64,000 nucleotides of DNA from Neobacillus sp. OS1-2. Its GTDB lineage: Bacteria; Bacillota; Bacilli; Bacillales; Cytobacillaceae. Shown here piece by piece: positions 1 to 64,000 of the stretch. A program made the translations under genes and the position numbers. The notes under the pieces are model-generated. The model was given only the letters and a program-made list of their open reading frames with translations, was not told the origin of the DNA and did no database searches. The stretch is from contig NZ_CP133265.1 of NCBI RefSeq assembly GCF_030915505.1, forward strand, positions 2,384,001 through 2,448,000, in the 5' to 3' direction. Every line of letters starts with the position of its first letter. The first letter of the stretch is position 1.

Positions 1-228
1 ACATTGGTATTCCCTAGCAGCGCCTCTGTTGGGCAGTTTGTTGATGCCTTGCAAGAATGCGACATCGATGCCCTCAAGTTATGGAAGGATTTGCAAGTTG
101 TCAGTATGGGAAAACAAACAATGGCCGAGGTGGAAGCTGCAGGACTGCCTTCACATGGAATGCCAGAAAAAGCAACAAAGGATGCCCTCGTTGACTTTTT
201 GGCAAGTCAGCAATGTAAGGAAGTGTAA
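1..228 (+). CDS. uroporphyrinogen-III synthase-type domain, C-terminal end (partial)
   Basis: The reading frame enters from the left edge in frame 1 and stops at 226-228, so only the last 75 codons are present. The pattern (FPSSASV, then a glycine-poor 'SMGKQTMAEVEAAG' block, then 'KATKDALVDFLA') matches the C-terminal half of HemD, where the enzyme closes and isomerises hydroxymethylbilane to uroporphyrinogen III. It lies 3 bp before sirB, so it is probably the end of a CobA-HemD type fusion or a HemD paralogue feeding siroheme synthesis. Whether a methyltransferase domain precedes it cannot be seen. Confidence 0.6.
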   Translation, partial: TLVFPSSASVGQFVDALQECDIDALKLWKDLQVVSMGKQTMAEVEAAGLPSHGMPEKATKDALVDFLASQQCKEV

Positions 229-231
229 GGG

Positions 232-948
232 ATGAAAGCCATTCTGTATATCGCACACGGAAGCCGGCGGGCTGCTGCAAATGCGAAATTTATTGCCTTT
301 ATTCAAAAAGTAATGCAGCGGTCTCCGGCAGTCATTCAGGCATTTGGTTTCCTTGAACATACTGAGCCATCTGTGGCGCAGGCGGTTGAAACCTGTATCG
401 GGCAGGGGGCAAGTGAGATTACAGTTGTCCCTGTATTCTTATTGCCAGGAATTCATACGAATGTTGATATTCCCGCGGAGTTGGAACGCTATCCGGATAG
501 TGTTTGTCAATATGGAAAACCGCTTGGTGTTGAGGATGTTTTGGTAAGCATTCTTGTGGATAGGCTCGGCGAGGCAGGCTTTGGCGGGTTGGAGAACGAG
601 ACGGTGCTGTTGGTGGGGCATGGGAGCCGTGTGACTGAAGCAGCGATTGAATTGGAAAGACTTGCTTCAAGTTTAGCTGAGAAAATGGCTTGTCACGTTC
701 ACACAGCCTTCGTTACAACGCCGCCATTTTATCAAGGGGTGGCAGGGAAACTAGCGGACCAGAAGATTTATATTCTCCCCTATTTCTTGTTTTCAGGAGG
801 ATATACCGTCAAAATGGAGAAAGAACTAGATGGGAATGTTGTTTTTTGTGAACCGATAGGCTTTGATGAAAAATTAATTCCGCTGATTGAAAAACGGGCA
901 ACGGAGGTGGAGCATGAGTTCAAATTATCCGATTATGATACAGCTTGA
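232..948 (+). CDS. sirB: sirohydrochlorin ferrochelatase (CbiX/SirB family)
   Basis: The 238-residue protein has two CbiX-like halves. The first opens with IAHGSRRAAANAKF (histidine near residue 9) and the second carries GHGSRVTEAAIE, the usual metal-chelatase histidine motifs. The family inserts Fe2+ into sirohydrochlorin, the last step of siroheme synthesis for sulfite and nitrite reductases. The gene starts 3 bp after the preceding stop and overlaps sirC by 35 bp, matching the B. subtilis ylnD-ylnE-ylnF order. Cobalt chelation cannot be excluded from sequence alone, but the neighbouring sirC favours iron. Confidence 0.85.
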   Translation: MKAILYIAHGSRRAAANAKFIAFIQKVMQRSPAVIQAFGFLEHTEPSVAQAVETCIGQGASEITVVPVFLLPGIHTNVDIPAELERYPDSVCQYGKPLGVEDVLVSILVDRLGEAGFGGLENETVLLVGHGSRVTEAAIELERLASSLAEKMACHVHTAFVTTPPFYQGVAGKLADQKIYILPYFLFSGGYTVKMEKELDGNVVFCEPIGFDEKLIPLIEKRATEVEHEFKLSDYDTA

Positions 949-1534
949 AGGGAAAAAAGTTGTGGTCGTTGGCGGCGGAAAGGTAGCTGAGCGGAAGGTT
1001 AGCGGCCTACTAGTGTCAGGGGCCCGTGTAGTGATGATTAGCCCAAAAGCAACGGAAAAATTACAAGAGCTTTTCGAGGCTGGAAAAATTGAATGGTTGC
1101 AACGGCCGTTTTGTGATGTCGATTTAAAGGGAGCGTTTATGGTTTTTGCGGCCACAAATGATAGTAGGGTGAATCAATTGATAAAAGAATCTGTGGAACC
1201 TCACCAACTGGTCATGATAGTGGATGACCCGGATAGTTCTGACTTTCACCTGCCAGCGGTTGTATATCGAGGTCGTTTGTCGATTGCTGTTTCAACGGGC
1301 GGTGCCAGCCCAACGCTTTCCAAGAAGATTCGTGCGCAGCTTGAACGAGAGTTTGATGACCAGTACGCGGAATACCTCGAGTTTCTTTTTATGAAGAGGA
1401 AGTGGATTATTGGTCAAGTTGCAGACCCTGCTTTAAAAAGAAGTTTGTTAACAGCTATCGTTAGTGACGATTTTTTACACAGCCTCGATCGTGAGGGAGA
1501 TTTTCAGCGGCTATATGAGGAATTGATTTACTAA
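914..1534 (+). CDS. sirC: precorrin-2 dehydrogenase (SirC/YlnF)
   Basis: This 206-residue protein begins with a Rossmann fold (VVVVGGGKVAERK, about residues 16-28) and continues with the typical 'STGGASPTLSKKIR' segment of the Met8/SirC family. It oxidises precorrin-2 to sirohydrochlorin with NAD+, supplying the SirB substrate. The chosen ATG has a strong GGAGGTGG site 4-5 bases upstream that lies inside sirB. An ATG 27 bases earlier has no such site. The stand-alone length, without the chelatase or methyltransferase domains of enterobacterial CysG, fits the Bacillus form. It closes the operon. Confidence 0.88.
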   Translation: MSSNYPIMIQLEGKKVVVVGGGKVAERKVSGLLVSGARVVMISPKATEKLQELFEAGKIEWLQRPFCDVDLKGAFMVFAATNDSRVNQLIKESVEPHQLVMIVDDPDSSDFHLPAVVYRGRLSIAVSTGGASPTLSKKIRAQLEREFDDQYAEYLEFLFMKRKWIIGQVADPALKRSLLTAIVSDDFLHSLDREGDFQRLYEELIY

Positions 1535-1631
1535 CGATACCATGTACTTGAGGGTCTCTCCTTAGGTAATTCTGTGAAAAAAGAACTCAAATATCGATGT
1601 AGACGCATTCGTAATCCATAAATTTACCAAA

Positions 1632-2102
1632 TTACTCTCGAACCATCGTGATAAATAAAACATCCCCATGCCTAAATGACTTTTTCATCTCAAATCCATG
1701 TTTTTCGTAGAGATGAATAGCGCGGGTATTAAATGCCACCACGGTTAGTCGGAGTGATACCGTACCGACCTGACTCTGTATATGATTTAGAATAAACGTT
1801 AAAAACAAATGACCTCGCCCTTGCCCCGTAAATATGGGGTTCATCCCAATCCCGATATCCAAATAACCAGCAGGATAGGCCCCAAATATACTTCCAATCG
1901 GTACTTGTGCCGATTCCCCCATGCAGAAATATCCGAATATCTCATCAAGATCGTCTACTACCACAAAATAGGAATGATTCAGCAATTCCCTCACAGCCGC
2001 CACACTGTACTCATTATTATAAAAATCATAGGGTGCCTCGTATTTCCAACTCAATATTTCTTCTGCAAAAATATCATCCATTTCCATCACTTTTAGTAAC
2101 AT
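1632..2102 (-). CDS. GNAT family N-acetyltransferase
   Basis: A 156-residue single-domain GNAT protein. The acetyl-CoA pyrophosphate-binding motif is visible as FTGQGRGHLFL, and the C-terminal half has NTRAIHLYEKHGFE, the usual NxxAxxLYxxxGF signature. The substrate is unknown. An ATG 24 bases further upstream (2126) is open, but the GGGAGG ribosome binding site lies between the two codons, so the start at 2102 is preferred. It stands alone on the minus strand, back-to-back with aceB. Confidence 0.75.
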   Translation of the reverse strand: MLLKVMEMDDIFAEEILSWKYEAPYDFYNNEYSVAAVRELLNHSYFVVVDDLDEIFGYFCMGESAQVPIGSIFGAYPAGYLDIGIGMNPIFTGQGRGHLFLTFILNHIQSQVGTVSLRLTVVAFNTRAIHLYEKHGFEMKKSFRHGDVLFITMVRE

Positions 2103-2239
2103 AAAGTCCCTCCCAAAAACATTCAAGTAAGGTCAGAGTATACTGGCGTTTTATAAGGTGATTATATCGCAACAGGGGAAATTTTACCTATTTTTGAAAA
2201 AAATTCAGAAAAGTAGTTCCATTTTTGAAAAGTGTGTTA

Positions 2240-2277
2240 TATAATACAAAACATAAATAGTTGTTGTATTATAACAA
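2240..2277 (+). promoter_or_regulatory. aceBA promoter -10 box and leader palindrome
   Basis: A perfect TATAAT lies at 2240-2245. No good -35 is present at 17 bp, which suggests activator dependence. About 15 bases after the -10 the leader carries TTGTTGTATTATAACAA (2261-2277), an interrupted palindrome with TTGTT/AACAA arms. It sits between the likely transcription start and the ribosome binding site at 2275-2287. It may be a repressor site for the glyoxylate operon; this is inference. Confidence 0.4.
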
Positions 2278-2293
2278 AGAGGTGATCAAGTTC

Positions 2294-3886
2294 ATGTCGA
2301 CGCAAACGACAGGTATTGAAGTGGTTGGGGCATTGAAAGCCCAGTACGATGAGGTTTTAACACCGGAGGCTTTAAATTTTATTGAAGAATTGGAACGCAA
2401 CTTTGGTGAAAGAAGAGTGGAACTGTTACAGTACAGGGGAAAACGACAAGCAGAAATTGATAATGGGAAATTGCCAGATTTCCTGCCTGAAACGAAGCAT
2501 ATCCGGAATGGGGAGTGGACAGTTGCACCACTGCCGAAAGACCTTCAAGACCGCCGGGTAGAAATTACCGGACCAACTGACCGAAAAATGGTGATCAATG
2601 CCTTAAACTCAGGGGCAAAATTATTTATGGCAGATTTTGAGGATGCCACTTCACCGACATGGGAAAATGCGGTTGAAGGACAGATCAACCTACGGGATGC
2701 AATAAACCGGACGATTATCTTCGAACATCCAAATGGAAAGAAATATACCCTTAATGAGGAAACGGCAGTCCTGATCCCTAGACCGCGTGGCCTCCATCTT
2801 GAGGAAAAACATGTGCTATTAGATGGCAAGCCTATCTCAGGAAGCTTTTTCGATTTTGGGTTGTACTTTTTCCATAATGTAAAAAACCTGCTGGCTAGAG
2901 GTACTGGACCCTATTTCTACCTTCCAAAACTTGAAAGCCATTTAGAAGCCCGGCTTTGGAATGATGTGTTTGTGTATGCACAAGAAAAGCTTGGAATACC
3001 ACAGGGAACCATTAAAGCAACGGTTTTGATTGAAACAATTATGGCGGCGTTTGAAATGGATGAGATTCTTTATGAATTAAAGGAGCATTCAGCAGGCTTG
3101 AACTGCGGCAGATGGGATTATATTTTCAGTTTCATTAAAAAGCTGCGGAACCAAACGGATGTTATTTTACCAGATCGAGCTCAAGTCACGATGACTTCGC
3201 CGTTTATGCGTTCTTACTCATTACTTACGATTCAAACCTGTCATCGCCGTAAAGCACCGGCAATGGGCGGAATGGCTGCTCAAATCCCGGTGAAAAATAA
3301 CCCACGGGCAAACGATGAGGCCTTTGCCAAAGTCCGTGCTGATAAAGAGCGAGAAGCACGAGATGGACATGATGGAACATGGGTAGCCCATCCAGGACTT
3401 GTGCCGGTGGCAATGGAAGCATTCGATCGTGAAATGCCAACGCCAAACCAAATACACACACCGAAGCAACAAAAAATTACGATTACCGCACAAGACCTAC
3501 TGGAGGTACCGGGCGGAACGATTACAGAAACAGGCGTCCGCACGAATATTAATGTGGGCATTCAATATGTCGCTTCATGGCTTTCCGGCAGAGGTGCCGC
3601 ACCAATTTATCATTTAATGGAGGACGCGGCAACAGCTGAGATTTCACGTGCCCAGCTTTGGCAGTGGATCCGCCATCCGAAAGGTGTACTCGCTGACGGC
3701 AGGAAAGTAACAATTGAAATGTATGAGCAATTGAAGGTAGAGGAACTGGAAAGAATCAAACAGGAAATTGGAACGCCAGGCTTCGAAAATGGCCGGTTTG
3801 ATGAAGCTGTTCAACTTTTTGATAAATTAATTTTAGATGATGAGTTTGTTGATTTCTTAACATTACCTGGATATAAGCAATTATAA
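2294..3886 (+). CDS. aceB: malate synthase A
   Basis: The 530-residue protein has the length of malate synthase A and family blocks such as [31 protein letters not shown] and TSPFMRSY. It condenses glyoxylate with acetyl-CoA to malate in the cytoplasm, the second step of the glyoxylate shunt. The start is the ATG after AAAGAGGTGATC; an ATG 33 bases upstream would read through that site. aceA follows after 42 bp, so the two are an operon. B. subtilis lacks this pair, whereas several other Bacillus lineages carry it. Together with the thiolase and acyl-CoA dehydrogenase at 48-51 kb it points to growth on acetate or fatty acids. Confidence 0.93.
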
Positions 3887-3928
3887 AATAGCTATTAAAT
3901 TTTACTAGATTAATAGGAGGAAAATAAA

Positions 3929-5218
3929 ATGACAAATTTAAGAGTAGCGCAATTACAAGAAAGTTGGGAAATGGATAGCCGTTGGAATGGAATTACACGA
4001 CCATACACTGCGGAGGATGTCATTAAATTGCGCGGGTCGATTGATATTGAACATACTTTGGCACAAAAGGGCTCCGAAAAACTATGGAAACTATTAAATG
4101 AAGAAGACTATATTAATGCCCTTGGTGCCTTAACAGGAAATCAGGCGGTCCAGCAGGTAAAAGCAGGACTGAAAGCCATTTACTTAAGCGGCTGGCAAGT
4201 AGCGGCAGACGCCAACCTTTCCGGACATATGTATCCGGACCAAAGCTTGTACCCGGCTAACAGCGTTCCAAGTGTTGTCAAACGAATTAATCAAGCATTA
4301 CAGCGTGCTGACCAAATCACCCATTCAGAGGGAGATGATTCCATCGATTGGTTCGCCCCGATTGTTGCCGATGCAGAAGCAGGCTTTGGCGGCCAATTAA
4401 ACTGTTTCGAATTGATGAAGGGCATGATTGAAGCCGGTGCGTCAGGTGTACACTTTGAAGATCAGCTTTCTTCTGAGAAAAAGTGCGGCCACTTAGGTGG
4501 TAAAGTATTGCTGCCAACACAAACGGCGGTTCGCAATTTGATTGCGGCACGGTTAGCGGCTGATGTGATGGGCGTGCCAACGGTACTAGTTGCCCGGACG
4601 GATGCCAATGCGGCAGATTTAATTACAAGTGATATCGATATGAATGATGCGCCTTTCATTACCGGCGAGCGGACACCGGAAGGATTTTTCCGAGTGAAAG
4701 CAGGGATTAACCAAGCGATTGCCCGCGGCTTAGCTTACGCTCCATACGCCGACCTTATTTGGTGTGAGACTTCTGAGCCAAATATTGAGGAGGCTAGACA
4801 ATTTGCTGAAGCCATTCATGAGCAGTTCCCTGGTAAGTTACTCGCTTACAACTGTTCGCCATCCTTCAACTGGAAAAAGAAGCTCGATCAAGAAACGATT
4901 GCAACATTCCAACAAGAGCTTGGGAAAATGGGCTACAAGTTCCAATTCGTCACACTTGCTGGCTTCCATGCTTTAAACCATGGTATGTTCGAGCTTGCTC
5001 GCGGCTACAAAGAGCGCGGCATGGCGGCATACTCTGAATTACAGCAAGCTGAATTTGAGAGCGAGCAGTACGGCTACACGGCAACACGTCACCAGCGTGA
5101 GGTTGGAACAGGTTACTTTGACCAAGTTTCCATGGTGATTACAGGTGGAACGTCTTCAACAACAGCTTTAAAAGGCTCTACGGAAGAAGAACAATTCACG
5201 GGCTCAACTAAAAAATAG
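3929..5218 (+). CDS. aceA: isocitrate lyase
   Basis: The 429-residue protein carries the isocitrate lyase signature KKCGH at residues 184-188 with the catalytic base Cys186. Other family blocks include [20 protein letters not shown] and the C-terminal [12 protein letters not shown]. It splits isocitrate into glyoxylate and succinate and competes with isocitrate dehydrogenase. The ATG at 3929 follows an AGGAGG site by 8 bases. It is the second gene of the aceBA operon and is followed by a clear intrinsic terminator, so transcription probably ends there. Confidence 0.95.
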
Positions 5219-5239
5219 TGCTGTAGGGCTGCGGCGGCG

Positions 5240-5276
5240 GATCCTTCCCTCCATATTGGAGGGGAGGATTTTTTTG
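5240..5276 (+). terminator. intrinsic terminator after aceBA
   Basis: The arms ATCCTTCCCTCC and GGAGGGGAGGAT pair around a 5-base loop and are followed by seven T residues. Confidence 0.85.
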
Positions 5277-5287
5277 GGGGAGGGGCA

Positions 5288-5352
5288 TGGTTACTGTCGG
5301 ATAAGAAAGAGTGACTGTTGGATAAGCAATGTTTACTGTCGTATAGCTACCT
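5288..5352 (+). repeat. three degenerate ACTGTYGGATAAG direct repeats
   Basis: Three units in a row with period about 20-22 bases read TTACTGTCGGATAAG, TGACTGTTGGATAAG and TTTACTGTCGTATAG. They lie between the aceA terminator and the next gene. No function is evident. Confidence 0.55.
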
Positions 5353-5453
5353 TTCCCCTCAAAAAGGCAATTCCGTTATCGATTATTTTGGTCTGGAACA
5401 CTTTTTAGGGTATTATCATACATAATAATAGCCTTTATATGGAGTTGATTTGT

Positions 5454-5885
5454 TTGAATAAACCTACCGTTGACGAGGTCTTGCAGCAAGGTATTCATGG
5501 TCCATTGGAAACAAAACCGGATGAACGGCGCAAATACTTAGGAACGATCCGGGAACGTATTATTGTTGCCCTTTATAAGAAACAGGTGGCAGAGGCTGCG
5601 GTTTATCCACAAATCGAGCAGTTGATGAAGGAATACCCAGGGGCTCAGCTATTACTAAATGGAAACATGATGTATGAGGAATTATCAAAGTATGTTAAAT
5701 TGGCAACGAAACAAAAGATCGAACATAAACTTGTTGCCAACAAAGAGTATGACACAGAAATTGGCTTAATTTTAGCCATGCCCCATGCAATTGATAAGGA
5801 AGAAATTTTTATCACAAAAAAGAAACCCTACTTGGAGAAGCCGCAGGAAAAAAAGGGACTATTCGCAAAGATTTTTAAAAGGTAA
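5454..5885 (+). CDS. YueI family protein (DUF1694)
   Basis: A 143-residue cytoplasmic protein resembling B. subtilis YueI: an N-terminal LQQGIHG block, TKPDERRKYLGTIRERI, and a mid-domain ending in an alpha/beta 'LLLNGNMMYEELSKY' stretch. The family has no established biochemical role. A TTG start is chosen because the TGGAG ribosome binding site (5441-5445) lies 9 bases upstream of it; the ATG at 5439 would place that site inside the gene. In B. subtilis yueI is adjacent to pncA (yueJ) and pncB (yueK); here those lie 14 kb away. The C-terminus is basic. Confidence 0.75.
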   Translation: MNKPTVDEVLQQGIHGPLETKPDERRKYLGTIRERIIVALYKKQVAEAAVYPQIEQLMKEYPGAQLLLNGNMMYEELSKYVKLATKQKIEHKLVANKEYDTEIGLILAMPHAIDKEEIFITKKKPYLEKPQEKKGLFAKIFKR

Positions 5886-5887
5886 AT

Positions 5888-5930
5888 AAAAAGTGTGTGA
5901 TCCAATTAAATTGGATCACACTTTTTATTA
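5888..5930 (+). terminator. intrinsic terminator after the yueI-like gene
   Basis: A long stem (AAGTGTG-TGATCCAATT against AATTGGATCACACTT) with A-rich and T-rich flanks could act in both directions. Confidence 0.85.
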
Positions 5931-5942
5931 TTTTTAGGACAA

Positions 5943-6060
5943 AACTGTCCTCATGGGGCGTTCATGAGGACAGTAATCATTGAGGTGGAGCAGAAACTGT
6001 CCTCATAGGGCGTTCATGAGGACATAAATCATTGAGGTGGAACAGAAACTGTCCTCATGA
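5943..6060. repeat. tandem 52-53 bp repeat, each unit a hairpin
   Basis: Two complete units and the start of a third lie head to tail; CTGTCCTCAT begins at 5945, 5998 and 6050. Each unit contains inverted arms CTGTCCTCATG and CATGAGGACAG (the second unit is shorter by one pair) around a 7-base GGGCGTT-like loop, then ATCATTGAGGTGGA. It lies between convergent genes. Confidence 0.8.
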
Positions 6061-6072
6061 AACCCCAACCCC

Positions 6073-6525
6073 TTATGAGTTTGCTACTTCCACCTTAGCC
6101 TCCAACTCGATTTCCACATTTCCTTTAACGGCGCGGCTGATCATGCAGGAACCTTCCGCCTTTTCGGCAAGCACCCCCGCCAACTCAACGTCTTTTTCTG
6201 TTGCGTCGGACTTCAAGACAATGCGCGGGCGGTGGATTATCTTCTTATATGTAATAACTCCTTTAGTTACATCCACAATGCCTTCGGATTCCATTGTTAA
6301 ATTTTCCTTTTCAAGCCCACTCCGTTCCATCATCGCTGCAAGGGTAATGATATAGCAAGTTGCCGCGGCTCCGAGGAGCATTTCATCTGGATTGGTTCCG
6401 ACTCCAGGACCATCCATTTCCGGCGGTATCGAGACCTTTGTTTTCAGACTCCCCGTCTCAATTTCTCCGACATCATTCCGTAATCCCGGCCAGTTAGCTT
6501 TTAAGTGAAAAATATGTTCCGCCAT
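6073..6525 (-). CDS. OsmC family peroxiredoxin-like protein
   Basis: A 150-residue OsmC/Ohr-fold protein. Both redox cysteines expected for the family are visible, in AAATCYIITLAAMMERSGL and in EGSCMISRAVKG. Members reduce organic hydroperoxides with thiols in the cytoplasm; the exact substrate and subgroup (OsmC, Ohr or YhfA-like) is not settled here. The start at 6525 is preferred because GGAGG sits 8 bases upstream; an ATG at 6558 would include that site. It is a single gene, divergent from the VanZ-like gene. Confidence 0.8.
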   Translation of the reverse strand: MAEHIFHLKANWPGLRNDVGEIETGSLKTKVSIPPEMDGPGVGTNPDEMLLGAAATCYIITLAAMMERSGLEKENLTMESEGIVDVTKGVITYKKIIHRPRIVLKSDATEKDVELAGVLAEKAEGSCMISRAVKGNVEIELEAKVEVANS

Positions 6526-6615
6526 TCTAAATTCCTCCAATTTGAAAATTGTCCCCATACACGATGGAAAATATGGTATGGTTATTCTGATATGTTAAAA
6601 ATGGAGCAGTGATGC

Positions 6616-7113
6616 ATGAAAATTATTTTTAAAATGGCACTATTACTAGTTCTTTGTTTATACTTGGCCATTCTATCAAAATTAATTTTGTTTAAATATA
6701 TTTCGTTATCTGAGATTATTAATCATTTTAACTTTACCTATGATGAATACCACTGGAGGTCGAACAATTTTGTCCCCTTGAAAACCATCTACTTTTACTT
6801 GTTCTTAGCAGATATCAATCTAAATATCCGAATCGTAAACCTTGCAGGAAATATCATTGGTTTTGCGCCTTTCGGCTTTATTCTACCATTGGTTGCAAAA
6901 AAGTTTCAAAGGTTTAGTGCTGTGACCGTTGCCACCTTCTTTTTAAGCCTGACGTTCGAACTATTGCAGTTAGTCTTTGAATTCGGCAGCTTTGACGTGG
7001 ACGATTTGATTTTGAATACCATTGGTGGGATGTTGGGTTATATTCCTTTCAAACTTGGTTATCTTCTTATTAAATCGAAAAAGAGAATGATGGATAAACA
7101 AAAATATACGTAA
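6616..7113 (+). CDS. VanZ-like family membrane protein
   Basis: A 165-residue protein with four or five hydrophobic segments. It carries the VanZ-family blocks NFVPLKTI, NLAGNIIGFAPFGFILP and ELLQLVFEFGSFDVDDLILNT, with conserved acidic residues before the last helix. VanZ gives low-level teicoplanin resistance in enterococci, but most chromosomal homologues are uncharacterised. A GGAG site precedes the ATG by 9 bases. It shares a bidirectional terminator with the convergent lysozyme-like gene. Confidence 0.82.
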   Translation: MKIIFKMALLLVLCLYLAILSKLILFKYISLSEIINHFNFTYDEYHWRSNNFVPLKTIYFYLFLADINLNIRIVNLAGNIIGFAPFGFILPLVAKKFQRFSAVTVATFFLSLTFELLQLVFEFGSFDVDDLILNTIGGMLGYIPFKLGYLLIKSKKRMMDKQKYT

Positions 7114-7117
7114 TATG

Positions 7118-7162
7118 AAGACACCCGATGGATTCTTAAAAAGATCCACCGGGTGTCTTTTT
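7118..7162. terminator. bidirectional terminator between vanZ-like and lysozyme-like genes
   Basis: The arms GACACCCGATGGAT and ATCCACCGGGTGTC are followed by TTTTT on the plus strand and preceded by A residues for the minus strand. The 3' end of the minus-strand gene overlaps the stem. Confidence 0.8.
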
Positions 7163-7795
7163 ACTACTATTGACAGGCACACTATTCGCTAAATGTTGAA
7201 TGTTTTTTGCTACTTTAGTGCTGTAGGTAAAATCACCATAACAGTAGGGATAGCGGAAATTATGTGTATCACCGCCACAATTATAAAGGGCCGGCTTTTC
7301 TTTTGCCCTTAAAAGTGAGTATTCCTTTGCTAATTCCTCGCTATGCTTGCCGCCATGCTCGGCGATATAGTCAACATAACCACTTCCCATATTGTAGGCT
7401 TGAATAATCGTTGGGAAATCAACCTTTTTTTGATTCCCATATGTGAGTACACGCTGAAAGTGCTTTACCCCAACTTCAATACTTTGCTTGGGGTCTGTAA
7501 TGGAGTTTGGCGCTAACCCGGCAGATTCCGAAGCTTGCATCGGATCGCCGCCTTTTCCGTGGCTTTCTTGCTGCATCAGGGCTATAAGGACATCTGTATG
7601 ACTTTCAAGTTGATATTTTGCTAATTCATCGTATAGTAAGGGACTATATTTTTTAGCATCAGCAAATGGGTCGTTTTCTATTAGGTGTGGAAGGGAATTT
7701 TGTTTTTGAAAAAATGCCTGAAACATCGCTAAGCCGCAAAATAGGATAAACAGAACGAAAAAGGTTTTGAATTTCTTCCGTCTTCTTTTTTTCAT
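7136..7795 (-). CDS. secreted lysozyme-like muramidase/transglycosylase
   Basis: A 219-residue protein starting with a basic MKKRRRKKF stretch and one hydrophobic segment (about residues 9-25), so it is exported or membrane-anchored. The rest matches the CwlT-like lysozyme-fold domain: LIALMQQESHGKGGDPMQASES with a probable catalytic glutamate, SIEVGVKHFQRVL, and AYNMGSGYVDYI. It probably cleaves the peptidoglycan glycan strand. The ATG at 7795 follows AGGAGAAGG. The frame is open upstream over gatC, but that part is antisense to gatC and not real. No peptidase partner domain is present. Confidence 0.78.
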   Translation of the reverse strand: MKKRRRKKFKTFFVLFILFCGLAMFQAFFQKQNSLPHLIENDPFADAKKYSPLLYDELAKYQLESHTDVLIALMQQESHGKGGDPMQASESAGLAPNSITDPKQSIEVGVKHFQRVLTYGNQKKVDFPTIIQAYNMGSGYVDYIAEHGGKHSEELAKEYSLLRAKEKPALYNCGGDTHNFRYPYCYGDFTYSTKVAKNIQHLANSVPVNSSKKTPGGSF

Positions 7796-7938
7796 GAATC
7801 CTTCTCCTAAACCAAATCTTACTTTAACATTATAAGGGAATAGTAAGGCAAAGTCATGATGAACGATTAAAGATTGAGGTTTTTTAAATGGGAATAATCT
7901 AAAAAAACAAACTATTGTCCATACTGAAGAAGGAATCA

Positions 7939-7968
7939 TTGCGGTAAAGCGGAAAAGTTTGGTATTAT
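7939..7968 (+). promoter_or_regulatory. putative sigma-A promoter of gatCAB
   Basis: TTGCGG, an 18-bp spacer ending in TTTGG, and TATTAT give an extended -10 type promoter about 40 bases before gatC. This is a match by eye only. Confidence 0.4.
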
Positions 7969-8006
7969 CAATAGTAAAATAACATTGGGATTGGGGGTCA
8001 AAATAG

Positions 8007-8306
8007 ATGTCACGAATTTCGGAGGAACAGGTCAAGCATGTTGCCAATCTGGCGCGCTTGGCGATTACGGATGAAGAAACAGAAAAGTTTACAAAACAGC
8101 TTGATGCCATCATTACTTTTGCAGAGCAATTAAATGAATTGGATACGGAAAATGTAGAGCCTACATACCATGTGCTTGATATGAAAAATGTCTTACGGGA
8201 AGATATTCCCCAACAAGGGTTACCAAGAGAAGAGGTACTCAAAAACGCACCGGAGCATCAAGACGGGCAAATTAAAGTACCAAACATTATGGGAAAGGAG
8301 GATTAA
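8007..8306 (+). CDS. gatC: Asp-tRNA(Asn)/Glu-tRNA(Gln) amidotransferase subunit C
   Basis: A 99-residue GatC with the family start [19 protein letters not shown] and the C-terminal [19 protein letters not shown]. GatC wraps around GatA and GatB and stabilises the amidotransferase that converts misacylated Glu-tRNA(Gln) to Gln-tRNA(Gln). A GGGGGTC site precedes the ATG. It is the first gene of gatCAB; gatA follows after 3 bp. Confidence 0.95.
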
Positions 8307-8309
8307 AAA

Positions 8310-9767
8310 GTGAGTTTATTTGATTATAAAGTTGCGGATTTACACGAGTTAATACATAAAAAGGAACTTAAGGTTACGGATCTAGTAGATGAATCTTATA
8401 AACGAATCGGCGCAGTCGAGGACAAAGTCCAGGCTTTTTTAACGTTGGATGAAGAACAAGCCAGAAAAACGGCAAATGCATTTGATGAAAAGCTAAACAC
8501 AGCCACTGAAAAAGGATTGTTGTTCGGAATGCCGATTGGGGTGAAGGATAACATTGTAACAAAAGGCTTACGAACAACCTGTGCGAGTAAAATACTTGAA
8601 AACTTTGATCCAATATACGATGCAACCGTCGTGCAAAAGCTGCAACAGGCAGAAACGGTGACGATCGGGAAACTAAACATGGACGAGTTTGCCATGGGTT
8701 CATCAAATGAAAACTCAGCATTTAAAAAGACCCGCAATCCGTGGGATCTTGACCGGGTGCCAGGGGGGTCTTCAGGCGGTTCAGCAGCGTCAGTTGCCGC
8801 AGGGGAAGTGCTATTTTCATTAGGATCCGATACAGGCGGTTCGATTCGCCAGCCTGCATCGTTCTGTGGCGTTGTCGGTATGAAGCCGACATATGGCCGT
8901 GTTTCTCGATTTGGTCTTGTTGCGTTTGCATCATCCCTTGATCAAATTGGACCAATTACGAGAACCGTTGAGGACAATGCCTATCTATTACAAGCAATCT
9001 CAGGGCTTGACCCAATGGACTCGACATCTGCAAATGTGGCTGTTCCAAACTTTACTGCAGCATTAACTGGCGACGTAAAAGGTCTCAAAATCGCTGTGCC
9101 AAAAGAATATCTTGGCGAAGGTGTTAGCGAAACGGTTCGTCAATCTGTGTTAAATGCGCTTAAAGTTCTTGAAGGTCTTGGTGCAGTTTGGGAAGAAGTT
9201 TCATTGCCACATTCTAAATACGCTTTAGCAGCTTATTATTTACTTTCTTCATCTGAGGCATCGGCAAACCTTTCCCGTTTTGACGGTGTACGCTACGGTT
9301 ACCGGACTCAAGATGCTGAAAGCTTAATTGATTTATATAAAAAGACACGTGCAGAAGGCTTCGGTGATGAAGTGAAACGGCGGATTATGCTCGGAACGTT
9401 TGCGCTAAGCTCAGGCTACTATGATGCTTATTATAAAAAAGCACAACAGGTCCGGACTTTGATTAAGAAGGACTTTGAAGATCTATTTGCCAAATTTGAT
9501 GTCATTGTTGGGCCGACAACGCCAACGCCTGCTTTTAAAATCGGTGAAAAGATCGAAGACCCGTTAACCATGTACGTGAATGATATTTTAACCATTCCTT
9601 TGAATCTAGCTGGTTTGCCAGGGATCTCCGTTCCATGCGGTTTTGATGCGGGTCTGCCGCTGGGATTACAAATCATTGGCAAGTATTTTGATGAAGAGAC
9701 AGTATACCGTGCGGCCCATGCGTTCGAGCAAGCAACAGACTTTTATAAACAAAAGCCGGAATTATAG
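8310..9767 (+). CDS. gatA: Asp-tRNA(Asn)/Glu-tRNA(Gln) amidotransferase subunit A
   Basis: A 485-residue amidase-signature protein. The Ser-cisSer-Lys catalytic residues are visible as Lys79 in GVKDN, Ser154 in PGGSSGGSA and Ser178 in [10 protein letters not shown]. GatA releases ammonia from glutamine and channels it to GatB. The gene begins with GTG, 10 bases after a strong GGAGG. It is full length and without anomalies, and gatB follows closely. Confidence 0.97.
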
Positions 9768-9779
9768 GGGGTGAAAACA

Positions 9780-11207
9780 ATGGAATTTGAAACAGTGATT
9801 GGACTTGAGGTCCATGTTGAGTTAAAAACAGATTCAAAAATCTTCTCAGCGAGTCCAAACCATTTTGGCGCTGAGCCGAATACGAATACGAGTGTCATTG
9901 ATTTAGGATATCCAGGGGTTTTGCCTGTCCTTAATAAAAAGGCAGTTGAATTCGGAATGAAAGCGGCAATGGCGATAAACTGCGAAGTCGCGACCCATAC
10001 GAAGTTTGACCGCAAGAACTATTTTTACCCAGATAATCCAAAGGCCTACCAAATCTCTCAGTTTGACAAGCCAATCGGCGAGCATGGCTGGATTGAGATT
10101 GAGGTAAATGGGTATACGAAACGGATTGGAATTACACGAATTCATTTGGAAGAGGATGCCGGAAAGCTGAACCATGGCAAGGGTTATTCCTTGGTTGACT
10201 ACAACCGCCAAGGTACACCGCTAGTAGAAATTGTTTCAGAGCCGGACATCCGTACCCCTGATGAAGCCTATGCGTATCTTGAAAAATTAAAGTCCATTAT
10301 TCAATACACAGGCGTTTCCGATTGTAAAATGGAAGAGGGTTCACTCCGTTGTGACGCCAATATTTCGATTCGTCCGGTAGGACAAAAGGAATTTGGAACG
10401 AAAACGGAATTGAAGAACCTAAACTCTTTCAACTTTGTCCGCAAAGGTCTTGAGTATGAAGAGAAACGTCAACGAGAAGTTGTTTCTGCGGGTGGAGTAA
10501 TTGATCAGGAAACACGCCGCTTTGACGAATCAACCGGAGCTACGTTATTAATGAGGGTGAAAGAAGGTTCGGACGATTATCGTTACTTCCCAGAACCAGA
10601 TTTGCTCGATTTGTATATTGACGAAGACTGGAAAGCGCGAATTCGTGCTGAAATCCCGGAACTTCCAGATGAAAGACAAAAACGTTATGTGGAGGAACTC
10701 GGATTACCCGTTTATGATGCCAAGGTTTTAACAGTAACGAAAGAGATGGCTGATTTCTTTGAAGCCACCGTTGCTGGGGGTGCCGATGCAAAGCTTGCTT
10801 CTAACTGGATCATGGGTGATGTTTCCGCCTATTTGAATGCTGAGTCGAAGGAACTTGACCAGGTTGCTTTAACTCCACAGGGCTTAGCGGGAATGATTAA
10901 GTTGATTGAAAATGGTACGATTTCATCAAAGATTGCCAAGACAGTTTTTCAAGAGTTAATCGAAAACGGCGGCGATGCTGAGAAAATCGTAAAGGACAAA
11001 GGGCTCGTGCAAATTTCCGATGAGGGAACCCTCTTGAAAGTTATTTCTGAAGTCCTTGATGCCAATCCACAATCCATTGAAGATTTTAAGAATGGCAAAA
11101 ATAAAGCAGTCGGTTTCCTTGTTGGACAGCTGATGAAGGCGACAAAAGGACAAGCCAATCCACAAATTGTTAATAAATTGTTACAGCAGGAATTACAAAA
11201 ACGTTAA
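9780..11207 (+). CDS. gatB: Asp-tRNA(Asn)/Glu-tRNA(Gln) amidotransferase subunit B
   Basis: A 475-residue GatB whose first residues, [17 protein letters not shown], align directly with B. subtilis GatB. The ATG at 9780 is therefore chosen over an in-frame GTG 9 bases upstream that is part of the GGGGGTG ribosome binding site. The cradle domain has HLEEDAGKL and [11 protein letters not shown]; the C-terminal tail domain ends in [13 protein letters not shown]. GatB phosphorylates and amidates the mischarged tRNA. It is the last gene of the operon; a terminator follows about 90 bases later. Confidence 0.97.
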
Positions 11208-11296
11208 ATAAGAAATGCGCAAGCGACCTGTTCAGAGGCGTATGGCCTGGAGCTAAACATTTCTCAAAGCCGTAACTTATAAATTCTTAATAAGAA

Positions 11297-11329
11297 AGCT
11301 GGCAGATCCTCCGTCTGTCAGCTATTTTT
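11297..11329 (+). terminator. intrinsic terminator after gatCAB
   Basis: AGCTGGCAGA pairs with TCTGTCAGCT around a 7-base loop, followed by ATTTTTG. Confidence 0.75.
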
Positions 11330-11730
11330 GTGAGAAAAAAGTCGAACGAATTTCGACATTTCATTTTTCAATTTCCCGGGAAAAAATCAAGAGTTATATG
11401 GATTTTAACCATGGCTAATTAAACGTTTGGTTAAAAGGGAAATAGGGGAATGCAAGTCGAAATATGTATTATGAACGGCATTGTGATGTATTTCGTCATG
11501 GTTCACAGATAAAACTATATAATTGATTCTCAAATTCGACATTATTTTTACTGATTTTAAGAATAAAAACCTTTATTTATAAGCCCTGATAGCATTTTAA
11601 TCAAACATTTGATTGGTTTATTTTTTCTTAACTAATCGTTTGGTTAAAAGTACCAAAATCTTTGATATAACAGACTTTTCTTACTGAAACTACTAAGAAT
11701 TTTGTTGAAAATTGGTTGTAACATAAAAAA
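11330..11730. repeat. element A: ~390 bp non-coding repeat with operator-like palindromes
   Basis: This fills most of the 568-base gap between gatB and the VOC gene. It matches element B (46811-47211). Landmarks lie at the same offset from the left anchor GTCGAACGAATTTCGAC (11341): a first palindrome at +76, GTCGAAA at +115, TTCGTCAT at +151, GACAT at +197, AATCAAACATTTGATT at +258, TAACTAATCGTTTGGTTA at +288 and TTTGTTG at +360. The two copies therefore align without a gap at all landmarks tested, though many positions between them differ. Further palindromes are TTTCCCGGGAAA and GTCGAA/TTCGAC. No reading frame or good ribosome site is visible. Confidence 0.85.
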
Positions 11731-11775
11731 TGAAAGGGTTTCTTAAAATTTATTTAGATACCCTCCTCTAATCAT

Positions 11776-12207
11776 TTAAAATGAAATCATCGCTCCGCGT
11801 TCATCAAAGACAGAGCTTGGATTCCACGCCACTTCCCATAAATTGTTTTCAGGGTCGGCAAAATAGGCGGTGCGTCCGCCCCAAAAGGCATCACTTGGTT
11901 CCCGTAATATTTTCCCGCCGACCTTGCGAACCTCTTCAATCGTTGTATCCACCTGAGCAGACTCCTCCACGTTTATCGCAAAGGACACAGGGCGATAGGT
12001 TTCAGGAGAATGCGCTAGTTCTATTCCGGCATCCTTTGCTAACTCGGCAATGGGGAACAATGAAAGCAGAACCCCAGCCGTCTTAAAGACAGCATATTGA
12101 TCAGAGCTAAATTCTGTTTCTTCCCAGCCTAGCGATTTGTAAAAAGCACGTAGAACAGGTAAATCAAATGCACCTACTGTAAGCAAGCTTACTCTTTGAG
12201 GAATCAT
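11776..12207 (-). CDS. VOC (glyoxalase/bleomycin resistance) family protein
   Basis: A 143-residue protein of two beta-alpha-beta-beta-beta modules, the vicinal-oxygen-chelate fold. Visible blocks are VGAFDLPVLRAFYKSLGWEE at the start, GGRTAYFADPENNLWEVAWN near the end, and SFAINVEES in the middle. Substrate and metal use cannot be predicted; the close variants are usually annotated only as glyoxalase-like. It has a GGAGG site 8-9 bases before the ATG. Its stop lies about 45 bases from repeat element A. It stands alone on the minus strand, after the putP gene and its terminator. Confidence 0.75.
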   Translation of the reverse strand: MIPQRVSLLTVGAFDLPVLRAFYKSLGWEETEFSSDQYAVFKTAGVLLSLFPIAELAKDAGIELAHSPETYRPVSFAINVEESAQVDTTIEEVRKVGGKILREPSDAFWGGRTAYFADPENNLWEVAWNPSSVFDERGAMISF

Positions 12208-12295
12208 TATTTTATACCTCCATTTTAGTATTTGTCCTTGTAACTGTTCTTCAATTGGTTATTATTCTCCTTCTTAATAGGAGAATACGGATATG

Positions 12296-12333
12296 ACGGA
12301 AAAACGCTCGGATTCATTAAATCCGAGCGTTTC
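12296..12333 (-). terminator. intrinsic terminator after putP
   Basis: AAACGCTCGGATT and AATCCGAGCGTTT pair around a 5-base loop. On the minus strand the stem is followed by TTTTTCC. Confidence 0.85.
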
Positions 12334-12340
12334 CTATGCA

Positions 12341-13834
12341 TTATTCTTGTTTTAACAAACGGACACTTTCATTAAATTCTTTTTCAATAGTCTCGTTCTT
12401 CTTGTAAGTAAGTAGGCTGACAACAACAGCCACAATTAGATTTAAAACAAATCCTGGAACGATTTCATAAAGTGATTCGCCGAAAAGAACTTTACCAAGG
12501 TCACCATTTTTCCAGACGATAACGGTAACGGCTCCGACAATCATGCCGAACAAGGCGCCCCAGTTTGTGATCTTTTTCCAAAATAGACTTAGCAGAATAA
12601 TAGGACCAAAGGCAGCTCCAAATCCTGCCCATGCATATGCGACCAGATCTAATATGGTACTATTTTGTTTGAAGGCAAGTGCTGAAGCGATAATCGCGAC
12701 GAGAAGGACGGCCATTCTTCCTAAGAAAACAAGATGTTTATCCTTTGCGTCTTTATTCATGACGACTTTGTACAGATCTTCAACAAGTGCACTTGATGTT
12801 ACAATTAACTGTGAAGAGATTGTACTCATAATCGCTGCTAGAATCGCAGCCAATGCAAATCCTGCAAAAATAGGGTGGAATAAAATCTGACTAAGTTCAA
12901 TGAAAACGGCTTCAGGATTTTCTAAGACATGCTGTGGATTATTATGAAAATAGGCGATACCAATTAATCCTGTAAAGATGGTGCCGATAAGTGAGATAAT
13001 CATCCAGCCCATCCCAATTCGACGTGCACTCTTCGTTTCTTTTATCGTTTTGATAGCCATAAAGCGGACGATAATATGCGGTTGTCCGAAATAGCCAAGG
13101 CCCCAAGCCATCGCTGAGATGATGCCAATCCCTGTTGTCCCTTTTAATAAGTCTAATCTTGTAGGATCAATTGCACGCACGGTATCAAACGTTTCTGCTG
13201 GACCGCCAGTACTGAAGATTCCAATAGCTGGAACAAGCAGCAGGGCAATCAACATCATTAGGCCTTGAATAAAGTCAGTATAACTAACAGCCAGGAACCC
13301 GCCGAATAAGGTGTAGGCAACAACAACACCGCCCACGATATACAGGCCAGTATGGTAGCTTGTTCCAAATGAACTTTCAAAAAATACGGCTCCTGAAACC
13401 ATCCCCGATGAAACATAGAAAGTAAAGAATAGAAGAATAACAATACCTGAAACGATTCGGAGTAGTTTCGTTTTGTCTTTAAAGCGATTCTCGAGATAGC
13501 TTGGAATCGTAATTGAATCATTTGCAACCTGAGTGTATGACCGCAGGCGTGGTGCAACCAGGAGCCAGTTTAGGTATGCCCCGATGGTTAAACCAACGGC
13601 AATCCATGCGTCGGCTAAACCGGTTACATAAATACCTCCAGGTAGACCCATCAAAAGCCAACCGCTCATGTCAGCGGCGCCGGCACTCAAGGCAGTTACA
13701 GCAGGCCCTAATGACCTTCCCCCAAGCATGTAATCTGTCAGATTGCTCGTTTTTCGATAGGAATACCAGCCGATGAATAACATCATGGCGATGTAGACTC
13801 CAATCGAAACCAGCTGTAGTGAAACATTGGACAT
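12341..13834 (-). CDS. putP: sodium/proline symporter
   Basis: A 497-residue sodium:solute symporter with about 13 hydrophobic segments and the PutP/OpuE signature blocks YMLGGRSLGPAVTALSAGAA, DMSGWLLMGLPG and GYFGQPHIIVRFMA. It imports proline with Na+ for nutrition or osmoprotection. A GGGGG site precedes the ATG. In B. subtilis opuE lies next to gatCAB, as here, which supports orthology to OpuE; PutP and OpuE cannot be separated by eye. Confidence 0.92.
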   Translation of the reverse strand: MSNVSLQLVSIGVYIAMMLFIGWYSYRKTSNLTDYMLGGRSLGPAVTALSAGAADMSGWLLMGLPGGIYVTGLADAWIAVGLTIGAYLNWLLVAPRLRSYTQVANDSITIPSYLENRFKDKTKLLRIVSGIVILLFFTFYVSSGMVSGAVFFESSFGTSYHTGLYIVGGVVVAYTLFGGFLAVSYTDFIQGLMMLIALLLVPAIGIFSTGGPAETFDTVRAIDPTRLDLLKGTTGIGIISAMAWGLGYFGQPHIIVRFMAIKTIKETKSARRIGMGWMIISLIGTIFTGLIGIAYFHNNPQHVLENPEAVFIELSQILFHPIFAGFALAAILAAIMSTISSQLIVTSSALVEDLYKVVMNKDAKDKHLVFLGRMAVLLVAIIASALAFKQNSTILDLVAYAWAGFGAAFGPIILLSLFWKKITNWGALFGMIVGAVTVIVWKNGDLGKVLFGESLYEIVPGFVLNLIVAVVVSLLTYKKNETIEKEFNESVRLLKQE

Positions 13835-14060
13835 ATATTTACCCCCTTTGTTATCGATAGAAAATAATTCAAATAATATTTCCTATATAAAAAATATTCT
13901 ATCAATTTTATTATCCCATTTCTAGTGTTAAAAAATTGCTTTTTTGAAATAGGAAAATGTACTTGTAGAATAACAATAGAAAGTGAACAGAAAGCAGTTC
14001 TTTTGTAACGGATGCTTGAAACAGTTATCATTATAGAAAATGGAAGGGGTGTGGGATAAG

Positions 14061-14612
14061 ATGGATTTAAATGCCTGGTTTCACAAGGGTTTGACTGCGT
14101 CGGAGTATATTGGTTTGATGAGGCAGAATAAAGAAGAAATGCTTCAAATTTATGAAGGGTTTTCTTTAAGCGATGCTGATAAAGAAAAGCTCCAGGACGT
14201 GAGAGCCCGAAACTTGCGTGCGATTGTCCTAACAGAGGATTGGTGCGGGGATGCGCTGCTGAATAATCCCATTTTGATGAGGATAGCCGAAGCAGCGGGT
14301 ATCGAACTTCATTTTGTTCTTCGTGACCAAAATCTCGAGTTGATGGATCAATACTTAACGAATGGTACTTCACGTGCGATTCCTATCTTTATTTTTATAA
14401 ATGAAGAAGGCGGTGAAGTAGCGGTTTGGGGCCCAAGAGCAGCTGAAATGCAGGCGCTTGTGATGGAAAGGCGTGCGGGGCTGCCAGATAAGGATGCAGC
14501 AGATTTTCAGGAGAAGCAAATGGAAGTGTATAAGCAGCTGAAGGTGGAATATCAGACAGATTCGGCGATTTGGCAAACCGTTGCGAATAGTATTATGGCT
14601 AAGCTTATATAA
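14061..14612 (+). CDS. thioredoxin family protein (Thioredoxin_9-like)
   Basis: A 183-residue cytoplasmic protein with a thioredoxin-like core. The redox segment reads VLTEDWCGDALLNNP, so only the first cysteine of the usual CxxC is present (CGDA). The cis-proline region SRAIPIFIFINEEG is present. This matches a widespread Bacillus family of unknown partner, often named thioredoxin family protein. The ATG at 14061 follows a GAAGGGGTG site; an in-frame ATG at 14040 would precede it. A single-cysteine active site suggests a role other than disulfide exchange, possibly thiol binding or glutaredoxin-like reduction. Confidence 0.7.
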   Translation: MDLNAWFHKGLTASEYIGLMRQNKEEMLQIYEGFSLSDADKEKLQDVRARNLRAIVLTEDWCGDALLNNPILMRIAEAAGIELHFVLRDQNLELMDQYLTNGTSRAIPIFIFINEEGGEVAVWGPRAAEMQALVMERRAGLPDKDAADFQEKQMEVYKQLKVEYQTDSAIWQTVANSIMAKLI

Positions 14613-14650
14613 AAAGAATCCCGGTGGATGGTTCCGCCGGGATTCTTTTT
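14611..14650. terminator. bidirectional terminator between thioredoxin-like gene and plsY
   Basis: AAAAAGAATCCCGG and CCGGGATTCTTTTT flank an imperfect inner stem; it works on both strands. Confidence 0.9.
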
Positions 14651-15269
14651 AAAATCCGCTGTTCTTTGGAGGGATACGGTCGTTCATTACGTTTTTATCA
14701 TTAATTTTTGGTTCGATTCCAAGGATGAAGTTGCGAATGTTGGAGCGGTGCAGAAAAATTAAAAATAAAGAGAATAATAAAAAGATAAGTTCTAGTTCAA
14801 GACTTGGGGAAATGAATGAATAGGTAAGCATACTCAGGCCAACTGAAATGGAGCCGAAAAATACATATTTTGATAAAAGGATTACAAAAAAGAAGGTAAC
14901 ATAGGCGATGATGAGCAATGGAAAGTTTGCAATTAAAAGTGCGCCTGCGGTTGTTGCAATGGCTTTTCCGCCTCTGAAACCTGCAAAAATCGGGAAGCAA
15001 TGACCGACAACTGCCATTAGCCCAAAATACAGTGGTTCTGTATGAAGGTTAAAATGGATTGGCAGATACGTCGCCAAGGCTCCTTTGGTTAAGTCGATGA
15101 TAAGGACGAAGATCGCTGATTTCTTGCCGAGTACCCTTAAGGTGTTGGTTGCACCGGGATTTTTGCTGCCGTGGTCGCGAATATCGACACCAAAGACTAG
15201 TTTCCCCACAATGAGGGCGGTGGGGATGCTTCCAATTAAGTAAGAGGCAAGGAGAAGCACCCAAAACAT
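14649..15269 (-). CDS. plsY: acyl-phosphate:glycerol-3-phosphate acyltransferase
   Basis: A 206-residue polytopic membrane protein. The three PlsY motifs are visible: SYLIGSIPTALIVGKL near the N-terminus, GSKNPGATNTLRVLGKKSA (motif 1 region) and GHCFPIFAGFRGGKAIAT (motif 2). PlsY transfers acyl groups from acyl-phosphate to glycerol-3-phosphate in the first acylation of phospholipid synthesis. The ATG at 15269 lies 8 bases after AAGGGAG; a GTG 9 bases earlier overlaps that site. The motif 1 reading GSKNPGATN differs from the common GSGNLGATN, so it may be a second PlsY paralogue rather than the sole essential copy. Confidence 0.85.
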   Translation of the reverse strand: MFWVLLLASYLIGSIPTALIVGKLVFGVDIRDHGSKNPGATNTLRVLGKKSAIFVLIIDLTKGALATYLPIHFNLHTEPLYFGLMAVVGHCFPIFAGFRGGKAIATTAGALLIANFPLLIIAYVTFFFVILLSKYVFFGSISVGLSMLTYSFISPSLELELIFLLFSLFLIFLHRSNIRNFILGIEPKINDKNVMNDRIPPKNSGF

Positions 15270-15511
15270 ATGAATCACTCCCTTCTAATAATTTTTTTTA
15301 TACTACTATTCTATCATAAATAATTGGTACTATTTTGGTAAAATCCCATTACCAGGGAATGCACTATTATACATATATATTGGGTTTTTGGACTAATAGA
15401 ATAGTCTTTTTGGACGTGCGGGCTTGTTCTGGCACGTTTTTTGGTATGATAAAGATTCATTAAACTTTTAAAAAAAGGTGTAGGGGTTCAGAGAAATCGA
15501 AACGTCTATTC

Positions 15512-16090
15512 ATGTGTAAGGTAAAAAGAAAGGGGGAGAGAACGATTAGTGATACAGCCTTAATAGAAAAAGTGCTGGAAGGCAATGATCATGCCTTTCG
15601 CCTTTTGGTTGAGAAGTACCGCAATGATGTGTTCCGGACTGTCTTTGCTGTTCTTCGTGATCAAAAGGAAGCGGAAGACGCTGCACAAGAAGTGTTTATG
15701 AAAATTTACACCTCTCTCCCCAAATATGAACATCAAGGGTTTAAAACATGGATGACACGGATTGCTGTTAACCATGCGATAGATGTAAAACGAAAGCAGG
15801 CAAGAAGAAGAGAGGACGTAGTGGATGCGCTCGAGCAAGAGGCATTAGCGACGCCGAGGGATAGTGTTGAAAAGGAAATTATTGAGATGGACCAACGCCA
15901 TCTGGTTCGGAAAAAGCTGAATGAAGTGCCGGAGAATTACCGCGAAGTGATTTATGGATTCTACATAGCTGAGAAAAGCTATCAGCAAATGGCAGAGGAA
16001 CAAAATGTCCAGGTGAAGACAATTGAAACGAAGCTATACCGGGCGCGAAGTTGGATGAAAAAGAATTGGAAGGAGGACGATTTTTCATGA
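15512..16090 (+). CDS. ECF-type RNA polymerase sigma factor
   Basis: A sigma-70 family protein of up to 192 residues with only regions 2 and 4. Region 2 reads RDQKEAEDAAQEVFMKIYTSL and GFKTWMTRIAVNHAIDVKRK; region 4 reads PENYREVIYGFYIAEKSYQQMAEE and VKTIETKLYRARSWMKK. It is followed by its probable zinc anti-sigma factor with a 4-base overlap. Start selection is unclear: the ATG at 15512 has a poor ribosome site, while a strong AAAGGGGGAG lies 8 bases before an ATT codon at 15545, where the conserved region begins (SDTALIEKVLEGND). An extended -10 element TGGTATGAT lies near 15447. The regulon is unknown; cell-envelope stress is a reasonable inference from the membrane-protein neighbours. 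Confidence 0.88.
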   Translation: MCKVKRKGERTISDTALIEKVLEGNDHAFRLLVEKYRNDVFRTVFAVLRDQKEAEDAAQEVFMKIYTSLPKYEHQGFKTWMTRIAVNHAIDVKRKQARRREDVVDALEQEALATPRDSVEKEIIEMDQRHLVRKKLNEVPENYREVIYGFYIAEKSYQQMAEEQNVQVKTIETKLYRARSWMKKNWKEDDFS

Positions 16091-16635
16091 AGCATTATAG
16101 TTACGATGAATGGATGCAATATGTGAAGGACGAAATCAAAGACACAGATCGTGAACAGCTAGAAAACCACTTATATACATGCGACCAATGCCTAGAGGAC
16201 TACCTACAAGCAATCACAGCCAATGAAACATCCCTTCCAGTTCTCTCAAGCGAAAACAGCTTCACAGACCAAGTAATGGCGAAAGTGGTGCCTGCTCTGG
16301 TGGTGCCTGACACCGTAAACGATTTAAGTACTATGGAAACAGTTAGATTGGTGCCTGACACCAATAACACTAATAACACTAATAACACTATTAACACCAC
16401 GAGTAGCAGGAAAAAGCCTTTTTATCAGCAGGCGGTGTTTCATTATTTGTTGGCGGCGGCGGCGACGATTGTTCTGATGTTTTCGGGGGCATTTCAATCA
16501 CTCGCGACTTATGCGAGTTCGTTAGAAACTCCACAGCACGTACAGGAAAAAAAGTCTTCTGTGACGGAAGGCGTTATTAATAAAACATTTGCATGGATGG
16601 ATTCACTAGAAAAAAAGGAGGCAGATAAGAAATGA
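16087..16635 (+). CDS. zinc-containing anti-sigma factor, membrane-anchored
   Basis: A 182-residue protein with an N-terminal zf-HC2 anti-sigma domain: His28, Cys32 and Cys35 form the HxxxCxxC motif. A low-complexity linker follows (about residues 70-108), then one transmembrane helix (FHYLLAAAATIVLMFSG) and an extracytoplasmic tail. It should hold the upstream sigma factor at the membrane until a signal releases it. The ATG at 16087 overlaps the sigma stop (ATGA), and GGAAGGAGG precedes it. The linker is encoded by two GGTGCCTGACACC palindromes and a 9-bp tandem repeat, so VPDT appears twice and NTN three times; it looks like a repeat insertion tolerated in frame. Confidence 0.85.
   Translation: MKHYSYDEWMQYVKDEIKDTDREQLENHLYTCDQCLEDYLQAITANETSLPVLSSENSFTDQVMAKVVPALVVPDTVNDLSTMETVRLVPDTNNTNNTNNTINTTSSRKKPFYQQAVFHYLLAAAATIVLMFSGAFQSLATYASSLETPQHVQEKKSSVTEGVINKTFAWMDSLEKKEADKK
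16302..16398. repeat. palindromes and 9-bp tandem repeat inside the anti-sigma coding sequence
   Basis: GGTGCCTGACACC occurs at 16302-16314 and again within TTGGTGCCTGACACCAA at 16348-16364. Three exact copies of AATAACACT (16363-16389) and one degenerate copy follow directly. The inserted length keeps the frame. Confidence 0.85.
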
Positions 16636-17711
16636 AAAATTCCACGAAGGCTTTAACATTATCGCTTTTTCCTGGCCTTGGTCATATTTATTTCGGCAAC
16701 ATGTTTCGCGGGGTGATGTACCTTCTATCGGTTATTGGCCTAGCGTTTGTAACGGTTGTTGCATTATTTACAAATAATGAGGAAGTGGCAATTCTTGCCT
16801 TTATGGCAGGTATCTTCCTATATTTGATTAGCTTTATTGATATGGGTGTACAGATTTCAAAACAAAAGAAAGCTTTGACGGAAACAAATCCTGAATACGG
16901 GAACACCAAGGCAAGCCAGGACTCAGAACGTTTTTATACCATTGTCTTATCGTTTATCCCGGGCCTTGGTCATTTTCAACTGGGTTTAATGAATCGAGGC
17001 TTAACCCTACTGGCCACTTTTTTCGGCCTTGGTGCCATGGTCATATTTATTACGGCGCTTGCTAGCCGGGAAGAATTTTTAATCTTTTTAGCCGCACTTC
17101 CCATCATTTGGGTATATGGATTTTTTGATGCAGTGCAACAGGTCAATAAAAAGCAGCGTGGCGAGGAATTAATGGACCGGACGATTTATGAAGATTTTGA
17201 ATTACGGCGAGAGGATGGCAAGAAAAGCAAAGCGATTGCAACGTTTCTTTCAATATTCCCCGGAGCTGGTCACTTGTATCTAGGTTTACAGCGACGCGGC
17301 ATTCAGTTAATGGCAGCGTTCCTATTTTCAGTTTATATCTTAGATGTTTTACGGCTTGGCATCTTTTTATTCCTCATCCCGATTATCTGGTTTTACAGCT
17401 TTTTTGACGCGATGCAAAAGGTGTCCAGGTACGGTGACGAAGCGATTGAAGATGTCCCGATTATCGCCTATTTCCTTAATCATCAAAAATGGGTCGGAAT
17501 TGGACTTATCTTAATGGGGCTTTACTATTTGGTCATGAATGTCCTGCTTCCGGCATTTTCACCACTGTTACAACGATTGATCAATTTCGATGTCATGTAT
17601 TGGATTCAGGGATACCTCCAAACCGGTCTTGTCTGTGTCTTATTGATTGGCGGCGGAATCAAGCTTTTATCAGGAAGTAAACGGAAAAGGGAGGTTAAGA
17701 ATCATGAGTAA
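16632..17711 (+). CDS. membrane protein with three TM2-like repeats
   Basis: A 359-residue polytopic protein made of three homologous units of about 100 residues. Each starts with an S-(L/F/I)-(F/I)-PG-(L/A)-GH-x-x-x-G-x-x-x-RG motif: SLFPGLGHIYFGNMFRG near residue 11, SFIPGLGHFQLGLMNRG near 107 and SIFPGAGHLYLGLQRRG near 208, each followed by two hydrophobic helices ending in a Y/F-SFFDA-type segment. This resembles TM2-domain proteins. Its start overlaps the anti-sigma stop by 4 bases, with AAAAGGAGG upstream, so it is translationally coupled. Function unknown; it may be a sensor or effector of the sigma regulon. Confidence 0.8.
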   Translation: MKNSTKALTLSLFPGLGHIYFGNMFRGVMYLLSVIGLAFVTVVALFTNNEEVAILAFMAGIFLYLISFIDMGVQISKQKKALTETNPEYGNTKASQDSERFYTIVLSFIPGLGHFQLGLMNRGLTLLATFFGLGAMVIFITALASREEFLIFLAALPIIWVYGFFDAVQQVNKKQRGEELMDRTIYEDFELRREDGKKSKAIATFLSIFPGAGHLYLGLQRRGIQLMAAFLFSVYILDVLRLGIFLFLIPIIWFYSFFDAMQKVSRYGDEAIEDVPIIAYFLNHQKWVGIGLILMGLYYLVMNVLLPAFSPLLQRLINFDVMYWIQGYLQTGLVCVLLIGGGIKLLSGSKRKREVKNHE

Positions 17712-17799
17712 GTGGAAAAAAGGGTTGGCGGGCATGATTATTATCGGAGCGGGGATTGGGTTCCTTTTTAGAAAAAGAAAGGGAGGAGAAGAAATATGA
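17704..17799 (+). CDS. 31-residue membrane microprotein of the ECF operon
   Basis: A short gene of 31 codons plus stop. Its ATG overlaps the end of the upstream gene by 8 bases and its TGA overlaps the next ATG (ATGA). A clear GGGAGG lies 9 bases before it. The product is a basic N-terminus (MSKWKKG), one glycine- and isoleucine-rich hydrophobic segment (LAGMIIIGAGIGFLF) and a basic/acidic tail. The tight coupling on both sides argues that it is translated. It resembles no family I can name; a small single-pass partner of the flanking membrane proteins is the natural guess. Confidence 0.7.
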   Translation: MSKWKKGLAGMIIIGAGIGFLFRKRKGGEEI

Positions 17800-18710
17800 G
17801 GACCTGGCGTGTTGGAACGTTTTCGATGGGGGCATCACTGTTACTGCTCGGTTTATTCCTCTTTTTTTCGAAGTTTTTGGGATTAGATCTTATTCAGGTA
17901 ATGACGGCATGGTGGCCGCTTTTATTAGTAGTCCTTGGGATTGAAATCCTTCTCTATCTATTTTTATCCCGGCAGGAAAAGCCTGTATTAAAATATGACT
18001 TTCTAAGTATTTTCTTTGTTGGCGTGATTGGGACGGTTGGGATCGCTTTTGCTGTCTTAAACGCGACAGGCCTAATGGACAAGGCTGAGGAAGTAATGGC
18101 AAGGGAGGAGCGTTCGTTTGAACTGCCGGCTTTTTCCTATCAAATGGACGATAGCATTAAACGTGTGGTGGTGCGGACTGTCGGCTACGATATGACAATT
18201 GAAGCTACGGAGGAAAAGGAAGTATCGATGTTTGGTACGTACCGGGTGCAAACGGCGAAAAAGGAAAAGCTGCTGAAAAGTGCGGATGATTTCATGGCGG
18301 CAACCAAAAAGGGAGATACTCTTTATTTAAATGTAAAGACGCTGCCCAGCGAGATCGGCCCGTTTGATTCACAGGGAAGTCTGGCGGGAACAATTCTTGT
18401 GCCGGGGAATGTAAAACTTGAAGTAATCGGAAATGGTAATTCGCTTACCTTAAAACCGCGTTCGCTCGCAAACGACTGGAATATTGAGAGTGCATCATCA
18501 ATTGTTGTGGATGCTGCGGAAAATAGTAATCTGAAGGTATCGGCTATTGGTGTGGAAAATGTAAGTGGGAAAGAAGGCGAATGGCAGGTAACAGAAAAAG
18601 AGAGCCCGGAATATGGGACGAGAAAAAATGCGGTTTATCAATCAGGTGAAGGTAAATATCAAATTCACATTGCGGGCGCCTACGATGTCAGCCTAAATTC
18701 GAAACAATAA
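17796..18710 (+). CDS. LiaF/DUF4097-like membrane protein of the ECF operon
   Basis: A 304-residue protein. Residues 1-90 hold three to four hydrophobic helices (MGASLLLLGLFLFFSKFLGL, TAWWPLLLVVLGIEILLYLF, FLSIFFVGVIGTVGIAFAV) of the type seen at the N-terminus of LiaF/LiaI-like proteins. The rest is an extracytoplasmic beta-rich domain like the DUF4097/adhesin-type repeats, with LYLNVKTLP and NVKLEVIGNGNSLTLKP. GGGAGGAG precedes the ATG, and the start overlaps the upstream stop. LiaF-like proteins regulate envelope stress responses, so a role in sensing or damping the sigma factor response is plausible but unproven. Confidence 0.65.
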   Translation: MRTWRVGTFSMGASLLLLGLFLFFSKFLGLDLIQVMTAWWPLLLVVLGIEILLYLFLSRQEKPVLKYDFLSIFFVGVIGTVGIAFAVLNATGLMDKAEEVMAREERSFELPAFSYQMDDSIKRVVVRTVGYDMTIEATEEKEVSMFGTYRVQTAKKEKLLKSADDFMAATKKGDTLYLNVKTLPSEIGPFDSQGSLAGTILVPGNVKLEVIGNGNSLTLKPRSLANDWNIESASSIVVDAAENSNLKVSAIGVENVSGKEGEWQVTEKESPEYGTRKNAVYQSGEGKYQIHIAGAYDVSLNSKQ

Positions 18711-18804
18711 ATTGCTGCTCTAATTTTTGCAAATAAATAAAAAGACGTTATGATAGAATACGGACGTTGGAGGAGATAGTAATACAATGGCTTTTGCAAT
18801 TTGT

Positions 18805-18833
18805 TTGTAAGCGATGAAGAAAATTGGTAGAAT
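18805..18833 (+). promoter_or_regulatory. putative sigma-A promoter of dgkB
   Basis: TTGTAA, a 17-bp spacer and TAGAAT lie 46 bases before the dgkB start. A second candidate, TTGCAA-16-TATGAT, lies at 18727-18754. Confidence 0.5.
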
Positions 18834-18878
18834 ATAGAATTGATAAAGCCATGTTATTTAAAAAATAGGATGATGATA

Positions 18879-19820
18879 ATGAAAAGAGCAAGACTAATTT
18901 ACAATCCTACATCAGGACGAGAAGTTCTGAAACGGAATCTGCCGGAAATTCTTGAAAAATTAGAGGTTGCCGGATATGAAGCATCTTGTCATGCCACAAC
19001 AGGTGCTGGTGATGCGACGGCCGCAGCACGGTTAGCGGTCGAGCGTCAGTATGATATCGTCATTGCTGCTGGCGGTGATGGAACGATTCATGAGGTCGTA
19101 AATGGCCTTGCCGAGCAGGAATTTCGTCCGAAGTTAGGAATTATTCCAGCCGGTACAACCAATGATTTTGCCAGAGCCCTTCATATCCCTAGAGATGTTG
19201 GAGCTGCTGTGGATATTATCACGAAAGGGGAATTAATTCCCGTCGATATTGGCCGGATTAATGACCGATACTTTATTAATATTGCCGGCGGCGGAAGGAT
19301 AACTGAGCTTACATACGAAGTGCCCAGCAAATTAAAAACGATGCTCGGCCAACTTGCCTACTATTTAAAAGGAATGGAAATGCTTCCTTCGATTAAAGCT
19401 TCTGATCTAACGATTGAATATGATGGAAAGCTTTTTGAAGGAGAAGCGATGATGTTTTTAGTGGGGCTGACCAATTCGATTGGTGGATTTGAAAGGCTTG
19501 CACCTGATGCTTCCATAAATGATGGATTATTTTCCTTGTTAATTTTGAAAAAAGTAAATCTTGCTGAGTTTGTCCGAATCGCCACGTTAGCGATCCGCGG
19601 TGAACATGTGAATGACCCGAATGTGATCTACACGCAGGCAAACAGGATTAAAGTATATTCAGACGAAAAAGTTCAGTTGAATTTAGATGGCGAATTCGGC
19701 GGCTTGCTGCCTAGTGAATTTGAAAACCTGTATCGCCATTTAGAAGTGTTTGTGCCTCTTGAGAATATTCGCCCGAATGACCGACCGACAGATTGGGAAT
19801 CGGGAAAGAGATATAGTTGA
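18879..19820 (+). CDS. dgkB: diacylglycerol kinase
   Basis: A 313-residue soluble lipid kinase with the DAGK catalytic motif AAGGDGTIHEVVNGL and the following PAGTTNDFARAL. The sequence is close to B. subtilis DgkB (YerQ) from the first residues (MKRARLIYNPTSGRE), which fixes the start at 18879; AGGATGATG precedes it. DgkB recycles diacylglycerol released by lipoteichoic acid synthesis into phosphatidic acid. In B. subtilis dgkB lies between gatCAB and rlmCD, which matches the order seen here apart from insertions. Confidence 0.95.
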   Translation: MKRARLIYNPTSGREVLKRNLPEILEKLEVAGYEASCHATTGAGDATAAARLAVERQYDIVIAAGGDGTIHEVVNGLAEQEFRPKLGIIPAGTTNDFARALHIPRDVGAAVDIITKGELIPVDIGRINDRYFINIAGGGRITELTYEVPSKLKTMLGQLAYYLKGMEMLPSIKASDLTIEYDGKLFEGEAMMFLVGLTNSIGGFERLAPDASINDGLFSLLILKKVNLAEFVRIATLAIRGEHVNDPNVIYTQANRIKVYSDEKVQLNLDGEFGGLLPSEFENLYRHLEVFVPLENIRPNDRPTDWESGKRYS

Positions 19821-19821
19821 T

Positions 19822-19850
19822 GAGTTCGCTCCTGCGGGGCGGACTTTTTT
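19822..19850 (+). terminator. intrinsic terminator after dgkB
   Basis: GAGTTCGCTCC pairs with GGGGCGGACTT (some G-U pairs) around TGC, followed by six T residues. Confidence 0.75.
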
Positions 19851-20008
19851 CATATAATAAGAAAAACCAAACGGCCGGGCACTCAGAGAGATCACAATAC
19901 CCATTGCAAATAGTCGAGCTCTTGGAATTTAAAAGTATCAGCCGTTAAAAAAACTGTGTATAATAAATTCAAGACACACGTCAAGACAATAAAAAGGGGC
20001 GATGGAAG

Positions 20009-20554
20009 ATGAAGGCGTTCATTAATATCGATTACACCTATGATTTTGTTGCGGATGCAGGAGCGTTAACCTGTGGAGAGCCTGGGCAGGCTATTGAGGG
20101 GAAAATCGTTGAGTTGACGAAAGAGTTTATCGCAAATGGTGACTACGTTGTATTTGCTATCGATGTTCATGACGAAGGAGACGAATACCATCCGGAAACG
20201 AAGCTGTTCCCGCCGCACAATTTGCGCGGCACCTCTGGCCGGGACTTGTATGGCGCCCTACAACATGTATATGAAGAGAATAAACAGCGTGAAAATGTTG
20301 TCTATATGGATAAAACAAGATACTCGGCATTTGCAGGAACAGATCTTGAAATCAAATTACGCGAGCGCGGCATTAACGAGGTTCACCTTGTTGGTGTTTG
20401 TACCGATATTTGTGTTTTACATACCGCTGTTGATGCCTATAATAAGGGTTTTAAAATGGTTGTTTACAAAGATGCCGTTGCTTCCTTCAATCCAGCAGGA
20501 CACGAGTGGGCTCTTGGACATTTTGAACAATCGCTAGGTGCTGTGGTTAAATAG
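20009..20554 (+). CDS. pncA: nicotinamidase / cysteine hydrolase
   Basis: A 181-residue isochorismatase-fold hydrolase close to B. subtilis YueJ. The catalytic residues are visible: Asp8 in NIDYTYDF, a lysine in MDKTRYSAFAGT, and the cysteine in VGVCTDICVLHTA. It converts nicotinamide to nicotinate for NAD salvage. An extended -10 (TGTATAATA) lies about 40 bases upstream, and AAAGGGGCGATGG precedes the ATG. pncB follows 64 bases later and uses its product. Confidence 0.93.
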   Translation: MKAFINIDYTYDFVADAGALTCGEPGQAIEGKIVELTKEFIANGDYVVFAIDVHDEGDEYHPETKLFPPHNLRGTSGRDLYGALQHVYEENKQRENVVYMDKTRYSAFAGTDLEIKLRERGINEVHLVGVCTDICVLHTAVDAYNKGFKMVVYKDAVASFNPAGHEWALGHFEQSLGAVVK

Positions 20555-20618
20555 TGTATTAAATGATATTATCAGTTATAATGGTGAAAAGCTGTAATAG
20601 TATTTCGGAGGTCGAATT

Positions 20619-22082
20619 ATGAAACACATTTATCATGATGATAGTTTAGCTCTGCATACTGATCTATACCAGATTAACATGGCAGAGACGTATTGGAGAG
20701 ATGGGATACATAATAAACGTGCGGTCTTCGAACTATTTTTCCGCAAGCTTCCTTTCGGAAATGGCTATGCTGTTTTCGCAGGGCTAGAGAAAATAATTCA
20801 GTATATTCAGGACTTCCATTTTAGTGAAGAAGACCTAGAGTATTTGAAAAATGAAGTAGGGTATAAGGACGATTTTATTGAATATCTAAAAAATATGCGG
20901 TTCACGGGTTCTATTCGTTCGCTGAAAGAGGGCGAACTTGTTTATGGGAATGAACCGATTTTACGTGTAGATGCACCACTAGGCGAAGCGCAAATTATTG
21001 AAACTGCCTTGCTTAATATTGTGAATTACCAAACATTGATTGCCACGAAGGCTTCAAGGATCAAGCAAGTCGTCGGTAGTGAAGTGGCGATGGAATTTGG
21101 GACAAGACGGGCGCAGGAAATGGACGCAGCGATTTGGGGAACTAGGTCAGCCTACCTTGCAGGCTTTGAAGCAACCAGCAATGTAAGGGCCGGGAAACTG
21201 TTTGGCATTCCTGTGGCGGGCACTCATGCCCATTCGATGGTTCAAGCCTATAAGGATGAATATACAGCTTTCATAAAATATGCTGAAGCACATAAAGACT
21301 GTGTCTTTTTAGTAGATACGTATGATACCCTCCGTCTCGGTGTACCAAATGCCATTAAAGTGGCGAAAGAGCTAGGAGATAAGATTAATTTTATCGGGAT
21401 CCGCCTTGACAGCGGCGACCTTGCCTACCTATCCAAGGAAGCACGAAAACTACTGGATAAAGCAGGATTTACGAAAGCAAAAATCTACGCATCAAGTGAT
21501 TTAGATGAGCACACGATTATCAACTTAAAGGCCCAGGGTGCTAAAATTGATAGTTGGGGAATCGGTACGAAATTGATTACCGCCTATGATCAAGCGGCGC
21601 TCGGTGCTGTCTATAAAATTGTTTCAATTGAAAATGAAAAGGGTAAAATGGAGGACACGATTAAGATCTCCTCTAATCCAGATAAGGTCACAACTCCGGG
21701 GATAAAAAAGGTTTACCGGATTATCAATAATACAAACCACCATGCCGAAGGCGATTATATCGCGATGGAGGATGAAAAGCTACCGGAAAAACGGCTACGC
21801 ATGTTCCATCCAACCCATACGTACATTAACAAGGTGGTTACGAACTTTACAGCAAAAGAGCTTCATGAAGAAATTTTTACTGATGGCAAGCTTGTATATG
21901 AAATCCCATGCCTAGAAGAATCCCGCGAGTATCTAAAGCAAAATCTTGAAGCGTTATGGGACGAGTATAAGCGGATTATGAATCCAGAGGATTATCCACT
22001 AGACTTAAGTCAAAAGTGCTGGGATAACAAGATGAAAAATATTGAAGAAGTAAAAGAGAAAGTAGCAGCGATGAAGGAATAA
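20619..22082 (+). CDS. pncB: nicotinate phosphoribosyltransferase
   Basis: A 487-residue enzyme of the YueK type. Visible blocks are LHTDLYQINMAETYW at the N-terminus, EFGTRRAQEMDAAIWGTRSAYLAGFEATSN, GTHAHSMVQAY (with the catalytic histidine) and RLDSGDLAYLSKEARK. It makes nicotinate mononucleotide from nicotinate and PRPP. CGGAGG lies 8 bases before the ATG. It forms a functional pair with pncA as in B. subtilis. Confidence 0.95.
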   Translation: MKHIYHDDSLALHTDLYQINMAETYWRDGIHNKRAVFELFFRKLPFGNGYAVFAGLEKIIQYIQDFHFSEEDLEYLKNEVGYKDDFIEYLKNMRFTGSIRSLKEGELVYGNEPILRVDAPLGEAQIIETALLNIVNYQTLIATKASRIKQVVGSEVAMEFGTRRAQEMDAAIWGTRSAYLAGFEATSNVRAGKLFGIPVAGTHAHSMVQAYKDEYTAFIKYAEAHKDCVFLVDTYDTLRLGVPNAIKVAKELGDKINFIGIRLDSGDLAYLSKEARKLLDKAGFTKAKIYASSDLDEHTIINLKAQGAKIDSWGIGTKLITAYDQAALGAVYKIVSIENEKGKMEDTIKISSNPDKVTTPGIKKVYRIINNTNHHAEGDYIAMEDEKLPEKRLRMFHPTHTYINKVVTNFTAKELHEEIFTDGKLVYEIPCLEESREYLKQNLEALWDEYKRIMNPEDYPLDLSQKCWDNKMKNIEEVKEKVAAMKE

Positions 22083-22164
22083 GCAAGAGGGCGTCCTAAG
22101 AAAGGGCGTCTTTTTTTACATAGAAGAGTAGGTGCAGTCTTATTTAGACTGCGCCGTTGAACTG

Positions 22165-22476
22165 TTATAAGTGGAATCCAAACGACATATTGAAAATTGT
22201 GGCAATGGGCCCTTGAAATTTACTTAATCGTCCGCCTTTTACGATATTTTCTAATGTGTCTAAAAGGACAAGGATATTCATTTTATCCCGATAAGCGATT
22301 AACTCTTCGACGATTTCTTCCATTGTATGTCCCTGACCGGCAAGTTCAGCAGCACGAATAATCTGGAGACCATGTCCTAGTGAGCCTGCTAAAGTATCAA
22401 ATACTGTAACCCGTGCATTGGATACCTGTGTTCTATAGCGGAAAGTTCTTGATATTTCTTGATAAAGATTACTCAT
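22165..22476 (-). pseudogene. DegV family remnant
   Basis: A 103-codon frame that corresponds only to the middle of a DegV-family fatty-acid-binding protein (normally about 280 residues). AGSLGHGLQIIRAAELAGQG, MEEIVEELIAYRDKM and VLLDTLENIVKGGRLSKFQG are typical of the region around residues 100-210. The first 90 or so residues and the C-terminal third are absent. Its start lies 10 bases after the MFS gene stop on the same strand, so a deletion probably joined them. It may still be transcribed with the efflux gene, but the fold would be incomplete. Confidence 0.7.
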
Positions 22477-22486
22477 TTTTCTTCAT

Positions 22487-23971
22487 TCAACCTTCTCGGG
22501 CTGGTTTCGTATTACCCTCCTGCTCTGCTAGGGTGCCTTCTTGCTTCGTCGCTCCTTTTCTAGGCATTAATAATGTCACAAGAAAGGCGATGATAACCAA
22601 AATGACGGTAAAAATGTATGCATCACTCGTGCCAAGTATCGACGATTCCATCATTAGCTGAGATTTTGACTGCATATGACCAGAATGAATTAATTCAGTG
22701 GCATGACTTTTTGCTCTAGATGTCATGATGGTTACCACTAATGCAATTCCAATCGAACCTGCTACTTGGCGGACGGTGTTAGAAACGGCCGAACCGTGAG
22801 AGTGCAAATGTTTCGGAAGGGCATTCAGTCCGGCAGTTGTAATGGGCATCGAGATGAAAGACATCCCAATTCGTAAGATGATAGTTCGAATCATCAAATA
22901 GCGATAACTAGTGGTTTCGCTTAAATCGGTAACTCCCCATGATGCAACGATAATAAAGACCAGGCCGATCATCGCCAAAGGTTTTACGCCAAATTTATCG
23001 AATAAGCGGCCAGATACGGGTGACATTAATGCATTTATTAATGCACCCGGTAGTAATAGTAAGCCCGTTTCAAGGACTGTGTATCCTCTGCTCGACTGCA
23101 GGTAGATAGGCAGTAAAATCATATCCGCATACATGACCATTGTCACCAAGACATTCACGATGGTTGTCATTGTGAACATTCTATCTCCGAAGACTTGTAG
23201 GTTTAACAATGGATCCTTAGAAGTCAGCTGACGCCGGCAGAAGAGGAATAGGAAAAGAACACCACCAGCTAAGCAGGCCAACACCACAGTGCTTCCCCAG
23301 CCTTTGTCACCAGCAATGCTGAATCCATAAAGTAACGCGCCAAACCCTGCAGTGGATAGAATAATACTGCTTATATCGAGTTTTGGTTTGGATGTTTCCG
23401 ATACATTGACTAGAAATTTAAGTGCTAATGCGATTACGATGGCGACAAGCGGGAACATACCGATAAATAACCAACGCCATGACAGCTGTTCGATAATGAA
23501 TCCTGCCAAGGTCGGACCAATCGCTGGTGCAAAAATGATTACAAGTCCGAGTGTTCCCATTGCCGTTCCGCGGTTTTCTACGGGGTACACCGCAAGGACG
23601 ACCATCATTAATAGGGGCATAATGATACCTGCACCGGCAGCTTGAATCATGCGGCCAATTAATAAAAATGTGAAGCTTGGGGCAATGGCATTAATGAGAG
23701 TACCTATTAATAAAAAAAGCATGGAACTGATAAACAGCTGCCGAGTGGTAAATCGTTTCATTAAAAAGGCAGTCACTGGAATTAAAATTCCATTCACCAA
23801 CATAAAACCAGTTGAAAGCCATTGAACGGTTGAGGCAGAAACCTCAAATTGCTTCATCAAATCTGGTAAAGCAACATTTAAAATCGTCTGATTTAGGACT
23901 GAAAGAAATGAGCCTAAGAGCATGACGAATAGAAGAAGGCCTTTGTTTATTTGTTGAGTAGGTTGATCCAT
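22487..23971 (-). CDS. MFS drug efflux transporter (DHA2, 14 TM)
   Basis: A 494-residue protein of the EmrB/QacA type with 14 predicted hydrophobic segments. Family motifs include LNQTILNVALPDLMKQF (motif D1), WLSTGFMLVNGILIPVTAFLM, GRMIQAAGAGIIMPLLM and the motif C segment LVIIFAPAIGPTLAGFI. It probably exports drugs or lipophilic compounds by proton antiport. It is divergent from a TetR regulator gene 197 bases away, the usual arrangement for self-regulated efflux, as in B. subtilis lmrAB-like loci. The ribosome site is weak. Confidence 0.87.
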   Translation of the reverse strand: MDQPTQQINKGLLLFVMLLGSFLSVLNQTILNVALPDLMKQFEVSASTVQWLSTGFMLVNGILIPVTAFLMKRFTTRQLFISSMLFLLIGTLINAIAPSFTFLLIGRMIQAAGAGIIMPLLMMVVLAVYPVENRGTAMGTLGLVIIFAPAIGPTLAGFIIEQLSWRWLFIGMFPLVAIVIALALKFLVNVSETSKPKLDISSIILSTAGFGALLYGFSIAGDKGWGSTVVLACLAGGVLFLFLFCRRQLTSKDPLLNLQVFGDRMFTMTTIVNVLVTMVMYADMILLPIYLQSSRGYTVLETGLLLLPGALINALMSPVSGRLFDKFGVKPLAMIGLVFIIVASWGVTDLSETTSYRYLMIRTIILRIGMSFISMPITTAGLNALPKHLHSHGSAVSNTVRQVAGSIGIALVVTIMTSRAKSHATELIHSGHMQSKSQLMMESSILGTSDAYIFTVILVIIAFLVTLLMPRKGATKQEGTLAEQEGNTKPAREG

Positions 23972-24168
23972 GATCTAATACACGACCCTTTCGATTTTTA
24001 TAGCTGATTGACAATGAGTTGATTAATTGATACTGTGTCAATAAGGTAAATAGTAACATGTGAACAATTAAAATGGCCATTTACACTTTTAAGATAAATG
24101 TAGACTAATTGACAATTTGATAAATAAGTGTCGAAAAAGTATAAAATGATAGACGAAGGGTTGATAGG

Positions 24169-24738
24169 ATGTCTAACAATGAGAAGCCAAAAGTGGATCC
24201 TCGAATTAAGCGGACAAAGAAAATGTTTAAAGATGCCCTGATTTCATTGATTCAGGAAAACAGCGATAAAAGTAAATTGACTGTCCAAACGATTGCAGGT
24301 CGTGCCGAATTAAACCGTGCGACTTTCTACTTACATTATCAAGATATTGATGACCTAATGGAGCAAACGATTGATGAAGTTCTTGAAGAGTTAAACAAGA
24401 CAATGGAGTCTCCACCGGAGGATAATAGGTTAATTCAAAAAGGAAACCTAGCACCCCGGAACCGACTTATATCTTTTATAGAGCACTTTTATCAAAATGC
24501 CGGGCTCTACAATGTGATGCTCGAGAACAAGGATTTTCGCAAAAGAGTATTCAGTATTTTGCTGGATATCGTCGCTTTTCGGGCTGAAGATAGAAAAGCA
24601 AAAGGCAGGGCGGCGTTCAAGGTACCCAATGAAATTAATGCTTCCGCAACACTTGGCATCATATCTTGGTGGTTGCAAGAAGGGACTCCATATAGTCCAA
24701 GCTATTTAGCGGAACAGATTATCCTGATGTCCAAATAA
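24169..24738 (+). CDS. TetR family transcriptional regulator
   Basis: A 189-residue regulator with an N-terminal TetR helix-turn-helix: TKKMFKDALISLIQENSDKSKLTVQTIAGRAELNRATFYLHYQDIDDL (given here only to residue ~65 by position), where RATFYLHY is the recognition-helix signature. The C-terminal ligand domain is unassigned. It lies divergent to the MFS efflux gene and probably represses it and itself; AT-rich partial palindromes (GTTGATTAATTGATAC) occur in the shared 197-base spacer. Its 3' end is closed by a strong terminator. Confidence 0.85.
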   Translation: MSNNEKPKVDPRIKRTKKMFKDALISLIQENSDKSKLTVQTIAGRAELNRATFYLHYQDIDDLMEQTIDEVLEELNKTMESPPEDNRLIQKGNLAPRNRLISFIEHFYQNAGLYNVMLENKDFRKRVFSILLDIVAFRAEDRKAKGRAAFKVPNEINASATLGIISWWLQEGTPYSPSYLAEQIILMSK

Positions 24739-24751
24739 ATGGTGAAAAAGC

Positions 24752-24808
24752 AATAAATGAAGGCAGATCCAGTGGGAAGCTTTCCCGTCGGACCTGCCTT
24801 CATTTATT
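24752..24808. terminator. long bidirectional terminator
   Basis: AATAAATGAAGGCAGATCC and GGACCTGCCTTCATTTATT form a 19-base stem with one mismatch around a loop that itself contains GGGAAGC/TTTCCC. It serves the TetR gene and the opposing minus-strand small genes, whose last codons overlap it. Confidence 0.9.
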
Positions 24809-24917
24809 TCTGTCTAAAGTATTCCATAAAGGCATGGAATATTTCAATGCCCTGGTAGGTAAGCATGCCAGCAGCTGATAAAGAAAAGAAACCAATTAAA
24901 ACAAAACGGATCCACAT
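24804..24917 (-). CDS. 37-residue small membrane protein
   Basis: A 38-codon frame with a strong AGGGAGGAAG site 5-8 bases before its ATG. The product starts MWIRFVLIGFFSLSAAGM, a single hydrophobic helix, and ends in an amphipathic IFHAFMEYFRQK segment. It lies 29 bases downstream of the 107-residue membrane gene on the same strand, so the two probably form one transcript ending in the shared terminator. I do not recognise the family. The ribosome site and position are the only evidence for translation. Confidence 0.55.
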   Translation of the reverse strand: MWIRFVLIGFFSLSAAGMLTYQGIEIFHAFMEYFRQK

Positions 24918-24946
24918 ATTACTTCCTCCCTTATTTGGATTTTCCT

Positions 24947-25270
24947 TTATGATCCAGGAGGGAGGACTAAGTAGTTTGATTGATGAAATTTGGGGCTTAA
25001 AAAAACGTACCTTCCCTGAAATTGCTCGGCTAACAAATGAAGTGGAATCACCACTGCCGTTAGGGTGGAAATAAGTACAAAAAGTGTTTGCAGGCCGAGT
25101 GGATGCTTTTTCTCATCGTCTGAAGGTGTCTTTACTGTCCAATCATCTACGACAATGATTGCTTTTATTTCTGCATGTGAGTGTGGAATGGTATTGGAAA
25201 AGTGTAAAAAGTTGAAAGCAAAGAAGGCAAGCAGCAAGGGAATGGAAAGGATCTTTAATTTCTTAATCAA
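24947..25270 (-). CDS. small membrane protein of unknown function (107 aa)
   Basis: A TTG-start gene with GGAAGGAGTGGATA just upstream. The protein has a basic start (MIKKLK), a first hydrophobic segment (ILSIPLLLAFFAFNFLHF), a polar loop with HSHAEIKAIIVVDDWTVKTPSDDEKKH, and a second hydrophobic segment (LFVLISTLTAVVIPLHLLA). I do not recognise it. It is divergent from rlmCD and probably co-transcribed with the 37-residue gene downstream. Confidence 0.5.
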   Translation of the reverse strand: MIKKLKILSIPLLLAFFAFNFLHFSNTIPHSHAEIKAIIVVDDWTVKTPSDDEKKHPLGLQTLFVLISTLTAVVIPLHLLAEQFQGRYVFLSPKFHQSNYLVLPPGS

Positions 25271-25452
25271 TATCCACTCCTTCCAATGAGATAGTTTTAA
25301 TCATATACACTTTTATTATATTTTAAAATAAAAATATTCTGACAAATTTCTAATCTTTTTTGAAAAAAGGCTCGTATCTTGCCATAGGTTTCGTAAGTCC
25401 ACTAAATTGTGTTACAATCTTAGCTAGTCAAAACGTGTAAAGGAAGAAATAA

Positions 25453-26826
25453 ATGAGCAGACAACTACCAGTTAATAAAAATGAATATATAGATGTCCTT
25501 TTTGAAGATTTAACCCATGATGGGGCAGGGGTTGCGAAGGTGGAAGGATATCCGCTATTTGTTCCAAACGGATTGCCAGGTGAAAAAGCCAAGATTAAGG
25601 TAATTAAGACCGGAAAAGGCTACGGAATTGGCCGGTTAATTGAACTTTACGAAAAAAGCCCACATCGAGTCGATATTGCGAGCAGTGAGCACCACAAATA
25701 CGGCGGCTGCCAGCTGGAGCATATCAGCTATGAGGGGCAGTTACAGTACAAAGAGAATCAGGTTCGACAAGTTCTAACGCGCATCGGCAAATTGGAGGAT
25801 GTGATGGTGCACCCGATTCTAGGGATGGAAAACCCTTGGCATTATCGAAACAAGGCCCAAGTGCCGGTCGGTGAAAAAGATGGTAAATTGATTGCTGGAT
25901 TTTTTAAACCGAGGAGCCATGAGATTGTCGATACAAATGAAAGCCTGATTCAATTGCCTGAAATTAATGAAGCAGTGCAGGTGGTAAAAGAAATTTGCAA
26001 TGAACTTGGCATTTCTGCCTATCACGAAGAATCCCATAAAGGCGTACTTAGACACATTATGGCACGGTACGGTCAACAGACTGAAGAGCTCATGGTTGTC
26101 ATTATTACCAGAACGGCAGATCTTCCGCAGAAAAGTAAGGTAGTCGAAAAAATAACTGCCAGGCTTCCGAAGGTAAAGTCAATTGTTCATAATGTGAATT
26201 CCAAGCGGACAAACGTGATTATGGGAGAAAAAACAAGTGTCCTCTGGGGAAATGAAGTAATTTATGACTATATTGGCGACGTGAAATTTGCCATATCTGC
26301 ACTGTCGTTTTATCAAGTCAATCCTGTGCAAACCAAGGTTTTGTATGATAAAGCACTTGAATATGCTGGGCTTAGCGGCGAAGAGTCAGTCATTGATGCC
26401 TATTGCGGCATCGGAACCATTTCTTTATTTTTAGCTAAAAAGGCTCGCAAGGTTTTTGGTGTAGAAGTTGTGCCAGAGGCCATTGAAGATGCGAAACGAA
26501 ATGCAGAATTAAATGGTATAACGAATGCGGAGTTTGCCGCAGGAGAAGCAGAAGTTGTGATTCCAAAGTGGTATAAAGAAGGGAACACTGCCGATGTTTT
26601 AGTGGTTGACCCGCCGCGGAAAGGCTGCGACGAAGCCTTACTGCAAACGATTATTGAAATGAAACCAAAGAGGGTCGTGTATGTTTCCTGTAACCCGGCC
26701 ACGCTTGCACGGGATCTGCGGATTCTAGAGGATGGCGGCTATAAAACTGTAGAAGTGCAACCGGTGGATATGTTTCCGATGACTACACACGTGGAAACTG
26801 TTGCCTTACTAACCTTGAATTTATAG
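25453..26826 (+). CDS. rlmCD: 23S rRNA (uracil-C5)-methyltransferase RlmCD
   Basis: A 457-residue RumA/TrmA-type enzyme. Residues ~5-68 form a TRAM RNA-binding domain ([20 protein letters not shown]). The SAM-binding Rossmann domain carries [22 protein letters not shown] at residue 386 and the catalytic nucleophile Cys413 in [13 protein letters not shown]. The B. subtilis homologue YefA methylates two uridines of 23S rRNA. AAGGAAG precedes the ATG. Its proximity to dgkB reflects the B. subtilis gene order. Confidence 0.93.
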
Positions 26827-26881
26827 GGTTTTCAGGGCTTTTTGCGTAAAAAAATAGGATCAGGTCCACCGGGTGTCCACT

Positions 26882-27079
26882 TCACAGAACATGGTGGACA
26901 TGATTTTCAATATAATCTGAAGCAGCTTGAATGGCTGCTTCTTTTGTTTCAAATCCACACTTGGTGATTTGCATTCGCTTGCCATCAATTTGTTCAGTTT
27001 CAATTCTGTATTCCCATCTTTCATTTCTTTGCCGAACACTGAATATTCTTGATTTCAATTTGTGTGTTGTGTCATTCCG
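26882..27079 (-). pseudogene. tyrosine integrase N-terminal (Arm DNA-binding) remnant
   Basis: This lies in the 536-base gap after rlmCD. On the minus strand an open frame of about 65 codons reads FSVRQRNERWEYRIE, QIDGKRMQITKCGFETKEAA and QAASDYIE, then stops. This is the 'W-x-Y-R-x5-GKR-x-x-x-x-K-x-GF-x-TK-x-EA' pattern of the Arm/AP2-like N-terminal domain of phage and ICE integrases. No ATG with a ribosome site exists (only a TTG at 27058), and the core-binding and catalytic domains are missing. It is probably a leftover of a departed integrative element. The rest of the gap is AT-rich and shows nothing else. Confidence 0.55.
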
Positions 27080-27362
27080 CTATTGCTGTACTTGTTAGTT
27101 CTTTTAATTTAGCCGATGTACACCAGTATTTTCGGCTTCTTTCATTGGATAATTGTTGTTAGGTATCGTATTTTATTCGCCTACGTTTTTCCCCTTGAAA
27201 AATGAATATTACTTCCCATTTAATTCTTACTCAAACAATATTTTCAAATTTAATTAATGCCTCTTTGATTTATTTACCACTATACCCGTGATGCAAATCA
27301 TTACAAGGGATTTAAAAAGGTGGTCTAATGGTTATAGTGGCTATAAATGGGAGGTTAGCTAA

Positions 27363-27686
27363 ATGGCTAATATTAAAATTGAAAAAAATGAATTAATTCT
27401 TGAAGTTGGCTTAGAGGATTTAAAGACGATTATTGATGAAGCAACAGCGAATATTGATTTATATAAAGAGGAAATTGCCGTTATTTATGAGAAAATGCCA
27501 GGGTTTGATTTCACCTATTTCTGCTTTTATGCCTATGCCACATATAGGCTGTTAGAAAAAGCATTTAATTTCAATGCAGATGATGTCGGACATTTCCGTT
27601 TGAAAGCGCCAGAATCCTTCTTATATGCTTTTTATGGTATGATTGCAACCTTGCATACTGAACATAATGTAAAAGGTGAAAAATAA
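27363..27686 (+). CDS. hypothetical protein (107 aa)
   Basis: A 107-residue soluble, acidic protein with a strong GGGAGG site 8-9 bases before the ATG. It opens with a short beta segment (IKIEKNELILEVGLEDL), then helices (IIDEATANIDLYKEEIAVIYEK), then an aromatic-rich stretch (FDFTYFCFYAYATYRLLEKAF). No signal peptide or membrane segment is evident and I do not recognise the family. The YlbF-like gene follows 105 bases later on the same strand. Confidence 0.65.
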   Translation: MANIKIEKNELILEVGLEDLKTIIDEATANIDLYKEEIAVIYEKMPGFDFTYFCFYAYATYRLLEKAFNFNADDVGHFRLKAPESFLYAFYGMIATLHTEHNVKGEK

Positions 27687-27791
27687 CGTAAAAAGGGCTG
27701 AATGTCCTGGCCCTCACTACATAACAAACAATAATCAATTATTGAAAGACAATGAATATCCTATACGCTTTTTATATCGGGGAGGATTCAA

Positions 27792-28220
27792 ATGAGACCA
27801 AAGCCAAATATGGATGAGATAAGAGAGAAGACGGAAGAGCTTTGCCAATTGATTTTAGATCAGGAAGCATTTCCGAAATTAAGAGCAATGATTACAGATT
27901 TTTATGCGGATGAAGCAGCTATGTCTTTATATAATGAAACTCTTGAAAAGCAGCGTGCCCTTCAACAAAAACAACAGCAAGGATATCAACTTACAAGAGA
28001 AGAAATCAATATTTTTGAAGAAGCTCGTGAAAAGATTTACTTAAATCCAGTTTCACGAGACTACCTATATGGATCTCAAGAATTAGATGCGATTCAGGAT
28101 TTAGTGATTAAATATGTGCTGAAAACGATTGAACTTGAAAGAATTCCAATGGAAGAAGACCTCGAAGACCAAGGATGCGGATGTGGCGGAGGCGGTTCTT
28201 GCGGATGTGGCGGACATTAG
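27792..28220 (+). CDS. YlbF/YmcA family regulator with Cys-rich tail
   Basis: A 142-residue helical protein of the YlbF/YheA/YmcA group. Residues 1-115 are two long helices with heptad-like character (LRAMITDFYADEAAMSLYNETLE, REEINIFEEAREKI). The C-terminus is GCGCGGGGSCGCGGH, four cysteines in glycine, similar to the cysteine tail of B. subtilis YlbF. YlbF, YmcA and YaaT form a complex with Fe-S clusters that modulates RNase Y and sporulation or competence. This copy may be an extra paralogue. A GGGGAGG site precedes the ATG, and an intrinsic terminator lies 60 bases after the stop. Confidence 0.75.
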   Translation: MRPKPNMDEIREKTEELCQLILDQEAFPKLRAMITDFYADEAAMSLYNETLEKQRALQQKQQQGYQLTREEINIFEEAREKIYLNPVSRDYLYGSQELDAIQDLVIKYVLKTIELERIPMEEDLEDQGCGCGGGGSCGCGGH

Positions 28221-28280
28221 GACATCGGCTTACGTTATCATTAATGTAATCTATTAACAAAAACCATATATAAATCTCTC

Positions 28281-28316
28281 CCAAATTCAAATGATTGAAT
28301 TTGGTTTTTTCTTTTA
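28281..28316 (+). terminator. intrinsic terminator after the ylbF-like gene
   Basis: CCAAATTCAA and TTGAATTTGG pair around a 4-base loop, followed by TTTTTTCTTTT. Confidence 0.9.
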
Positions 28317-28490
28317 AGTCGCCAAAGCTGCAATACACGAAGGAATGGTAAGAGTGGATATCCAGGATATAGAGAAGGAACTTGTCTGCGCTTTTCATAT
28401 TCTGGAGTGCCAATGTCCTTTATGACTACTAATTATGTTACTATATTTATGTCCTTAATTATTGGTTATTTTGGGGGAATAGGATGAGAC
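28317..28490. other. spacer before the histidine kinase, no supported gene
   Basis: This stretch contains a minus/plus mix of short frames only. One plus-strand frame of 26 codons (MVRVDIQDIEKELV...) has no usable ribosome site and may be a gene remnant. A strong purine tract GGGGGAATAGG (28473-28483) stands directly before an ATG at 28484 that opens a 20-codon frame ending early. Confidence 0.4.
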
Positions 28491-28613
28491 ATTTTAAAGG
28501 AAGCAGGTACTATAAAGAAACTTTCTTTATTTCAAGAAATACATGAGGTAGCGGTTACTACTCATGGGCATGGAGGGAATAATGCCTGTGCCTATATAAA
28601 GAGATATCAATAG
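28491..28613 (+). other. candidate cryptic peptide frame upstream of the histidine kinase
   Basis: This is a 41-codon frame ending 14 bases before the kinase start. It has peptide-like composition: IKKLSLFQEIHEVAV, then THGHGGNNACAYIKRYQ at the C-terminus. It has no ATG, GTG or TTG start. Either an ATT at 28491 after AGGATGA is used, or one base has been gained in the ATGAGAC start region; with one base less the ATG at 28484 would open this frame. It is reported because of the strong ribosome site and its position just before a membrane kinase. It could equally be chance or a decayed gene. Confidence 0.25.
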
Positions 28614-28627
28614 AGTGGTGAAAAACT

Positions 28628-30055
28628 TTGATCATCGCATTTTTGATCGCTATTATTGGAATTATTCCGATCGTATTAGCGATATGCGTTTTAAAAATAT
28701 ATAAAGGCTCGGAATTAGCATTTGCTTTATTTCTTTATATGCTCTCCATCTGTTTTTGGCAATTAGACATTGCCGTTTTATATTTGAAGGGTGTCCTTTC
28801 AAAAGAATTAATCACTTGGCTTTTTAGATTCTTTAGGATTGGGCCAACTTTTATGATTCCTCTTGTATTTTATTTAGCGCATGTTCTAATCAATAAACAT
28901 ACTACCAATATTAAAAATCAATCATTTTATAAATTTCAATCTTCTATTTTTAATCATAAAGTTTTTTTATTCTTAGTAGGATGGAGCTTTATTGTCTATC
29001 TAATAAATATGACAAGATTCGGAATTATCGGGGTGAAAGAGGTAAAAGTCGTTACCTCAGATCTTTATTTCTATTTTCCAGAGTATGGGCCGTTGCAATT
29101 TTTGTATCTTATTCATTCTAGCAGTTTTCTAATTCTAATTATTTTTACTTTTATTATTTCTAAACAAATTCAAAACCTCTCTTTAAGAGATTTTTTAGGA
29201 ACATTTTCTTCTTGCAGCTTGTTGCTGTTTATTTTTGGATTATTCAATTTTATACCTGGAACAGGAGCATTATTTAGCAGTTTAGGGACCATTATTTTTT
29301 CAGTTATTATTGTCTTTTCGTTCGTTAAATTGAATACGATATTGACTGTAAATTATAATCGTTTAATGGAACGTCAAAAGAAACTAGATAATGCGGGCAG
29401 TCTTACTGCTAGTTTAGTGCATGAAGTTAAAAATACGCTACAAATTATTAACGGATATTCGAAATTATTAGGAGAATCACATTTGCCTACTGAAGGTAAA
29501 AAGATGACCGTAATGATTCAAAAAGCGGCTAATCAAACGGAGGAATTACTGAATAATTACACAAAATTATTAAAGTATAAATCCATTGATTACAAAATGG
29601 TGGATTTGAATGAAATCATAGAACAATCCATTGAAATAGCAGCAGAGTTTTTACAAAGGAATGCTGTAGAAGTTTTTTTTGACAAAAAATATACAACATT
29701 AAAAACCTATGCCAACGATGTGTATTTAAAGCAAGTATTTTTCAATTTGATTAAAAATAGCTCGGAGGCCTTTTCGAAAGAAAGATCCGTAAGAAATATC
29801 ATGATTTCTACCGATATTCAAGTGGATAGAATTTTTATTCATTTTATTGATACCGGAAAGGGAATACCTGCGGACCATTGGAATAATATTTTTGATCCTT
29901 TTACGACATCTAAAAATGAAGGTTTAGGATTAGGTTTACCATTTGTAAAAAACATCATTCTTGAACATCGAGGAGATATAAACGTGGTGGATAGCAGTTC
30001 AAAAGGAACTCATATACAAATTATCTTACCCCAGTATTATTTTAGTAACCTTTAA
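28628..30055 (+). CDS. membrane-bound sensor histidine kinase
   Basis: A 475-residue kinase with a TTG start, 8 bases after GAGTGGTG. Residues 1-240 contain about seven hydrophobic helices with little extracellular domain, like peptide- or lipid-sensing kinases. The dimerisation box is SLVHEVKNTLQIINGYSKLL with His265. The ATPase domain shows FFNLIKNSSEA (N box), DTGKGIP (G1), FDPFTTSKNEGLGLGLPFVK (F and G2). No response regulator gene is adjacent, so it is an orphan in this window and may feed a phosphorelay as KinB does in B. subtilis. The GyrI-like gene follows 52 bases later. Confidence 0.85.
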   Translation: MIIAFLIAIIGIIPIVLAICVLKIYKGSELAFALFLYMLSICFWQLDIAVLYLKGVLSKELITWLFRFFRIGPTFMIPLVFYLAHVLINKHTTNIKNQSFYKFQSSIFNHKVFLFLVGWSFIVYLINMTRFGIIGVKEVKVVTSDLYFYFPEYGPLQFLYLIHSSSFLILIIFTFIISKQIQNLSLRDFLGTFSSCSLLLFIFGLFNFIPGTGALFSSLGTIIFSVIIVFSFVKLNTILTVNYNRLMERQKKLDNAGSLTASLVHEVKNTLQIINGYSKLLGESHLPTEGKKMTVMIQKAANQTEELLNNYTKLLKYKSIDYKMVDLNEIIEQSIEIAAEFLQRNAVEVFFDKKYTTLKTYANDVYLKQVFFNLIKNSSEAFSKERSVRNIMISTDIQVDRIFIHFIDTGKGIPADHWNNIFDPFTTSKNEGLGLGLPFVKNIILEHRGDINVVDSSSKGTHIQIILPQYYFSNL

Positions 30056-30107
30056 GAATGGAATCCTAGAAGGCTTGATGACCCTAGTTTATTCCAAGGA
30101 GGTTGAA

Positions 30108-30539
30108 ATGCACGATATGGAAACGATTATTATTGAAAAAGATATTAAGGTATTTTATCTAACGGCAACTTCTTTTCCAGACGGAATTCAGGATGCACAT
30201 GATAGACTTCATGCTAGTATTCCATTTTCAAACGAGAGAAGATACTTTGGTATATCGAGACCAGAAATGGGTGTTATTACTTACAAAGCTGCGGCAGAAA
30301 TAGTAGAAAAGGATAAAGAGGGAAATTTCAATGGTGAATTATTCACTATTGAAAAAGGTAAGTACAGGTGCGTTACTATAGTAAATTATAAAAAAGAACC
30401 TCAAAAGATTAGTCATGCATTTGAGGAACTGATTTCATATTCCGATATTGATCCTAACGGTTATTGTGTTGAATGGTACCAAGGCAATGAAGACTTGAAG
30501 TGTATGGTAAGACTGAACCCAAGTATTGAAAGCGATTAA
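30108..30539 (+). CDS. GyrI-like / AraC effector-binding domain protein
   Basis: A 143-residue stand-alone small-molecule-binding domain of the GyrI/Bacillus BmrR C-terminal type, with YFGISRPEMGVITYKAAAEI, GELFTIEKGKYRCVTIVNY and a C-terminal YCVEWYQG block. Such proteins bind hydrophobic ligands; no DNA-binding domain is present. The ATG at 30108 is chosen because AAGGAGG lies 5 bases before it; an ATG at 30075 lacks a site. It may be co-transcribed with the kinase upstream. Confidence 0.65.
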   Translation: MHDMETIIIEKDIKVFYLTATSFPDGIQDAHDRLHASIPFSNERRYFGISRPEMGVITYKAAAEIVEKDKEGNFNGELFTIEKGKYRCVTIVNYKKEPQKISHAFEELISYSDIDPNGYCVEWYQGNEDLKCMVRLNPSIESD

Positions 30540-30634
30540 AAAGAGAAGGTTTATGAAAAATCGTAAAAAGACAAACTAACGTGCCTAGTCATTATCAGCC
30601 ATGTAGAATCCCGTCTAATTTTTGTAAAATCCTA

Positions 30635-30670
30635 TAGAAGGCAACTCACCGGTGGTGAAGTTGCCTTCTA
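30635..30670 (-). terminator. terminator after the peptide/radical SAM operon
   Basis: TAGAAGGCAACT and AGTTGCCTTCTA form a perfect 12-base stem around a 12-base loop. On the minus strand ATAGGATTTTAC follows, so the T tract is short. Confidence 0.65.
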
Positions 30671-30681
30671 CAATTTTATGC

Positions 30682-30768
30682 TTATTTTATATTACCAGGG
30701 ACTGACTTCATGATTTTCCCAGTAACTTGGTTGTTAACTGGGGATGTAGCTGGGCGTAATACACGCAT
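30682..30768 (-). CDS. 28-residue peptide, candidate RiPP precursor
   Basis: A 28-codon gene that starts 49 bases after the radical SAM gene stop, on the same strand. The site GAAAGGTGGTGAG stands 5-8 bases before its ATG. The peptide begins MRVLRPATSPVNNQ and ends in KSVPGNIK; it is basic, has three prolines, two V-N/T-N type segments and no cysteine. It has no signal peptide or hydrophobic helix. A terminator follows 12 bases after its stop, so the unit is radical SAM gene, peptide gene, terminator. A short peptide in this position is the usual form of a precursor for a radical SAM maturase; the modification cannot be predicted. Confidence 0.5.
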   Translation of the reverse strand: MRVLRPATSPVNNQVTGKIMKSVPGNIK

Positions 30769-30817
30769 GTAACTCACCACCTTTCATGATTGATGTATAT
30801 GAGTCAACTAGCCACAT

Positions 30818-32146
30818 TTATTGAGTACTATTTTTCCAAATTAGGTTTAATACTTTTTTAATATTTCGCTTTTCATAAGGACATGGCCTTTCTCCAGTTC
30901 TCATCCGATACAAAGGACAATGATTCCCTTGGCATACAGGCCGATAGAAACAGGATTGGCAAACGGCATCTGTTTCCTCCCCCGATGTAACCCAACTGGC
31001 AATTTTATCATAATCAAGCTCTAGATGACCGTCCTCATGTATTTTTCCCACTTGATTAAATTCCTCATGTAGCGAGAGGGTGCACTTGTATAATTGTCCG
31101 TGAGAGCTGACTACTAATGAGTGTGGTTTTGCCGCATAGCAGACCGACGCGGATGGCATCAAGGAATCTGCTATCATGGAACTCATACCGAATCCTTGTG
31201 TGATCGCTTCATCTGTCAGTTCCCAGATCTTTTTATTAGCCATTGTACGGCTGCAAACAGGGATGTCATCATCATTTTTTCCACCCCATTGACCAACTGG
31301 TCGAAATAGAATACCAAAACGCTTATCATCTGCAAAATGGTCTTTTAAAAAATGGGTTAATTCGGAAGTCGCTTGTAGATTGTCTTCGTCAAAATTGGTT
31401 CGAATCGTAATGTCAAATGAGCCGGGGACGTCTTTAATGGCGATTAGATTCTCGATGATGGTATCAAATGTTCTCCCGCCGCCTGTTAAGTGTCTTCGGC
31501 GATCGTGAACCTCTCCTACTCCGTCGACTGTGATCATAAATTGATTTATATTCCAAGAAAGTAATCGCTGGAACGTGTCCTTTGTTAATAGATACCCATT
31601 TGTAACAAGATCACAAGAGTACTGGACATGGTTTTCCTTTGCAATCGCTAAAAAAGTCTCGGATAGCTCCTCGATAACGTCTAAGGAAATTAATGGTTCA
31701 CCGCCAAACCAACTAATATGCAGGTCAGTTAAACTCGCCGCCTTTTCTTGGACAAATGCTTTTAACCCATTAATGACGGTTCGATTCATTTTTCCACGTT
31801 CAAACGTTTCGTAACAATAGGTACATCGGAAATTGCAAGCTTCGGTAGGCATTAGCACGAGATGCATGGTGTCTGTTCGATGCAGTGACTGATGAAGAAA
31901 TTGTGCCCTTCTCTTTTCATCCACATGGCTAGAGACTAAAAAACCATTCGTATGTAAATCTTCTTGTATTTCGTTTTCTAATAAATCGGTGCCTGCTCTT
32001 TTTAATGAAGATAGGACGGCCTGTTTCTCTTGATCTGAAAAATAAGTAATCGCACCCGTATAACTATTAAATAGCACAACGCCATTGTCATCTGTGTGTG
32101 TGATAGCATTAAATCTTGATGGAACATATCTGTTCTTGTTTTCCAT
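30818..32146 (-). CDS. radical SAM/SPASM peptide maturase-like enzyme
   Basis: A 442-residue protein. The radical SAM cluster motif CxxxCxxC is Cys104, Cys108 and Cys111 (ACNFRCTYCYETF). The core continues with HISWFGGEPLI and TNGYLLTKD. The C-terminal SPASM domain has seven or more cysteines, including SVCYAAKPHS, GQLYKCTL and the run CQSCFYRPVCQGNHCP, ready to hold two auxiliary 4Fe-4S clusters. The first 90 residues (FNSYTGAITYFSDQEKQAV...) look like an N-terminal peptide-recognition or PqqD-like region. SPASM enzymes of this layout install crosslinks in ribosomal peptides. No exporter is adjacent. The ATG has a weak ribosome site. Confidence 0.85.
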   Translation of the reverse strand: MENKNRYVPSRFNAITHTDDNGVVLFNSYTGAITYFSDQEKQAVLSSLKRAGTDLLENEIQEDLHTNGFLVSSHVDEKRRAQFLHQSLHRTDTMHLVLMPTEACNFRCTYCYETFERGKMNRTVINGLKAFVQEKAASLTDLHISWFGGEPLISLDVIEELSETFLAIAKENHVQYSCDLVTNGYLLTKDTFQRLLSWNINQFMITVDGVGEVHDRRRHLTGGGRTFDTIIENLIAIKDVPGSFDITIRTNFDEDNLQATSELTHFLKDHFADDKRFGILFRPVGQWGGKNDDDIPVCSRTMANKKIWELTDEAITQGFGMSSMIADSLMPSASVCYAAKPHSLVVSSHGQLYKCTLSLHEEFNQVGKIHEDGHLELDYDKIASWVTSGEETDAVCQSCFYRPVCQGNHCPLYRMRTGERPCPYEKRNIKKVLNLIWKNSTQ

Positions 32147-32299
32147 TTTTCACAAACTTTCATTAAACATAATTAGGTAGACCAAAATCATTATAAGGAT
32201 ATCCTTCAGCATGGTCAGTGAGTTCAGTCACTCTGTAGAGCATAACCAAGTGGTTCTGTTATGATTCATTGTTGATTTTCGTATAGGTATGAGAATTCA

Positions 32300-32483
32300 T
32301 AGGCGGAGAATTTCCGGCTAATGTATATAGAGGAAGCTTAAGAAGCAGATATAAGCGGAGATATTCCGATTAACTGCTCTAAATACGACAAAATCCAAAG
32401 ATTTGAATCATATAACCGGAAAAACTTCCTTTATTTTTAGGGAAATGTACATATTTCCCAATTTAAACGGAATCTTTCCGTTT
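32300..32483. repeat. cluster of four CGGA-N-TCCG palindromes in the gap before the sigma fusion
   Basis: In the 480-base gap, CGGAGAATTTCCG (32304), CGGAGATATTCCG (32356), CCGGAAAAACTTCC (about 32416) and AAACGGAATCTTTCCGTTT (32465) occur at roughly 50-60 base intervals. They have the look of the short dispersed palindromes of Bacillus intergenic regions. A TATAAT at about 32516-32521 may be the -10 of the downstream gene. Confidence 0.6.
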
Positions 32484-32626
32484 ATTTTCCAAAAACAGTG
32501 AAATCAGTATTCAGTTATAATAGATCCAAATAAATAAAGAATTGGATGAAAATGTTAATCGAGCTATAATAGGTTTAAATGATAAAAAAAGAGAGTAATA
32601 GAATGATAAAAGGGGGGAAACCATTT

Positions 32627-34687
32627 ATGATCCCAGCAAAAATAGATTCCAGTTCAATCATGATTAATAGAGATAAGGGGTTAGAATCTATTATCAATTG
32701 GTTCGATCAGCATAAACAATCATTCTATCCACTTGGTTGGTCCTATCTTAGGAATCAGCAGCAAATGGAAGAGCTATTTTATCGCTCTATTATAAAAGTC
32801 CACAAAGAGTTGTCTCGATTTAAAGGTGAAAAAGCATTTGAAACGAGGGTGACATCCCTATTTATACTTATTTGCCGGGAGCTTACTGAAAGTTTACAGG
32901 CTCCGGAGGATAGTGGGTCGCGTCAGGATTTATTTCAGGCACTTGATCAATTGGAAGAGCATCAGAAAGAAGCGATCGTACTTACATATGTAAAAGGAAT
33001 CTCTTGGGAGGACGCAGCCCAGCTCCTCAACGTTTCTGTGGAAGAACTGAAGGATCTTTTATTTTCGGGAATCCAGTCCCTTCGGAAAGAATGGGGGGAT
33101 GGAACACCCTTTAATGGCTGTAAGAAGTATCAAAGAGTTTATATTGATTACGTAGAAAGAACCTTGGATCGGCTGAGAAAGATTGATTTAGAGAGACATA
33201 TTTACCATTGTCAGGACTGTCAGGGGGATTTGGCAACATTCCAGGATGTCGTGTTAAATCTTACTGAAAGGATTGAAGAGTTCCACGTGCCACCTGATTT
33301 CATGGAGAATGTCAAAGCTAAGCTGGCAGAAAAGGAAAAGCTCAGACAACGAAAGAACAAGAAGCGTAAAAGAATAGGGATTGTTTTTGCAAGTGTTATG
33401 GCACTATTAATAGGTATAGAAGTCTTTACAAAGTCTTTTACCAACCTCTACTATACATGGACGGAAGAGAATCAAGAGTTGCGCGCCTTTCTGGAACAGG
33501 ACCTGGGTGAAAGGCTTAACCTGGAAGCGGAAAGCGATGGGGTGAAAATTAAGATTAAGAGGGCGATTGCGGATGATATACAGACGCTTGTTTTTTATGA
33601 AATAGAAGATACTAAGGAAGACAATCAATATAGGATAAATGTTGATGAAGGGGTTAAGGTGGAGAATGAACGTAAAATCATGAACCATGAAACATATTCA
33701 AGGTACGGGTCCCCTGAGCATACATCGGATGTAAATAAAAAAGACAAGAACGTGTATCATGGGAAGATTAGTCTGCCGCCACTCTCCATTGACAACGGGA
33801 CAATCAAACTAAAAATTTCAAGGCTTCAGAAATTGATTCCTCATTCTTTTAAACAGAATGCTTATAGGATTTTCGAGGAAAAGGAATATGGATTTGGGGA
33901 ATGGAACTTCGACATCCCTGTAACAAAACAGCCCTCTATCGATTATGGATTGAAGGGAGAAACAGAAGTGGAGGGAATCCCGGTTCGATTTGATAAGCTA
34001 ACCGTTGCCCCAACAGCGACGGTTCTGCAATATAGTATTCATAATGACCAGTCAGAAAAGCAGGTAGAATATCTCCATTTTAACAATCTAGTAGTGAACA
34101 ATAAGAAAGTGAAGTCTGATTTGAGTGGCGGCTCTTTCCTAGGGTCACCTCAAGATGGGAATTGGATTACGTCTCAGTCGCAATTTGATCCTCTTTTTGG
34201 AGAAAGGCCGAAAGAGGTAAACGTTCAATCCGGCTCAATCCATTTAACTGTTGAAGACCAAAAAACTATCGAACTGGATGCTACTCAGGAATATCCTCAA
34301 ACCTTTGAATATGCAGGCAGTATCATCTCTATCGACAAGGTGGAAGTGGGACTACCGACCAATGTTGTCATAAGCAATTATGAAACAAAGAATCGAGCAT
34401 ATGAGTCACTCCAATTCCAGATTGTGGGTGAGGATGAAAATGAAGCTAGTTTCTTCGAGATGAACTCTGAAGGCGTGATCGTTGACAAAAATGGGATGGA
34501 ATATGATATGAATAATATTCCTGTACCATATGAAGAAATTGACCAACCCCGGTATTTCGTTACCGTTCAAAGCATAAAGTTTGACGGTAACAACGATGGA
34601 GAGAGAGTGATCCCTAAGAGGTTGGAGATTTTTGGATATAGCGAAATGAAATATTCGGATGATGATGTAAATATACAACTGGAATAA
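32627..34687 (+). CDS. fused sigma-like / zinc anti-sigma-like / DUF4179-type membrane protein
   Basis: A 686-residue protein. Residues ~25-95 resemble sigma region 2 (EELFYRSIIKVHKELSRFKGEKAFETRV) and ~105-155 sigma region 4 (HQKEAIVLTYVKGISWEDAAQLLNVSVEEL). A zinc motif HxxxCxxC follows (His191, Cys195, Cys198), then a basic stretch, one transmembrane helix (~249-267, IGIVFASVMALLIGIEVF) and a large extracellular region with the beta-rich pattern of DUF4179 proteins. Normally sigma and anti-sigma are separate genes. Here the sigma part is degenerate, without the DxxQEvF and core-binding residues seen in the 15.5-kb sigma factor. The ATG at 32627 follows AAGGGGGG; an ATG at 32579 lacks a good site. 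Confidence 0.7.
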   Translation: MIPAKIDSSSIMINRDKGLESIINWFDQHKQSFYPLGWSYLRNQQQMEELFYRSIIKVHKELSRFKGEKAFETRVTSLFILICRELTESLQAPEDSGSRQDLFQALDQLEEHQKEAIVLTYVKGISWEDAAQLLNVSVEELKDLLFSGIQSLRKEWGDGTPFNGCKKYQRVYIDYVERTLDRLRKIDLERHIYHCQDCQGDLATFQDVVLNLTERIEEFHVPPDFMENVKAKLAEKEKLRQRKNKKRKRIGIVFASVMALLIGIEVFTKSFTNLYYTWTEENQELRAFLEQDLGERLNLEAESDGVKIKIKRAIADDIQTLVFYEIEDTKEDNQYRINVDEGVKVENERKIMNHETYSRYGSPEHTSDVNKKDKNVYHGKISLPPLSIDNGTIKLKISRLQKLIPHSFKQNAYRIFEEKEYGFGEWNFDIPVTKQPSIDYGLKGETEVEGIPVRFDKLTVAPTATVLQYSIHNDQSEKQVEYLHFNNLVVNNKKVKSDLSGGSFLGSPQDGNWITSQSQFDPLFGERPKEVNVQSGSIHLTVEDQKTIELDATQEYPQTFEYAGSIISIDKVEVGLPTNVVISNYETKNRAYESLQFQIVGEDENEASFFEMNSEGVIVDKNGMEYDMNNIPVPYEEIDQPRYFVTVQSIKFDGNNDGERVIPKRLEIFGYSEMKYSDDDVNIQLE

Positions 34688-34779
34688 CATATAAAAAAGG
34701 TAGGTTACCCCTCAAATGGAGAGGACTGTGTTTTTTTAAAGATAAGAAAGCATAACCATATGACAGTCACACCTTTTTA

Positions 34780-34808
34780 TTGACAAAAAGGGTATATGAA
34801 TCTACGAT
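34780..34808 (+). promoter_or_regulatory. sigma-A promoter of the marR-MMPL operon
   Basis: TTGACA (34780-34785), a 17-base spacer and TACGAT (34803-34808) match the consensus closely. Transcription would start near 34815, at the foot of the leader hairpin. Confidence 0.75.
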
Positions 34809-34811
34809 AAA

Positions 34812-34856
34812 TAGTACACGATGTATCTTATGGGATGTATCGTGTGCTATTTTTTT
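34812..34856 (+). terminator. terminator-like hairpin in the marR leader
   Basis: TAGTACACGATGTATC pairs with GGATGTATCGTGTGCTA, a 16-base stem with three G-U pairs and a 5-base loop, followed by TTTTTTT. It starts within a few bases of the predicted transcription start and ends just before the marR ribosome site (GAGGTGG). It may be an attenuator or an RNA target, or an operator for MarR. Confidence 0.7.
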
Positions 34857-34872
34857 ATGAGGTGGTTAGTGA

Positions 34873-35370
34873 ATGGTGGATAAAGCCAATTTTATTCGTG
34901 AATCTATTGATTTATTGCAAAGTTATATAATGAAAAGTCTTCAGAAACATTCCGAAGAAAGGGGTGTTACGATTCCTCAAGCTAGGGTTATTGGCGAAGT
35001 ATTTGCTCATAAAAAGATCAGTATTAAACATCTTTCTCAGAATCTCAAAATGACTCAAAGTACGGTTTCAGATATAGTGGAACGGCTTACCATAAAAGGA
35101 TTTCTAGTAAAGACTCCTAACCCTAAGGATAAACGTTCAGTGGAAATTTCTCTCTCAAACAAATTAAAAGAAGGAATAAATGAGGATATTTCTGAAATCG
35201 CTAATAAATCTTTATTAGCTTCATTGAATCTCTTGAACTCAAAGGAACAGGAAGCGGTTGTGGAGGGTATGAGATTATTAGTTTCTGCTGTAAAGGAAAA
35301 AATGGAAGAAGAAGGAATGGATAATCATGAATTCTTTGATGTTTTGTACTTTCCTGAAAAAACAAAATAA
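34873..35370 (+). CDS. MarR family transcriptional regulator
   Basis: A 165-residue winged-helix regulator: ISIKHLSQNLKMTQSTVSDIVERLTIKGFLVKTPNPKDKRSVEISLS by position about 47-93, where QSTVSDIVERL is the recognition helix and KDKRS the wing. It lies 18 bases before a large MMPL transporter gene, the same order as B. subtilis ydgG-ydgH. It probably represses that operon and is released by a small ligand. GAGGTGG lies 8-10 bases before the ATG. Confidence 0.88.
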   Translation: MVDKANFIRESIDLLQSYIMKSLQKHSEERGVTIPQARVIGEVFAHKKISIKHLSQNLKMTQSTVSDIVERLTIKGFLVKTPNPKDKRSVEISLSNKLKEGINEDISEIANKSLLASLNLLNSKEQEAVVEGMRLLVSAVKEKMEEEGMDNHEFFDVLYFPEKTK

Positions 35371-35388
35371 AACAACGGAGGATTCAAA

Positions 35389-38300
35389 GTGAGAAAGATT
35401 ATTAAAGGCCGCTGGGCGATATTTTTAATATGGCTAATGGCGACAATCGTGCTTACAATCATTCAACCAGACATCAATGCCATACTGCGGCAAAAAGGGC
35501 AACAAGGAACAAGTAGTGATAGTCCTTCAGTAATGGCTGATACTATGTTGAAAAAGATGGATACAGCAAAGGGTGTAAACAACCTTATTGTTTTTTACGA
35601 TAAAAATAAAATTTCAGATGATGCAATGGGGAAAATCGGTGATGCTGTAAAATCGATCAGCGATAGCAGCGAAGAACTTGGTATTGCAGACCTCATGGAT
35701 CCCTTTAGTATCCCCGAAGCAAAAAGCTCACTAGTATCTAAAGATGGTACAACACTGATGGTGAGCTATAAGCTTGATAAAAAAGGCCGAGAAATCGATG
35801 ACATCGAAAAGAAATTTGAAAGCAAGCTGAATAAAGTACCTGTTGACTACTATCTTAGCGGTGAAGACTTTATCAATAATGATTATCTAAAGGCATCACA
35901 AGCGGGTGTTGAAAAGAGTGCGGCATTAACCGTTATTTTTATTTTAGTTGTCCTCATCCTTGCCTTTAGGTCCGTTGTTACACCATTGATCTCCTTAGTG
36001 GCTGTCGCTTTTTCCTATCTTTGTTCGATGGGGATTGCCGCTCAATTAATTGATAAAGCAGGATTTCCAATTACCAGTCTGACTCAGATGCTCCTGATCC
36101 TGATTCTTTTTGGGATTGGAACGGATTATAATATCCTTCTTTTTAACCGTTTTAAGGAAGAATTATCCCATGGCCACACGATCGATGAATCCATCGTTAA
36201 CACCTATAAAACGGCAGGTAAAACCATTGCTTATAGTATACTGACGGTATTTATTGCGTTCCTTGCACTCATTTTTGCCGAATCTCCTATCTATCGATCT
36301 GGTGTTGTGGTGGTGATCGGGGTAACCATTCTTTTGCTTGAAATCGTGACCTTGACCCCGTTTATCATGAAGGTGTTAGGCAGAAAACTTTTCTGGCCTT
36401 CCAAAAGTGTTAGTGGTCATAAGGAAAACAAGTTCTGGGGAAAGACATCCTCCTTTGCTGTTAAGCATCCTATTATCTCCACGGTGATCATCCTTTTGAT
36501 CATTGGACCCATGGTGTTTTTGCATCAGGAAAAATTGAACTTTGACACCATTGGAGAGCTTGGAAATAAATATCCTTCTTCAAAAGCGATCAATATAGTA
36601 GCGGAGCACTTTGGCAAAGGTCAGGCAATGCCCGCAACTGTTGTCATTGAAACGAACAAAGCACTTAATAATAACGAATTTCTTGCTGTCATAGATGACA
36701 TAACCGAGAGATTAAAGAGCATAAAGGGGATTAAGCAGGTTTCTTCCGTCACACAACCTCAAGGGAAACAAATTGATGAATTTTACGTTGACAGTCAAAT
36801 GGGATCTGTTACGGATGGCTTATCTCAAACACAAGATGGTGTGGATCAGATTCATGATGGTTTGAAAGAAGCACAAGATGGCCTCACATCTGCGGACTTT
36901 TCCCAAGTGGGTCAAATGGTGGATGGCACGGCCAAGCTTCAAGATGGTATGGCTGCCTTAACCGATGGATTGAAGCAAATCCAAACAGGAATAGATGATG
37001 GGTCAAGCAAGTCACAAACGATTTCTAACGGTATAGCTGCTATTGAAATGAATCTCTCCAAGATGAGCAGTGGTGTCACAATGCTCGCAGAAAACTATGG
37101 GAAGATGCAGGCGGGATATGTAGAGATGGGCAGCCACTACCAGGATGCAGCACAGGCTCTTCTTGGGGTGAAAAGTGCACTGGTGCAAATGCAGTCTATG
37201 GTAACAGCATTAGGCAGCAGTTATTCTAATTCCCAAAGTGATGCCAATTATGTAGCGTTACAGCAAACTGTCGCACAGTTATCAGCATCATTAAGTCAGA
37301 TTACACCAGAAGGAATCCAAGCACTAAATACTAATTATAATGCCGTCACGGCTGGTTTTGGAACAGCCAATCGAAATCTAACAGCCATGAGCAGCGGTTT
37401 GTCGCAAATGGCGGATGGGTTGAATAAGCTTGAATCTGGACTTGGTCAAGCATCTTCGGGAATTGGCACGATCGTCACGAATATGAACAGTGTTACGGCT
37501 GGACTTAGCCAGATGAAATCGGGCCAGCAGCAGCTTGCCGATGGTCTCAATGGATTCAGTGTCTTTGGAGAAAAGCTGTCAGATGTGAACAACGGCTTGA
37601 AACAAATCTCTGATGGCATAGGGGAAACGAATGGGTACCTCACACAGTTGAATACGAAAACGTTCTTTATACCAAAGGAAGCATTAACGAACAAGGACTT
37701 TGAAAAGTCATTTGATACGTTCATGTCCAATGATAGAAAAATCACCAAATTCTTGGTTGTATTAAAGGATGATCCATATTCTGAGAAAGCTTTAAAGACG
37801 ATAGAACAAATCAATAAAACGGTTTCTGATGGGCTGAAGGGCACTACACTATCAGGTGCTAAGAGCGGAACATCTGGACCAAGTGCGACTACTAACGATA
37901 TGAATAATGTATTAACCAGAGATCTGAATAAAACAACAACCATTGTTATTATTGGTGTATTGCTTGTATTGTTCTTCGTTATACGATCTTTCTGGACACC
38001 TGTGTTCATCACGGCATCCCTTGTTGGGGCATACTATGCGGCGATGTTTATCATCAATTATATTTTCATAGACTTAAAGGGGCTTGCGGGTATTTCTTCG
38101 TTCGTGCCATTCTTCTCCTTTATCATTATTGTCGCCCTGGGAGTAGACTATAGTATATTCTTAATGATGCGGTTTAAGGAATATCCAACTATGCCGGCTA
38201 AAGAAGCCATAGTGTTGGCATCGAGGCAAATAGGCGGCGTCATTATCGCAGCCGTTGTCATACTTGGAGGCACATTTGCCACACTTATGCCTGCCGGGAT

Positions 38301-38469
38301 TGTTCTTTTATCTGAACTGGCCATCGCAGTTATCACGGGTCTTGTGATTCTTTGCTTTGTACTGCTTCCAATCTTTGTACCAGCCTTGATGGCTCTTCCG
38401 GAAGCTCTAGCAAATTTATTTTCTAGAAAAAAGGAAGATGATCAACTGGTAGAAAAAAGGGTTGTATAA
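35389..38469 (+). CDS. MMPL/RND family transporter (YdgH-like)
   Basis: A 1026-residue protein of two homologous MMPL halves. Each half has a hydrophobic helix, a periplasm-facing loop and a 5-6 helix bundle (SAALTVIFILVVLILAF...GIGTDYNILLFNRFKEE in the first, GVDYSIFLMMRFKEYP in the second). Between them is a long central region (~460-750) rich in QxxDGLxQxxxG repeats, like the helical hairpin of YhgE/Pip and MmpL-type exporters. It starts with GTG after ACGGAGG. It probably exports lipids or drugs, with expression set by MarR. A terminator follows 52 bases after the stop. Confidence 0.88.
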   Translation: MRKIIKGRWAIFLIWLMATIVLTIIQPDINAILRQKGQQGTSSDSPSVMADTMLKKMDTAKGVNNLIVFYDKNKISDDAMGKIGDAVKSISDSSEELGIADLMDPFSIPEAKSSLVSKDGTTLMVSYKLDKKGREIDDIEKKFESKLNKVPVDYYLSGEDFINNDYLKASQAGVEKSAALTVIFILVVLILAFRSVVTPLISLVAVAFSYLCSMGIAAQLIDKAGFPITSLTQMLLILILFGIGTDYNILLFNRFKEELSHGHTIDESIVNTYKTAGKTIAYSILTVFIAFLALIFAESPIYRSGVVVVIGVTILLLEIVTLTPFIMKVLGRKLFWPSKSVSGHKENKFWGKTSSFAVKHPIISTVIILLIIGPMVFLHQEKLNFDTIGELGNKYPSSKAINIVAEHFGKGQAMPATVVIETNKALNNNEFLAVIDDITERLKSIKGIKQVSSVTQPQGKQIDEFYVDSQMGSVTDGLSQTQDGVDQIHDGLKEAQDGLTSADFSQVGQMVDGTAKLQDGMAALTDGLKQIQTGIDDGSSKSQTISNGIAAIEMNLSKMSSGVTMLAENYGKMQAGYVEMGSHYQDAAQALLGVKSALVQMQSMVTALGSSYSNSQSDANYVALQQTVAQLSASLSQITPEGIQALNTNYNAVTAGFGTANRNLTAMSSGLSQMADGLNKLESGLGQASSGIGTIVTNMNSVTAGLSQMKSGQQQLADGLNGFSVFGEKLSDVNNGLKQISDGIGETNGYLTQLNTKTFFIPKEALTNKDFEKSFDTFMSNDRKITKFLVVLKDDPYSEKALKTIEQINKTVSDGLKGTTLSGAKSGTSGPSATTNDMNNVLTRDLNKTTTIVIIGVLLVLFFVIRSFWTPVFITASLVGAYYAAMFIINYIFIDLKGLAGISSFVPFFSFIIIVALGVDYSIFLMMRFKEYPTMPAKEAIVLASRQIGGVIIAAVVILGGTFATLMPAGIVLLSELAIAVITGLVILCFVLLPIFVPALMALPEALANLFSRKKEDDQLVEKRVV

Positions 38470-38520
38470 TCATGGAATTCTGCCATAAAAGGGCTGTGTG
38501 TGGAATCCAGTGAAAAAGTT

Positions 38521-38561
38521 GACTCCCCATCCTTTTTTGGATGGAGGAGTTAGCTTTTTTA
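38521..38561 (+). terminator. intrinsic terminator after the MMPL gene
   Basis: GACTCCCCATCC and GGATGGAGGAGT pair with one bulge around TTTTTT, followed by six T residues after TAGC. Confidence 0.75.
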
Positions 38562-38710
38562 TTTCATGCGCCGCAGACCAGGGCACTTTTGCTTTTCATT
38601 TTCCACCTAATTGTCATAATCTTTACAAAAAAACTTCATCCAATCGATTATAATTGGAAATGGATGGATGAATGTGAAGTTATTCACAATTAAAAAGGAG
38701 GAGTCCACAT

Positions 38711-40684
38711 ATGAGTTATCATCATTTATTAGGAAGCGGCAAAATAGGGAATGTAACGTTGAAAAACAGAATTGTCATGCCGGGGATGTGTACCAATTTG
38801 GCTGGTCCTACCGGTGAGATCACTGATCACCAAATTCGTTATTATGAAGAAAGGGCCAAAGGGGGAACCGGGTTAATCATTACGGAGTTTACCAGTATTG
38901 ATTATGAATTAGGAAAGGGTGCCGTAAACCAGTTAAGAATAGATGAGGATCGCTTTGTCCCGGGATTTCATCGTTTGGCGAATGCCGTACATAAATATGG
39001 GGCCAAAATCTTTGTACAGCTGCACCATGCAGGAAGAGAATCCAATTCCATGTTGACGGGTGGTAAACAAATTGTTGCTCCGAGTCCAGTGACATGTGAT
39101 GCAATCGGGGAAGAACCAAGAGAATTAACTACCATAGAAGTAAAAGACTTGATTCAAAAATTTATTATGGGTGCCTATCGATGTAAGCTTGCCGGAATGG
39201 ACGGTGTGGAACTTCATGGTGCACACGGCTACTTGATTAACCAATTCTTAAGCCCTTATACCAATTTACGGACCGATGAATATGGTGGTAACTTTGAAAA
39301 CAGAATGAGATTTTTAGAGGAGATCGTCCAAGGGATCAAACAAATATGTGATGAAGATTTCCCTGTCACCGTACGATTAAGTGTAGATGAATTTGATGAA
39401 CATGGAATCGATGTGGAGGAAAGTAAAAAAATTAGCCGTTATTTAGAAAAGATCGGTGTGGACGGGCTGCATGCAAGTGCAGGCAACTATAATTCTATGG
39501 ATAAAGTAATCGAATCACCCTTATTTGAGCAGGGGTGGAGAGTCTATCTAGCAGAAGCAATTAAACAAGAGGTGCATATCCCAGTGATTTCGGTTGGGGC
39601 CATTCGCGAACCCCAATTTGTTGAGTCCATATTAGTAGATGGAAAAGCAGACTTTGTTGCTATTGGACGAGGCCTACTTGCAGATCCGGAATGGGTTCGT
39701 AAGGTAGCAGAGGGAAGAGAAAAAGAAATTAGGATGTGTATTTCCTGTTTACGCTGTGCCTATTCAACTGCACAGATTGAGTGTTCAATCAACGTAAGAG
39801 CAGGACGGGAACTGGAGTTTGATGAGTTTAAGAGGATTGAGGAAAAACGTAGAGTTGTAATCGTTGGTGGCGGCCCAGGAGGAATGGAGGCTGCAAGGGT
39901 GCTGTCATTAAGAGGATACGAGGTAACCTTGTTTGAAAAGGACCATAGACTTGGTGGACAGTTGAATCAAGTAACCGAGCCGGTGTATAGAAAGAAAATG
40001 AATTGGTACATTGATTACTTCGTCAATGAAATGGAACGGTTAAAAGTGGATATCCGACTAAATACGGAGGCTACTATTGAAGAGGTGGAATCATTACATC
40101 CATATGCTGTTATCCTGGCAACGGGAGGTCAACCATTTATTCCTCAAATCGAGGGACACGATCTAGCGAATGTATGTCATTATAAAGAGGTAAAAATGGA
40201 GCAAAGACAATTTAATCGTCAACATATTGCTGTTTTAGGCAGTGGAATGGTTTGTCAAAGTACCGCTCGTAGACTTGCAGAAGAAGGGAACCAAATCACT
40301 TTCATTGAAGTACCTACTAAGTCAGGAAAGAAAATAAGTCCAGCAACACGCAAACGGCTGTTCAATCGATTAGAATTATTGGATGTTACGATCATGACAG
40401 GTCATAAAGTAAAGAAAATTGTTCCGAATGGTCTTATTCTCGAAGAGAAAGATTCAGGAAGACAGACAGAAGTAGACGTTGATCAGGTTGTCATTGCCAT
40501 GGGGGTAATGCCTTATAATCCGTTAGAAGCATCATTTAAAAAACAGTTCGACAATGTCTTTGTAATAGGTGATTCAGCAGGTTATATTTCCATCGCTGAT
40601 GCCACTAGAGGTGGGTTTGAAACGGCATTTAATCTTGAATCATTGGTTACAAGAATGAAGAGGGAGGTAGTAGAGACCTTCTAA
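38711..40684 (+). CDS. 2,4-dienoyl-CoA reductase-like FMN/FAD/4Fe-4S oxidoreductase
   Basis: A 657-residue enzyme of the FadH/TMADH group. Residues 1-330 form an Old Yellow Enzyme barrel (VKNRIVMPGM-type start, HHAGRESN, LHGAHGYLINQFLSPYTNLR). A 4Fe-4S motif follows with Cys343, Cys346, Cys349 and Cys358. The C-terminal half is a FAD/NAD domain (VVIVGGGPGGMEAARVL near residue 383). This architecture reduces enoyl- or dienoyl-CoA or related unsaturated compounds using NAD(P)H. AAGGAGG precedes the ATG. It is a single gene between two terminators. The substrate is not predicted; the fatty-acid genes at 48-51 kb suggest lipid degradation. Confidence 0.87.
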   Translation: MSYHHLLGSGKIGNVTLKNRIVMPGMCTNLAGPTGEITDHQIRYYEERAKGGTGLIITEFTSIDYELGKGAVNQLRIDEDRFVPGFHRLANAVHKYGAKIFVQLHHAGRESNSMLTGGKQIVAPSPVTCDAIGEEPRELTTIEVKDLIQKFIMGAYRCKLAGMDGVELHGAHGYLINQFLSPYTNLRTDEYGGNFENRMRFLEEIVQGIKQICDEDFPVTVRLSVDEFDEHGIDVEESKKISRYLEKIGVDGLHASAGNYNSMDKVIESPLFEQGWRVYLAEAIKQEVHIPVISVGAIREPQFVESILVDGKADFVAIGRGLLADPEWVRKVAEGREKEIRMCISCLRCAYSTAQIECSINVRAGRELEFDEFKRIEEKRRVVIVGGGPGGMEAARVLSLRGYEVTLFEKDHRLGGQLNQVTEPVYRKKMNWYIDYFVNEMERLKVDIRLNTEATIEEVESLHPYAVILATGGQPFIPQIEGHDLANVCHYKEVKMEQRQFNRQHIAVLGSGMVCQSTARRLAEEGNQITFIEVPTKSGKKISPATRKRLFNRLELLDVTIMTGHKVKKIVPNGLILEEKDSGRQTEVDVDQVVIAMGVMPYNPLEASFKKQFDNVFVIGDSAGYISIADATRGGFETAFNLESLVTRMKREVVETF

Positions 40685-40715
40685 TTTATTACATGCTTAT
40701 AGCTAATATATATGA

Positions 40716-40755
40716 TCAAACGGCTCAGTATGGGACTGAGCTGTTTGTTTTTTTT
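40716..40755 (+). terminator. intrinsic terminator after the dienoyl-CoA reductase-like gene
   Basis: CAAACGGCTCAGT and ACTGAGCTGTTTG pair around a 5-base loop and are followed by eight T residues. Confidence 0.9.
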
Positions 40756-40833
40756 CGAAAAGAACACAACATATTTATTTGAAGTTGTGCTAATATGGCA
40801 ATACTAGATTTAGAGAATGGGGTGGATATAAAA

Positions 40834-43800
40834 ATGAAAATAAGTCAATTAATTGCGAACAATATTAATCGTTTAGATGCTAGCTTGCCGGAAGACCAAT
40901 CGCTCGGCATTGCGGGTTTGTCTGGATCTGGTAAAACAACTTTTTGTCAAACCATTGGGGAGGAATCCAAGAAGCGGCTTGTTTCCTTGTTACCCAAGGC
41001 TGACTATCAGTATTTATTTCCTGATATTATGGAAACCAATTTCAGTGCTATTCATATGGAAGAGATGCCATTAGTCCTTTTTCTGGGGAGATCATCCATA
41101 TCCTCTAATCCACGTTCGACTATTGGTACACATACCGGCGTGTTTACAGAAATCCGCGAACGACTCGCTGATAAATACAATCTTTCTCCGGAAGTCTTTT
41201 CATTTAATAATGAATTAGGCTGGTGTCCTAAGTGTAAAGGGCGCGGTACTAACAGTAATGTCGAATGCCCTAAGTGTAATGGAAGGCGTTATAACGAAAA
41301 TGTCCAGCAATATACATATGATTTATTTGGTAAACCACATAACATAGCAGATCTTAACAACTTAAGTATGGAAACCATTCTCTCGTTATCAGAGGATTTA
41401 CAGATTAGTGAAGAAAAACAGCATATACTTAAAAATATTATCAATATGAATATAGGCTACTTAACATTAAACAGGATTATGGGTACGTTGTCAGGTGGAG
41501 AATTAACGCGGCTTTACCTCGCAGAATTCATGGCTGTAAGTGAAAATACGGTTATTATCATTGATGAAATATCAGTCGGGATTGATCACGATACATTACT
41601 GAAAATTTTAGAACAAATTAAACAATTAGGCTACAAGAATCAAATTTGGCTGATTGACCATTCTGACACAGTGCTCGATACAACGGATAAAAAGATATTC
41701 TTTGGACCTGGCAGTGGTAAATATGGCGGAAAAATCGTGGATGTATCACCGCGGCCACAGCCAATATACTCAGAACGAAATGAGGAAGTACCACTAGATT
41801 TCTATCATTTTCAGGATTTATATTGCCGCAATATTCAAATGGCCGAAATAGACATACCCAAAAATAGACTTGTAACGATTACTGGAGAGTCTGGATGCGG
41901 TAAATCAACTCTTGTCAACAAATGTATTGCCGAAGATTTTCAGAAGCGGTACAAAAAAGATAAACTGGTAATGGTGGGTCAAGATCGAAACCAGTCGATT
42001 ACGAGTCGGTCAACCGTTGCGACTTTTCTTGATATTAAAAAGAAGCTCACAAAATATAGTGAAGATATTGATGATATTTTCGATCGTTCCATTGAAGACA
42101 TCATTGAGGAACTTCCAAATGAAGATATCGCACATAAACGTTTGAGCTTATTGATCAAACTTGGATTAGGATATTTGACGTTAAATAGAAAGACGCAAAC
42201 ATTATCGACGGGTGAATTTCAATGCGTGCATTTAGTCTCAGAACTATTTGCAAATTCTAGAAATCCTCATACACTTTTCATTTTTGACGAGCCGTCAAAA
42301 GGTTTATCACAAAATATTTTAAATCAATTCATCGATAGTATCAGGGGGATTTTACAGGATAAATCCGTTTCTATCATGATGATTGAACATAATGCCTATA
42401 TGCTGGAGAGTTCTGATTTTATCATTGATTTTGGTAAAAGAAAGAATGAGCCTGTCACACATCTTGATGTTGTTAGCCATCAAGAATATGTTGAGACTAA
42501 TAACAGGGAAGATACGGCTGCCCAAACGCCTATTTCGTCTACACTCCATTCACAACATGGCATTACTTATTTAAAAGAAAATCATATCGACTATTTTAAA
42601 CAGGCAGAAAATATCTATAAGGGCGGTATTTTAAAAAGCTTATCATCAATGGCTCGGTTGATTTACGGTGAATACGATTCTACTAAAATTTCGCCAGTCG
42701 TTGCCATTGATTTTGAAAGGCATTTGTATAGTCAATATAGTTTCCTATATGAAATGGGCGGCTTGATTAACCATATTATTGCGTCCCATCCAACCAATAA
42801 AGATACGAAAAGCTTTGATTTCTATTCGAAGGACAATCATTGTCCGTCATGCTCAGGACGCCTTAAAATTGAAATATTTGATAAAGATCTTGTGATTCAA
42901 GATAAGAATACGCCTTTCTGGGATGGTCTATTCTATCCGGAAATAATGGACGTATTAAAATTTTATCAATACGCAAAATTAGAATTTCTATTTGAAGAAA
43001 TTAAGAATGAACTCGGGCATGACCTGACAAAAAGCTATAATGAGATGTCAGAAGAAGAGAAGCATACATTTTGGTACGGGTATTTTGAAAAGTCATTTTA
43101 TGATAAGGATGGAAAGGCACGTCGAACATGGGTAGGTTTTAATACCATCCTTGGTATGTATATTGTCGTGTCAAAATCCATCATTAAAGAGAAAATGAAA
43201 GCTTCCAAAGAAAAAATCACCTGTCCGGTTTGTGAGGGGACGGTTTTAAACCACCATAAACCGCTAAAATTTGGAGATACAGATATTCGGGAACTGATTA
43301 ATCTGCCGCTTGACCAAGTAGTGAAAATAGTAGGTGACCTACCTGCGCTCGTCAAACTGAAATCGATTGTCGGCGGCGATATGATTTTGACAGAAGATGT
43401 CTCATTACTGCCTAGAAAAACACAAGTCGCACTGAAGATGTTTGAGCTAGAACAAGCAAGCTTTACGGGGTATGAAATGGTATTACAAAATGTCTTACCA
43501 TTCTGGGATACACTCAAAGACAAGATTGAATCGATTAGCAGCCATAATCAAGTGACCATCTGTGATTTTCCTGCAATCAATGAAACAAGAGAAGCAATCA
43601 TCGATCAGTATTTCACCAATGGAAAATACAAAAAGCTAACCTATGTTTATGAAGCGTTTGGCTACAAAAAATTAGTTACCGAAATAAATAAAATAAAAAA
43701 AAGCCAGCCATGTCCATTTTGTAAAGGAAAGAAAGTGATATCAGAAGACAATTTGCATGATGGCGTGTTTAAATTAACCATTCCATGTGTAAGTTGTTAT

Positions 43801-44004
43801 GCAACCGGCATCAATGCTGAGGGCCTTATAGAACTGGTCGAAGGCGTACAAGTAAAAACATGGTTAACTGGAACAGTAAAGGATGTTGTGGATGAACCCT
43901 TATATACTGAGGCAGTCGCAAATATTCCTATTTTTAATCGAATTCGTGAGTTAAATAAACGAGATATGATGTCCGTTTATCAATGCCTTGAGCAAAATAA
44001 CTAA
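40834..44004 (+). CDS. UvrA-like ABC ATPase with extra zinc-finger C-terminal region
   Basis: A 1056-residue protein. Two ABC-ATPase halves are visible: Walker A GLSGSGKTT at residue ~28 with signature LSGGELTRLYL at ~218, then GESGCGKST at ~350 with a diverged signature LSTGEFQCVHL at ~457. A UvrA-type zinc module (CPKCKGRG/CPKCNGRR) sits near 131. The second half ends at ~560. A further ~450 residues follow with four CxxC knuckles (CPSC 670, CPVC 797, CPFC 960, CVSC 985), which ordinary UvrA lacks in this form. It is a UvrA paralogue, not the repair enzyme; such proteins protect against DNA-binding drugs in producers. The ATG at 40834 follows GGGGTGG. A glycosyltransferase gene follows. Confidence 0.78.
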   Translation: MKISQLIANNINRLDASLPEDQSLGIAGLSGSGKTTFCQTIGEESKKRLVSLLPKADYQYLFPDIMETNFSAIHMEEMPLVLFLGRSSISSNPRSTIGTHTGVFTEIRERLADKYNLSPEVFSFNNELGWCPKCKGRGTNSNVECPKCNGRRYNENVQQYTYDLFGKPHNIADLNNLSMETILSLSEDLQISEEKQHILKNIINMNIGYLTLNRIMGTLSGGELTRLYLAEFMAVSENTVIIIDEISVGIDHDTLLKILEQIKQLGYKNQIWLIDHSDTVLDTTDKKIFFGPGSGKYGGKIVDVSPRPQPIYSERNEEVPLDFYHFQDLYCRNIQMAEIDIPKNRLVTITGESGCGKSTLVNKCIAEDFQKRYKKDKLVMVGQDRNQSITSRSTVATFLDIKKKLTKYSEDIDDIFDRSIEDIIEELPNEDIAHKRLSLLIKLGLGYLTLNRKTQTLSTGEFQCVHLVSELFANSRNPHTLFIFDEPSKGLSQNILNQFIDSIRGILQDKSVSIMMIEHNAYMLESSDFIIDFGKRKNEPVTHLDVVSHQEYVETNNREDTAAQTPISSTLHSQHGITYLKENHIDYFKQAENIYKGGILKSLSSMARLIYGEYDSTKISPVVAIDFERHLYSQYSFLYEMGGLINHIIASHPTNKDTKSFDFYSKDNHCPSCSGRLKIEIFDKDLVIQDKNTPFWDGLFYPEIMDVLKFYQYAKLEFLFEEIKNELGHDLTKSYNEMSEEEKHTFWYGYFEKSFYDKDGKARRTWVGFNTILGMYIVVSKSIIKEKMKASKEKITCPVCEGTVLNHHKPLKFGDTDIRELINLPLDQVVKIVGDLPALVKLKSIVGGDMILTEDVSLLPRKTQVALKMFELEQASFTGYEMVLQNVLPFWDTLKDKIESISSHNQVTICDFPAINETREAIIDQYFTNGKYKKLTYVYEAFGYKKLVTEINKIKKSQPCPFCKGKKVISEDNLHDGVFKLTIPCVSCYATGINAEGLIELVEGVQVKTWLTGTVKDVVDEPLYTEAVANIPIFNRIRELNKRDMMSVYQCLEQNN

Positions 44005-44012
44005 ATTGCCAT

Positions 44013-44056
44013 GGGGACAGTTCTGTTGGATCAAAAAGGCCACCAGAACTGTCCCC
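44013..44056. repeat. GGGGACAGTTCTG hairpin repeat
   Basis: GGGGACAGTTCTGTTGG and CCACCAGAACTGTCCCC form a 17-base stem with one G-U pair around a 10-base loop. It lies between the UvrA-like gene and the glycosyltransferase, 21 bases before the latter's start. It resembles the GTCC/GGAC hairpins at 5.9-6.1 kb and other Bacillus REP-like elements. Confidence 0.75.
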
Positions 44057-44076
44057 AAGGTTTAGGAGTGGTGAAA

Positions 44077-45267
44077 TTGTCACGTGTGTTATTTATTAAT
44101 GCCGGTTCAGAAGGGCATATCAATCCAACTATTGGGGTTGTAGAAGAGCTTATTTCGCGTGGCGAAGAGGTAGTGTACTTTACAATAGAGGCCTTTCGAG
44201 AGCGAATTAAGAAGACGGGAGCTATTGTACGAACATTGGATGGTCAAAAGTTTATTAAAGCCTTTATCTTAGGTGGGAGAAATAATTTACTCGAAAGGAT
44301 CAATGGTCTTCTATTTACGGCAGATATTGTCATTCCTAGCGTGCTGGATCAAATCAAAGGAGAACAATTTGATTATATTATCCACGATTCCATGTTTGGC
44401 TGCGGCCGATTACTAGCCCAAATCCTCCAGCTTCCGGCCATCAATTCGTGTACTTCCTTTGCGCAGACAAAAGCACAATTCGATACCATGTTCGAACCGC
44501 TTTCTAAAAAAATCCCTGCGGAAACATTTGCTGAATACCAAAGATTGAAGGCAAGGGTGGAGGAGAAATATGGCATTGAAATCCATTCTCCTTACGAAGT
44601 CTATTGTAATCCGGCACCACTTACAATCGTTTATACAACGAGAGAGTTTCAACCTGGCGGAGAAGATTTTGACAGTACGTACAAATTTGTTGGACCGTCC
44701 ATCTCTCCACGGTTAACGGAAGGAAACTCCAATTTCCCAGCAATCAAAGGAAAAAGGCCAATTTATATTTCACTCGGCACGGTTTTCAACCAGGCCATTC
44801 CTTTTTATAAGCTTTGTTTCGCAGCACTTGGGAACACAGATCAAACCGTTATCATGTCTATTGGAGAAAAAGTGCGACTTTCTGATTTAGGAGAAATCCC
44901 TACAAACTTCATTGTGAAACATTATGTTGCGCAAACTGAGGTACTGAAACATACAAAATTATTTATTACACATGGTGGTATGAACAGTGTTCATGAAGGT
45001 CTCTATTACGGGGTTCCACTCATTGTTATCCCGCAAAGCGCAGACCAGCCGGTCATTGCCGAGCAAGTTGCCCGTATCGGGGCAGGTATTCAATTGCAAA
45101 TGGAGAGCTTGACGGCAAAACAGCTGAGTGAAGCAGTAGAGTATATGTTAGACCAGCCATCTTTCCATAAAACGGTTACAAATATTAGGGATTCTTTGCA
45201 AAAAACGAGTGGATATCAGCAGGCTGTTGATGAGATTTTCGAAGCTAAAGGCCGATTTGAAATCTAA
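44077..45267 (+). CDS. macrolide-type glycosyltransferase (GT1, YjiC-like)
   Basis: A 396-residue glycosyltransferase. The N-terminus is SRVLFINAGSEGHINPTIGVVEEL, and the nucleotide-sugar motif near residue 300 reads THGGMNSVHEGLYYGVPLIV, followed by ADQP. Family members glucosylate macrolides, flavonoids or steroids in the cytoplasm. A TTG start is used, since TTTAGGAG precedes it by 8 bases; an ATG at 44011 would translate the hairpin repeat. It lies directly after the UvrA-like gene, so the two may form a resistance module. Confidence 0.85.
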   Translation: MSRVLFINAGSEGHINPTIGVVEELISRGEEVVYFTIEAFRERIKKTGAIVRTLDGQKFIKAFILGGRNNLLERINGLLFTADIVIPSVLDQIKGEQFDYIIHDSMFGCGRLLAQILQLPAINSCTSFAQTKAQFDTMFEPLSKKIPAETFAEYQRLKARVEEKYGIEIHSPYEVYCNPAPLTIVYTTREFQPGGEDFDSTYKFVGPSISPRLTEGNSNFPAIKGKRPIYISLGTVFNQAIPFYKLCFAALGNTDQTVIMSIGEKVRLSDLGEIPTNFIVKHYVAQTEVLKHTKLFITHGGMNSVHEGLYYGVPLIVIPQSADQPVIAEQVARIGAGIQLQMESLTAKQLSEAVEYMLDQPSFHKTVTNIRDSLQKTSGYQQAVDEIFEAKGRFEI

Positions 45268-45372
45268 TTGTTCAACAAAACGTGAACACAAAAATACGTA
45301 ATTACTAGCTCGAACAACACAAAAATTTTTGATAGAGCAACCATGCTTATAGAAGGAATAGAGGGTGAAGAT

Positions 45373-46185
45373 TTGTACAAATTAGTGGCAATTGATGTTG
45401 ATGGGACTTTATTTAATGATCGGAAGGAAATTACGAAGGAGGTAAATGAGGCAATTCAAGCCGCAAAAGCAAAAGGGGTGAAGGTCGTTGTTTGCACAGG
45501 GAGGCCAATCGTCGGGGCCCAGCCTATCATTGAGGAATTGAAATTAACAGATGAAGATGAATATGTGATTACCTTTAATGGTGCACTTGTGCAAAATACG
45601 CATACGAATGAAGTTATTTCTGAAATTTCCTTATCATACCAAGATTTAAAAGTGTTATATGAATTGAGTTTAAAGCTTCATTCACCGATGCACTTTTTTG
45701 ACTCAAAAAATGTCTACACACCGAATAAAGACATTAACCAGTACACGGTATATGAATCTCATATCAATCAAATTCCCCTTCATTATCGGACGATAGAAGA
45801 AATACCCGCAGACTTTTTGATTCCAAAGGTTATGTTTATTGACGAACCGGAACACTTAAACAAAATCATTTCGAACATTCCGGATTCATTTAAGGAACAA
45901 TTTACATGGGTCAAAAGTGCACCGTACTTTTTAGAAATTCTTCATCCCAGCGTCAGTAAAGGGAATGCAGTCAAACAACTAGCGGAAAAACTTTCAATTA
46001 AAAGAGAAGAAGTGATTTGCATCGGCGATGGCGAAAATGATTTAAGTATGGTGGAATATGCCGGCTGTGGTGTAGCAATGGGCAATGCGGTACCAAGCGT
46101 AAAAAAGGTTGCAGAGTTTCAAACATTTTCTAATAATGAAAACGGCGTGGCATATGCCATCGAAAAACTGATATTAAACAAATAA
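45373..46185 (+). CDS. Cof-type HAD-IIB phosphatase
   Basis: A 270-residue HAD hydrolase with the nucleophile motif DVDGTLF (Asp8 and Asp10), a lysine/serine motif VVCTGRP, and the C-terminal GDGENDLSMVEYAG. It is related to YidA/YwpJ-type sugar or nucleotide phosphatases. A TTG start is preferred because GAGGGTGAAG precedes it; an ATG at 45343 would lie upstream of that site. A hydrophobic segment is absent, so it is cytoplasmic. Confidence 0.85.
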   Translation: MYKLVAIDVDGTLFNDRKEITKEVNEAIQAAKAKGVKVVVCTGRPIVGAQPIIEELKLTDEDEYVITFNGALVQNTHTNEVISEISLSYQDLKVLYELSLKLHSPMHFFDSKNVYTPNKDINQYTVYESHINQIPLHYRTIEEIPADFLIPKVMFIDEPEHLNKIISNIPDSFKEQFTWVKSAPYFLEILHPSVSKGNAVKQLAEKLSIKREEVICIGDGENDLSMVEYAGCGVAMGNAVPSVKKVAEFQTFSNNENGVAYAIEKLILNK

Positions 46186-46286
46186 ATTTTGCCTCAGATG
46201 AGCAGGTTTCCCTGTTGCGCTGCCGAAAGAGAATACGATAGATGATTTATGGCAATAGTTAATCTATGTAAATATAGGAGGTAATC

Positions 46287-46682
46287 ATGGGCAGATTAGT
46301 ACATTTTGAAATTCATGTGAATGACATGGATAGAGCCAAGAAATTTTATGGAGAAGTATTTGGATGGACGTTTCAAGATTGGAGTGAGTATGCTGGCATG
46401 CCTTACTTCGGGGCAGTGACTGGCGATGAAAGTGAACTTGGGATCAATGGTGCTTTGATGCAGCGTCAAAGTGCTCCGCCAGAACCGAACCAACCTTTAA
46501 ATGGATTTGCTTGTACCATGGGAGTGGAAAATTACGATGTAACGGAAGCAAAGATCATAGAGAATGGCGGAAAGGTCGCAATGGCCAAATATGCTCTACC
46601 TGGCATGGCGTGGCAAGGATATTTTATTGATCCTGAAGGCAATATCTTTGGGATTCATCAACCAGATGAGAATGCAAAATAG
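46287..46682 (+). CDS. VOC family protein (glyoxalase-like)
   Basis: A 131-residue protein of the CFP-30B-like VOC group: LVHFEIHVNDMDRAKKFYGEVFGWTF at the start (given by position 4-29) and QGYFIDPEGNIFGIHQP at the end. Members are usually stand-alone and of unknown substrate. A perfect AGGAGG lies 5 bases before the ATG. A terminator follows 60 bases later. Confidence 0.82.
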   Translation: MGRLVHFEIHVNDMDRAKKFYGEVFGWTFQDWSEYAGMPYFGAVTGDESELGINGALMQRQSAPPEPNQPLNGFACTMGVENYDVTEAKIIENGGKVAMAKYALPGMAWQGYFIDPEGNIFGIHQPDENAK

Positions 46683-46741
46683 AATCCATGATAGATGACC
46701 TAAAGCATATGAGTAAGATGTAGAATAGTTGTGTATAAGAT

Positions 46742-46773
46742 AAAGAAAGGCAATCCGCCTTTCTTTATTTTTA
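46742..46773 (+). terminator. intrinsic terminator after the VOC gene
   Basis: AAAGAAAGGC and GCCTTTCTTT pair around a 5-base loop, followed by ATTTTTAC. Confidence 0.85.
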
Positions 46774-46810
46774 CGTTCTTTCATTGCAGTTGGAAAAATC
46801 TATTGGTTTT

Positions 46811-47211
46811 ATGAAGAAAAGGTCGAGCGGATTTCGACATTCTTTTTTTAAAATTTCCTGGGAAAAATCAAATGATAAAAGGACTTTCCTTGTTTTTAAT
46901 CAAATGTTTAATTGAAAGGAAAATATAGGTGTTCTTGTCGAAAGGTAAGGAATGGGCCATAAGGGGCTGCTATTCGTCATGATTTTCGCATGAAAGGAAC
47001 AATCCAGCCCCAATTTTTGACATCATTTTCAGTTCCCTTATGGGTGAATTCCCTCATTCGTAAGCTTAGCCAACGTTTTAATCAAACATTTGATTAGTTT
47101 ATTTTTATTTAACCAATCGTTTGATTAGTCATGCTAACCACGAAGGTATAATAAGCTTTTTTTATAAAAACTGTTGAGAAATTTGTTGGAAAATAGATGC
47201 AATCAAAAGGA
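46811..47211. repeat. element B: second copy of the ~390 bp non-coding repeat
   Basis: This fills the gap between the VOC gene and the IclR gene. It aligns with element A without a gap from the left anchor GTCGAGCGGATTTCGAC (46822). The three operator-like palindromes are AATCAAATGTTTAATT (46898), AATCAAACATTTGATT (47080) and TAACCAATCGTTTGATTAG (47110), at offsets 76, 258 and 288, the same as in A. TTTCCTGGGAAA is also shared. The interior between offsets 90 and 230 is more diverged. No coding potential is visible. Confidence 0.85.
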
Positions 47212-47222
47212 GGAAGAGATTA

Positions 47223-48023
47223 TTAGGGTTCCCTTCCTCCAATTACTTCCATTATCCTTTTTGATGCTTCTTTGAGCATTTCCCCACAGAATGAAATCTG
47301 TTCTTCACTAATTTTTGAAGCAAAGCCGATACAGGCAATAACCATTTTTATCTCGCCGTTATGGTCAAAGATAGGTGCTGCAACACCAACAATACCCGGT
47401 GTATGTTCTTCATAGCTTACTGCATACCCTTTTTGTTTCACCTCATTTAAACTTTCCTGAAATATTTCAAAATCTGTAATGGAACTATCGGTAAATTGTT
47501 TAAAATTAACCTTTTGAATCATTTCTCTCGTTCGTTCTGCCTCAAGAAACGCTAAGTAGCACTTACCAAAAGAGGCACTGGTTACAGGGAAATGCTGTCC
47601 TATTTTTACTGTCACCTGAACAGGGTCATCCGGCGAATCAAGTTCCTCCTTGGCAACATACATTAATCGATCATTGGATAAAGGTTCAAGCAAAACACTT
47701 GTTAGCCTTGTTTGTTCGCATACGGACTTGAGGTATGGTTTAGCAAGCCTAAGGTAATCGATAAACTCTGAAGCCCTAGTGCCTAAGACGAGAAGATATG
47801 GCCCAAGATTATACTGTTTAGAATCCTCATTGTATGAAACATAGCGATAATGAATGAATAATTTTAGAATTCTATGACAGGTACTCTTATTGATAGATAA
47901 ATTCTTAGCGATTTGTGACAGGGAACGTTCCTTACTTTTATAACGACTTAAATATTCCAGAATTTTAATGGAAGCCTCTAGAGCAGGAACCTCTGATTTT
48001 TCCTTTTCATTTTGTTTTTGCAT
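47223..48023 (-). CDS. IclR family transcriptional regulator
   Basis: A 266-residue regulator. The N-terminal winged helix reads SLSQIAKNLSINKSTCHRIL and the C-terminal effector domain has FPVTSASFGKCYLA and PGIVGVAAPIFDHNGEI. IclR proteins bind short promoter palindromes and respond to acids such as glyoxylate or aromatics. It is divergent from the thiolase/acyl-CoA dehydrogenase operon, which it probably controls. AGGAGC lies 6 bases before the ATG at 48023; an ATG 21 bases upstream with AAGGTG is an alternative. Confidence 0.85.
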   Translation of the reverse strand: MQKQNEKEKSEVPALEASIKILEYLSRYKSKERSLSQIAKNLSINKSTCHRILKLFIHYRYVSYNEDSKQYNLGPYLLVLGTRASEFIDYLRLAKPYLKSVCEQTRLTSVLLEPLSNDRLMYVAKEELDSPDDPVQVTVKIGQHFPVTSASFGKCYLAFLEAERTREMIQKVNFKQFTDSSITDFEIFQESLNEVKQKGYAVSYEEHTPGIVGVAAPIFDHNGEIKMVIACIGFASKISEEQISFCGEMLKEASKRIMEVIGGREP

Positions 48024-48102
48024 GAGCAAGCTCCTATTCATCATTCCTGTACACCTTACAGGTTTAAGTTGGGTTAAATTATAAGTTTCACCCTACTATT
48101 TG

Positions 48103-48161
48103 TCAATATTGATAATTTTCCGAAAATTCAATTGACTAACAAAGGAGATGGATAGTATTAT
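48103..48161 (+). promoter_or_regulatory. thiolase operon promoter and candidate IclR operator
   Basis: TTGACT (48132-48137), an 18-base spacer and TATTAT (48156-48161) form a sigma-A promoter. Just upstream are TCAATATTGA (48103-48112, perfect) and AATTTTCCGAAAATT (48114-48128, near-perfect), which are likely regulator sites. Confidence 0.55.
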
Positions 48162-48255
48162 TGTTCCAAGTGGGGAATCTCGTTCCTTATGTGGGATGAA
48201 ATGATAAAAAGAAGGCCTCATTCCTAAATGGCCATGTGTATGAGGAGGATGGAAA

Positions 48256-49449
48256 GTGAGAAATGTTGTCATTATTGATGCTGTACGTACTGCTGTGGGG
48301 CGAATTGGAGGCAGCTTGAAGGATATTGAAGTAGATTTCCTTGCTGCAAAAGTCATCGAAGGACTTGTAGCACGAACAGGAATGAACAAAAATGAAGTTG
48401 AAGAGGTCATTATGGGACAGACCAAACAAAGTGCGGATTCTCCTAATCTAGCCCGAGTAGCTCTTTTGCGCGCCGGGCTGCCAGTTGAGGTCCCGGGTTA
48501 TACCGTTCAAAGACAATGCGGTTCAGCACTTCAGGCCATTAATAATGCAGCCTTGCAAATTATGAGTGGGATGTCAGATGTAATCATAGCCGGCGGGGCC
48601 GAATCGATGAGCACAGCCCCCTATTATATTCGAAAAGCACGCTATGGATACGGTTCAGGAAATGGAGAAATTGTTGATCCTAATACGGAAAGCCAACCAC
48701 GCTCACAGCCAATTGAAATCTATGGGAATCTCACAATGGGATATACAGCGGAAAATTTAGCCGTACAGTATAAAATATCGAGAAGGGAACAGGATGAATT
48801 TGCCTTTCGCAGTCAGGAACTTGCACAAAAAGCAATCCAGAATGAGCGGTTCCGAAAGGAAATTGTTCCTTATGAAGTTAAGCAACGAAAAGAAGTAAAA
48901 GTTTTCGAAATCGATGAGCACCCGAGATTAACCAGTCTGGAAAAGATGGCGAATTTGAAACCGGTGTTTAAAGAAAATGGTACAGTAACTGCGGGTAATA
49001 GCAGTGGGCGCAACGATGGGGCTTCTGCTGTTTTAATGATGTCGGAGGTCGCTGCACACAAATATGGCCTTAAACCAAAAGCAAAAATTATTGCTCAGGC
49101 TGTTTCGGGGGTTTCTCCTGAAATTATGGGGATTGGTCCGGTTCAGTCTACGAAGAAAGCGTTATCCATGGCAGGTCTCTCTTTAAATGATATGGGTTTA
49201 ATTGAACTGAATGAAGCCTTTGCGGCGCAGGCGCTTGCTGTAATAAAGGAACTAAATTTGAATTTGGAAAGGGTTAATGTCAATGGCGGGGCCATTGCAT
49301 TAGGTCATCCTCTTGGAGCCACAGGTGCCATTCTAATGACAAAATTAGTGCACGAAATGGAACGAAGAGAAGAAAAGTATGGGTTAGTTACTCTTTGCAT
49401 TGGAGGAGGGCAAGGGATTACAACGATTGTGGAAAATATGCGAATTTAA
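48256..49449 (+). CDS. acetyl-CoA C-acyltransferase (thiolase)
   Basis: A 397-residue thiolase. The three catalytic positions are visible: Cys88 in RQCGSALQ, His351 in GGAIALGHPLGATGA and Cys381 in LCIGGGQG. It either cleaves 3-ketoacyl-CoA in beta-oxidation or condenses acetyl-CoA. It starts with GTG after GAGGAGG. An acyl-CoA dehydrogenase follows 70 bases later, and an IclR regulator lies divergent, so a degradative role is favoured. Confidence 0.93.
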   Translation: MRNVVIIDAVRTAVGRIGGSLKDIEVDFLAAKVIEGLVARTGMNKNEVEEVIMGQTKQSADSPNLARVALLRAGLPVEVPGYTVQRQCGSALQAINNAALQIMSGMSDVIIAGGAESMSTAPYYIRKARYGYGSGNGEIVDPNTESQPRSQPIEIYGNLTMGYTAENLAVQYKISRREQDEFAFRSQELAQKAIQNERFRKEIVPYEVKQRKEVKVFEIDEHPRLTSLEKMANLKPVFKENGTVTAGNSSGRNDGASAVLMMSEVAAHKYGLKPKAKIIAQAVSGVSPEIMGIGPVQSTKKALSMAGLSLNDMGLIELNEAFAAQALAVIKELNLNLERVNVNGGAIALGHPLGATGAILMTKLVHEMERREEKYGLVTLCIGGGQGITTIVENMRI

Positions 49450-49519
49450 TGGGCTTTTTTGGAAGCAATTTTCCGTATGCGGGGTAAAGCAAATAAAATA
49501 TAGAAAGGAAGTGAAGATT

Positions 49520-50668
49520 ATGGATTTTCTTTTATCGGAAGATATCCTATCTTTAAAACAAAGCATTCGGGATTTTGTTGATAGTGAAGTGGAACCACTT
49601 GCCATGGAAATTGAAGAAAAGGATGAAATTCCTGAGAAGATTATGAACATGTCTAAGGAAATAGGCTTGTTTGGATTAAGCATCCCGGAAGAATACGGCG
49701 GAACGGGAATCGGAATGGTTGGCAAGTGTGCGATCTACGAGGAATTAGGCAGAACACATAATGGGTATACCACCGTCATCGGTGGCCATACAGGGATCGG
49801 TTCTGTTGGGATCGTAGAGATGGGAAATGAGGAACAAAGGCGAAAATATTTGCCCGCTATGGCCAGAGGGGAAATGATCGGTGCCTTTGCTTTGACAGAA
49901 CCTAGTGCAGGCTCCCATGCATCGAATTTGAAAACAACCGCGGTAAGAAAAGGAGATAAATATGTCTTAAATGGGAGCAAGCATTACATTACAAACGCGC
50001 CTATCGCGAGTGTCTTTACGGTTATGGCTGTAACAGATCCATCGAAGGGAGCAAAGGGAATTACCTCTTTTATCGTAGAGAAAGACTTTCCTGGGTTCAT
50101 AATTGGTAAAAACGAAAAGAAAATGGGTCTGCACGGATCCCATTCCGCAGAAATTTTCTTTGAAGATTGTGAAGTTCCTATAGAAAATGTACTTGGTCAA
50201 GAGGGACAAGGGTATGTCAACGCATTGAAAATTCTTGCCAATGGTCGAGCCGGGCTTGCAGCAAGAAACCTGGGTTCTTGTGATAAGCTTTTAGAGATGT
50301 CTATTAATCATGCAAATACACGAATTCAGTTTGATAAACCGATCTTTGAACAACAAATTATTCAACATTATTTGGCGGACATGGCTCTTGATATAGAAGC
50401 CTTAAGAAGTATGACCTACCGAGTTGCCTGGATGGTCGACCAAGAGATGAAGGTCATAAAGGAAGCGGCCATGGTAAAACTGTTCGGTTCCGAGGTTTAT
50501 AATCGTGTTGCCGATAAAGCCGTACAGATTCACGGAGGAATGGGTTATATTGCTGAATACCCTGTGGAACGTTTTTACCGTGATGCAAGAATAACCAAGA
50601 TTTATGAAGGAACATCCGAGATTCAAAAAAATATCATTGCAGCGCAACTAAAACGGGAATATCTTTAG
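49520..50668 (+). CDS. acyl-CoA dehydrogenase
   Basis: A 382-residue FAD enzyme. The family blocks are EEYGGTGIGM, AFALTEPSAGSHASN, SKHYITNAPIA and QIHGGMGYIAEYPVERFYRDARI, with the catalytic glutamate near residue 363 (IYEGTSEIQ). It introduces the alpha,beta double bond into acyl-CoA. The ATG at 49520 follows AAGGAAG. It is the second gene of the thiolase operon. Chain length preference is not visible. An enoyl-CoA hydratase and hydroxyacyl-CoA dehydrogenase are absent from the window. Confidence 0.93.
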   Translation: MDFLLSEDILSLKQSIRDFVDSEVEPLAMEIEEKDEIPEKIMNMSKEIGLFGLSIPEEYGGTGIGMVGKCAIYEELGRTHNGYTTVIGGHTGIGSVGIVEMGNEEQRRKYLPAMARGEMIGAFALTEPSAGSHASNLKTTAVRKGDKYVLNGSKHYITNAPIASVFTVMAVTDPSKGAKGITSFIVEKDFPGFIIGKNEKKMGLHGSHSAEIFFEDCEVPIENVLGQEGQGYVNALKILANGRAGLAARNLGSCDKLLEMSINHANTRIQFDKPIFEQQIIQHYLADMALDIEALRSMTYRVAWMVDQEMKVIKEAAMVKLFGSEVYNRVADKAVQIHGGMGYIAEYPVERFYRDARITKIYEGTSEIQKNIIAAQLKREYL

Positions 50669-51033
50669 ATTTTATAAGAAATAAGCTCCTTAAGGAAAAT
50701 AGTAAAGAGTTTACTTGAGAGGTGTAAACACTATAAAACACATAGGAAAACGCACTTGAATTCACAATATAATCACAGTGCACTTTTTATTGATATATCA
50801 GCATTATGGCGAATTTTAATTTCTTATTGTTTCCCAATTCACCTAGTAAATCACAAGGTATGAAATTATTTTTGGAAGGTGTGTGAATTTTTTTGTGATT
50901 TAGTATGTGGATTATAATTGAATAACCAGTTATTTAATATAGGCGGAGGTTTTCAGGTTATTTATCAAACTAGCTTTAGTATCTAATGTACATGAACAAC
51001 TTACAGAGCAGTTTCTCGAAAAAGGAAAATGTT
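50669..51033. other. gap after the acyl-CoA dehydrogenase, no supported gene
   Basis: This is an AT-rich stretch. A GGCGGAGG tract (50942-50949) is followed by a 25-codon frame ending at 51033 (ALVSNVHEQLTEQFLEKGK) that has no canonical start codon. Nothing else stands out. Confidence 0.4.
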
Positions 51034-51072
51034 AAAAAAGGCTTTGAGATATATGCATCTTAAAGCCTTTTT
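51033..51072. terminator. intrinsic terminator
   Basis: AAAAAAGGCTTT and AAAGCCTTTTT form a strong stem with a partly paired 16-base loop; it may act in both directions. It stands alone, about 150 bases from the minus-strand gene. Confidence 0.75.
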
Positions 51073-51222
51073 GACTTTGCAATATACAGTGAATTGTGTT
51101 GCGAAATTTATGTGATTTGTTATGTTTAGGTTTATTATGGAAAAAATAAATTCCGAGAAAATGGGAACTGCAAGTTATTTCATATCGGCCCAATCTACTA
51201 AACCTCGAACAGTAACAGGCAC

Positions 51223-51753
51223 TTAAATTACTATTTTCCTTTTTGAAAATCCCGTAATAACTAAACATGTAATAAACGCAACGGTTGTCACGATAATAGC
51301 GAATACGATTCCAAACGCCCTCATAAATATATCTTCACCTTGATAAGACGGTTTTAGGGTTACAAACATGTAAATGAAAATAATCGTTAAGACAATATAA
51401 AAACTGCTGCCAAGGACTGCCATTTTCAAACGATTTCTACTTGACCCGTGCCATGCTTTATTGATTAATATCCATAAAAAGATACTACCAGCTACTGCCA
51501 AGAACATTACAAGTAAATGGATATATGGAATCATGAAATACGTGGAAATATAGAGCACAAGACATGTTGAAAAAAAGAGAACTCCATTCATTACGAATAA
51601 GAATATGCCCGTTACAAAATGATTTTGAAACCATTTTGTACTTCGTAACTTCCGCACTAGTTTGTTGTTATCACCAAAGGTACCTATGATGGAATTCTTG
51701 AAGAATATCACAAGGATCACACCAACAAGCCCAATTAATAAAATTGATGTCAT
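51223..51753 (-). CDS. polytopic membrane protein of unknown function
   Basis: A 176-residue protein with five hydrophobic segments: SILLIGLVGVILVIFF at the N-terminus, FVTGIFLFVMNGVLFFSTCL, YIHLLVMFLAVAGSIFLWIL, SSFYIVLTIIFIYMFV and a final IVFAIIVTTVAFITCLVI. I do not recognise a family. The ATG at 51753 is preceded by AAAGAGGTGATTG; a GTG at 51762 overlaps that site. It stands alone at the border of the accessory zone. Confidence 0.7.
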   Translation of the reverse strand: MTSILLIGLVGVILVIFFKNSIIGTFGDNNKLVRKLRSTKWFQNHFVTGIFLFVMNGVLFFSTCLVLYISTYFMIPYIHLLVMFLAVAGSIFLWILINKAWHGSSRNRLKMAVLGSSFYIVLTIIFIYMFVTLKPSYQGEDIFMRAFGIVFAIIVTTVAFITCLVITGFSKRKIVI

Positions 51754-52123
51754 AACAATCACCTCTTTAAGTCAGTTTCTACTCCAATTTGTACCACACC
51801 GCTAGTTCGACTTCGTTAATCGTCAGTTGCGTATACATAGGGATATTATATATATAGTATTTCTATGTATAAGATTAAACAAAGATAATCGAATAGATTA
51901 AAAGTGAAGTCCCAAATAGGCAGTTTTTCGATTGACTACATTGCAAATTAAACAAATTCCATTTCAGCAATTGAATTTGATGCGGCTGATCTTCCTTTTT
52001 CGATTGACTGGTTTCAAAACTCTTCAAGCATAGTATTTTGTTACCAACATAAATGTACATATAGAAAATAGAAAAGAACTGTAAATCCCTTGATAATAAA
52101 GGGTTTCTTAGTTACCAACATTA
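51754..52123. other. non-coding stretch with a palindrome and a 14-base direct repeat
   Basis: TATACATAG (51832) and CTATGTATA (51862) form inverted arms 21 bases apart. TTTTTCGATTGACT occurs at about 51927 and 52005. No supported gene is visible; the only long frame (minus strand, 51875-52060) looks like chance. Confidence 0.4.
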
Positions 52124-52322
52124 ATGTCTGTGAACAGAGGTATCCTTCCTGAGTTATCCAAGCTGACGGCGATGACCCATGAAGAGCTAATCACGTTGGA
52201 ACCGTCAATGATCATCCTGGATGAATTTCACGCTGCGGGGCAGAAAAATGGGGAAGAGCGGTCATGTGTTTTTGGGGCAGGATATTAAGGATTGGATAGA
52301 CAAATATACTAAAAGAAAATGA
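52124..52322 (+). pseudogene. DEAD/DEAH-type helicase remnant
   Basis: A 54-codon frame begins MSVNRGILPELSKLTAM and contains TLEPSMIILDEFHAAG, where ILDEFH is the helicase motif II (DExH box). It ends early at 52288. A second frame (FLGQDIKDWIDKYTKRK) overlaps and continues to 52322. A frameshift and internal deletion therefore left two fragments of a larger helicase. An intrinsic terminator follows. Confidence 0.55.
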
Positions 52323-52360
52323 ATAAACCTTGATTGGCATTTAGCCTTTCAAGGTTTATT
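52322..52360 (+). terminator. intrinsic terminator after the helicase remnant
   Basis: AATAAACCTTG and CAAGGTTTATT form a perfect 11-base stem around a 17-base loop. Confidence 0.6.
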
Positions 52361-52509
52361 AAGATTATGGTTATAAATGAATATAAGTGAACCTAATGTG
52401 GGGAAATCATCCATTAATATTACTTCTTAGGATGGTTCTTATTTAATGATAAGAATATCCTTTTAACTGTTTAGATTAAGTTAACAATTGTGCTTAAACG
52501 ATTAGTAAT

Positions 52510-52715
52510 TTATTCATCATAATCTATATCTCGGTTAAATATCATATCGGCATCATCAATAATTCCTCCTTGGTATCCTCGAAAATCATCTTCATCGAAA
52601 TCATGATCATAATCATAGTCTGGTTCTGGATTAATTTTTTTTGATATATTTTCTCAGCACCATACTGAAGCAAAGAATTAATTTGCATATCCAAATTTTG
52701 TTCTTCTGAACTCAT
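52510..52715 (-). pseudogene. frameshifted small acidic protein gene
   Basis: The minus-strand frame starts MSSEEQNLDMQINSLLQYG and runs into an eight-A run, where the frame must change. The next frame then reads EPDYDYDHDFDEDDFRGYQG and IIDDADMIFNRDIDYDE before the stop. Joined, it would be a strongly acidic protein of about 68 residues. The break at the A run may be a real decay, a programmed slip or a sequencing error. I do not recognise it. Confidence 0.5.
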
Positions 52716-53146
52716 ATGACCATATTGTAAATTATTAGGCAGACCCTCTTACCTAAATTCATACTGAATTTCCAAATTTTAGTTTATTGCTATTAGGTTT
52801 ATGATAAGATAATAGTGTAGTATAAAACTTTTGGATAGGGGTGAAAAATTATTGTTGATAGAATTTATTTAACAAAACTTTCCTTTATGTCGACTGCAAC
52901 TACTGAGTGTTCAGCGGTAATGTAATTCCTCAAAAGGCCCTAATTATTACCAATATTAACAAACCCACCTTCATGAGATTTCTACTTAAATACTATTAAC
53001 AGTTTAAGTCAAATTCAATAACATTAACAAGTTTGGAAAATTTTAGATAAACATCTAAGGTAGCAATTAGGTCTTAATTTCATGATAGGGGTGAGGTGAG
53101 GAACGATAATATTGTTATTCAACTTTTAAAAAGGGAGAGGAAGGAT
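52716..53146. other. AT-rich spacer before the first secreted-protein gene
   Basis: TTGCTA-N-TATGATAAGATAAT near 52790-52815 looks like a promoter, and GGATAGGGGTG (52833-52843) like a ribosome site. The frame after it lacks a canonical start (ATT) and ends after 26 codons. The region may be a leader or a decayed gene. Confidence 0.35.
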
Positions 53147-53920
53147 TTGAAAGCTATGAAAATTAATACGGTGATTTGTACGATTTTGTTATTAATTGCT
53201 TCTACGGTATATTCCTCCACAATAGTGGCTGCCAAAGGATATCAAAAAGAAGTAGTTGTGTTTGAAAAAAAAGAAATAAGTGATGAAGAAGTTCTACTTT
53301 CTAGGGCATCAGAAGGAATTACTGATAATCCTCAGATTGAGAAGAGATTAGAATCATTAGTTACTGTAACGAACGAGGGCGGAACCATGATTCCGTTATC
53401 TAAATCAGATTTAAAAAGTACTACTGAAAGCCTTAAAAGAATTGTAAATGCTAACGGTGAAGTAGTGGATAGTTATGTAACTACATTTTTTAGAGAAGTC
53501 TCAATTAATCCAAACGCAGGTGAGGTGGGTATTTTTGCTGATCATGGAGGGGGTGAATTAGACTCCACTTTATCAGTTTATTCGTATTCTCGTCTATATT
53601 ATAACATTACCACAATTAATGGGAAGCAACATTATGGTTTAACTAAAGTAACAGGTTATTGGACATTACAAGATGTTGGAACTGGGATTAAAAATACAAA
53701 GGTTAGAATTGGGCAAACAGGTTTATCTGAAGCTGGTGGCGATAGAAATAGTGCTCAATATAGGGATTATTCAACAGGAACCTCCTTTACTATAACTCCC
53801 CCACAAACCTGGCTGCCAATATTCCGAGGGACAGGTAGCAAAATAGGTGCATACCAAACATGTACAATTACGGAGGGTTCCCAATCATGGAACGTAGGTT
53901 TTACTCATAATTTGTGGTAA
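53147..53920 (+). CDS. secreted protein of unknown function, paralogue 1
   Basis: A 257-residue exported protein with a signal peptide (MKINTVICTILLLIASTVYSS...). The mature part has a conserved core shared with the 54.5-kb gene: LDSTLSVYSYSRLYYNI, TKVTGYWTLQDVGTGIKNT and CTITEGSQSWNVGFTHN. The pattern of short beta strands, 'GYWTLQD' and terminal 'SxSWNV' suggests a beta-sandwich. A TTG at 53147 (GGGAGAGG upstream) or an ATG at 53156 is the start. No enzymatic motif is visible. Similar secreted proteins are common in Bacillus and Paenibacillus, without assigned function. Confidence 0.75.
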   Translation: MKAMKINTVICTILLLIASTVYSSTIVAAKGYQKEVVVFEKKEISDEEVLLSRASEGITDNPQIEKRLESLVTVTNEGGTMIPLSKSDLKSTTESLKRIVNANGEVVDSYVTTFFREVSINPNAGEVGIFADHGGGELDSTLSVYSYSRLYYNITTINGKQHYGLTKVTGYWTLQDVGTGIKNTKVRIGQTGLSEAGGDRNSAQYRDYSTGTSFTITPPQTWLPIFRGTGSKIGAYQTCTITEGSQSWNVGFTHNLW

Positions 53921-53928
53921 CCGTTTAC

Positions 53929-53966
53929 AAAGAATAAGTTATTGGAAAAACGACTTATTCTTTTCA
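53929..53966 (+). terminator. intrinsic terminator after secreted paralogue 1
   Basis: AAAGAATAAGT and ACTTATTCTTT form an 11-base stem around a 13-base loop, then TTCAG. Confidence 0.75.
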
Positions 53967-54027
53967 GTATATTTTGTTACCTCGGATTCGCAAATTTTAC
54001 CATAAGCTATAACGAAGAGGTGATATG

Positions 54028-54417
54028 ATGAAAGCGTCAAAATTTATTGGATTATTATTTTGTGTTTCCACTTTTATGTTATTGGTTGGATGCAATCAAA
54101 AAGTCCTCAGTTTTACAGGGGAAAGCGAAAATTGGATTGGTTTGTACAAAACACAGATTTCAGAGGATAGCGAAGATGGTGCTTATGTTGTAAAATACAA
54201 AGGAGAAAATCCGGAGAAAATAAAAGTACTAAATATTGTAATTAATGATGGAGAACGCGATTTTAATGGTGATGGAAAGGCATTAGATGAAAATAATGAA
54301 CTATCTTTTCCCAAAAAATGTACTGATTGTTTAACAACAAGAGAAGACAAGGAAATGATAATTGACATAAAGTGGGATGGTCATCATGAAAATATTACTC
54401 TGGAAAAAAAGGATTAA
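54028..54417 (+). CDS. lipoprotein of unknown function
   Basis: A 129-residue lipoprotein. The signal peptide ends in MLLVGCNQK, a lipobox with the lipidated cysteine near residue 22. The mature part is acidic with WIGLYKTQISEDSEDGAYVVKY and a short CTDC pair. It sits between the two secreted paralogues, so the three may form one functional group. The second of two adjacent ATGs is chosen for spacing to GAGGTG; 54025 is the alternative. Confidence 0.75.
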   Translation: MKASKFIGLLFCVSTFMLLVGCNQKVLSFTGESENWIGLYKTQISEDSEDGAYVVKYKGENPEKIKVLNIVINDGERDFNGDGKALDENNELSFPKKCTDCLTTREDKEMIIDIKWDGHHENITLEKKD

Positions 54418-54506
54418 TATAGCTTTCTAAACAAATTCCATTTATACGGTATAGCGTTCAAAGGAATATAATAGCTAAATCTTTTGAAATCTGGGGGGAA
54501 ATAAAA

Positions 54507-55286
54507 GTGTATAAAAAAGTGAAGTTATCTATCCTAAGTTTTATTATAGCACTATGTACATTTGCTCCATCTACTTTTGCTGCTGAAGGTTCTGAGTTAG
54601 AAAATAAAGAAGTAATTATCTTTGAAGCGCAAGAAATTAAAGATAATAATGCTCTTCTTTCAAGAGCGAAAGAAGGAGTTACTGATAATCTTGAATTAGA
54701 TAAAAACATGAACACCCTAATGGAAGTTAAAGATAAGAATGGAAAAAAGGTTAATCTCTCCAAAAAAGATGTCCAAATTACATCACAAAAGCTTAAAGCT
54801 GTAAAAAAGGGAACAAAAGTTGTAGAAAGTTATGTTACAACAGTTTTTAGTGAGGCTACGTTTGAAAAGTCAAATGGAAATATTTCCATTTTAGGTTACG
54901 ATACAGGAAAAGGAGGATTAGATTCAACTCTTTCAGTTTACTCTTATTCAAGGGTTTATTATGAGATCGTAAAAGGTGGATCGGGAAATATTAATCACTA
55001 TGATATAACGAAGGCAACTGGATACTGGACATTACAAGATGTTTCAACAGGTATCAAAAATACAAATGTAACTCTCCAACAATGGGGGACGTCAACTATC
55101 GGCGGAGTCCATACTGTTAACAATTCTAAGAAATTTGATGTGGGCACTTCTTTTAGTGTTGTAGCCGATGCTAAGTGGGAACCAGTATCAAGGGCGACAG
55201 GAACAGTAGTTAATGCAGTCATGCGCTGCACTATAACGGAGGGATCTAGTTCGTGGAATGTAATTTTTATAAATAGTGTTATTTAA
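54507..55286 (+). CDS. secreted protein of unknown function, paralogue 2
   Basis: A 259-residue protein with a GTG start after GGGGGGAA and a signal peptide ending near APSTFAAEG. It shares the core of the 53.1-kb protein in the same order: EVIIFEAQEIKDNNALLSRA, GVTDNLELDKNMNTL, ESYVTTVFSEATFE, LDSTLSVYSYSRVYYEI, TGYWTLQDVSTGIKNTNV and MRCTITEGSSSWNVIF. The two are clear paralogues from duplication. The mature protein is likely extracellular. No toxin or enzyme motif is recognised. Confidence 0.75.
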   Translation: MYKKVKLSILSFIIALCTFAPSTFAAEGSELENKEVIIFEAQEIKDNNALLSRAKEGVTDNLELDKNMNTLMEVKDKNGKKVNLSKKDVQITSQKLKAVKKGTKVVESYVTTVFSEATFEKSNGNISILGYDTGKGGLDSTLSVYSYSRVYYEIVKGGSGNINHYDITKATGYWTLQDVSTGIKNTNVTLQQWGTSTIGGVHTVNNSKKFDVGTSFSVVADAKWEPVSRATGTVVNAVMRCTITEGSSSWNVIFINSVI

Positions 55287-55361
55287 ATGAAAGAGTAGAG
55301 CCGGCACGATAAATCAAATAACCTCTTGTATATTGATGAAAAAGAAATTAAAGAAAAAATT

Positions 55362-55405
55362 AAGCCCTGAGCTTTCTACTCAACGTAGAAAACTCAGGGC
55401 TTTTG
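55362..55405 (+). terminator. intrinsic terminator after secreted paralogue 2
   Basis: AAGCCCTGAG-TTTCTAC and GTAGAAA-CTCAGGGCTT form a long stem around a 5-base loop, followed by TTGC. The remaining gap to the IS element shows nothing else. Confidence 0.85.
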
Positions 55406-55570
55406 CTTCCAAAAATACCTTAGCAATATCCTAGTTTTGCCGGCTAAACCCCTAGAAATATCAATTATCTGTCTAATTCCAAGTGAAATAGAAGAAATTA
55501 GACGTTTGCAACACTTTCTTCAAGGGGTGTAAACGATAAACTAGAATTAACAGTTTTCCACAAATAAGAG

Positions 55571-57276
55571 TGGTTCTTACGAGGATTTGGTGAAAGACTT
55601 TTTTAATGCTAGATTGATATAATTAAAGGAAAAGGAGTGAGAAAAATGTCCTCTGTTCCTTGGTCCTCCCCAGATCCTGATTTAGAAATGATGTACATTT
55701 ACCCTACAGACGAATCCTTACTAATAACGTTAAAAAGCAATCGAACATCTTCCGCCTGCCCATTCTGCTCAAAGAAAAGTTCCCGCATCCATAGTCACTA
55801 TACACGTAAAGTACAGGATCTCCCCATCGGTGAAAAATCTTGTGAACTGTTAATACTTTCTAGAAGATGGTTTTGTGATAACCCAGATTGCACTGACAAA
55901 ATTTTTACTGAGCGATTCGATTGGCTCTCATCAAATGGTAGGCGAACTAAAAGGACAGAACAAGTTTTACGAAAGATGGCCTTTTTAACAAGTTGCCTCT
56001 CAGCTGAAAAATTAGCCAAGTCAGCTCATATCCCGGTGAGCCACGATACCCTATTAGCTTTGATACACCATACTGTTATTGAATCAGAGGTGTCACCCTT
56101 TCGTGGGTCTTGATGACTTTGCATTTTGCAAAGGTCATACTTATGGAACACTCGTATGTGATCTCCAATCTAAAGCTCCCTTAGCGCTCTTACCAAATCG
56201 TTTACCTGAAACAGTTACTAGTTGGCTAAAGAAGTATCCTTTTATTGAACTAGTTAGTCGAGATGGTTTTACAGGTTTCCGTCAAGGAATTAAAAATGCA
56301 AGCAATACAATTACCCAGATTTATGATCGATGGCATTTTATTAGGAATGCTAAGAAGCAGCTAGATTCCTTTCTTGCCACTATCATGCCAGCTTCAATCA
56401 AATGGAGCATCCCTGAATCACATCCCACAGAAATTCCACTAACTCGAGCAGAACAACCCAATAAGAATCGTCAAAATAAAAAGTGGGAACTGATTCAAGA
56501 TATTCAAATTGCACATAAAAAGGGGAAAAATATTTCAAGACTTGCCAGGGAATATAACTTGGACAGAAGAACCATCTATCAATATTTAAACATGAAGGAA
56601 CCTCCAGTATTTCATCGTTTCCGAAATAGACCAACGGATAAGTATTATGAGCAAATTATTAAGCTTGAGCAAGAAGGAAATACGGTAAAAGAAATATACT
56701 CTTCTATTCAAAATCAAGGTTATACGGGCACTTTTTCAGGTGTACGTTCAATAGTGAAAGGTTCCGAAAGGAACGTAAATTTGGTCTTTCAAAAGAGGAC
56801 AAAATACTTATTTCTAGAAAAAAACTATGCTCATGGATGTGGAGACTAGAAGAAAATCTGGAGATGGAAGAGATAGCTTCCTTAAATAAATGTTTTGAAT
56901 TTTATCCGCTTGTAAAAGAACTTTATAACACAATCCAAACCTACCGTGGAGCCATTCAAACGAAGAATCTAGACATCTTCCTACAATGGATTAGAGAACA
57001 ATTATCTTCTGAGAAAAATCCCTTTTATTATTATGCTCTACGACTCCTAAGTGACTTACAAGCAGTAAAAAATGCTTTAATATCCCCATTCAGTAATGGA
57101 TTACTTGAGGGACAAATAAATCGACTGAAGACAATAAAGCGGGTTACCTACGGTCGGGCTGGGCTGGCAATATTGGAGAAACGGGTGCTCTATAGATTAT
57201 AAATATTATTGTAAAATAACAAAATAAAATTTTGTTACTAGCCACGTCTTTTTTCATCAAGATAGCGTAAGAACCA
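55571..57276 (+). mobile_element. ISL3-family insertion sequence, inactive
   Basis: The left end reads TGGTTCTTACGAGGATTTGG then TGAAAGAC (55571-55598). The right end, read on the minus strand from 57276, is TGGTTCTTACGCTATCTTGA then TGAAAAAAGAC. These are the imperfect terminal inverted repeats. The length of about 1.7 kb fits ISL3. No clear 8-bp target duplication is seen. Confidence 0.8.
55646..57202 (+). pseudogene. ISL3-family transposase, broken by two frameshifts
   Basis: Three overlapping frames make one transposase. Frame 1 (55646-56113) holds the N-terminal zinc finger (CPFCSKKSSRIHSH, WFCDNPDC). Frame 2 (56079-56849) carries the first catalytic Asp in GLDDFAFCKGHTYGTLVCDL, SRDGFTGFRQGI with the second Asp, and an internal HTH. 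Frame 3 (56837-57202) has the final Glu in GLLEGQINRLKTIKRVTYGR. The frames change near 56100 and 56840. The ATG at 55646 has AAAGGAGTGAG upstream. The protein cannot be made intact. Confidence 0.88.
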
Positions 57277-57295
57277 TTATAGTCTAGCAGTTACA

Positions 57296-57321
57296 CCTTC
57301 ACCAGTTTGGCGTAAGAACCA
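57296..57321 (-). repeat. extra ISL3-type terminal repeat beside the IS
   Basis: On the minus strand it reads TGGTTCTTACGCCAAACTGG then TGAAG, a second copy of the IS end 45 bases beyond the first. It may be the end of an older insertion. Confidence 0.6.
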
Positions 57322-57347
57322 TTTTTATGATGCCATAAACAATTTCT

Positions 57348-57505
57348 TTCACAGATATTTACCGGAAGAAGTGATGATGAAAATAGTAGGTAGGTTACTA
57401 ACTGCTTGTGTATGGGACGAGGAAGAGGATTTAGATTTTGATGAGCTTGTCCGTGGGGCAATTGAGATTATAGACGAACAATTAGAAGATAAACGATTTA
57501 GATAG
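57348..57505 (+). pseudogene. C-terminal remnant of an unknown gene beside the IS
   Basis: An open frame running out of the IS end reads NFFHRYLPEEVMMKIVGRL, then VWDEEEDLDFDELVRGAIEI and a stop at 57503-57505. It looks like the acidic C-terminus of a gene cut by the IS. A GTG-ATG-ATG with a weak GGAAGAA site lies inside. The protein is not recognised. Confidence 0.4.
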
Positions 57506-57539
57506 AATCAGCAGCCATTGAAATTAGGATAAAACCATT

Positions 57540-57701
57540 TCAATGGCTGTTCCCCCTTTTACAGTGGCTCTCTCCTCCGCATTCACTGGCTCTGTTGACC
57601 GCAAAAAGTGGCTCAAAACTCCGCACAGCCGGCTCATTCTGCCCGCAATACTCAGTTGAATATTCTCCAACAATCGTAATTTCAATATTAATGTTGTTCA
57701 T
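57540..57701 (-). CDS. small ORF, 53 residues, uncertain
   Basis: A minus-strand frame of 53 codons begins MNNINIEITIVGEYSTEYCG and ends with CGGESHCKRGNSH; it has GAAAGGAA 7 bases before the ATG. The three cysteines and N-terminal beta strand look non-random. Its 3' end overlaps a perfect hairpin (CAGCCATTGAAA/TTTCAATGGCTG, 57512-57550). No family is recognised. Confidence 0.35.
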   Translation of the reverse strand: MNNINIEITIVGEYSTEYCGQNEPAVRSFEPLFAVNRASECGGESHCKRGNSH

Positions 57702-58030
57702 GATGATGTTCCTTTCAGGATAATTTCAATTTCTATTATAAGGAAACTTAATATTGATTACACCAGATGCTCAGCTTCCCCTTTTCAGCATTACATCAGC
57801 CAATTTATGGACAATAGATTCCGTCAATTTCTACGGCTAATATATATCGCCAACGAAAGTGACTGTTACAAATTAAAAAAATCACCGCCATAGTCGGTTC
57901 CGAATCTACCGACAAACAGGGTGATTAATAACATGATAGTGAGCCTATCGATGGAGATCCATTTAAAAAGTTGTTTTTAGTACATCACATTAGTGCACAG
58001 CGAGGGTTCGCTGACGCTGTAAAGTACCCC
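57702..58030. other. gap with two hairpins, no gene
   Basis: At 57880-57926 an interrupted stem is formed by AATCACC/GGGTGATT outside and GTCGGT/ACCGAC inside. CAGCGA/TCGCTG at about 57998-58013 is a second small hairpin. No coding frame is supported. Confidence 0.45.
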
Positions 58031-58067
<37 letters not shown>

Positions 58068-58109
58068 GAGTTCTTCTTAGCCTTAATAACCGACTGACTC
58101 GCTATAAAT

Positions 58110-58796
58110 TTATTTTATTAAATCTGTATTTGTTAATTTATTCTTGATTTTTTTATAGATATCAACTATTTTTTGATTTTCAGTAACTATTGCTTGATCT
58201 TTTATATCTTTATAGGTTAATGCTTGATTTGATAGAACTACTTTAGAAATTCCAGAACCCTTTAATTCAAACTTACCATAATATGTCGAGACAGGTATAA
58301 ATGTTATAGATTCTTCACTTTTATAATTATAGTTCTCAGGTGCCTTTAAATGGTTTAAAAAAAGAATATATTCATGATTATCTTGCATAATATTATAACC
58401 ATTTTGAATAAAATAAGTATCAAAGTTAAAATAACTAGGTTCAAAAACATATATTTTCTCTGGCAAATTAGTTACAAGAGATTTATTTTCTAGTACGTTA
58501 TTAATTTTAAACTCTGTTTTGATAGCAGCGCTATACTCCTTGCGCTGTCCATCTATAGTTCCGGTAACTATTAAATCAGATTCGTTAACTAACTCAGTAT
58601 AATTTTTTATTCCATTATTAAAATAGTTTATTTGAGGTTTTTCTTCATGTAGAGAAACATTGGCATTTTTAAATTCATTAGAATTCAAAGTAATTTTAGT
58701 TTCTTTAAACGAGTTTTTTGTTTTAATCCCAAATATTATTGCTGTTACAATAAGTAAAATACTAATAAAATATATAATTTTTATAGTCCTGTTCAT
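58110..58796 (-). CDS. membrane-anchored protein of the ABC cassette
   Basis: A 228-residue protein with one N-terminal membrane helix (IIYFISILLIVTAIIFGI) and a long polar domain outside (YTELVNESDLIVTGTI, IYVFEPSYFNFDTY, ESITFIPVSTYYGKFE). It follows the ABC ATPase gene by 14 bases, with AAAAGGAG before the ATG. I do not recognise the family. It may be an immunity or accessory protein of the transporter, since it closes the operon. Confidence 0.65.
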   Translation of the reverse strand: MNRTIKIIYFISILLIVTAIIFGIKTKNSFKETKITLNSNEFKNANVSLHEEKPQINYFNNGIKNYTELVNESDLIVTGTIDGQRKEYSAAIKTEFKINNVLENKSLVTNLPEKIYVFEPSYFNFDTYFIQNGYNIMQDNHEYILFLNHLKAPENYNYKSEESITFIPVSTYYGKFELKGSGISKVVLSNQALTYKDIKDQAIVTENQKIVDIYKKIKNKLTNTDLIK

Positions 58797-58810
58797 TTGA
58801 CAAACTCCTT

Positions 58811-59449
58811 TTAATCTTTGCTTATCAATTTTCCATCCTTCATTTTAAAAGATTGTTCTACTAAATTATCAATATCCTCTTTATTATGACTTGCTATTAA
58901 TATTGTAGCACCTCTTTTGTTTTCCTCTAATATAATGGTTCTTATGAGTTTTATCCCATCCTCATCTAAAGCGTTTGTAGGTTCATCTAGAATAAGAAGG
59001 TTAGGAGATTCCATAATTGCTTGCGCCACAGCTAATCTTTGTTTCATTCCTAAAGAATACTTTTTAAATATCCTTAGATCATCATTTTTCAAACCAACTC
59101 TTTCTAAACTCAGTTTAATTTCCGAATCGCCAATTTGCCCTTTAATTGTTGATAACAATTTTAAATTTTCAAAACCCGTAAGATGATCCCAAAAACCTGG
59201 AGATTCAATAATCACTCCTAAATCCCTAGGGAAAGAAATATCTTTATGAAGAGTTTCATTGTTAATTTTAATTGTCCCTTTAGATGGTTTAATTAGTCCA
59301 CATATTGCTCTAAATAGCATAGTTTTACCCGAACCATTACTTCCTATAAAACCATATATTTTTCCTTTTTCTAGACTTATATTTATATCATTTAATACAA
59401 CTTGACCACGAATCGTTTTAGAATAGTTATGAATTTCAATAAAACTCAT
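58811..59449 (-). CDS. ABC transporter ATP-binding protein
   Basis: A 212-residue ATPase: Walker A GSNGSGKT (residues 36-43), signature SLGMKQRLAVAQ, Walker B LLILDEPTNALDE and the H-loop ASHNKED. It resembles the ATPases of lantibiotic-immunity or bacitracin-type exporters (CcmA/BcrA group). The ATG at 59449 is chosen for AGGAG 8 bases upstream. It lies between three ABC-2-type membrane proteins and the anchored protein, and would energise them. Confidence 0.88.
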   Translation of the reverse strand: MSFIEIHNYSKTIRGQVVLNDINISLEKGKIYGFIGSNGSGKTMLFRAICGLIKPSKGTIKINNETLHKDISFPRDLGVIIESPGFWDHLTGFENLKLLSTIKGQIGDSEIKLSLERVGLKNDDLRIFKKYSLGMKQRLAVAQAIMESPNLLILDEPTNALDEDGIKLIRTIILEENKRGATILIASHNKEDIDNLVEQSFKMKDGKLISKD

Positions 59450-59510
59450 GATATCAGCTCCTAGTTTTCTAAAAATTTTACCTACTGGCAAAATTTATTT
59501 TGATCCCTTA

Positions 59511-60317
59511 CTAAATAATATCCATTTTATTTATTTTCCTCATAGAAAAAGACATGATTATTAAATAGAATATGAAATAATATGAAAAAGTAAAATTAAG
59601 CTTAAACCCCTCTAAATAATCAATATGTATTAAATTTTGAAAATCATGTACTAAGTATAAATTATGCCAACTTATAAAAGATTGGGAAGTTGGCAACCAT
59701 TTGATAAACTTTATATGCGATCGGGAAAATTCAAATATTAGCCCTGAAAACATAATCAAAAATAAAGTTAAAGATAGTACTGCAACATACGAATATGAAA
59801 TTTTAAAATATAATGAAAGCATATTTATGAAAAGAAGTAGTAAGTAACTTCCAAAAACCTGAATAAGCAATACAATTAAAATTATTAATACATTTTTTGT
59901 AATAATTTCTATATTATTTAATGATCCAACGAGAATTGTTATCAAAAAATTTATTAAGTAAAATAAAAAAACATTTATGAATAAATAGTTTGATTGATTA
60001 AAAAACCATTTTATTCGTTTATTTGTTCTTGTAAAAGTGTAGATAATCTTGTTTTGTAAATTATTATAAATAGAACCTCCTAAGAGATATATCAGTAATA
60101 ATTGAGGAGAAATCCATATAATTACCGGAATTAATTGCTTAATTGATGATGGGTCTAAGTAGCCATAGGAAAAAACTATTAAATGACTTGAGTTGAGATT
60201 AGGAATATTATATTTTGTTAACTCCGAAATATTGAATAATGAAATAAATAAACTAACTAATACAATAAGAGGAATAGATTTAAATATTTTATTACCTGTT
60301 ACTATTTTCAAATTCAT
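59511..60317 (-). CDS. ABC-type membrane subunit 1 of the cassette
   Basis: A 268-residue polytopic protein with six hydrophobic segments (SIPLIVLVSLFISLFNI, IVIWISPQLLLIYLLGGSI, YLFINVFLFYLINFLITILV and others). It is AT-rich and of a type seen as uncharacterised permeases (DUF2705-like from memory, not checked). The ATG at 60317 follows GGAGAAATTAAGT, which overlaps the preceding stop; a TTG at 60332 would include that site. Confidence 0.65.
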   Translation of the reverse strand: MNLKIVTGNKIFKSIPLIVLVSLFISLFNISELTKYNIPNLNSSHLIVFSYGYLDPSSIKQLIPVIIWISPQLLLIYLLGGSIYNNLQNKIIYTFTRTNKRIKWFFNQSNYLFINVFLFYLINFLITILVGSLNNIEIITKNVLIILIVLLIQVFGSYLLLLFINMLSLYFKISYSYVAVLSLTLFLIMFSGLIFEFSRSHIKFIKWLPTSQSFISWHNLYLVHDFQNLIHIDYLEGFKLNFTFSYYFIFYLIIMSFSMRKINKMDII

Positions 60318-60319
60318 AC

Positions 60320-61033
60320 TTAATTTCTCCAATAAATATCTTTTTTCTTAACAACATATGCATTTAAAAGCATTATTAAAATTAATAGTAATAATAAATA
60401 TAATATAATTGTTAGGTAATCAGAACCTTTAGTGTTGTTTAGAAACATATAATCCAAAAGGCCAAATATTTCCTTATAAAAGAAGCCCTTAATAAAAGAA
60501 GGGATGATTAGAAGTAAATAGGTTAATACACTGGACATAGTTTTATTATTTGTTATGTATTTTAAAGTGAAAAAAAATGTTCCAATTGTAAGAAATCCTA
60601 GAATTTGAAATAACACTCCAACCACACAGAATATTAGAAATTGAAACGTAATATAACGTAATTGTCCATTAACTATTAGTGAGAAAAGAAAAATGTAATT
60701 TATTGAAATAACAAATAAGAATATTATAATAAAAAGAGCTTTATACTTTTCTATCCACCAGTTTCTTAACAAGTAATATTTAAGTAATAATATATCATTG
60801 TCATATGGTGATAGTATATCCAGTATCAAAAATACAAATATAGGTGCTATTATTATTAATAAAAAGCCATTATTAAAATTAAGATGATATATGTTAAATA
60901 AGTTATTTTCCCCAACACCTGAATTTGTTGAAAAATAAAATAGAACAAACAAAAAACCCCCAATTACTATGAATGTTCTCTTCGAATTTTTCGAATAATT
61001 ATTCAGTAAATATTTAAATAATGGTGTCACCAT
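60320..61033 (-). CDS. ABC-type membrane subunit 2 of the cassette
   Basis: A 237-residue polytopic protein with six or so hydrophobic segments (FIVIGGFLFVLFYF, FLLIIIAPIFVFLILDIL, ALFIIIFLFVISINYIFLFSLIV). It is similar in size and arrangement to the flanking subunits. GAAGGATGA precedes the ATG. It probably pairs with the ATPase as a transporter subunit. Its stop is adjacent to the next start, so the genes are translationally linked. Confidence 0.65.
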   Translation of the reverse strand: MVTPLFKYLLNNYSKNSKRTFIVIGGFLFVLFYFSTNSGVGENNLFNIYHLNFNNGFLLIIIAPIFVFLILDILSPYDNDILLLKYYLLRNWWIEKYKALFIIIFLFVISINYIFLFSLIVNGQLRYITFQFLIFCVVGVLFQILGFLTIGTFFFTLKYITNNKTMSSVLTYLLLIIPSFIKGFFYKEIFGLLDYMFLNNTKGSDYLTIILYLLLLLILIMLLNAYVVKKKDIYWRN

Positions 61034-61046
61034 TTTTAATCATCCT

Positions 61047-61868
61047 TCAATTTATTAATTCTTGATCAATACCTTTCTTTAAAAGGTATATAGATATAGC
61101 CAAAATAAATATAATCCAAAGTAATAATTGTGAGATCGTACCTATATGAGTAGTGTCGAGTTGGTAAGTTAATGTTAATTTATCAAATCCTAAAAATGCT
61201 AGTAATAGATTAATACACACATAAAAAAGAAAAGATAAAAACAACCCAACAATCTTATTTTTGGATAAACATAAAAAATAAATCCCCAATGTAAGGATGG
61301 AAAATAAGCCTCCAAATAAACTCAATATAAATACAGATATAACATTAAATAAAAAAGGTGATTCCAATCTTAATATTTCTAAAAAATATCCATTTTTATA
61401 ATTTTGCACACCGATATCATATGCAGGTAGCGCACCTACATTATCAAAACCTGTAGAAGGGAAAGTTATAGCTGACAATATCAAGTTTATAAATAAGCTA
61501 ATAAAAATAACCGCAAAAGTTAAGGAGAAAATTGTAATTGCTTTATAAGTTATATACTTTGATTTATTTACTTTTGTAATTATAGTTTTTAATACACCGT
61601 TATGATAATCGGTATAAAAAGAATCGGAATAGATCAGTGAAGAAAGAAGAGGTAAGATAAAAATTAAAGTAGCTTTTACTGATCCTGCGTACACACCTTG
61701 GAAAAGGCTGCTTTCCGCTGAAGATCTAACAAATTTTAAGTCAAGTCCATAAAAGGATAAACATTCTATAACAAACGCGGAAATGGAAATAATTAACATC
61801 AACAAAAAGGTTATATGAATATCCTTCCTCTTTAAACAAGATTGTATTTCTGCTTTTAAAACGTTCAT
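61047..61868 (-). CDS. ABC-2 type permease of the cassette
   Basis: A 273-residue protein opening MNVLKAEIQSCLKRKDIHIT, the usual start of ABC-2 permeases, with a first helix (FLLMLIISISAFVIECL) and five more hydrophobic segments, plus an extracellular loop after helix 1. GGGAGG precedes the ATG. It is the most ABC-2-like of the three membrane subunits. A hairpin lies between it and the secreted-protein gene upstream. Confidence 0.75.
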   Translation of the reverse strand: MNVLKAEIQSCLKRKDIHITFLLMLIISISAFVIECLSFYGLDLKFVRSSAESSLFQGVYAGSVKATLIFILPLLSSLIYSDSFYTDYHNGVLKTIITKVNKSKYITYKAITIFSLTFAVIFISLFINLILSAITFPSTGFDNVGALPAYDIGVQNYKNGYFLEILRLESPFLFNVISVFILSLFGGLFSILTLGIYFLCLSKNKIVGLFLSFLFYVCINLLLAFLGFDKLTLTYQLDTTHIGTISQLLLWIIFILAISIYLLKKGIDQELIN

Positions 61869-61888
61869 AATGTAAACCTCCCAGAGTG

Positions 61889-61923
61889 AAACACCAAGCG
61901 CAAATGCTAGTGCTTGGTGTTTA
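61889..61923 (-). terminator. partial terminator between secreted protein gene and transporter genes
   Basis: AACACCAAGC and GCTTGGTGTT pair around a 12-base loop; on the minus strand a short TTC tract follows. A leaky terminator here would give more secreted product than transporter. Confidence 0.55.
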
Positions 61924-61945
61924 TAATTGAATTATTTAATATTTC

Positions 61946-62347
61946 TTATCTGAAGTCTACACGACCAGCAACGAATCCATAATCATTTAATTTGAGTGAG
62001 TAATTCTCCATTGCCATTCTAACGTTAGTACCTGCACTTTCATTTTTTAGAAACTTAATTGTTTGTGCGCTTCCTACTGTCTGCTTGTATTTTTGTGAGA
62101 TTGTACCTGAAGAGATCAATGTTTTATCTTCAGCCCAAAAGTTAGCTGCATTTGCCGCGCCATCAATGTTTTCAACTATATTATGAATATAATCATCATT
62201 TGTTGCTTTTGTGTGATAGTAAGTGTAATTATTTCCCCCTAATGGTGGAAGTGAATAACCAACATAGGAGTTATAAGCAGCACTTGCTACGGTCGGGGCT
62301 AAAAGCCCAAGTGCCAATGTACCAACTACTAATTTTTTCTTTAACAT
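61946..62347 (-). CDS. secreted small protein of the ABC cassette, bacteriocin-like
   Basis: A 133-residue protein with a signal peptide (MLKKKLVVGTLALGLLAPTV, cut near ASAAY). The mature ~110 residues are rich in N, Y, T and G (NSYVGYSLPPLGGNNYTYY) and end in GFVAGRVDFR; no cysteine. GGGAGGGGAG precedes the ATG. It heads a five-gene cassette with three membrane subunits, an ATPase and an anchored protein, like lactococcin-972-type or DUF2712/DUF2705-type loci. The DUF match is from memory and unchecked. Confidence 0.65.
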   Translation of the reverse strand: MLKKKLVVGTLALGLLAPTVASAAYNSYVGYSLPPLGGNNYTYYHTKATNDDYIHNIVENIDGAANAANFWAEDKTLISSGTISQKYKQTVGSAQTIKFLKNESAGTNVRMAMENYSLKLNDYGFVAGRVDFR

Positions 62348-62982
62348 TATCTCCCCTCCCTTCTTTTTTTGTATAGCAACCTAGTAAATTGACGTATATT
62401 GGAGAAATCACAAGAAGTTTCTGTCTAAATTTACTAAATTTATAAATTAATATAACAAATAAGTAAAAAAATAACAATATTATTGTCGAATTTTTACAAT
62501 AAATACGTGGTTACAAGTTTTTATGATTGATGTCTTTAACTTTGCAATATTTTAATTTATATTTGTCAAGATATTTTTAGAAAGAATAATTATTGTATCT
62601 TTATTGGGAGTATTTTGAAAAATGTAAATTGGTCAATGCAATTATGCCATCAGAGATTCATTTCTTACAAAAGTCATTGACCACCTAATTTATCATTTAC
62701 ATTATTAAGACCTATTTTTAATCACTTCAAATTAATTAATGATAATGGTAAAATTAATTAATTATATATACGAATTTAATGTGACAGTCCTAATTGAACC
62801 ATGCTAAGAGCGAGATGGTTTTTTATCCGCAGAAAAATATTCTATATCAATCCCTTTATATTTTATAGCCTGATAGTATGATGGCTAGGGTTGAACCTCA
62901 AAGCCAAAAACATCTTTCTCAATTACAATTTGAAATTTTTTCTTTAAGTCTAATCATTCAAACAATAAGGTGGCGAATAATA
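62348..62982. other. AT-rich gap upstream of the cassette
   Basis: About 630 bases, very AT-rich, with no supported frame. It should hold the promoters of the cassette (minus) and of the 59-residue gene (plus). A TTGTATC...TATTTT pair near 62597-62620 is only suggestive. Confidence 0.4.
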
Positions 62983-63162
62983 ATGAAAAAAAAGGAGCCA
63001 TTTGATTTAAAACAAAGACAAATTCAAAAAATCTATAAAGAAAATCTAAAAGACAAAAAATCAGATAACTCTTTTTTTCTAATCCTGATTGGTTGTTTTA
63101 TTTTTTTAGTATTATTATTAGCATTGCTTCATTTCGTTTTCGGTATTGTTCAATACTTTTAA
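62983..63162 (+). CDS. small membrane protein (59 aa)
   Basis: A 59-residue protein with a very basic N-terminal half (MKKKEPFDLKQRQIQKIYKE) and one membrane helix (FFLILIGCFIFLVLLLALLHFV). An AAGGTGG site lies 9 bases before the ATG at 62983. An upstream ATG at 62878 is open but has no site. Function unknown. Its last 45 bases overlap a 53-codon frame on the other strand. Confidence 0.5.
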   Translation: MKKKEPFDLKQRQIQKIYKENLKDKKSDNSFFLILIGCFIFLVLLLALLHFVFGIVQYF

Positions 63163-63279
63163 AGAATGTTTTTGTTCAAGTCTAATTTTCTCGTATTGTT
63201 CATTAATCTTTTTAAGATATTTTTCAAAATATTTTTCAAAATGGATAGTGTTTTCTAAATCACATAGTTTACTATCCAT
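63118..63279 (-). CDS. small helical ORF (53 aa), antisense overlap, uncertain
   Basis: A minus-strand frame of 53 codons reads MDSKLCDLENTIHFEKYFEK at the start and KINEQYEKIRLEQKHSL further on, a charged helical or coiled-coil pattern. Only a weak AAGATGATG site precedes it. It overlaps the 3' end of the 59-residue membrane gene. Translation is not certain. Confidence 0.3.
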   Translation of the reverse strand: MDSKLCDLENTIHFEKYFEKYLKKINEQYEKIRLEQKHSLKVLNNTENEMKQC

Positions 63280-63663
63280 TGCATCATCTTAAGATTTTGG
63301 GTGTTTTCGCATAATCCCCGAAAAAGTTTAATATGCATAGACTCCTCGTTCTATTGGAGTTTAGGCCTATTTTGAACCACTATTTCAACTGTGCAGTTGT
63401 TGTATGCTTGAATCTAAATAACAGTAGAAAAACGGCTGCCATTTTTATCATAACCGCCTTCTCAGTACCTAGGACGGTTTCGCTTCCCTTTTCCACGGGG
63501 TTCTTTTTAAACCAGATAAGTAGTTCTGGTAAACAGCTTGTCGCTGGTGATAATTTTTTTGTCATTCATTGGTACAAATCATGTCATTGCGGTACAATTG
63601 TTGTAGACGATCGATTAAAATTTAATAAAGGATATACATTGTGAATGTTTAAGGAGCTAAGAG
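63280..63663. other. gap before the right-edge gene
   Basis: Two open frames oppose each other at 63333-63650. The plus frame ends in GTIVVDDRLKFNKGYTL, 12 bases before the right-edge gene; it has no usable start site and may be a remnant. No RNA or repeat was recognised. Confidence 0.35.
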
Positions 63664-64000
63664 ATGAATATAACTTATCACTATCCACCGGATCTTTTTA
63701 ATCTATTGGTTGATACTATTCCTTTATTGTGTAAGTCAAAAAAAGATGTATTAATCTTTTTAAAGGGCGCTGGTGTTCCTACAAATATGATGGAAGACAT
63801 GATAAGCAAGGTTAATTTCAATAGGGATGCAATTAGTAAATATGAAATAGTACGGACTGGTTTGGAACGAATAAATGAAAGAGGAGAAAGAACGTTAAGA
63901 ATTCGAAGGGAAATCTTAAAAAGAGTAACTCAATTTGAAAATTTTGAAGCTTGTTGGGAAAAAGACCGGTTACCAGCAAAAGGGCTGGTTGCGGAAATCA
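63664..64000 (+). CDS. restriction-endonuclease-like protein, N-terminal part
   Basis: The gene starts at an ATG with TAAGGAG 8-9 bases upstream and runs off the window after 112 codons. It reads MNITYHYPPDLFNLLVDTIP, then CKSKKDVLIFLKGAGVP, RTLRIRREILKRVTQFENF and EKDRLPAKGLVAEI. This N-terminal domain, with YPPxLFxLLVDTIPxLCKSKxDVLxFxxGAGV, recurs in proteins annotated as restriction endonucleases in defence islands. The catalytic C-terminal part lies beyond the edge, so the function is only a family guess. Confidence 0.5.
   Translation, partial: MNITYHYPPDLFNLLVDTIPLLCKSKKDVLIFLKGAGVPTNMMEDMISKVNFNRDAISKYEIVRTGLERINERGERTLRIRREILKRVTQFENFEACWEKDRLPAKGLVAEI

Follow-up and report, generated by a model that had tools for sequence, protein, structure and literature searches.

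Introduction

Streptide, rotapeptide and other streptococcal radical SAM RiPPs are derived from small cysteine-free substrates of SPASM enzymes. In the rotapeptides a Thr-Gln ether is formed, i.e., SPASM-type chemistry proceeds without cysteine or aromatics, for which there are few precedents. RRR, TQQ and WKG streptococcal RiPPs are named in PMC8326336, where the N-terminal domain of the SCIFF maturase CteB is also described as an RRE. According to the text of PMC9062424, TvgB forms cyclopropylglycine on TVGG repeats; that paper lists 22 unreported SPASM pathways, some of which are described in its text.

A preliminary description of DNA from Neobacillus sp. OS1-2 (contig NZ_CP133265.1, positions 2,384,001 to 2,448,000) had proposed a candidate minimal RiPP system, consisting of a radical SAM/SPASM enzyme and a 28-codon frame. 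The whole stretch of 64,000 nucleotides that was analysed is called the window below, and coordinates refer to it. The conservation of the pair reported here supports that proposal. Judged from sequence comparison, the locus is very likely a two-gene cysteine-free RiPP unit which would be induced by oxygen limitation and which lacks a dedicated exporter or protease.

The enzyme

30818..32146 (-): radical SAM/SPASM peptide maturase, 442 amino acids; putative RRE-like N-terminal domain (residues ~6-90), radical SAM core (~92-330) and SPASM domain (~336-426)

The CxxxCxxC motif (Cys104, Cys108 and Cys111) and the cysteine-rich SPASM domain that had been read from the sequence were found in this frame. 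The radical SAM site C104-xxx-C108-xx-C111 and the SPASM cysteines C336, C355, C396, C399, C405, C410 and C422 are invariant in 42 homologues. The match to PF04055 scored 56.7 bits. With NCBIfam, 71 families matched the enzyme; TIGR04463 (rSAM_vs_C_rich) was the top family with 214.4 bits against a cut-off of 525, followed by Clo7bot with 192 bits and CefB with 186 bits (cut-offs of the top three, 525-600), and none of the matches listed reached its cut-off. The SCIFF maturase family TIGR03974 gave 79.8 bits (cut-off 425), and the score of the sulfatase maturase was far below those of RiPP maturases.

An AlphaFold model was obtained from the 42 homologues with a pLDDT of 90. Its best structural match was CteB (Z 27.2 over 388 residues, aligned from residue 11); ChlB was also among the best matches, TigE followed the model from residue 3 (Z 24.0), and anaerobic sulfatase maturases matched the core only (Z 26). 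The N-terminus of the model consists of strands, then helices. No Pfam match to an RRE/PqqD profile was obtained in the enzyme; from the likeness of the model to CteB we infer that residues 1-90 are RRE-like.

In a tree of 47 enzymes, all peptide-bearing Bacillota enzymes formed one clade (support 100/99), with the enzymes from Clostridia (Proteiniclasticum) nested beside those of Kurthia and Rummeliibacillus. Outside this clade the short frames adjoining related enzymes are different, and several end in cysteine: Nocardiopsis and relatives possess an upstream peptide with the end I-D-F-[GN]-C, and two more distant enzymes of the host's family adjoin short frames with NCNSC and NCNCIK ends. 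If these neighbouring candidate frames are precursors, the absence of cysteine from its peptides sets the Bacillota clade apart from the enzymes around it.

Two of these outgroups may be described here. In Nocardiopsis, Actinomadura and Streptomonospora (loci L063-L068, L070 and L080), a conserved peptide of ~24 residues, MQEFEEIITESxxxDEVSVIDFGC or similar, is encoded 5' of the related maturase and could serve a sister RiPP family of the Actinomycetota as precursor. In Calidithermus (L071/L072), the candidate precursor MQAKQIRWIVKPVQASRPGTRPNTNVNCLC was found ~145 bases 3' of the enzyme homologue; its leader-like start resembles the Bacillota peptides, and its end, NCLC, contains cysteine.

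The peptide gene

30682..30768 (-): putative precursor peptide, 28 residues, cysteine-free, MRVLRPATSPVNNQVTGKIMKSVPGNIK, recognized by its frame and homologue conservation; leader-like MRVLRPA, then a variable linker, then the near-invariant core region GKIMKSVPGNIK
30777..30784 (-): ribosome-binding site AAAGGTGG of the peptide gene; equivalent strong sites are present in homologous loci
30625..30678 (-): long stem-loop at the end of the two-gene unit, probable terminator by fold energy

As described before, the peptide frame lies on the strand of the enzyme, is separated from the enzyme stop by exactly 49 bases and has a strong ribosome site. This site is situated 8 bases 5' of the ATG. The hairpin which was said to close the unit is a real fold according to the calculation (-27.7 kcal/mol, z = -7.2), but it was not among the terminators called by a scan in which the stem had to be followed at once by a T-run.

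To find homologues of the enzyme, a collection of 84,980 genomes and a set of 193 genomes from the host's family were used. The lack of a conserved small frame behind homologous enzymes had been named beforehand as an argument against the proposal; the same short frame does follow the enzyme in all 39 Bacillota loci (Bacilli and Clostridia) with at least 45% enzyme identity, within about 110 bases 3' and with a strong ribosome site ahead. The motif likewise adjoins the enzyme in each of the 20 carriers among the 193 genomes, where ten further matches to the pattern were unrelated frames.

The compact pattern of the peptides is M[RK]xxRPA...GKIxK[STA]VPGNL[KN]; written in full for 36 distinct peptides, with few exceptions, it reads M-[RK]-x-x-[RK]-P-A, a variable middle, and [ST]-G-[KR]-[IVL]-x-K-[STA]-[VA]-P-G-[NSH]-[LI]. 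Lys21, Pro24 and Gly25 are constant in all 36, and Ser22 is replaceable, by Thr in Kurthia and by Ala in Proteiniclasticum. Cysteine is absent from 35 of the 36, the exception being a residue in the variable linker of the Rummeliibacillus suwonensis peptide, which agrees with the earlier view that the peptide does not resemble precursors of sactipeptides or ranthipeptides. Aromatic residues are not conserved: Trp3 is confined to the leader of some Paenibacillus peptides, and Tyr13 and His20 occur singly.

Conservation was also evident at the level of codons, as had been asked of a true gene. In the 36 distinct coding sequences, minority letters at codon positions 1/2/3 numbered 219/135/479, and in the last twelve codons 49/27/204; the median pairwise dN/dS was 0.17, or 0.19 for pairs with dS < 1.5. 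The peptide frame is a real gene under purifying selection at the codon level. A chance frame is ruled out, since its sequence, its position and its codon pattern are all conserved in many genera.

The promoter

In the Bacillus Fnr regulon the regulator site is TGTGA-N6-TCACA, and about -41.5 is the position of Crp/Fnr proteins acting as class II activators. The following elements, new relative to the preliminary description, precede the enzyme gene:

32217..32232 (-): Fnr/Crp-type palindrome AGTGACTGAACTCACT, centre at -41.5 from the predicted transcription start
32190..32195 (-): -10 hexamer TATAAT of the predicted promoter

The pattern WGTGA-N6-TCACW is present without mismatch, centred at -41.5 when the start is set from the TATAAT hexamer (32190-32232), when 0.28 matches with up to two mismatches would be expected in the window. 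The predicted -35 sequence, CTGACC, is poor, as expected of an activated promoter. When upstream regions were compared, Neobacillus and Robertmurraya showed a palindrome [AT]GTGA-N6-TCACT 83-90 bases 5' of the enzyme start, followed after 21-22 bases by a perfect TATAAT, so that the palindrome centre falls at about -41.5. The palindrome promoter was found with 0-1 mismatch in 13 of 14 Bacillaceae loci (L026-L038, L045) and in Ammoniphilus, and these matches outscored all 60 shuffles of each region; in three Paenibacillaceae loci (L052, L060, L073) the palindrome, also with 0-1 mismatch, is accompanied by a weak -10. No Fnr-type site was found upstream in Kurthia, Rummeliibacillus, Schinkia, Calidifontibacillus, Neobacillus paridis, Alicyclobacillus and Proteiniclasticum; thus, Fnr-type control is not universal.

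The host's genome of 4.7 Mb contains three perfect matches to the promoter pattern, including the enzyme promoter. Among the genes preceded by a site with one mismatch, profile matches identified nirB, modA, flavohaemoprotein (hmp), HemQ, a bacterial globin, YwiC and an Fe-S repair protein; an Fnr regulon would be expected to contain such genes. The scan listed 43 matches versus 17 for a reversed control pattern, so that some of the 43 are surely due to chance. Three Fnr paralogues with a C-terminal CxxCxxxxC are encoded by the host. All 20 carriers possess an Fnr homologue, but so do 181 of the 193 genomes overall, and its co-occurrence with the unit is therefore uninformative by itself. Going by the pattern, the regulator is probably Fnr, among several Crp/Fnr paralogues. 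Elsewhere in the window (38612-38715, +), two more Fnr-like sites with two mismatches each are situated close together.

Distribution and neighbourhood

The distribution of the enzyme-peptide pair is patchy (20 of 193 genomes of the host's family). The nitrate reductase gene narG was detected in 15/20 carriers versus 53/173 non-carriers (Fisher p 2.5e-4), and within the host's genus in 9/10 carriers versus 25/51 others (p 0.03), both p-values being optimistic since they are inflated by the shared ancestry of the genomes. None of the four Robertmurraya carriers has narG, which rules out a strict link to nitrate reductase as a universal feature. The unit is probably under the control of oxygen limitation, with nitrate respiration common, not required.

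The statement that no exporter adjoins the unit was correct. When neighbouring frames of 40 loci were clustered by BLAST, no conserved exporter, protease or immunity gene was found, and no neighbour of any kind was conserved across genera. In several Paenibacillus loci the unit is surrounded by genes related to anaerobiosis, namely those for YwiC, a repair protein of the ScdA type and an MFS protein resembling nitrate transporters, together with nrdD; some Neobacillus loci have nrdEF/IH, which were recognised by eye. A ribonucleotide reductase as functional partner, suggested by these nrd genes, is not general and was rejected. Near the pair in Paenibacillus ehimensis (L059, 7935-9479), a NarK-like MFS transporter carries a fused PAS domain at its C-terminal end.

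In the window, a histidine kinase gene with a membrane-spanning N-terminus (28628-30055, +) adjoins the unit. Even close relatives differ in their neighbourhood: in genome G111, whose enzyme is 86% identical, the kinase gene is located on another contig and the sigma-factor gene still adjoins. A frame of 702 residues in the window (32579-34687, +) has sigma-70 region 4 and DUF4179/DUF5643 (anti-sigma-like) domains, an apparent sigma/anti-sigma fusion which is nearly full length in several relatives. A small protein with the glycine/cysteine tail CGCGGGGSCGCGGH is encoded at 27792-28220 (+).

Discussion

The following sequence of events may be envisaged. Upon falling oxygen, an Fnr-type regulator would bind the palindrome at -41.5 and turn on a bicistronic transcript, from which the peptide would be translated by means of its own strong ribosome site. 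Conservation and predicted fold suggest that the enzyme could bind the leader M[RK]xxRPA through its putative RRE-like domain and would then modify the C-terminal region GKIxK[STA]VPGNL. The product may be used in the cell, or released via general proteases and exporters, since neither protease nor exporter is encoded beside the unit.

As to the chemistry, a thioether bond is excluded for this peptide by the lack of cysteine, and aryl cross-links by the lack of a conserved aromatic residue; what remains are bonds or changes on aliphatic residues. Lys21, Pro24 and Gly25, owing to their invariance in 36 variants, could perhaps be the likeliest participants. Conversion of serine to formylglycine, as in the sulfatase-like motif S-x-P-x-[RN], is unlikely as the sole chemistry, since the serine is replaced by Thr in Kurthia and by Ala in Proteiniclasticum. 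The near-invariant core would point to one conserved job rather than to a rapidly diversifying bacteriocin; this job might be that of a signal, a cofactor or a protein partner when oxygen is limiting and, often, nitrate is respired. Taken to its full extent, the proposal would be that a lineage of thioether-type SPASM maturases, having changed over to a cysteine-free substrate, creates a new bond or change at Lys, Pro or Gly (for example, a lysine side chain replacing the cysteine thiol) and thereby a near-invariant, Fnr-controlled internal signal or cofactor for anaerobic or nitrate-respiring metabolism. In this extended form it is offered as a tentative suggestion.

Other explanations were considered. 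A bacteriocin-type RiPP, released by a general exporter against competitors under oxygen limitation, would be consistent with the patchy distribution, the changing neighbourhood and the cationic peptide core, but the core is almost constant across genera and neither immunity gene nor exporter is nearby, which makes this role rather doubtful. The peptide could also be a small protein partner or regulator, with the enzyme maturing another target, e.g., a sulfatase-like protein; near-invariance of the peptide, the lack of exporter and protease, and the core fold shared with anaerobic sulfatase maturases would suit this arrangement. The enzyme, however, carries at its N-terminus an additional domain like that of RiPP maturases and scores best with them, and related enzymes also adjoin other short frames, so that a partner function appears unlikely.

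An atypical member of the sactipeptide/ranthipeptide class would be suggested by the best NCBIfam scores, which belong to maturases of cysteine-rich peptides, albeit far under their cut-offs. A thioether needs cysteine, and with a single precursor containing one, in its linker, such a product is refuted; membership in this class is thus very improbable, although the enzyme lineage may be shared with it. Least of all is it to be expected that the small frame stays untranslated and belongs to a regulatory RNA or a terminator: the hairpin 3' of the frame is strong, but it lies outside the frame, and the codon-position pattern, the low dN/dS and the strong ribosome sites make this notion practically negligible.

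A radical SAM RiPP pair is of a known kind; the peptide-enzyme family appears to be undescribed in the libraries and the open-access literature searched. The preliminary description had recognized no known precursor family in the peptide, and in line with this, neither the peptides of the family nor the outgroup short peptides matched NCBIfam. A search of open-access literature for SVPGN beside SPASM terms gave no match, and nothing was found there for TIGR04463 and Clo7bot or for ChlB/ChlA; a prior mention may exist in subscription papers or in the supplement of PMC9062424.

If the peptide is modified, a substrate without cysteine or a conserved aromatic residue would imply enzyme chemistry other than the familiar formation of thioether and aryl cross-links. 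That the core hardly varies suggests that the peptide serves the cell in some way other than by killing competitors, and few RiPPs are known with such a role. The Fnr-type promoter suggests a condition for expression and ties a RiPP to oxygen-limited physiology. With two genes and 28 residues, the unit is small and should be quick to test.

Comparison with known systems

The three-domain layout of CteB (PDB 5WGG/5WHY), with N-terminal RRE, radical SAM core and SPASM, is also that of the enzyme, in which the RRE is putative; CteB is also its best PDB sequence match (70.8 bits), with an identity of only 21%. The substrate of CteB is a cysteine-rich peptide, the SCIFF precursor having six cysteines in forty-five residues, whereas the Neobacillus peptide has none. 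The nearest named families are the TIGR04463, Clo7bot, CefB, geopeptide and PapB maturases, of which the first three align over almost the full length; most of them carry names taken from cysteine-rich precursors, unlike the cysteine-free peptide found here.

TigE (PDB 8VPO; 17% identity to the enzyme) and TvgB are radical SAM enzymes with cysteine-free, non-aromatic substrates, as is proposed for the Neobacillus enzyme. The TVG system, however, has a repeated core motif and a cluster of five genes, in contrast to a single non-repeated core and two genes in the Neobacillus unit. The streptococcal core motifs TQQ, WKG and RRR are missing from the Neobacillus peptide. We know of no RiPP which is a direct class II target of Fnr. 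With respect to the Bacillus Fnr regulon, the site of the unit, its spacing to the -10 hexamer and the presence of Fnr paralogues are as at the host's other promoters related to nitrate and NO.
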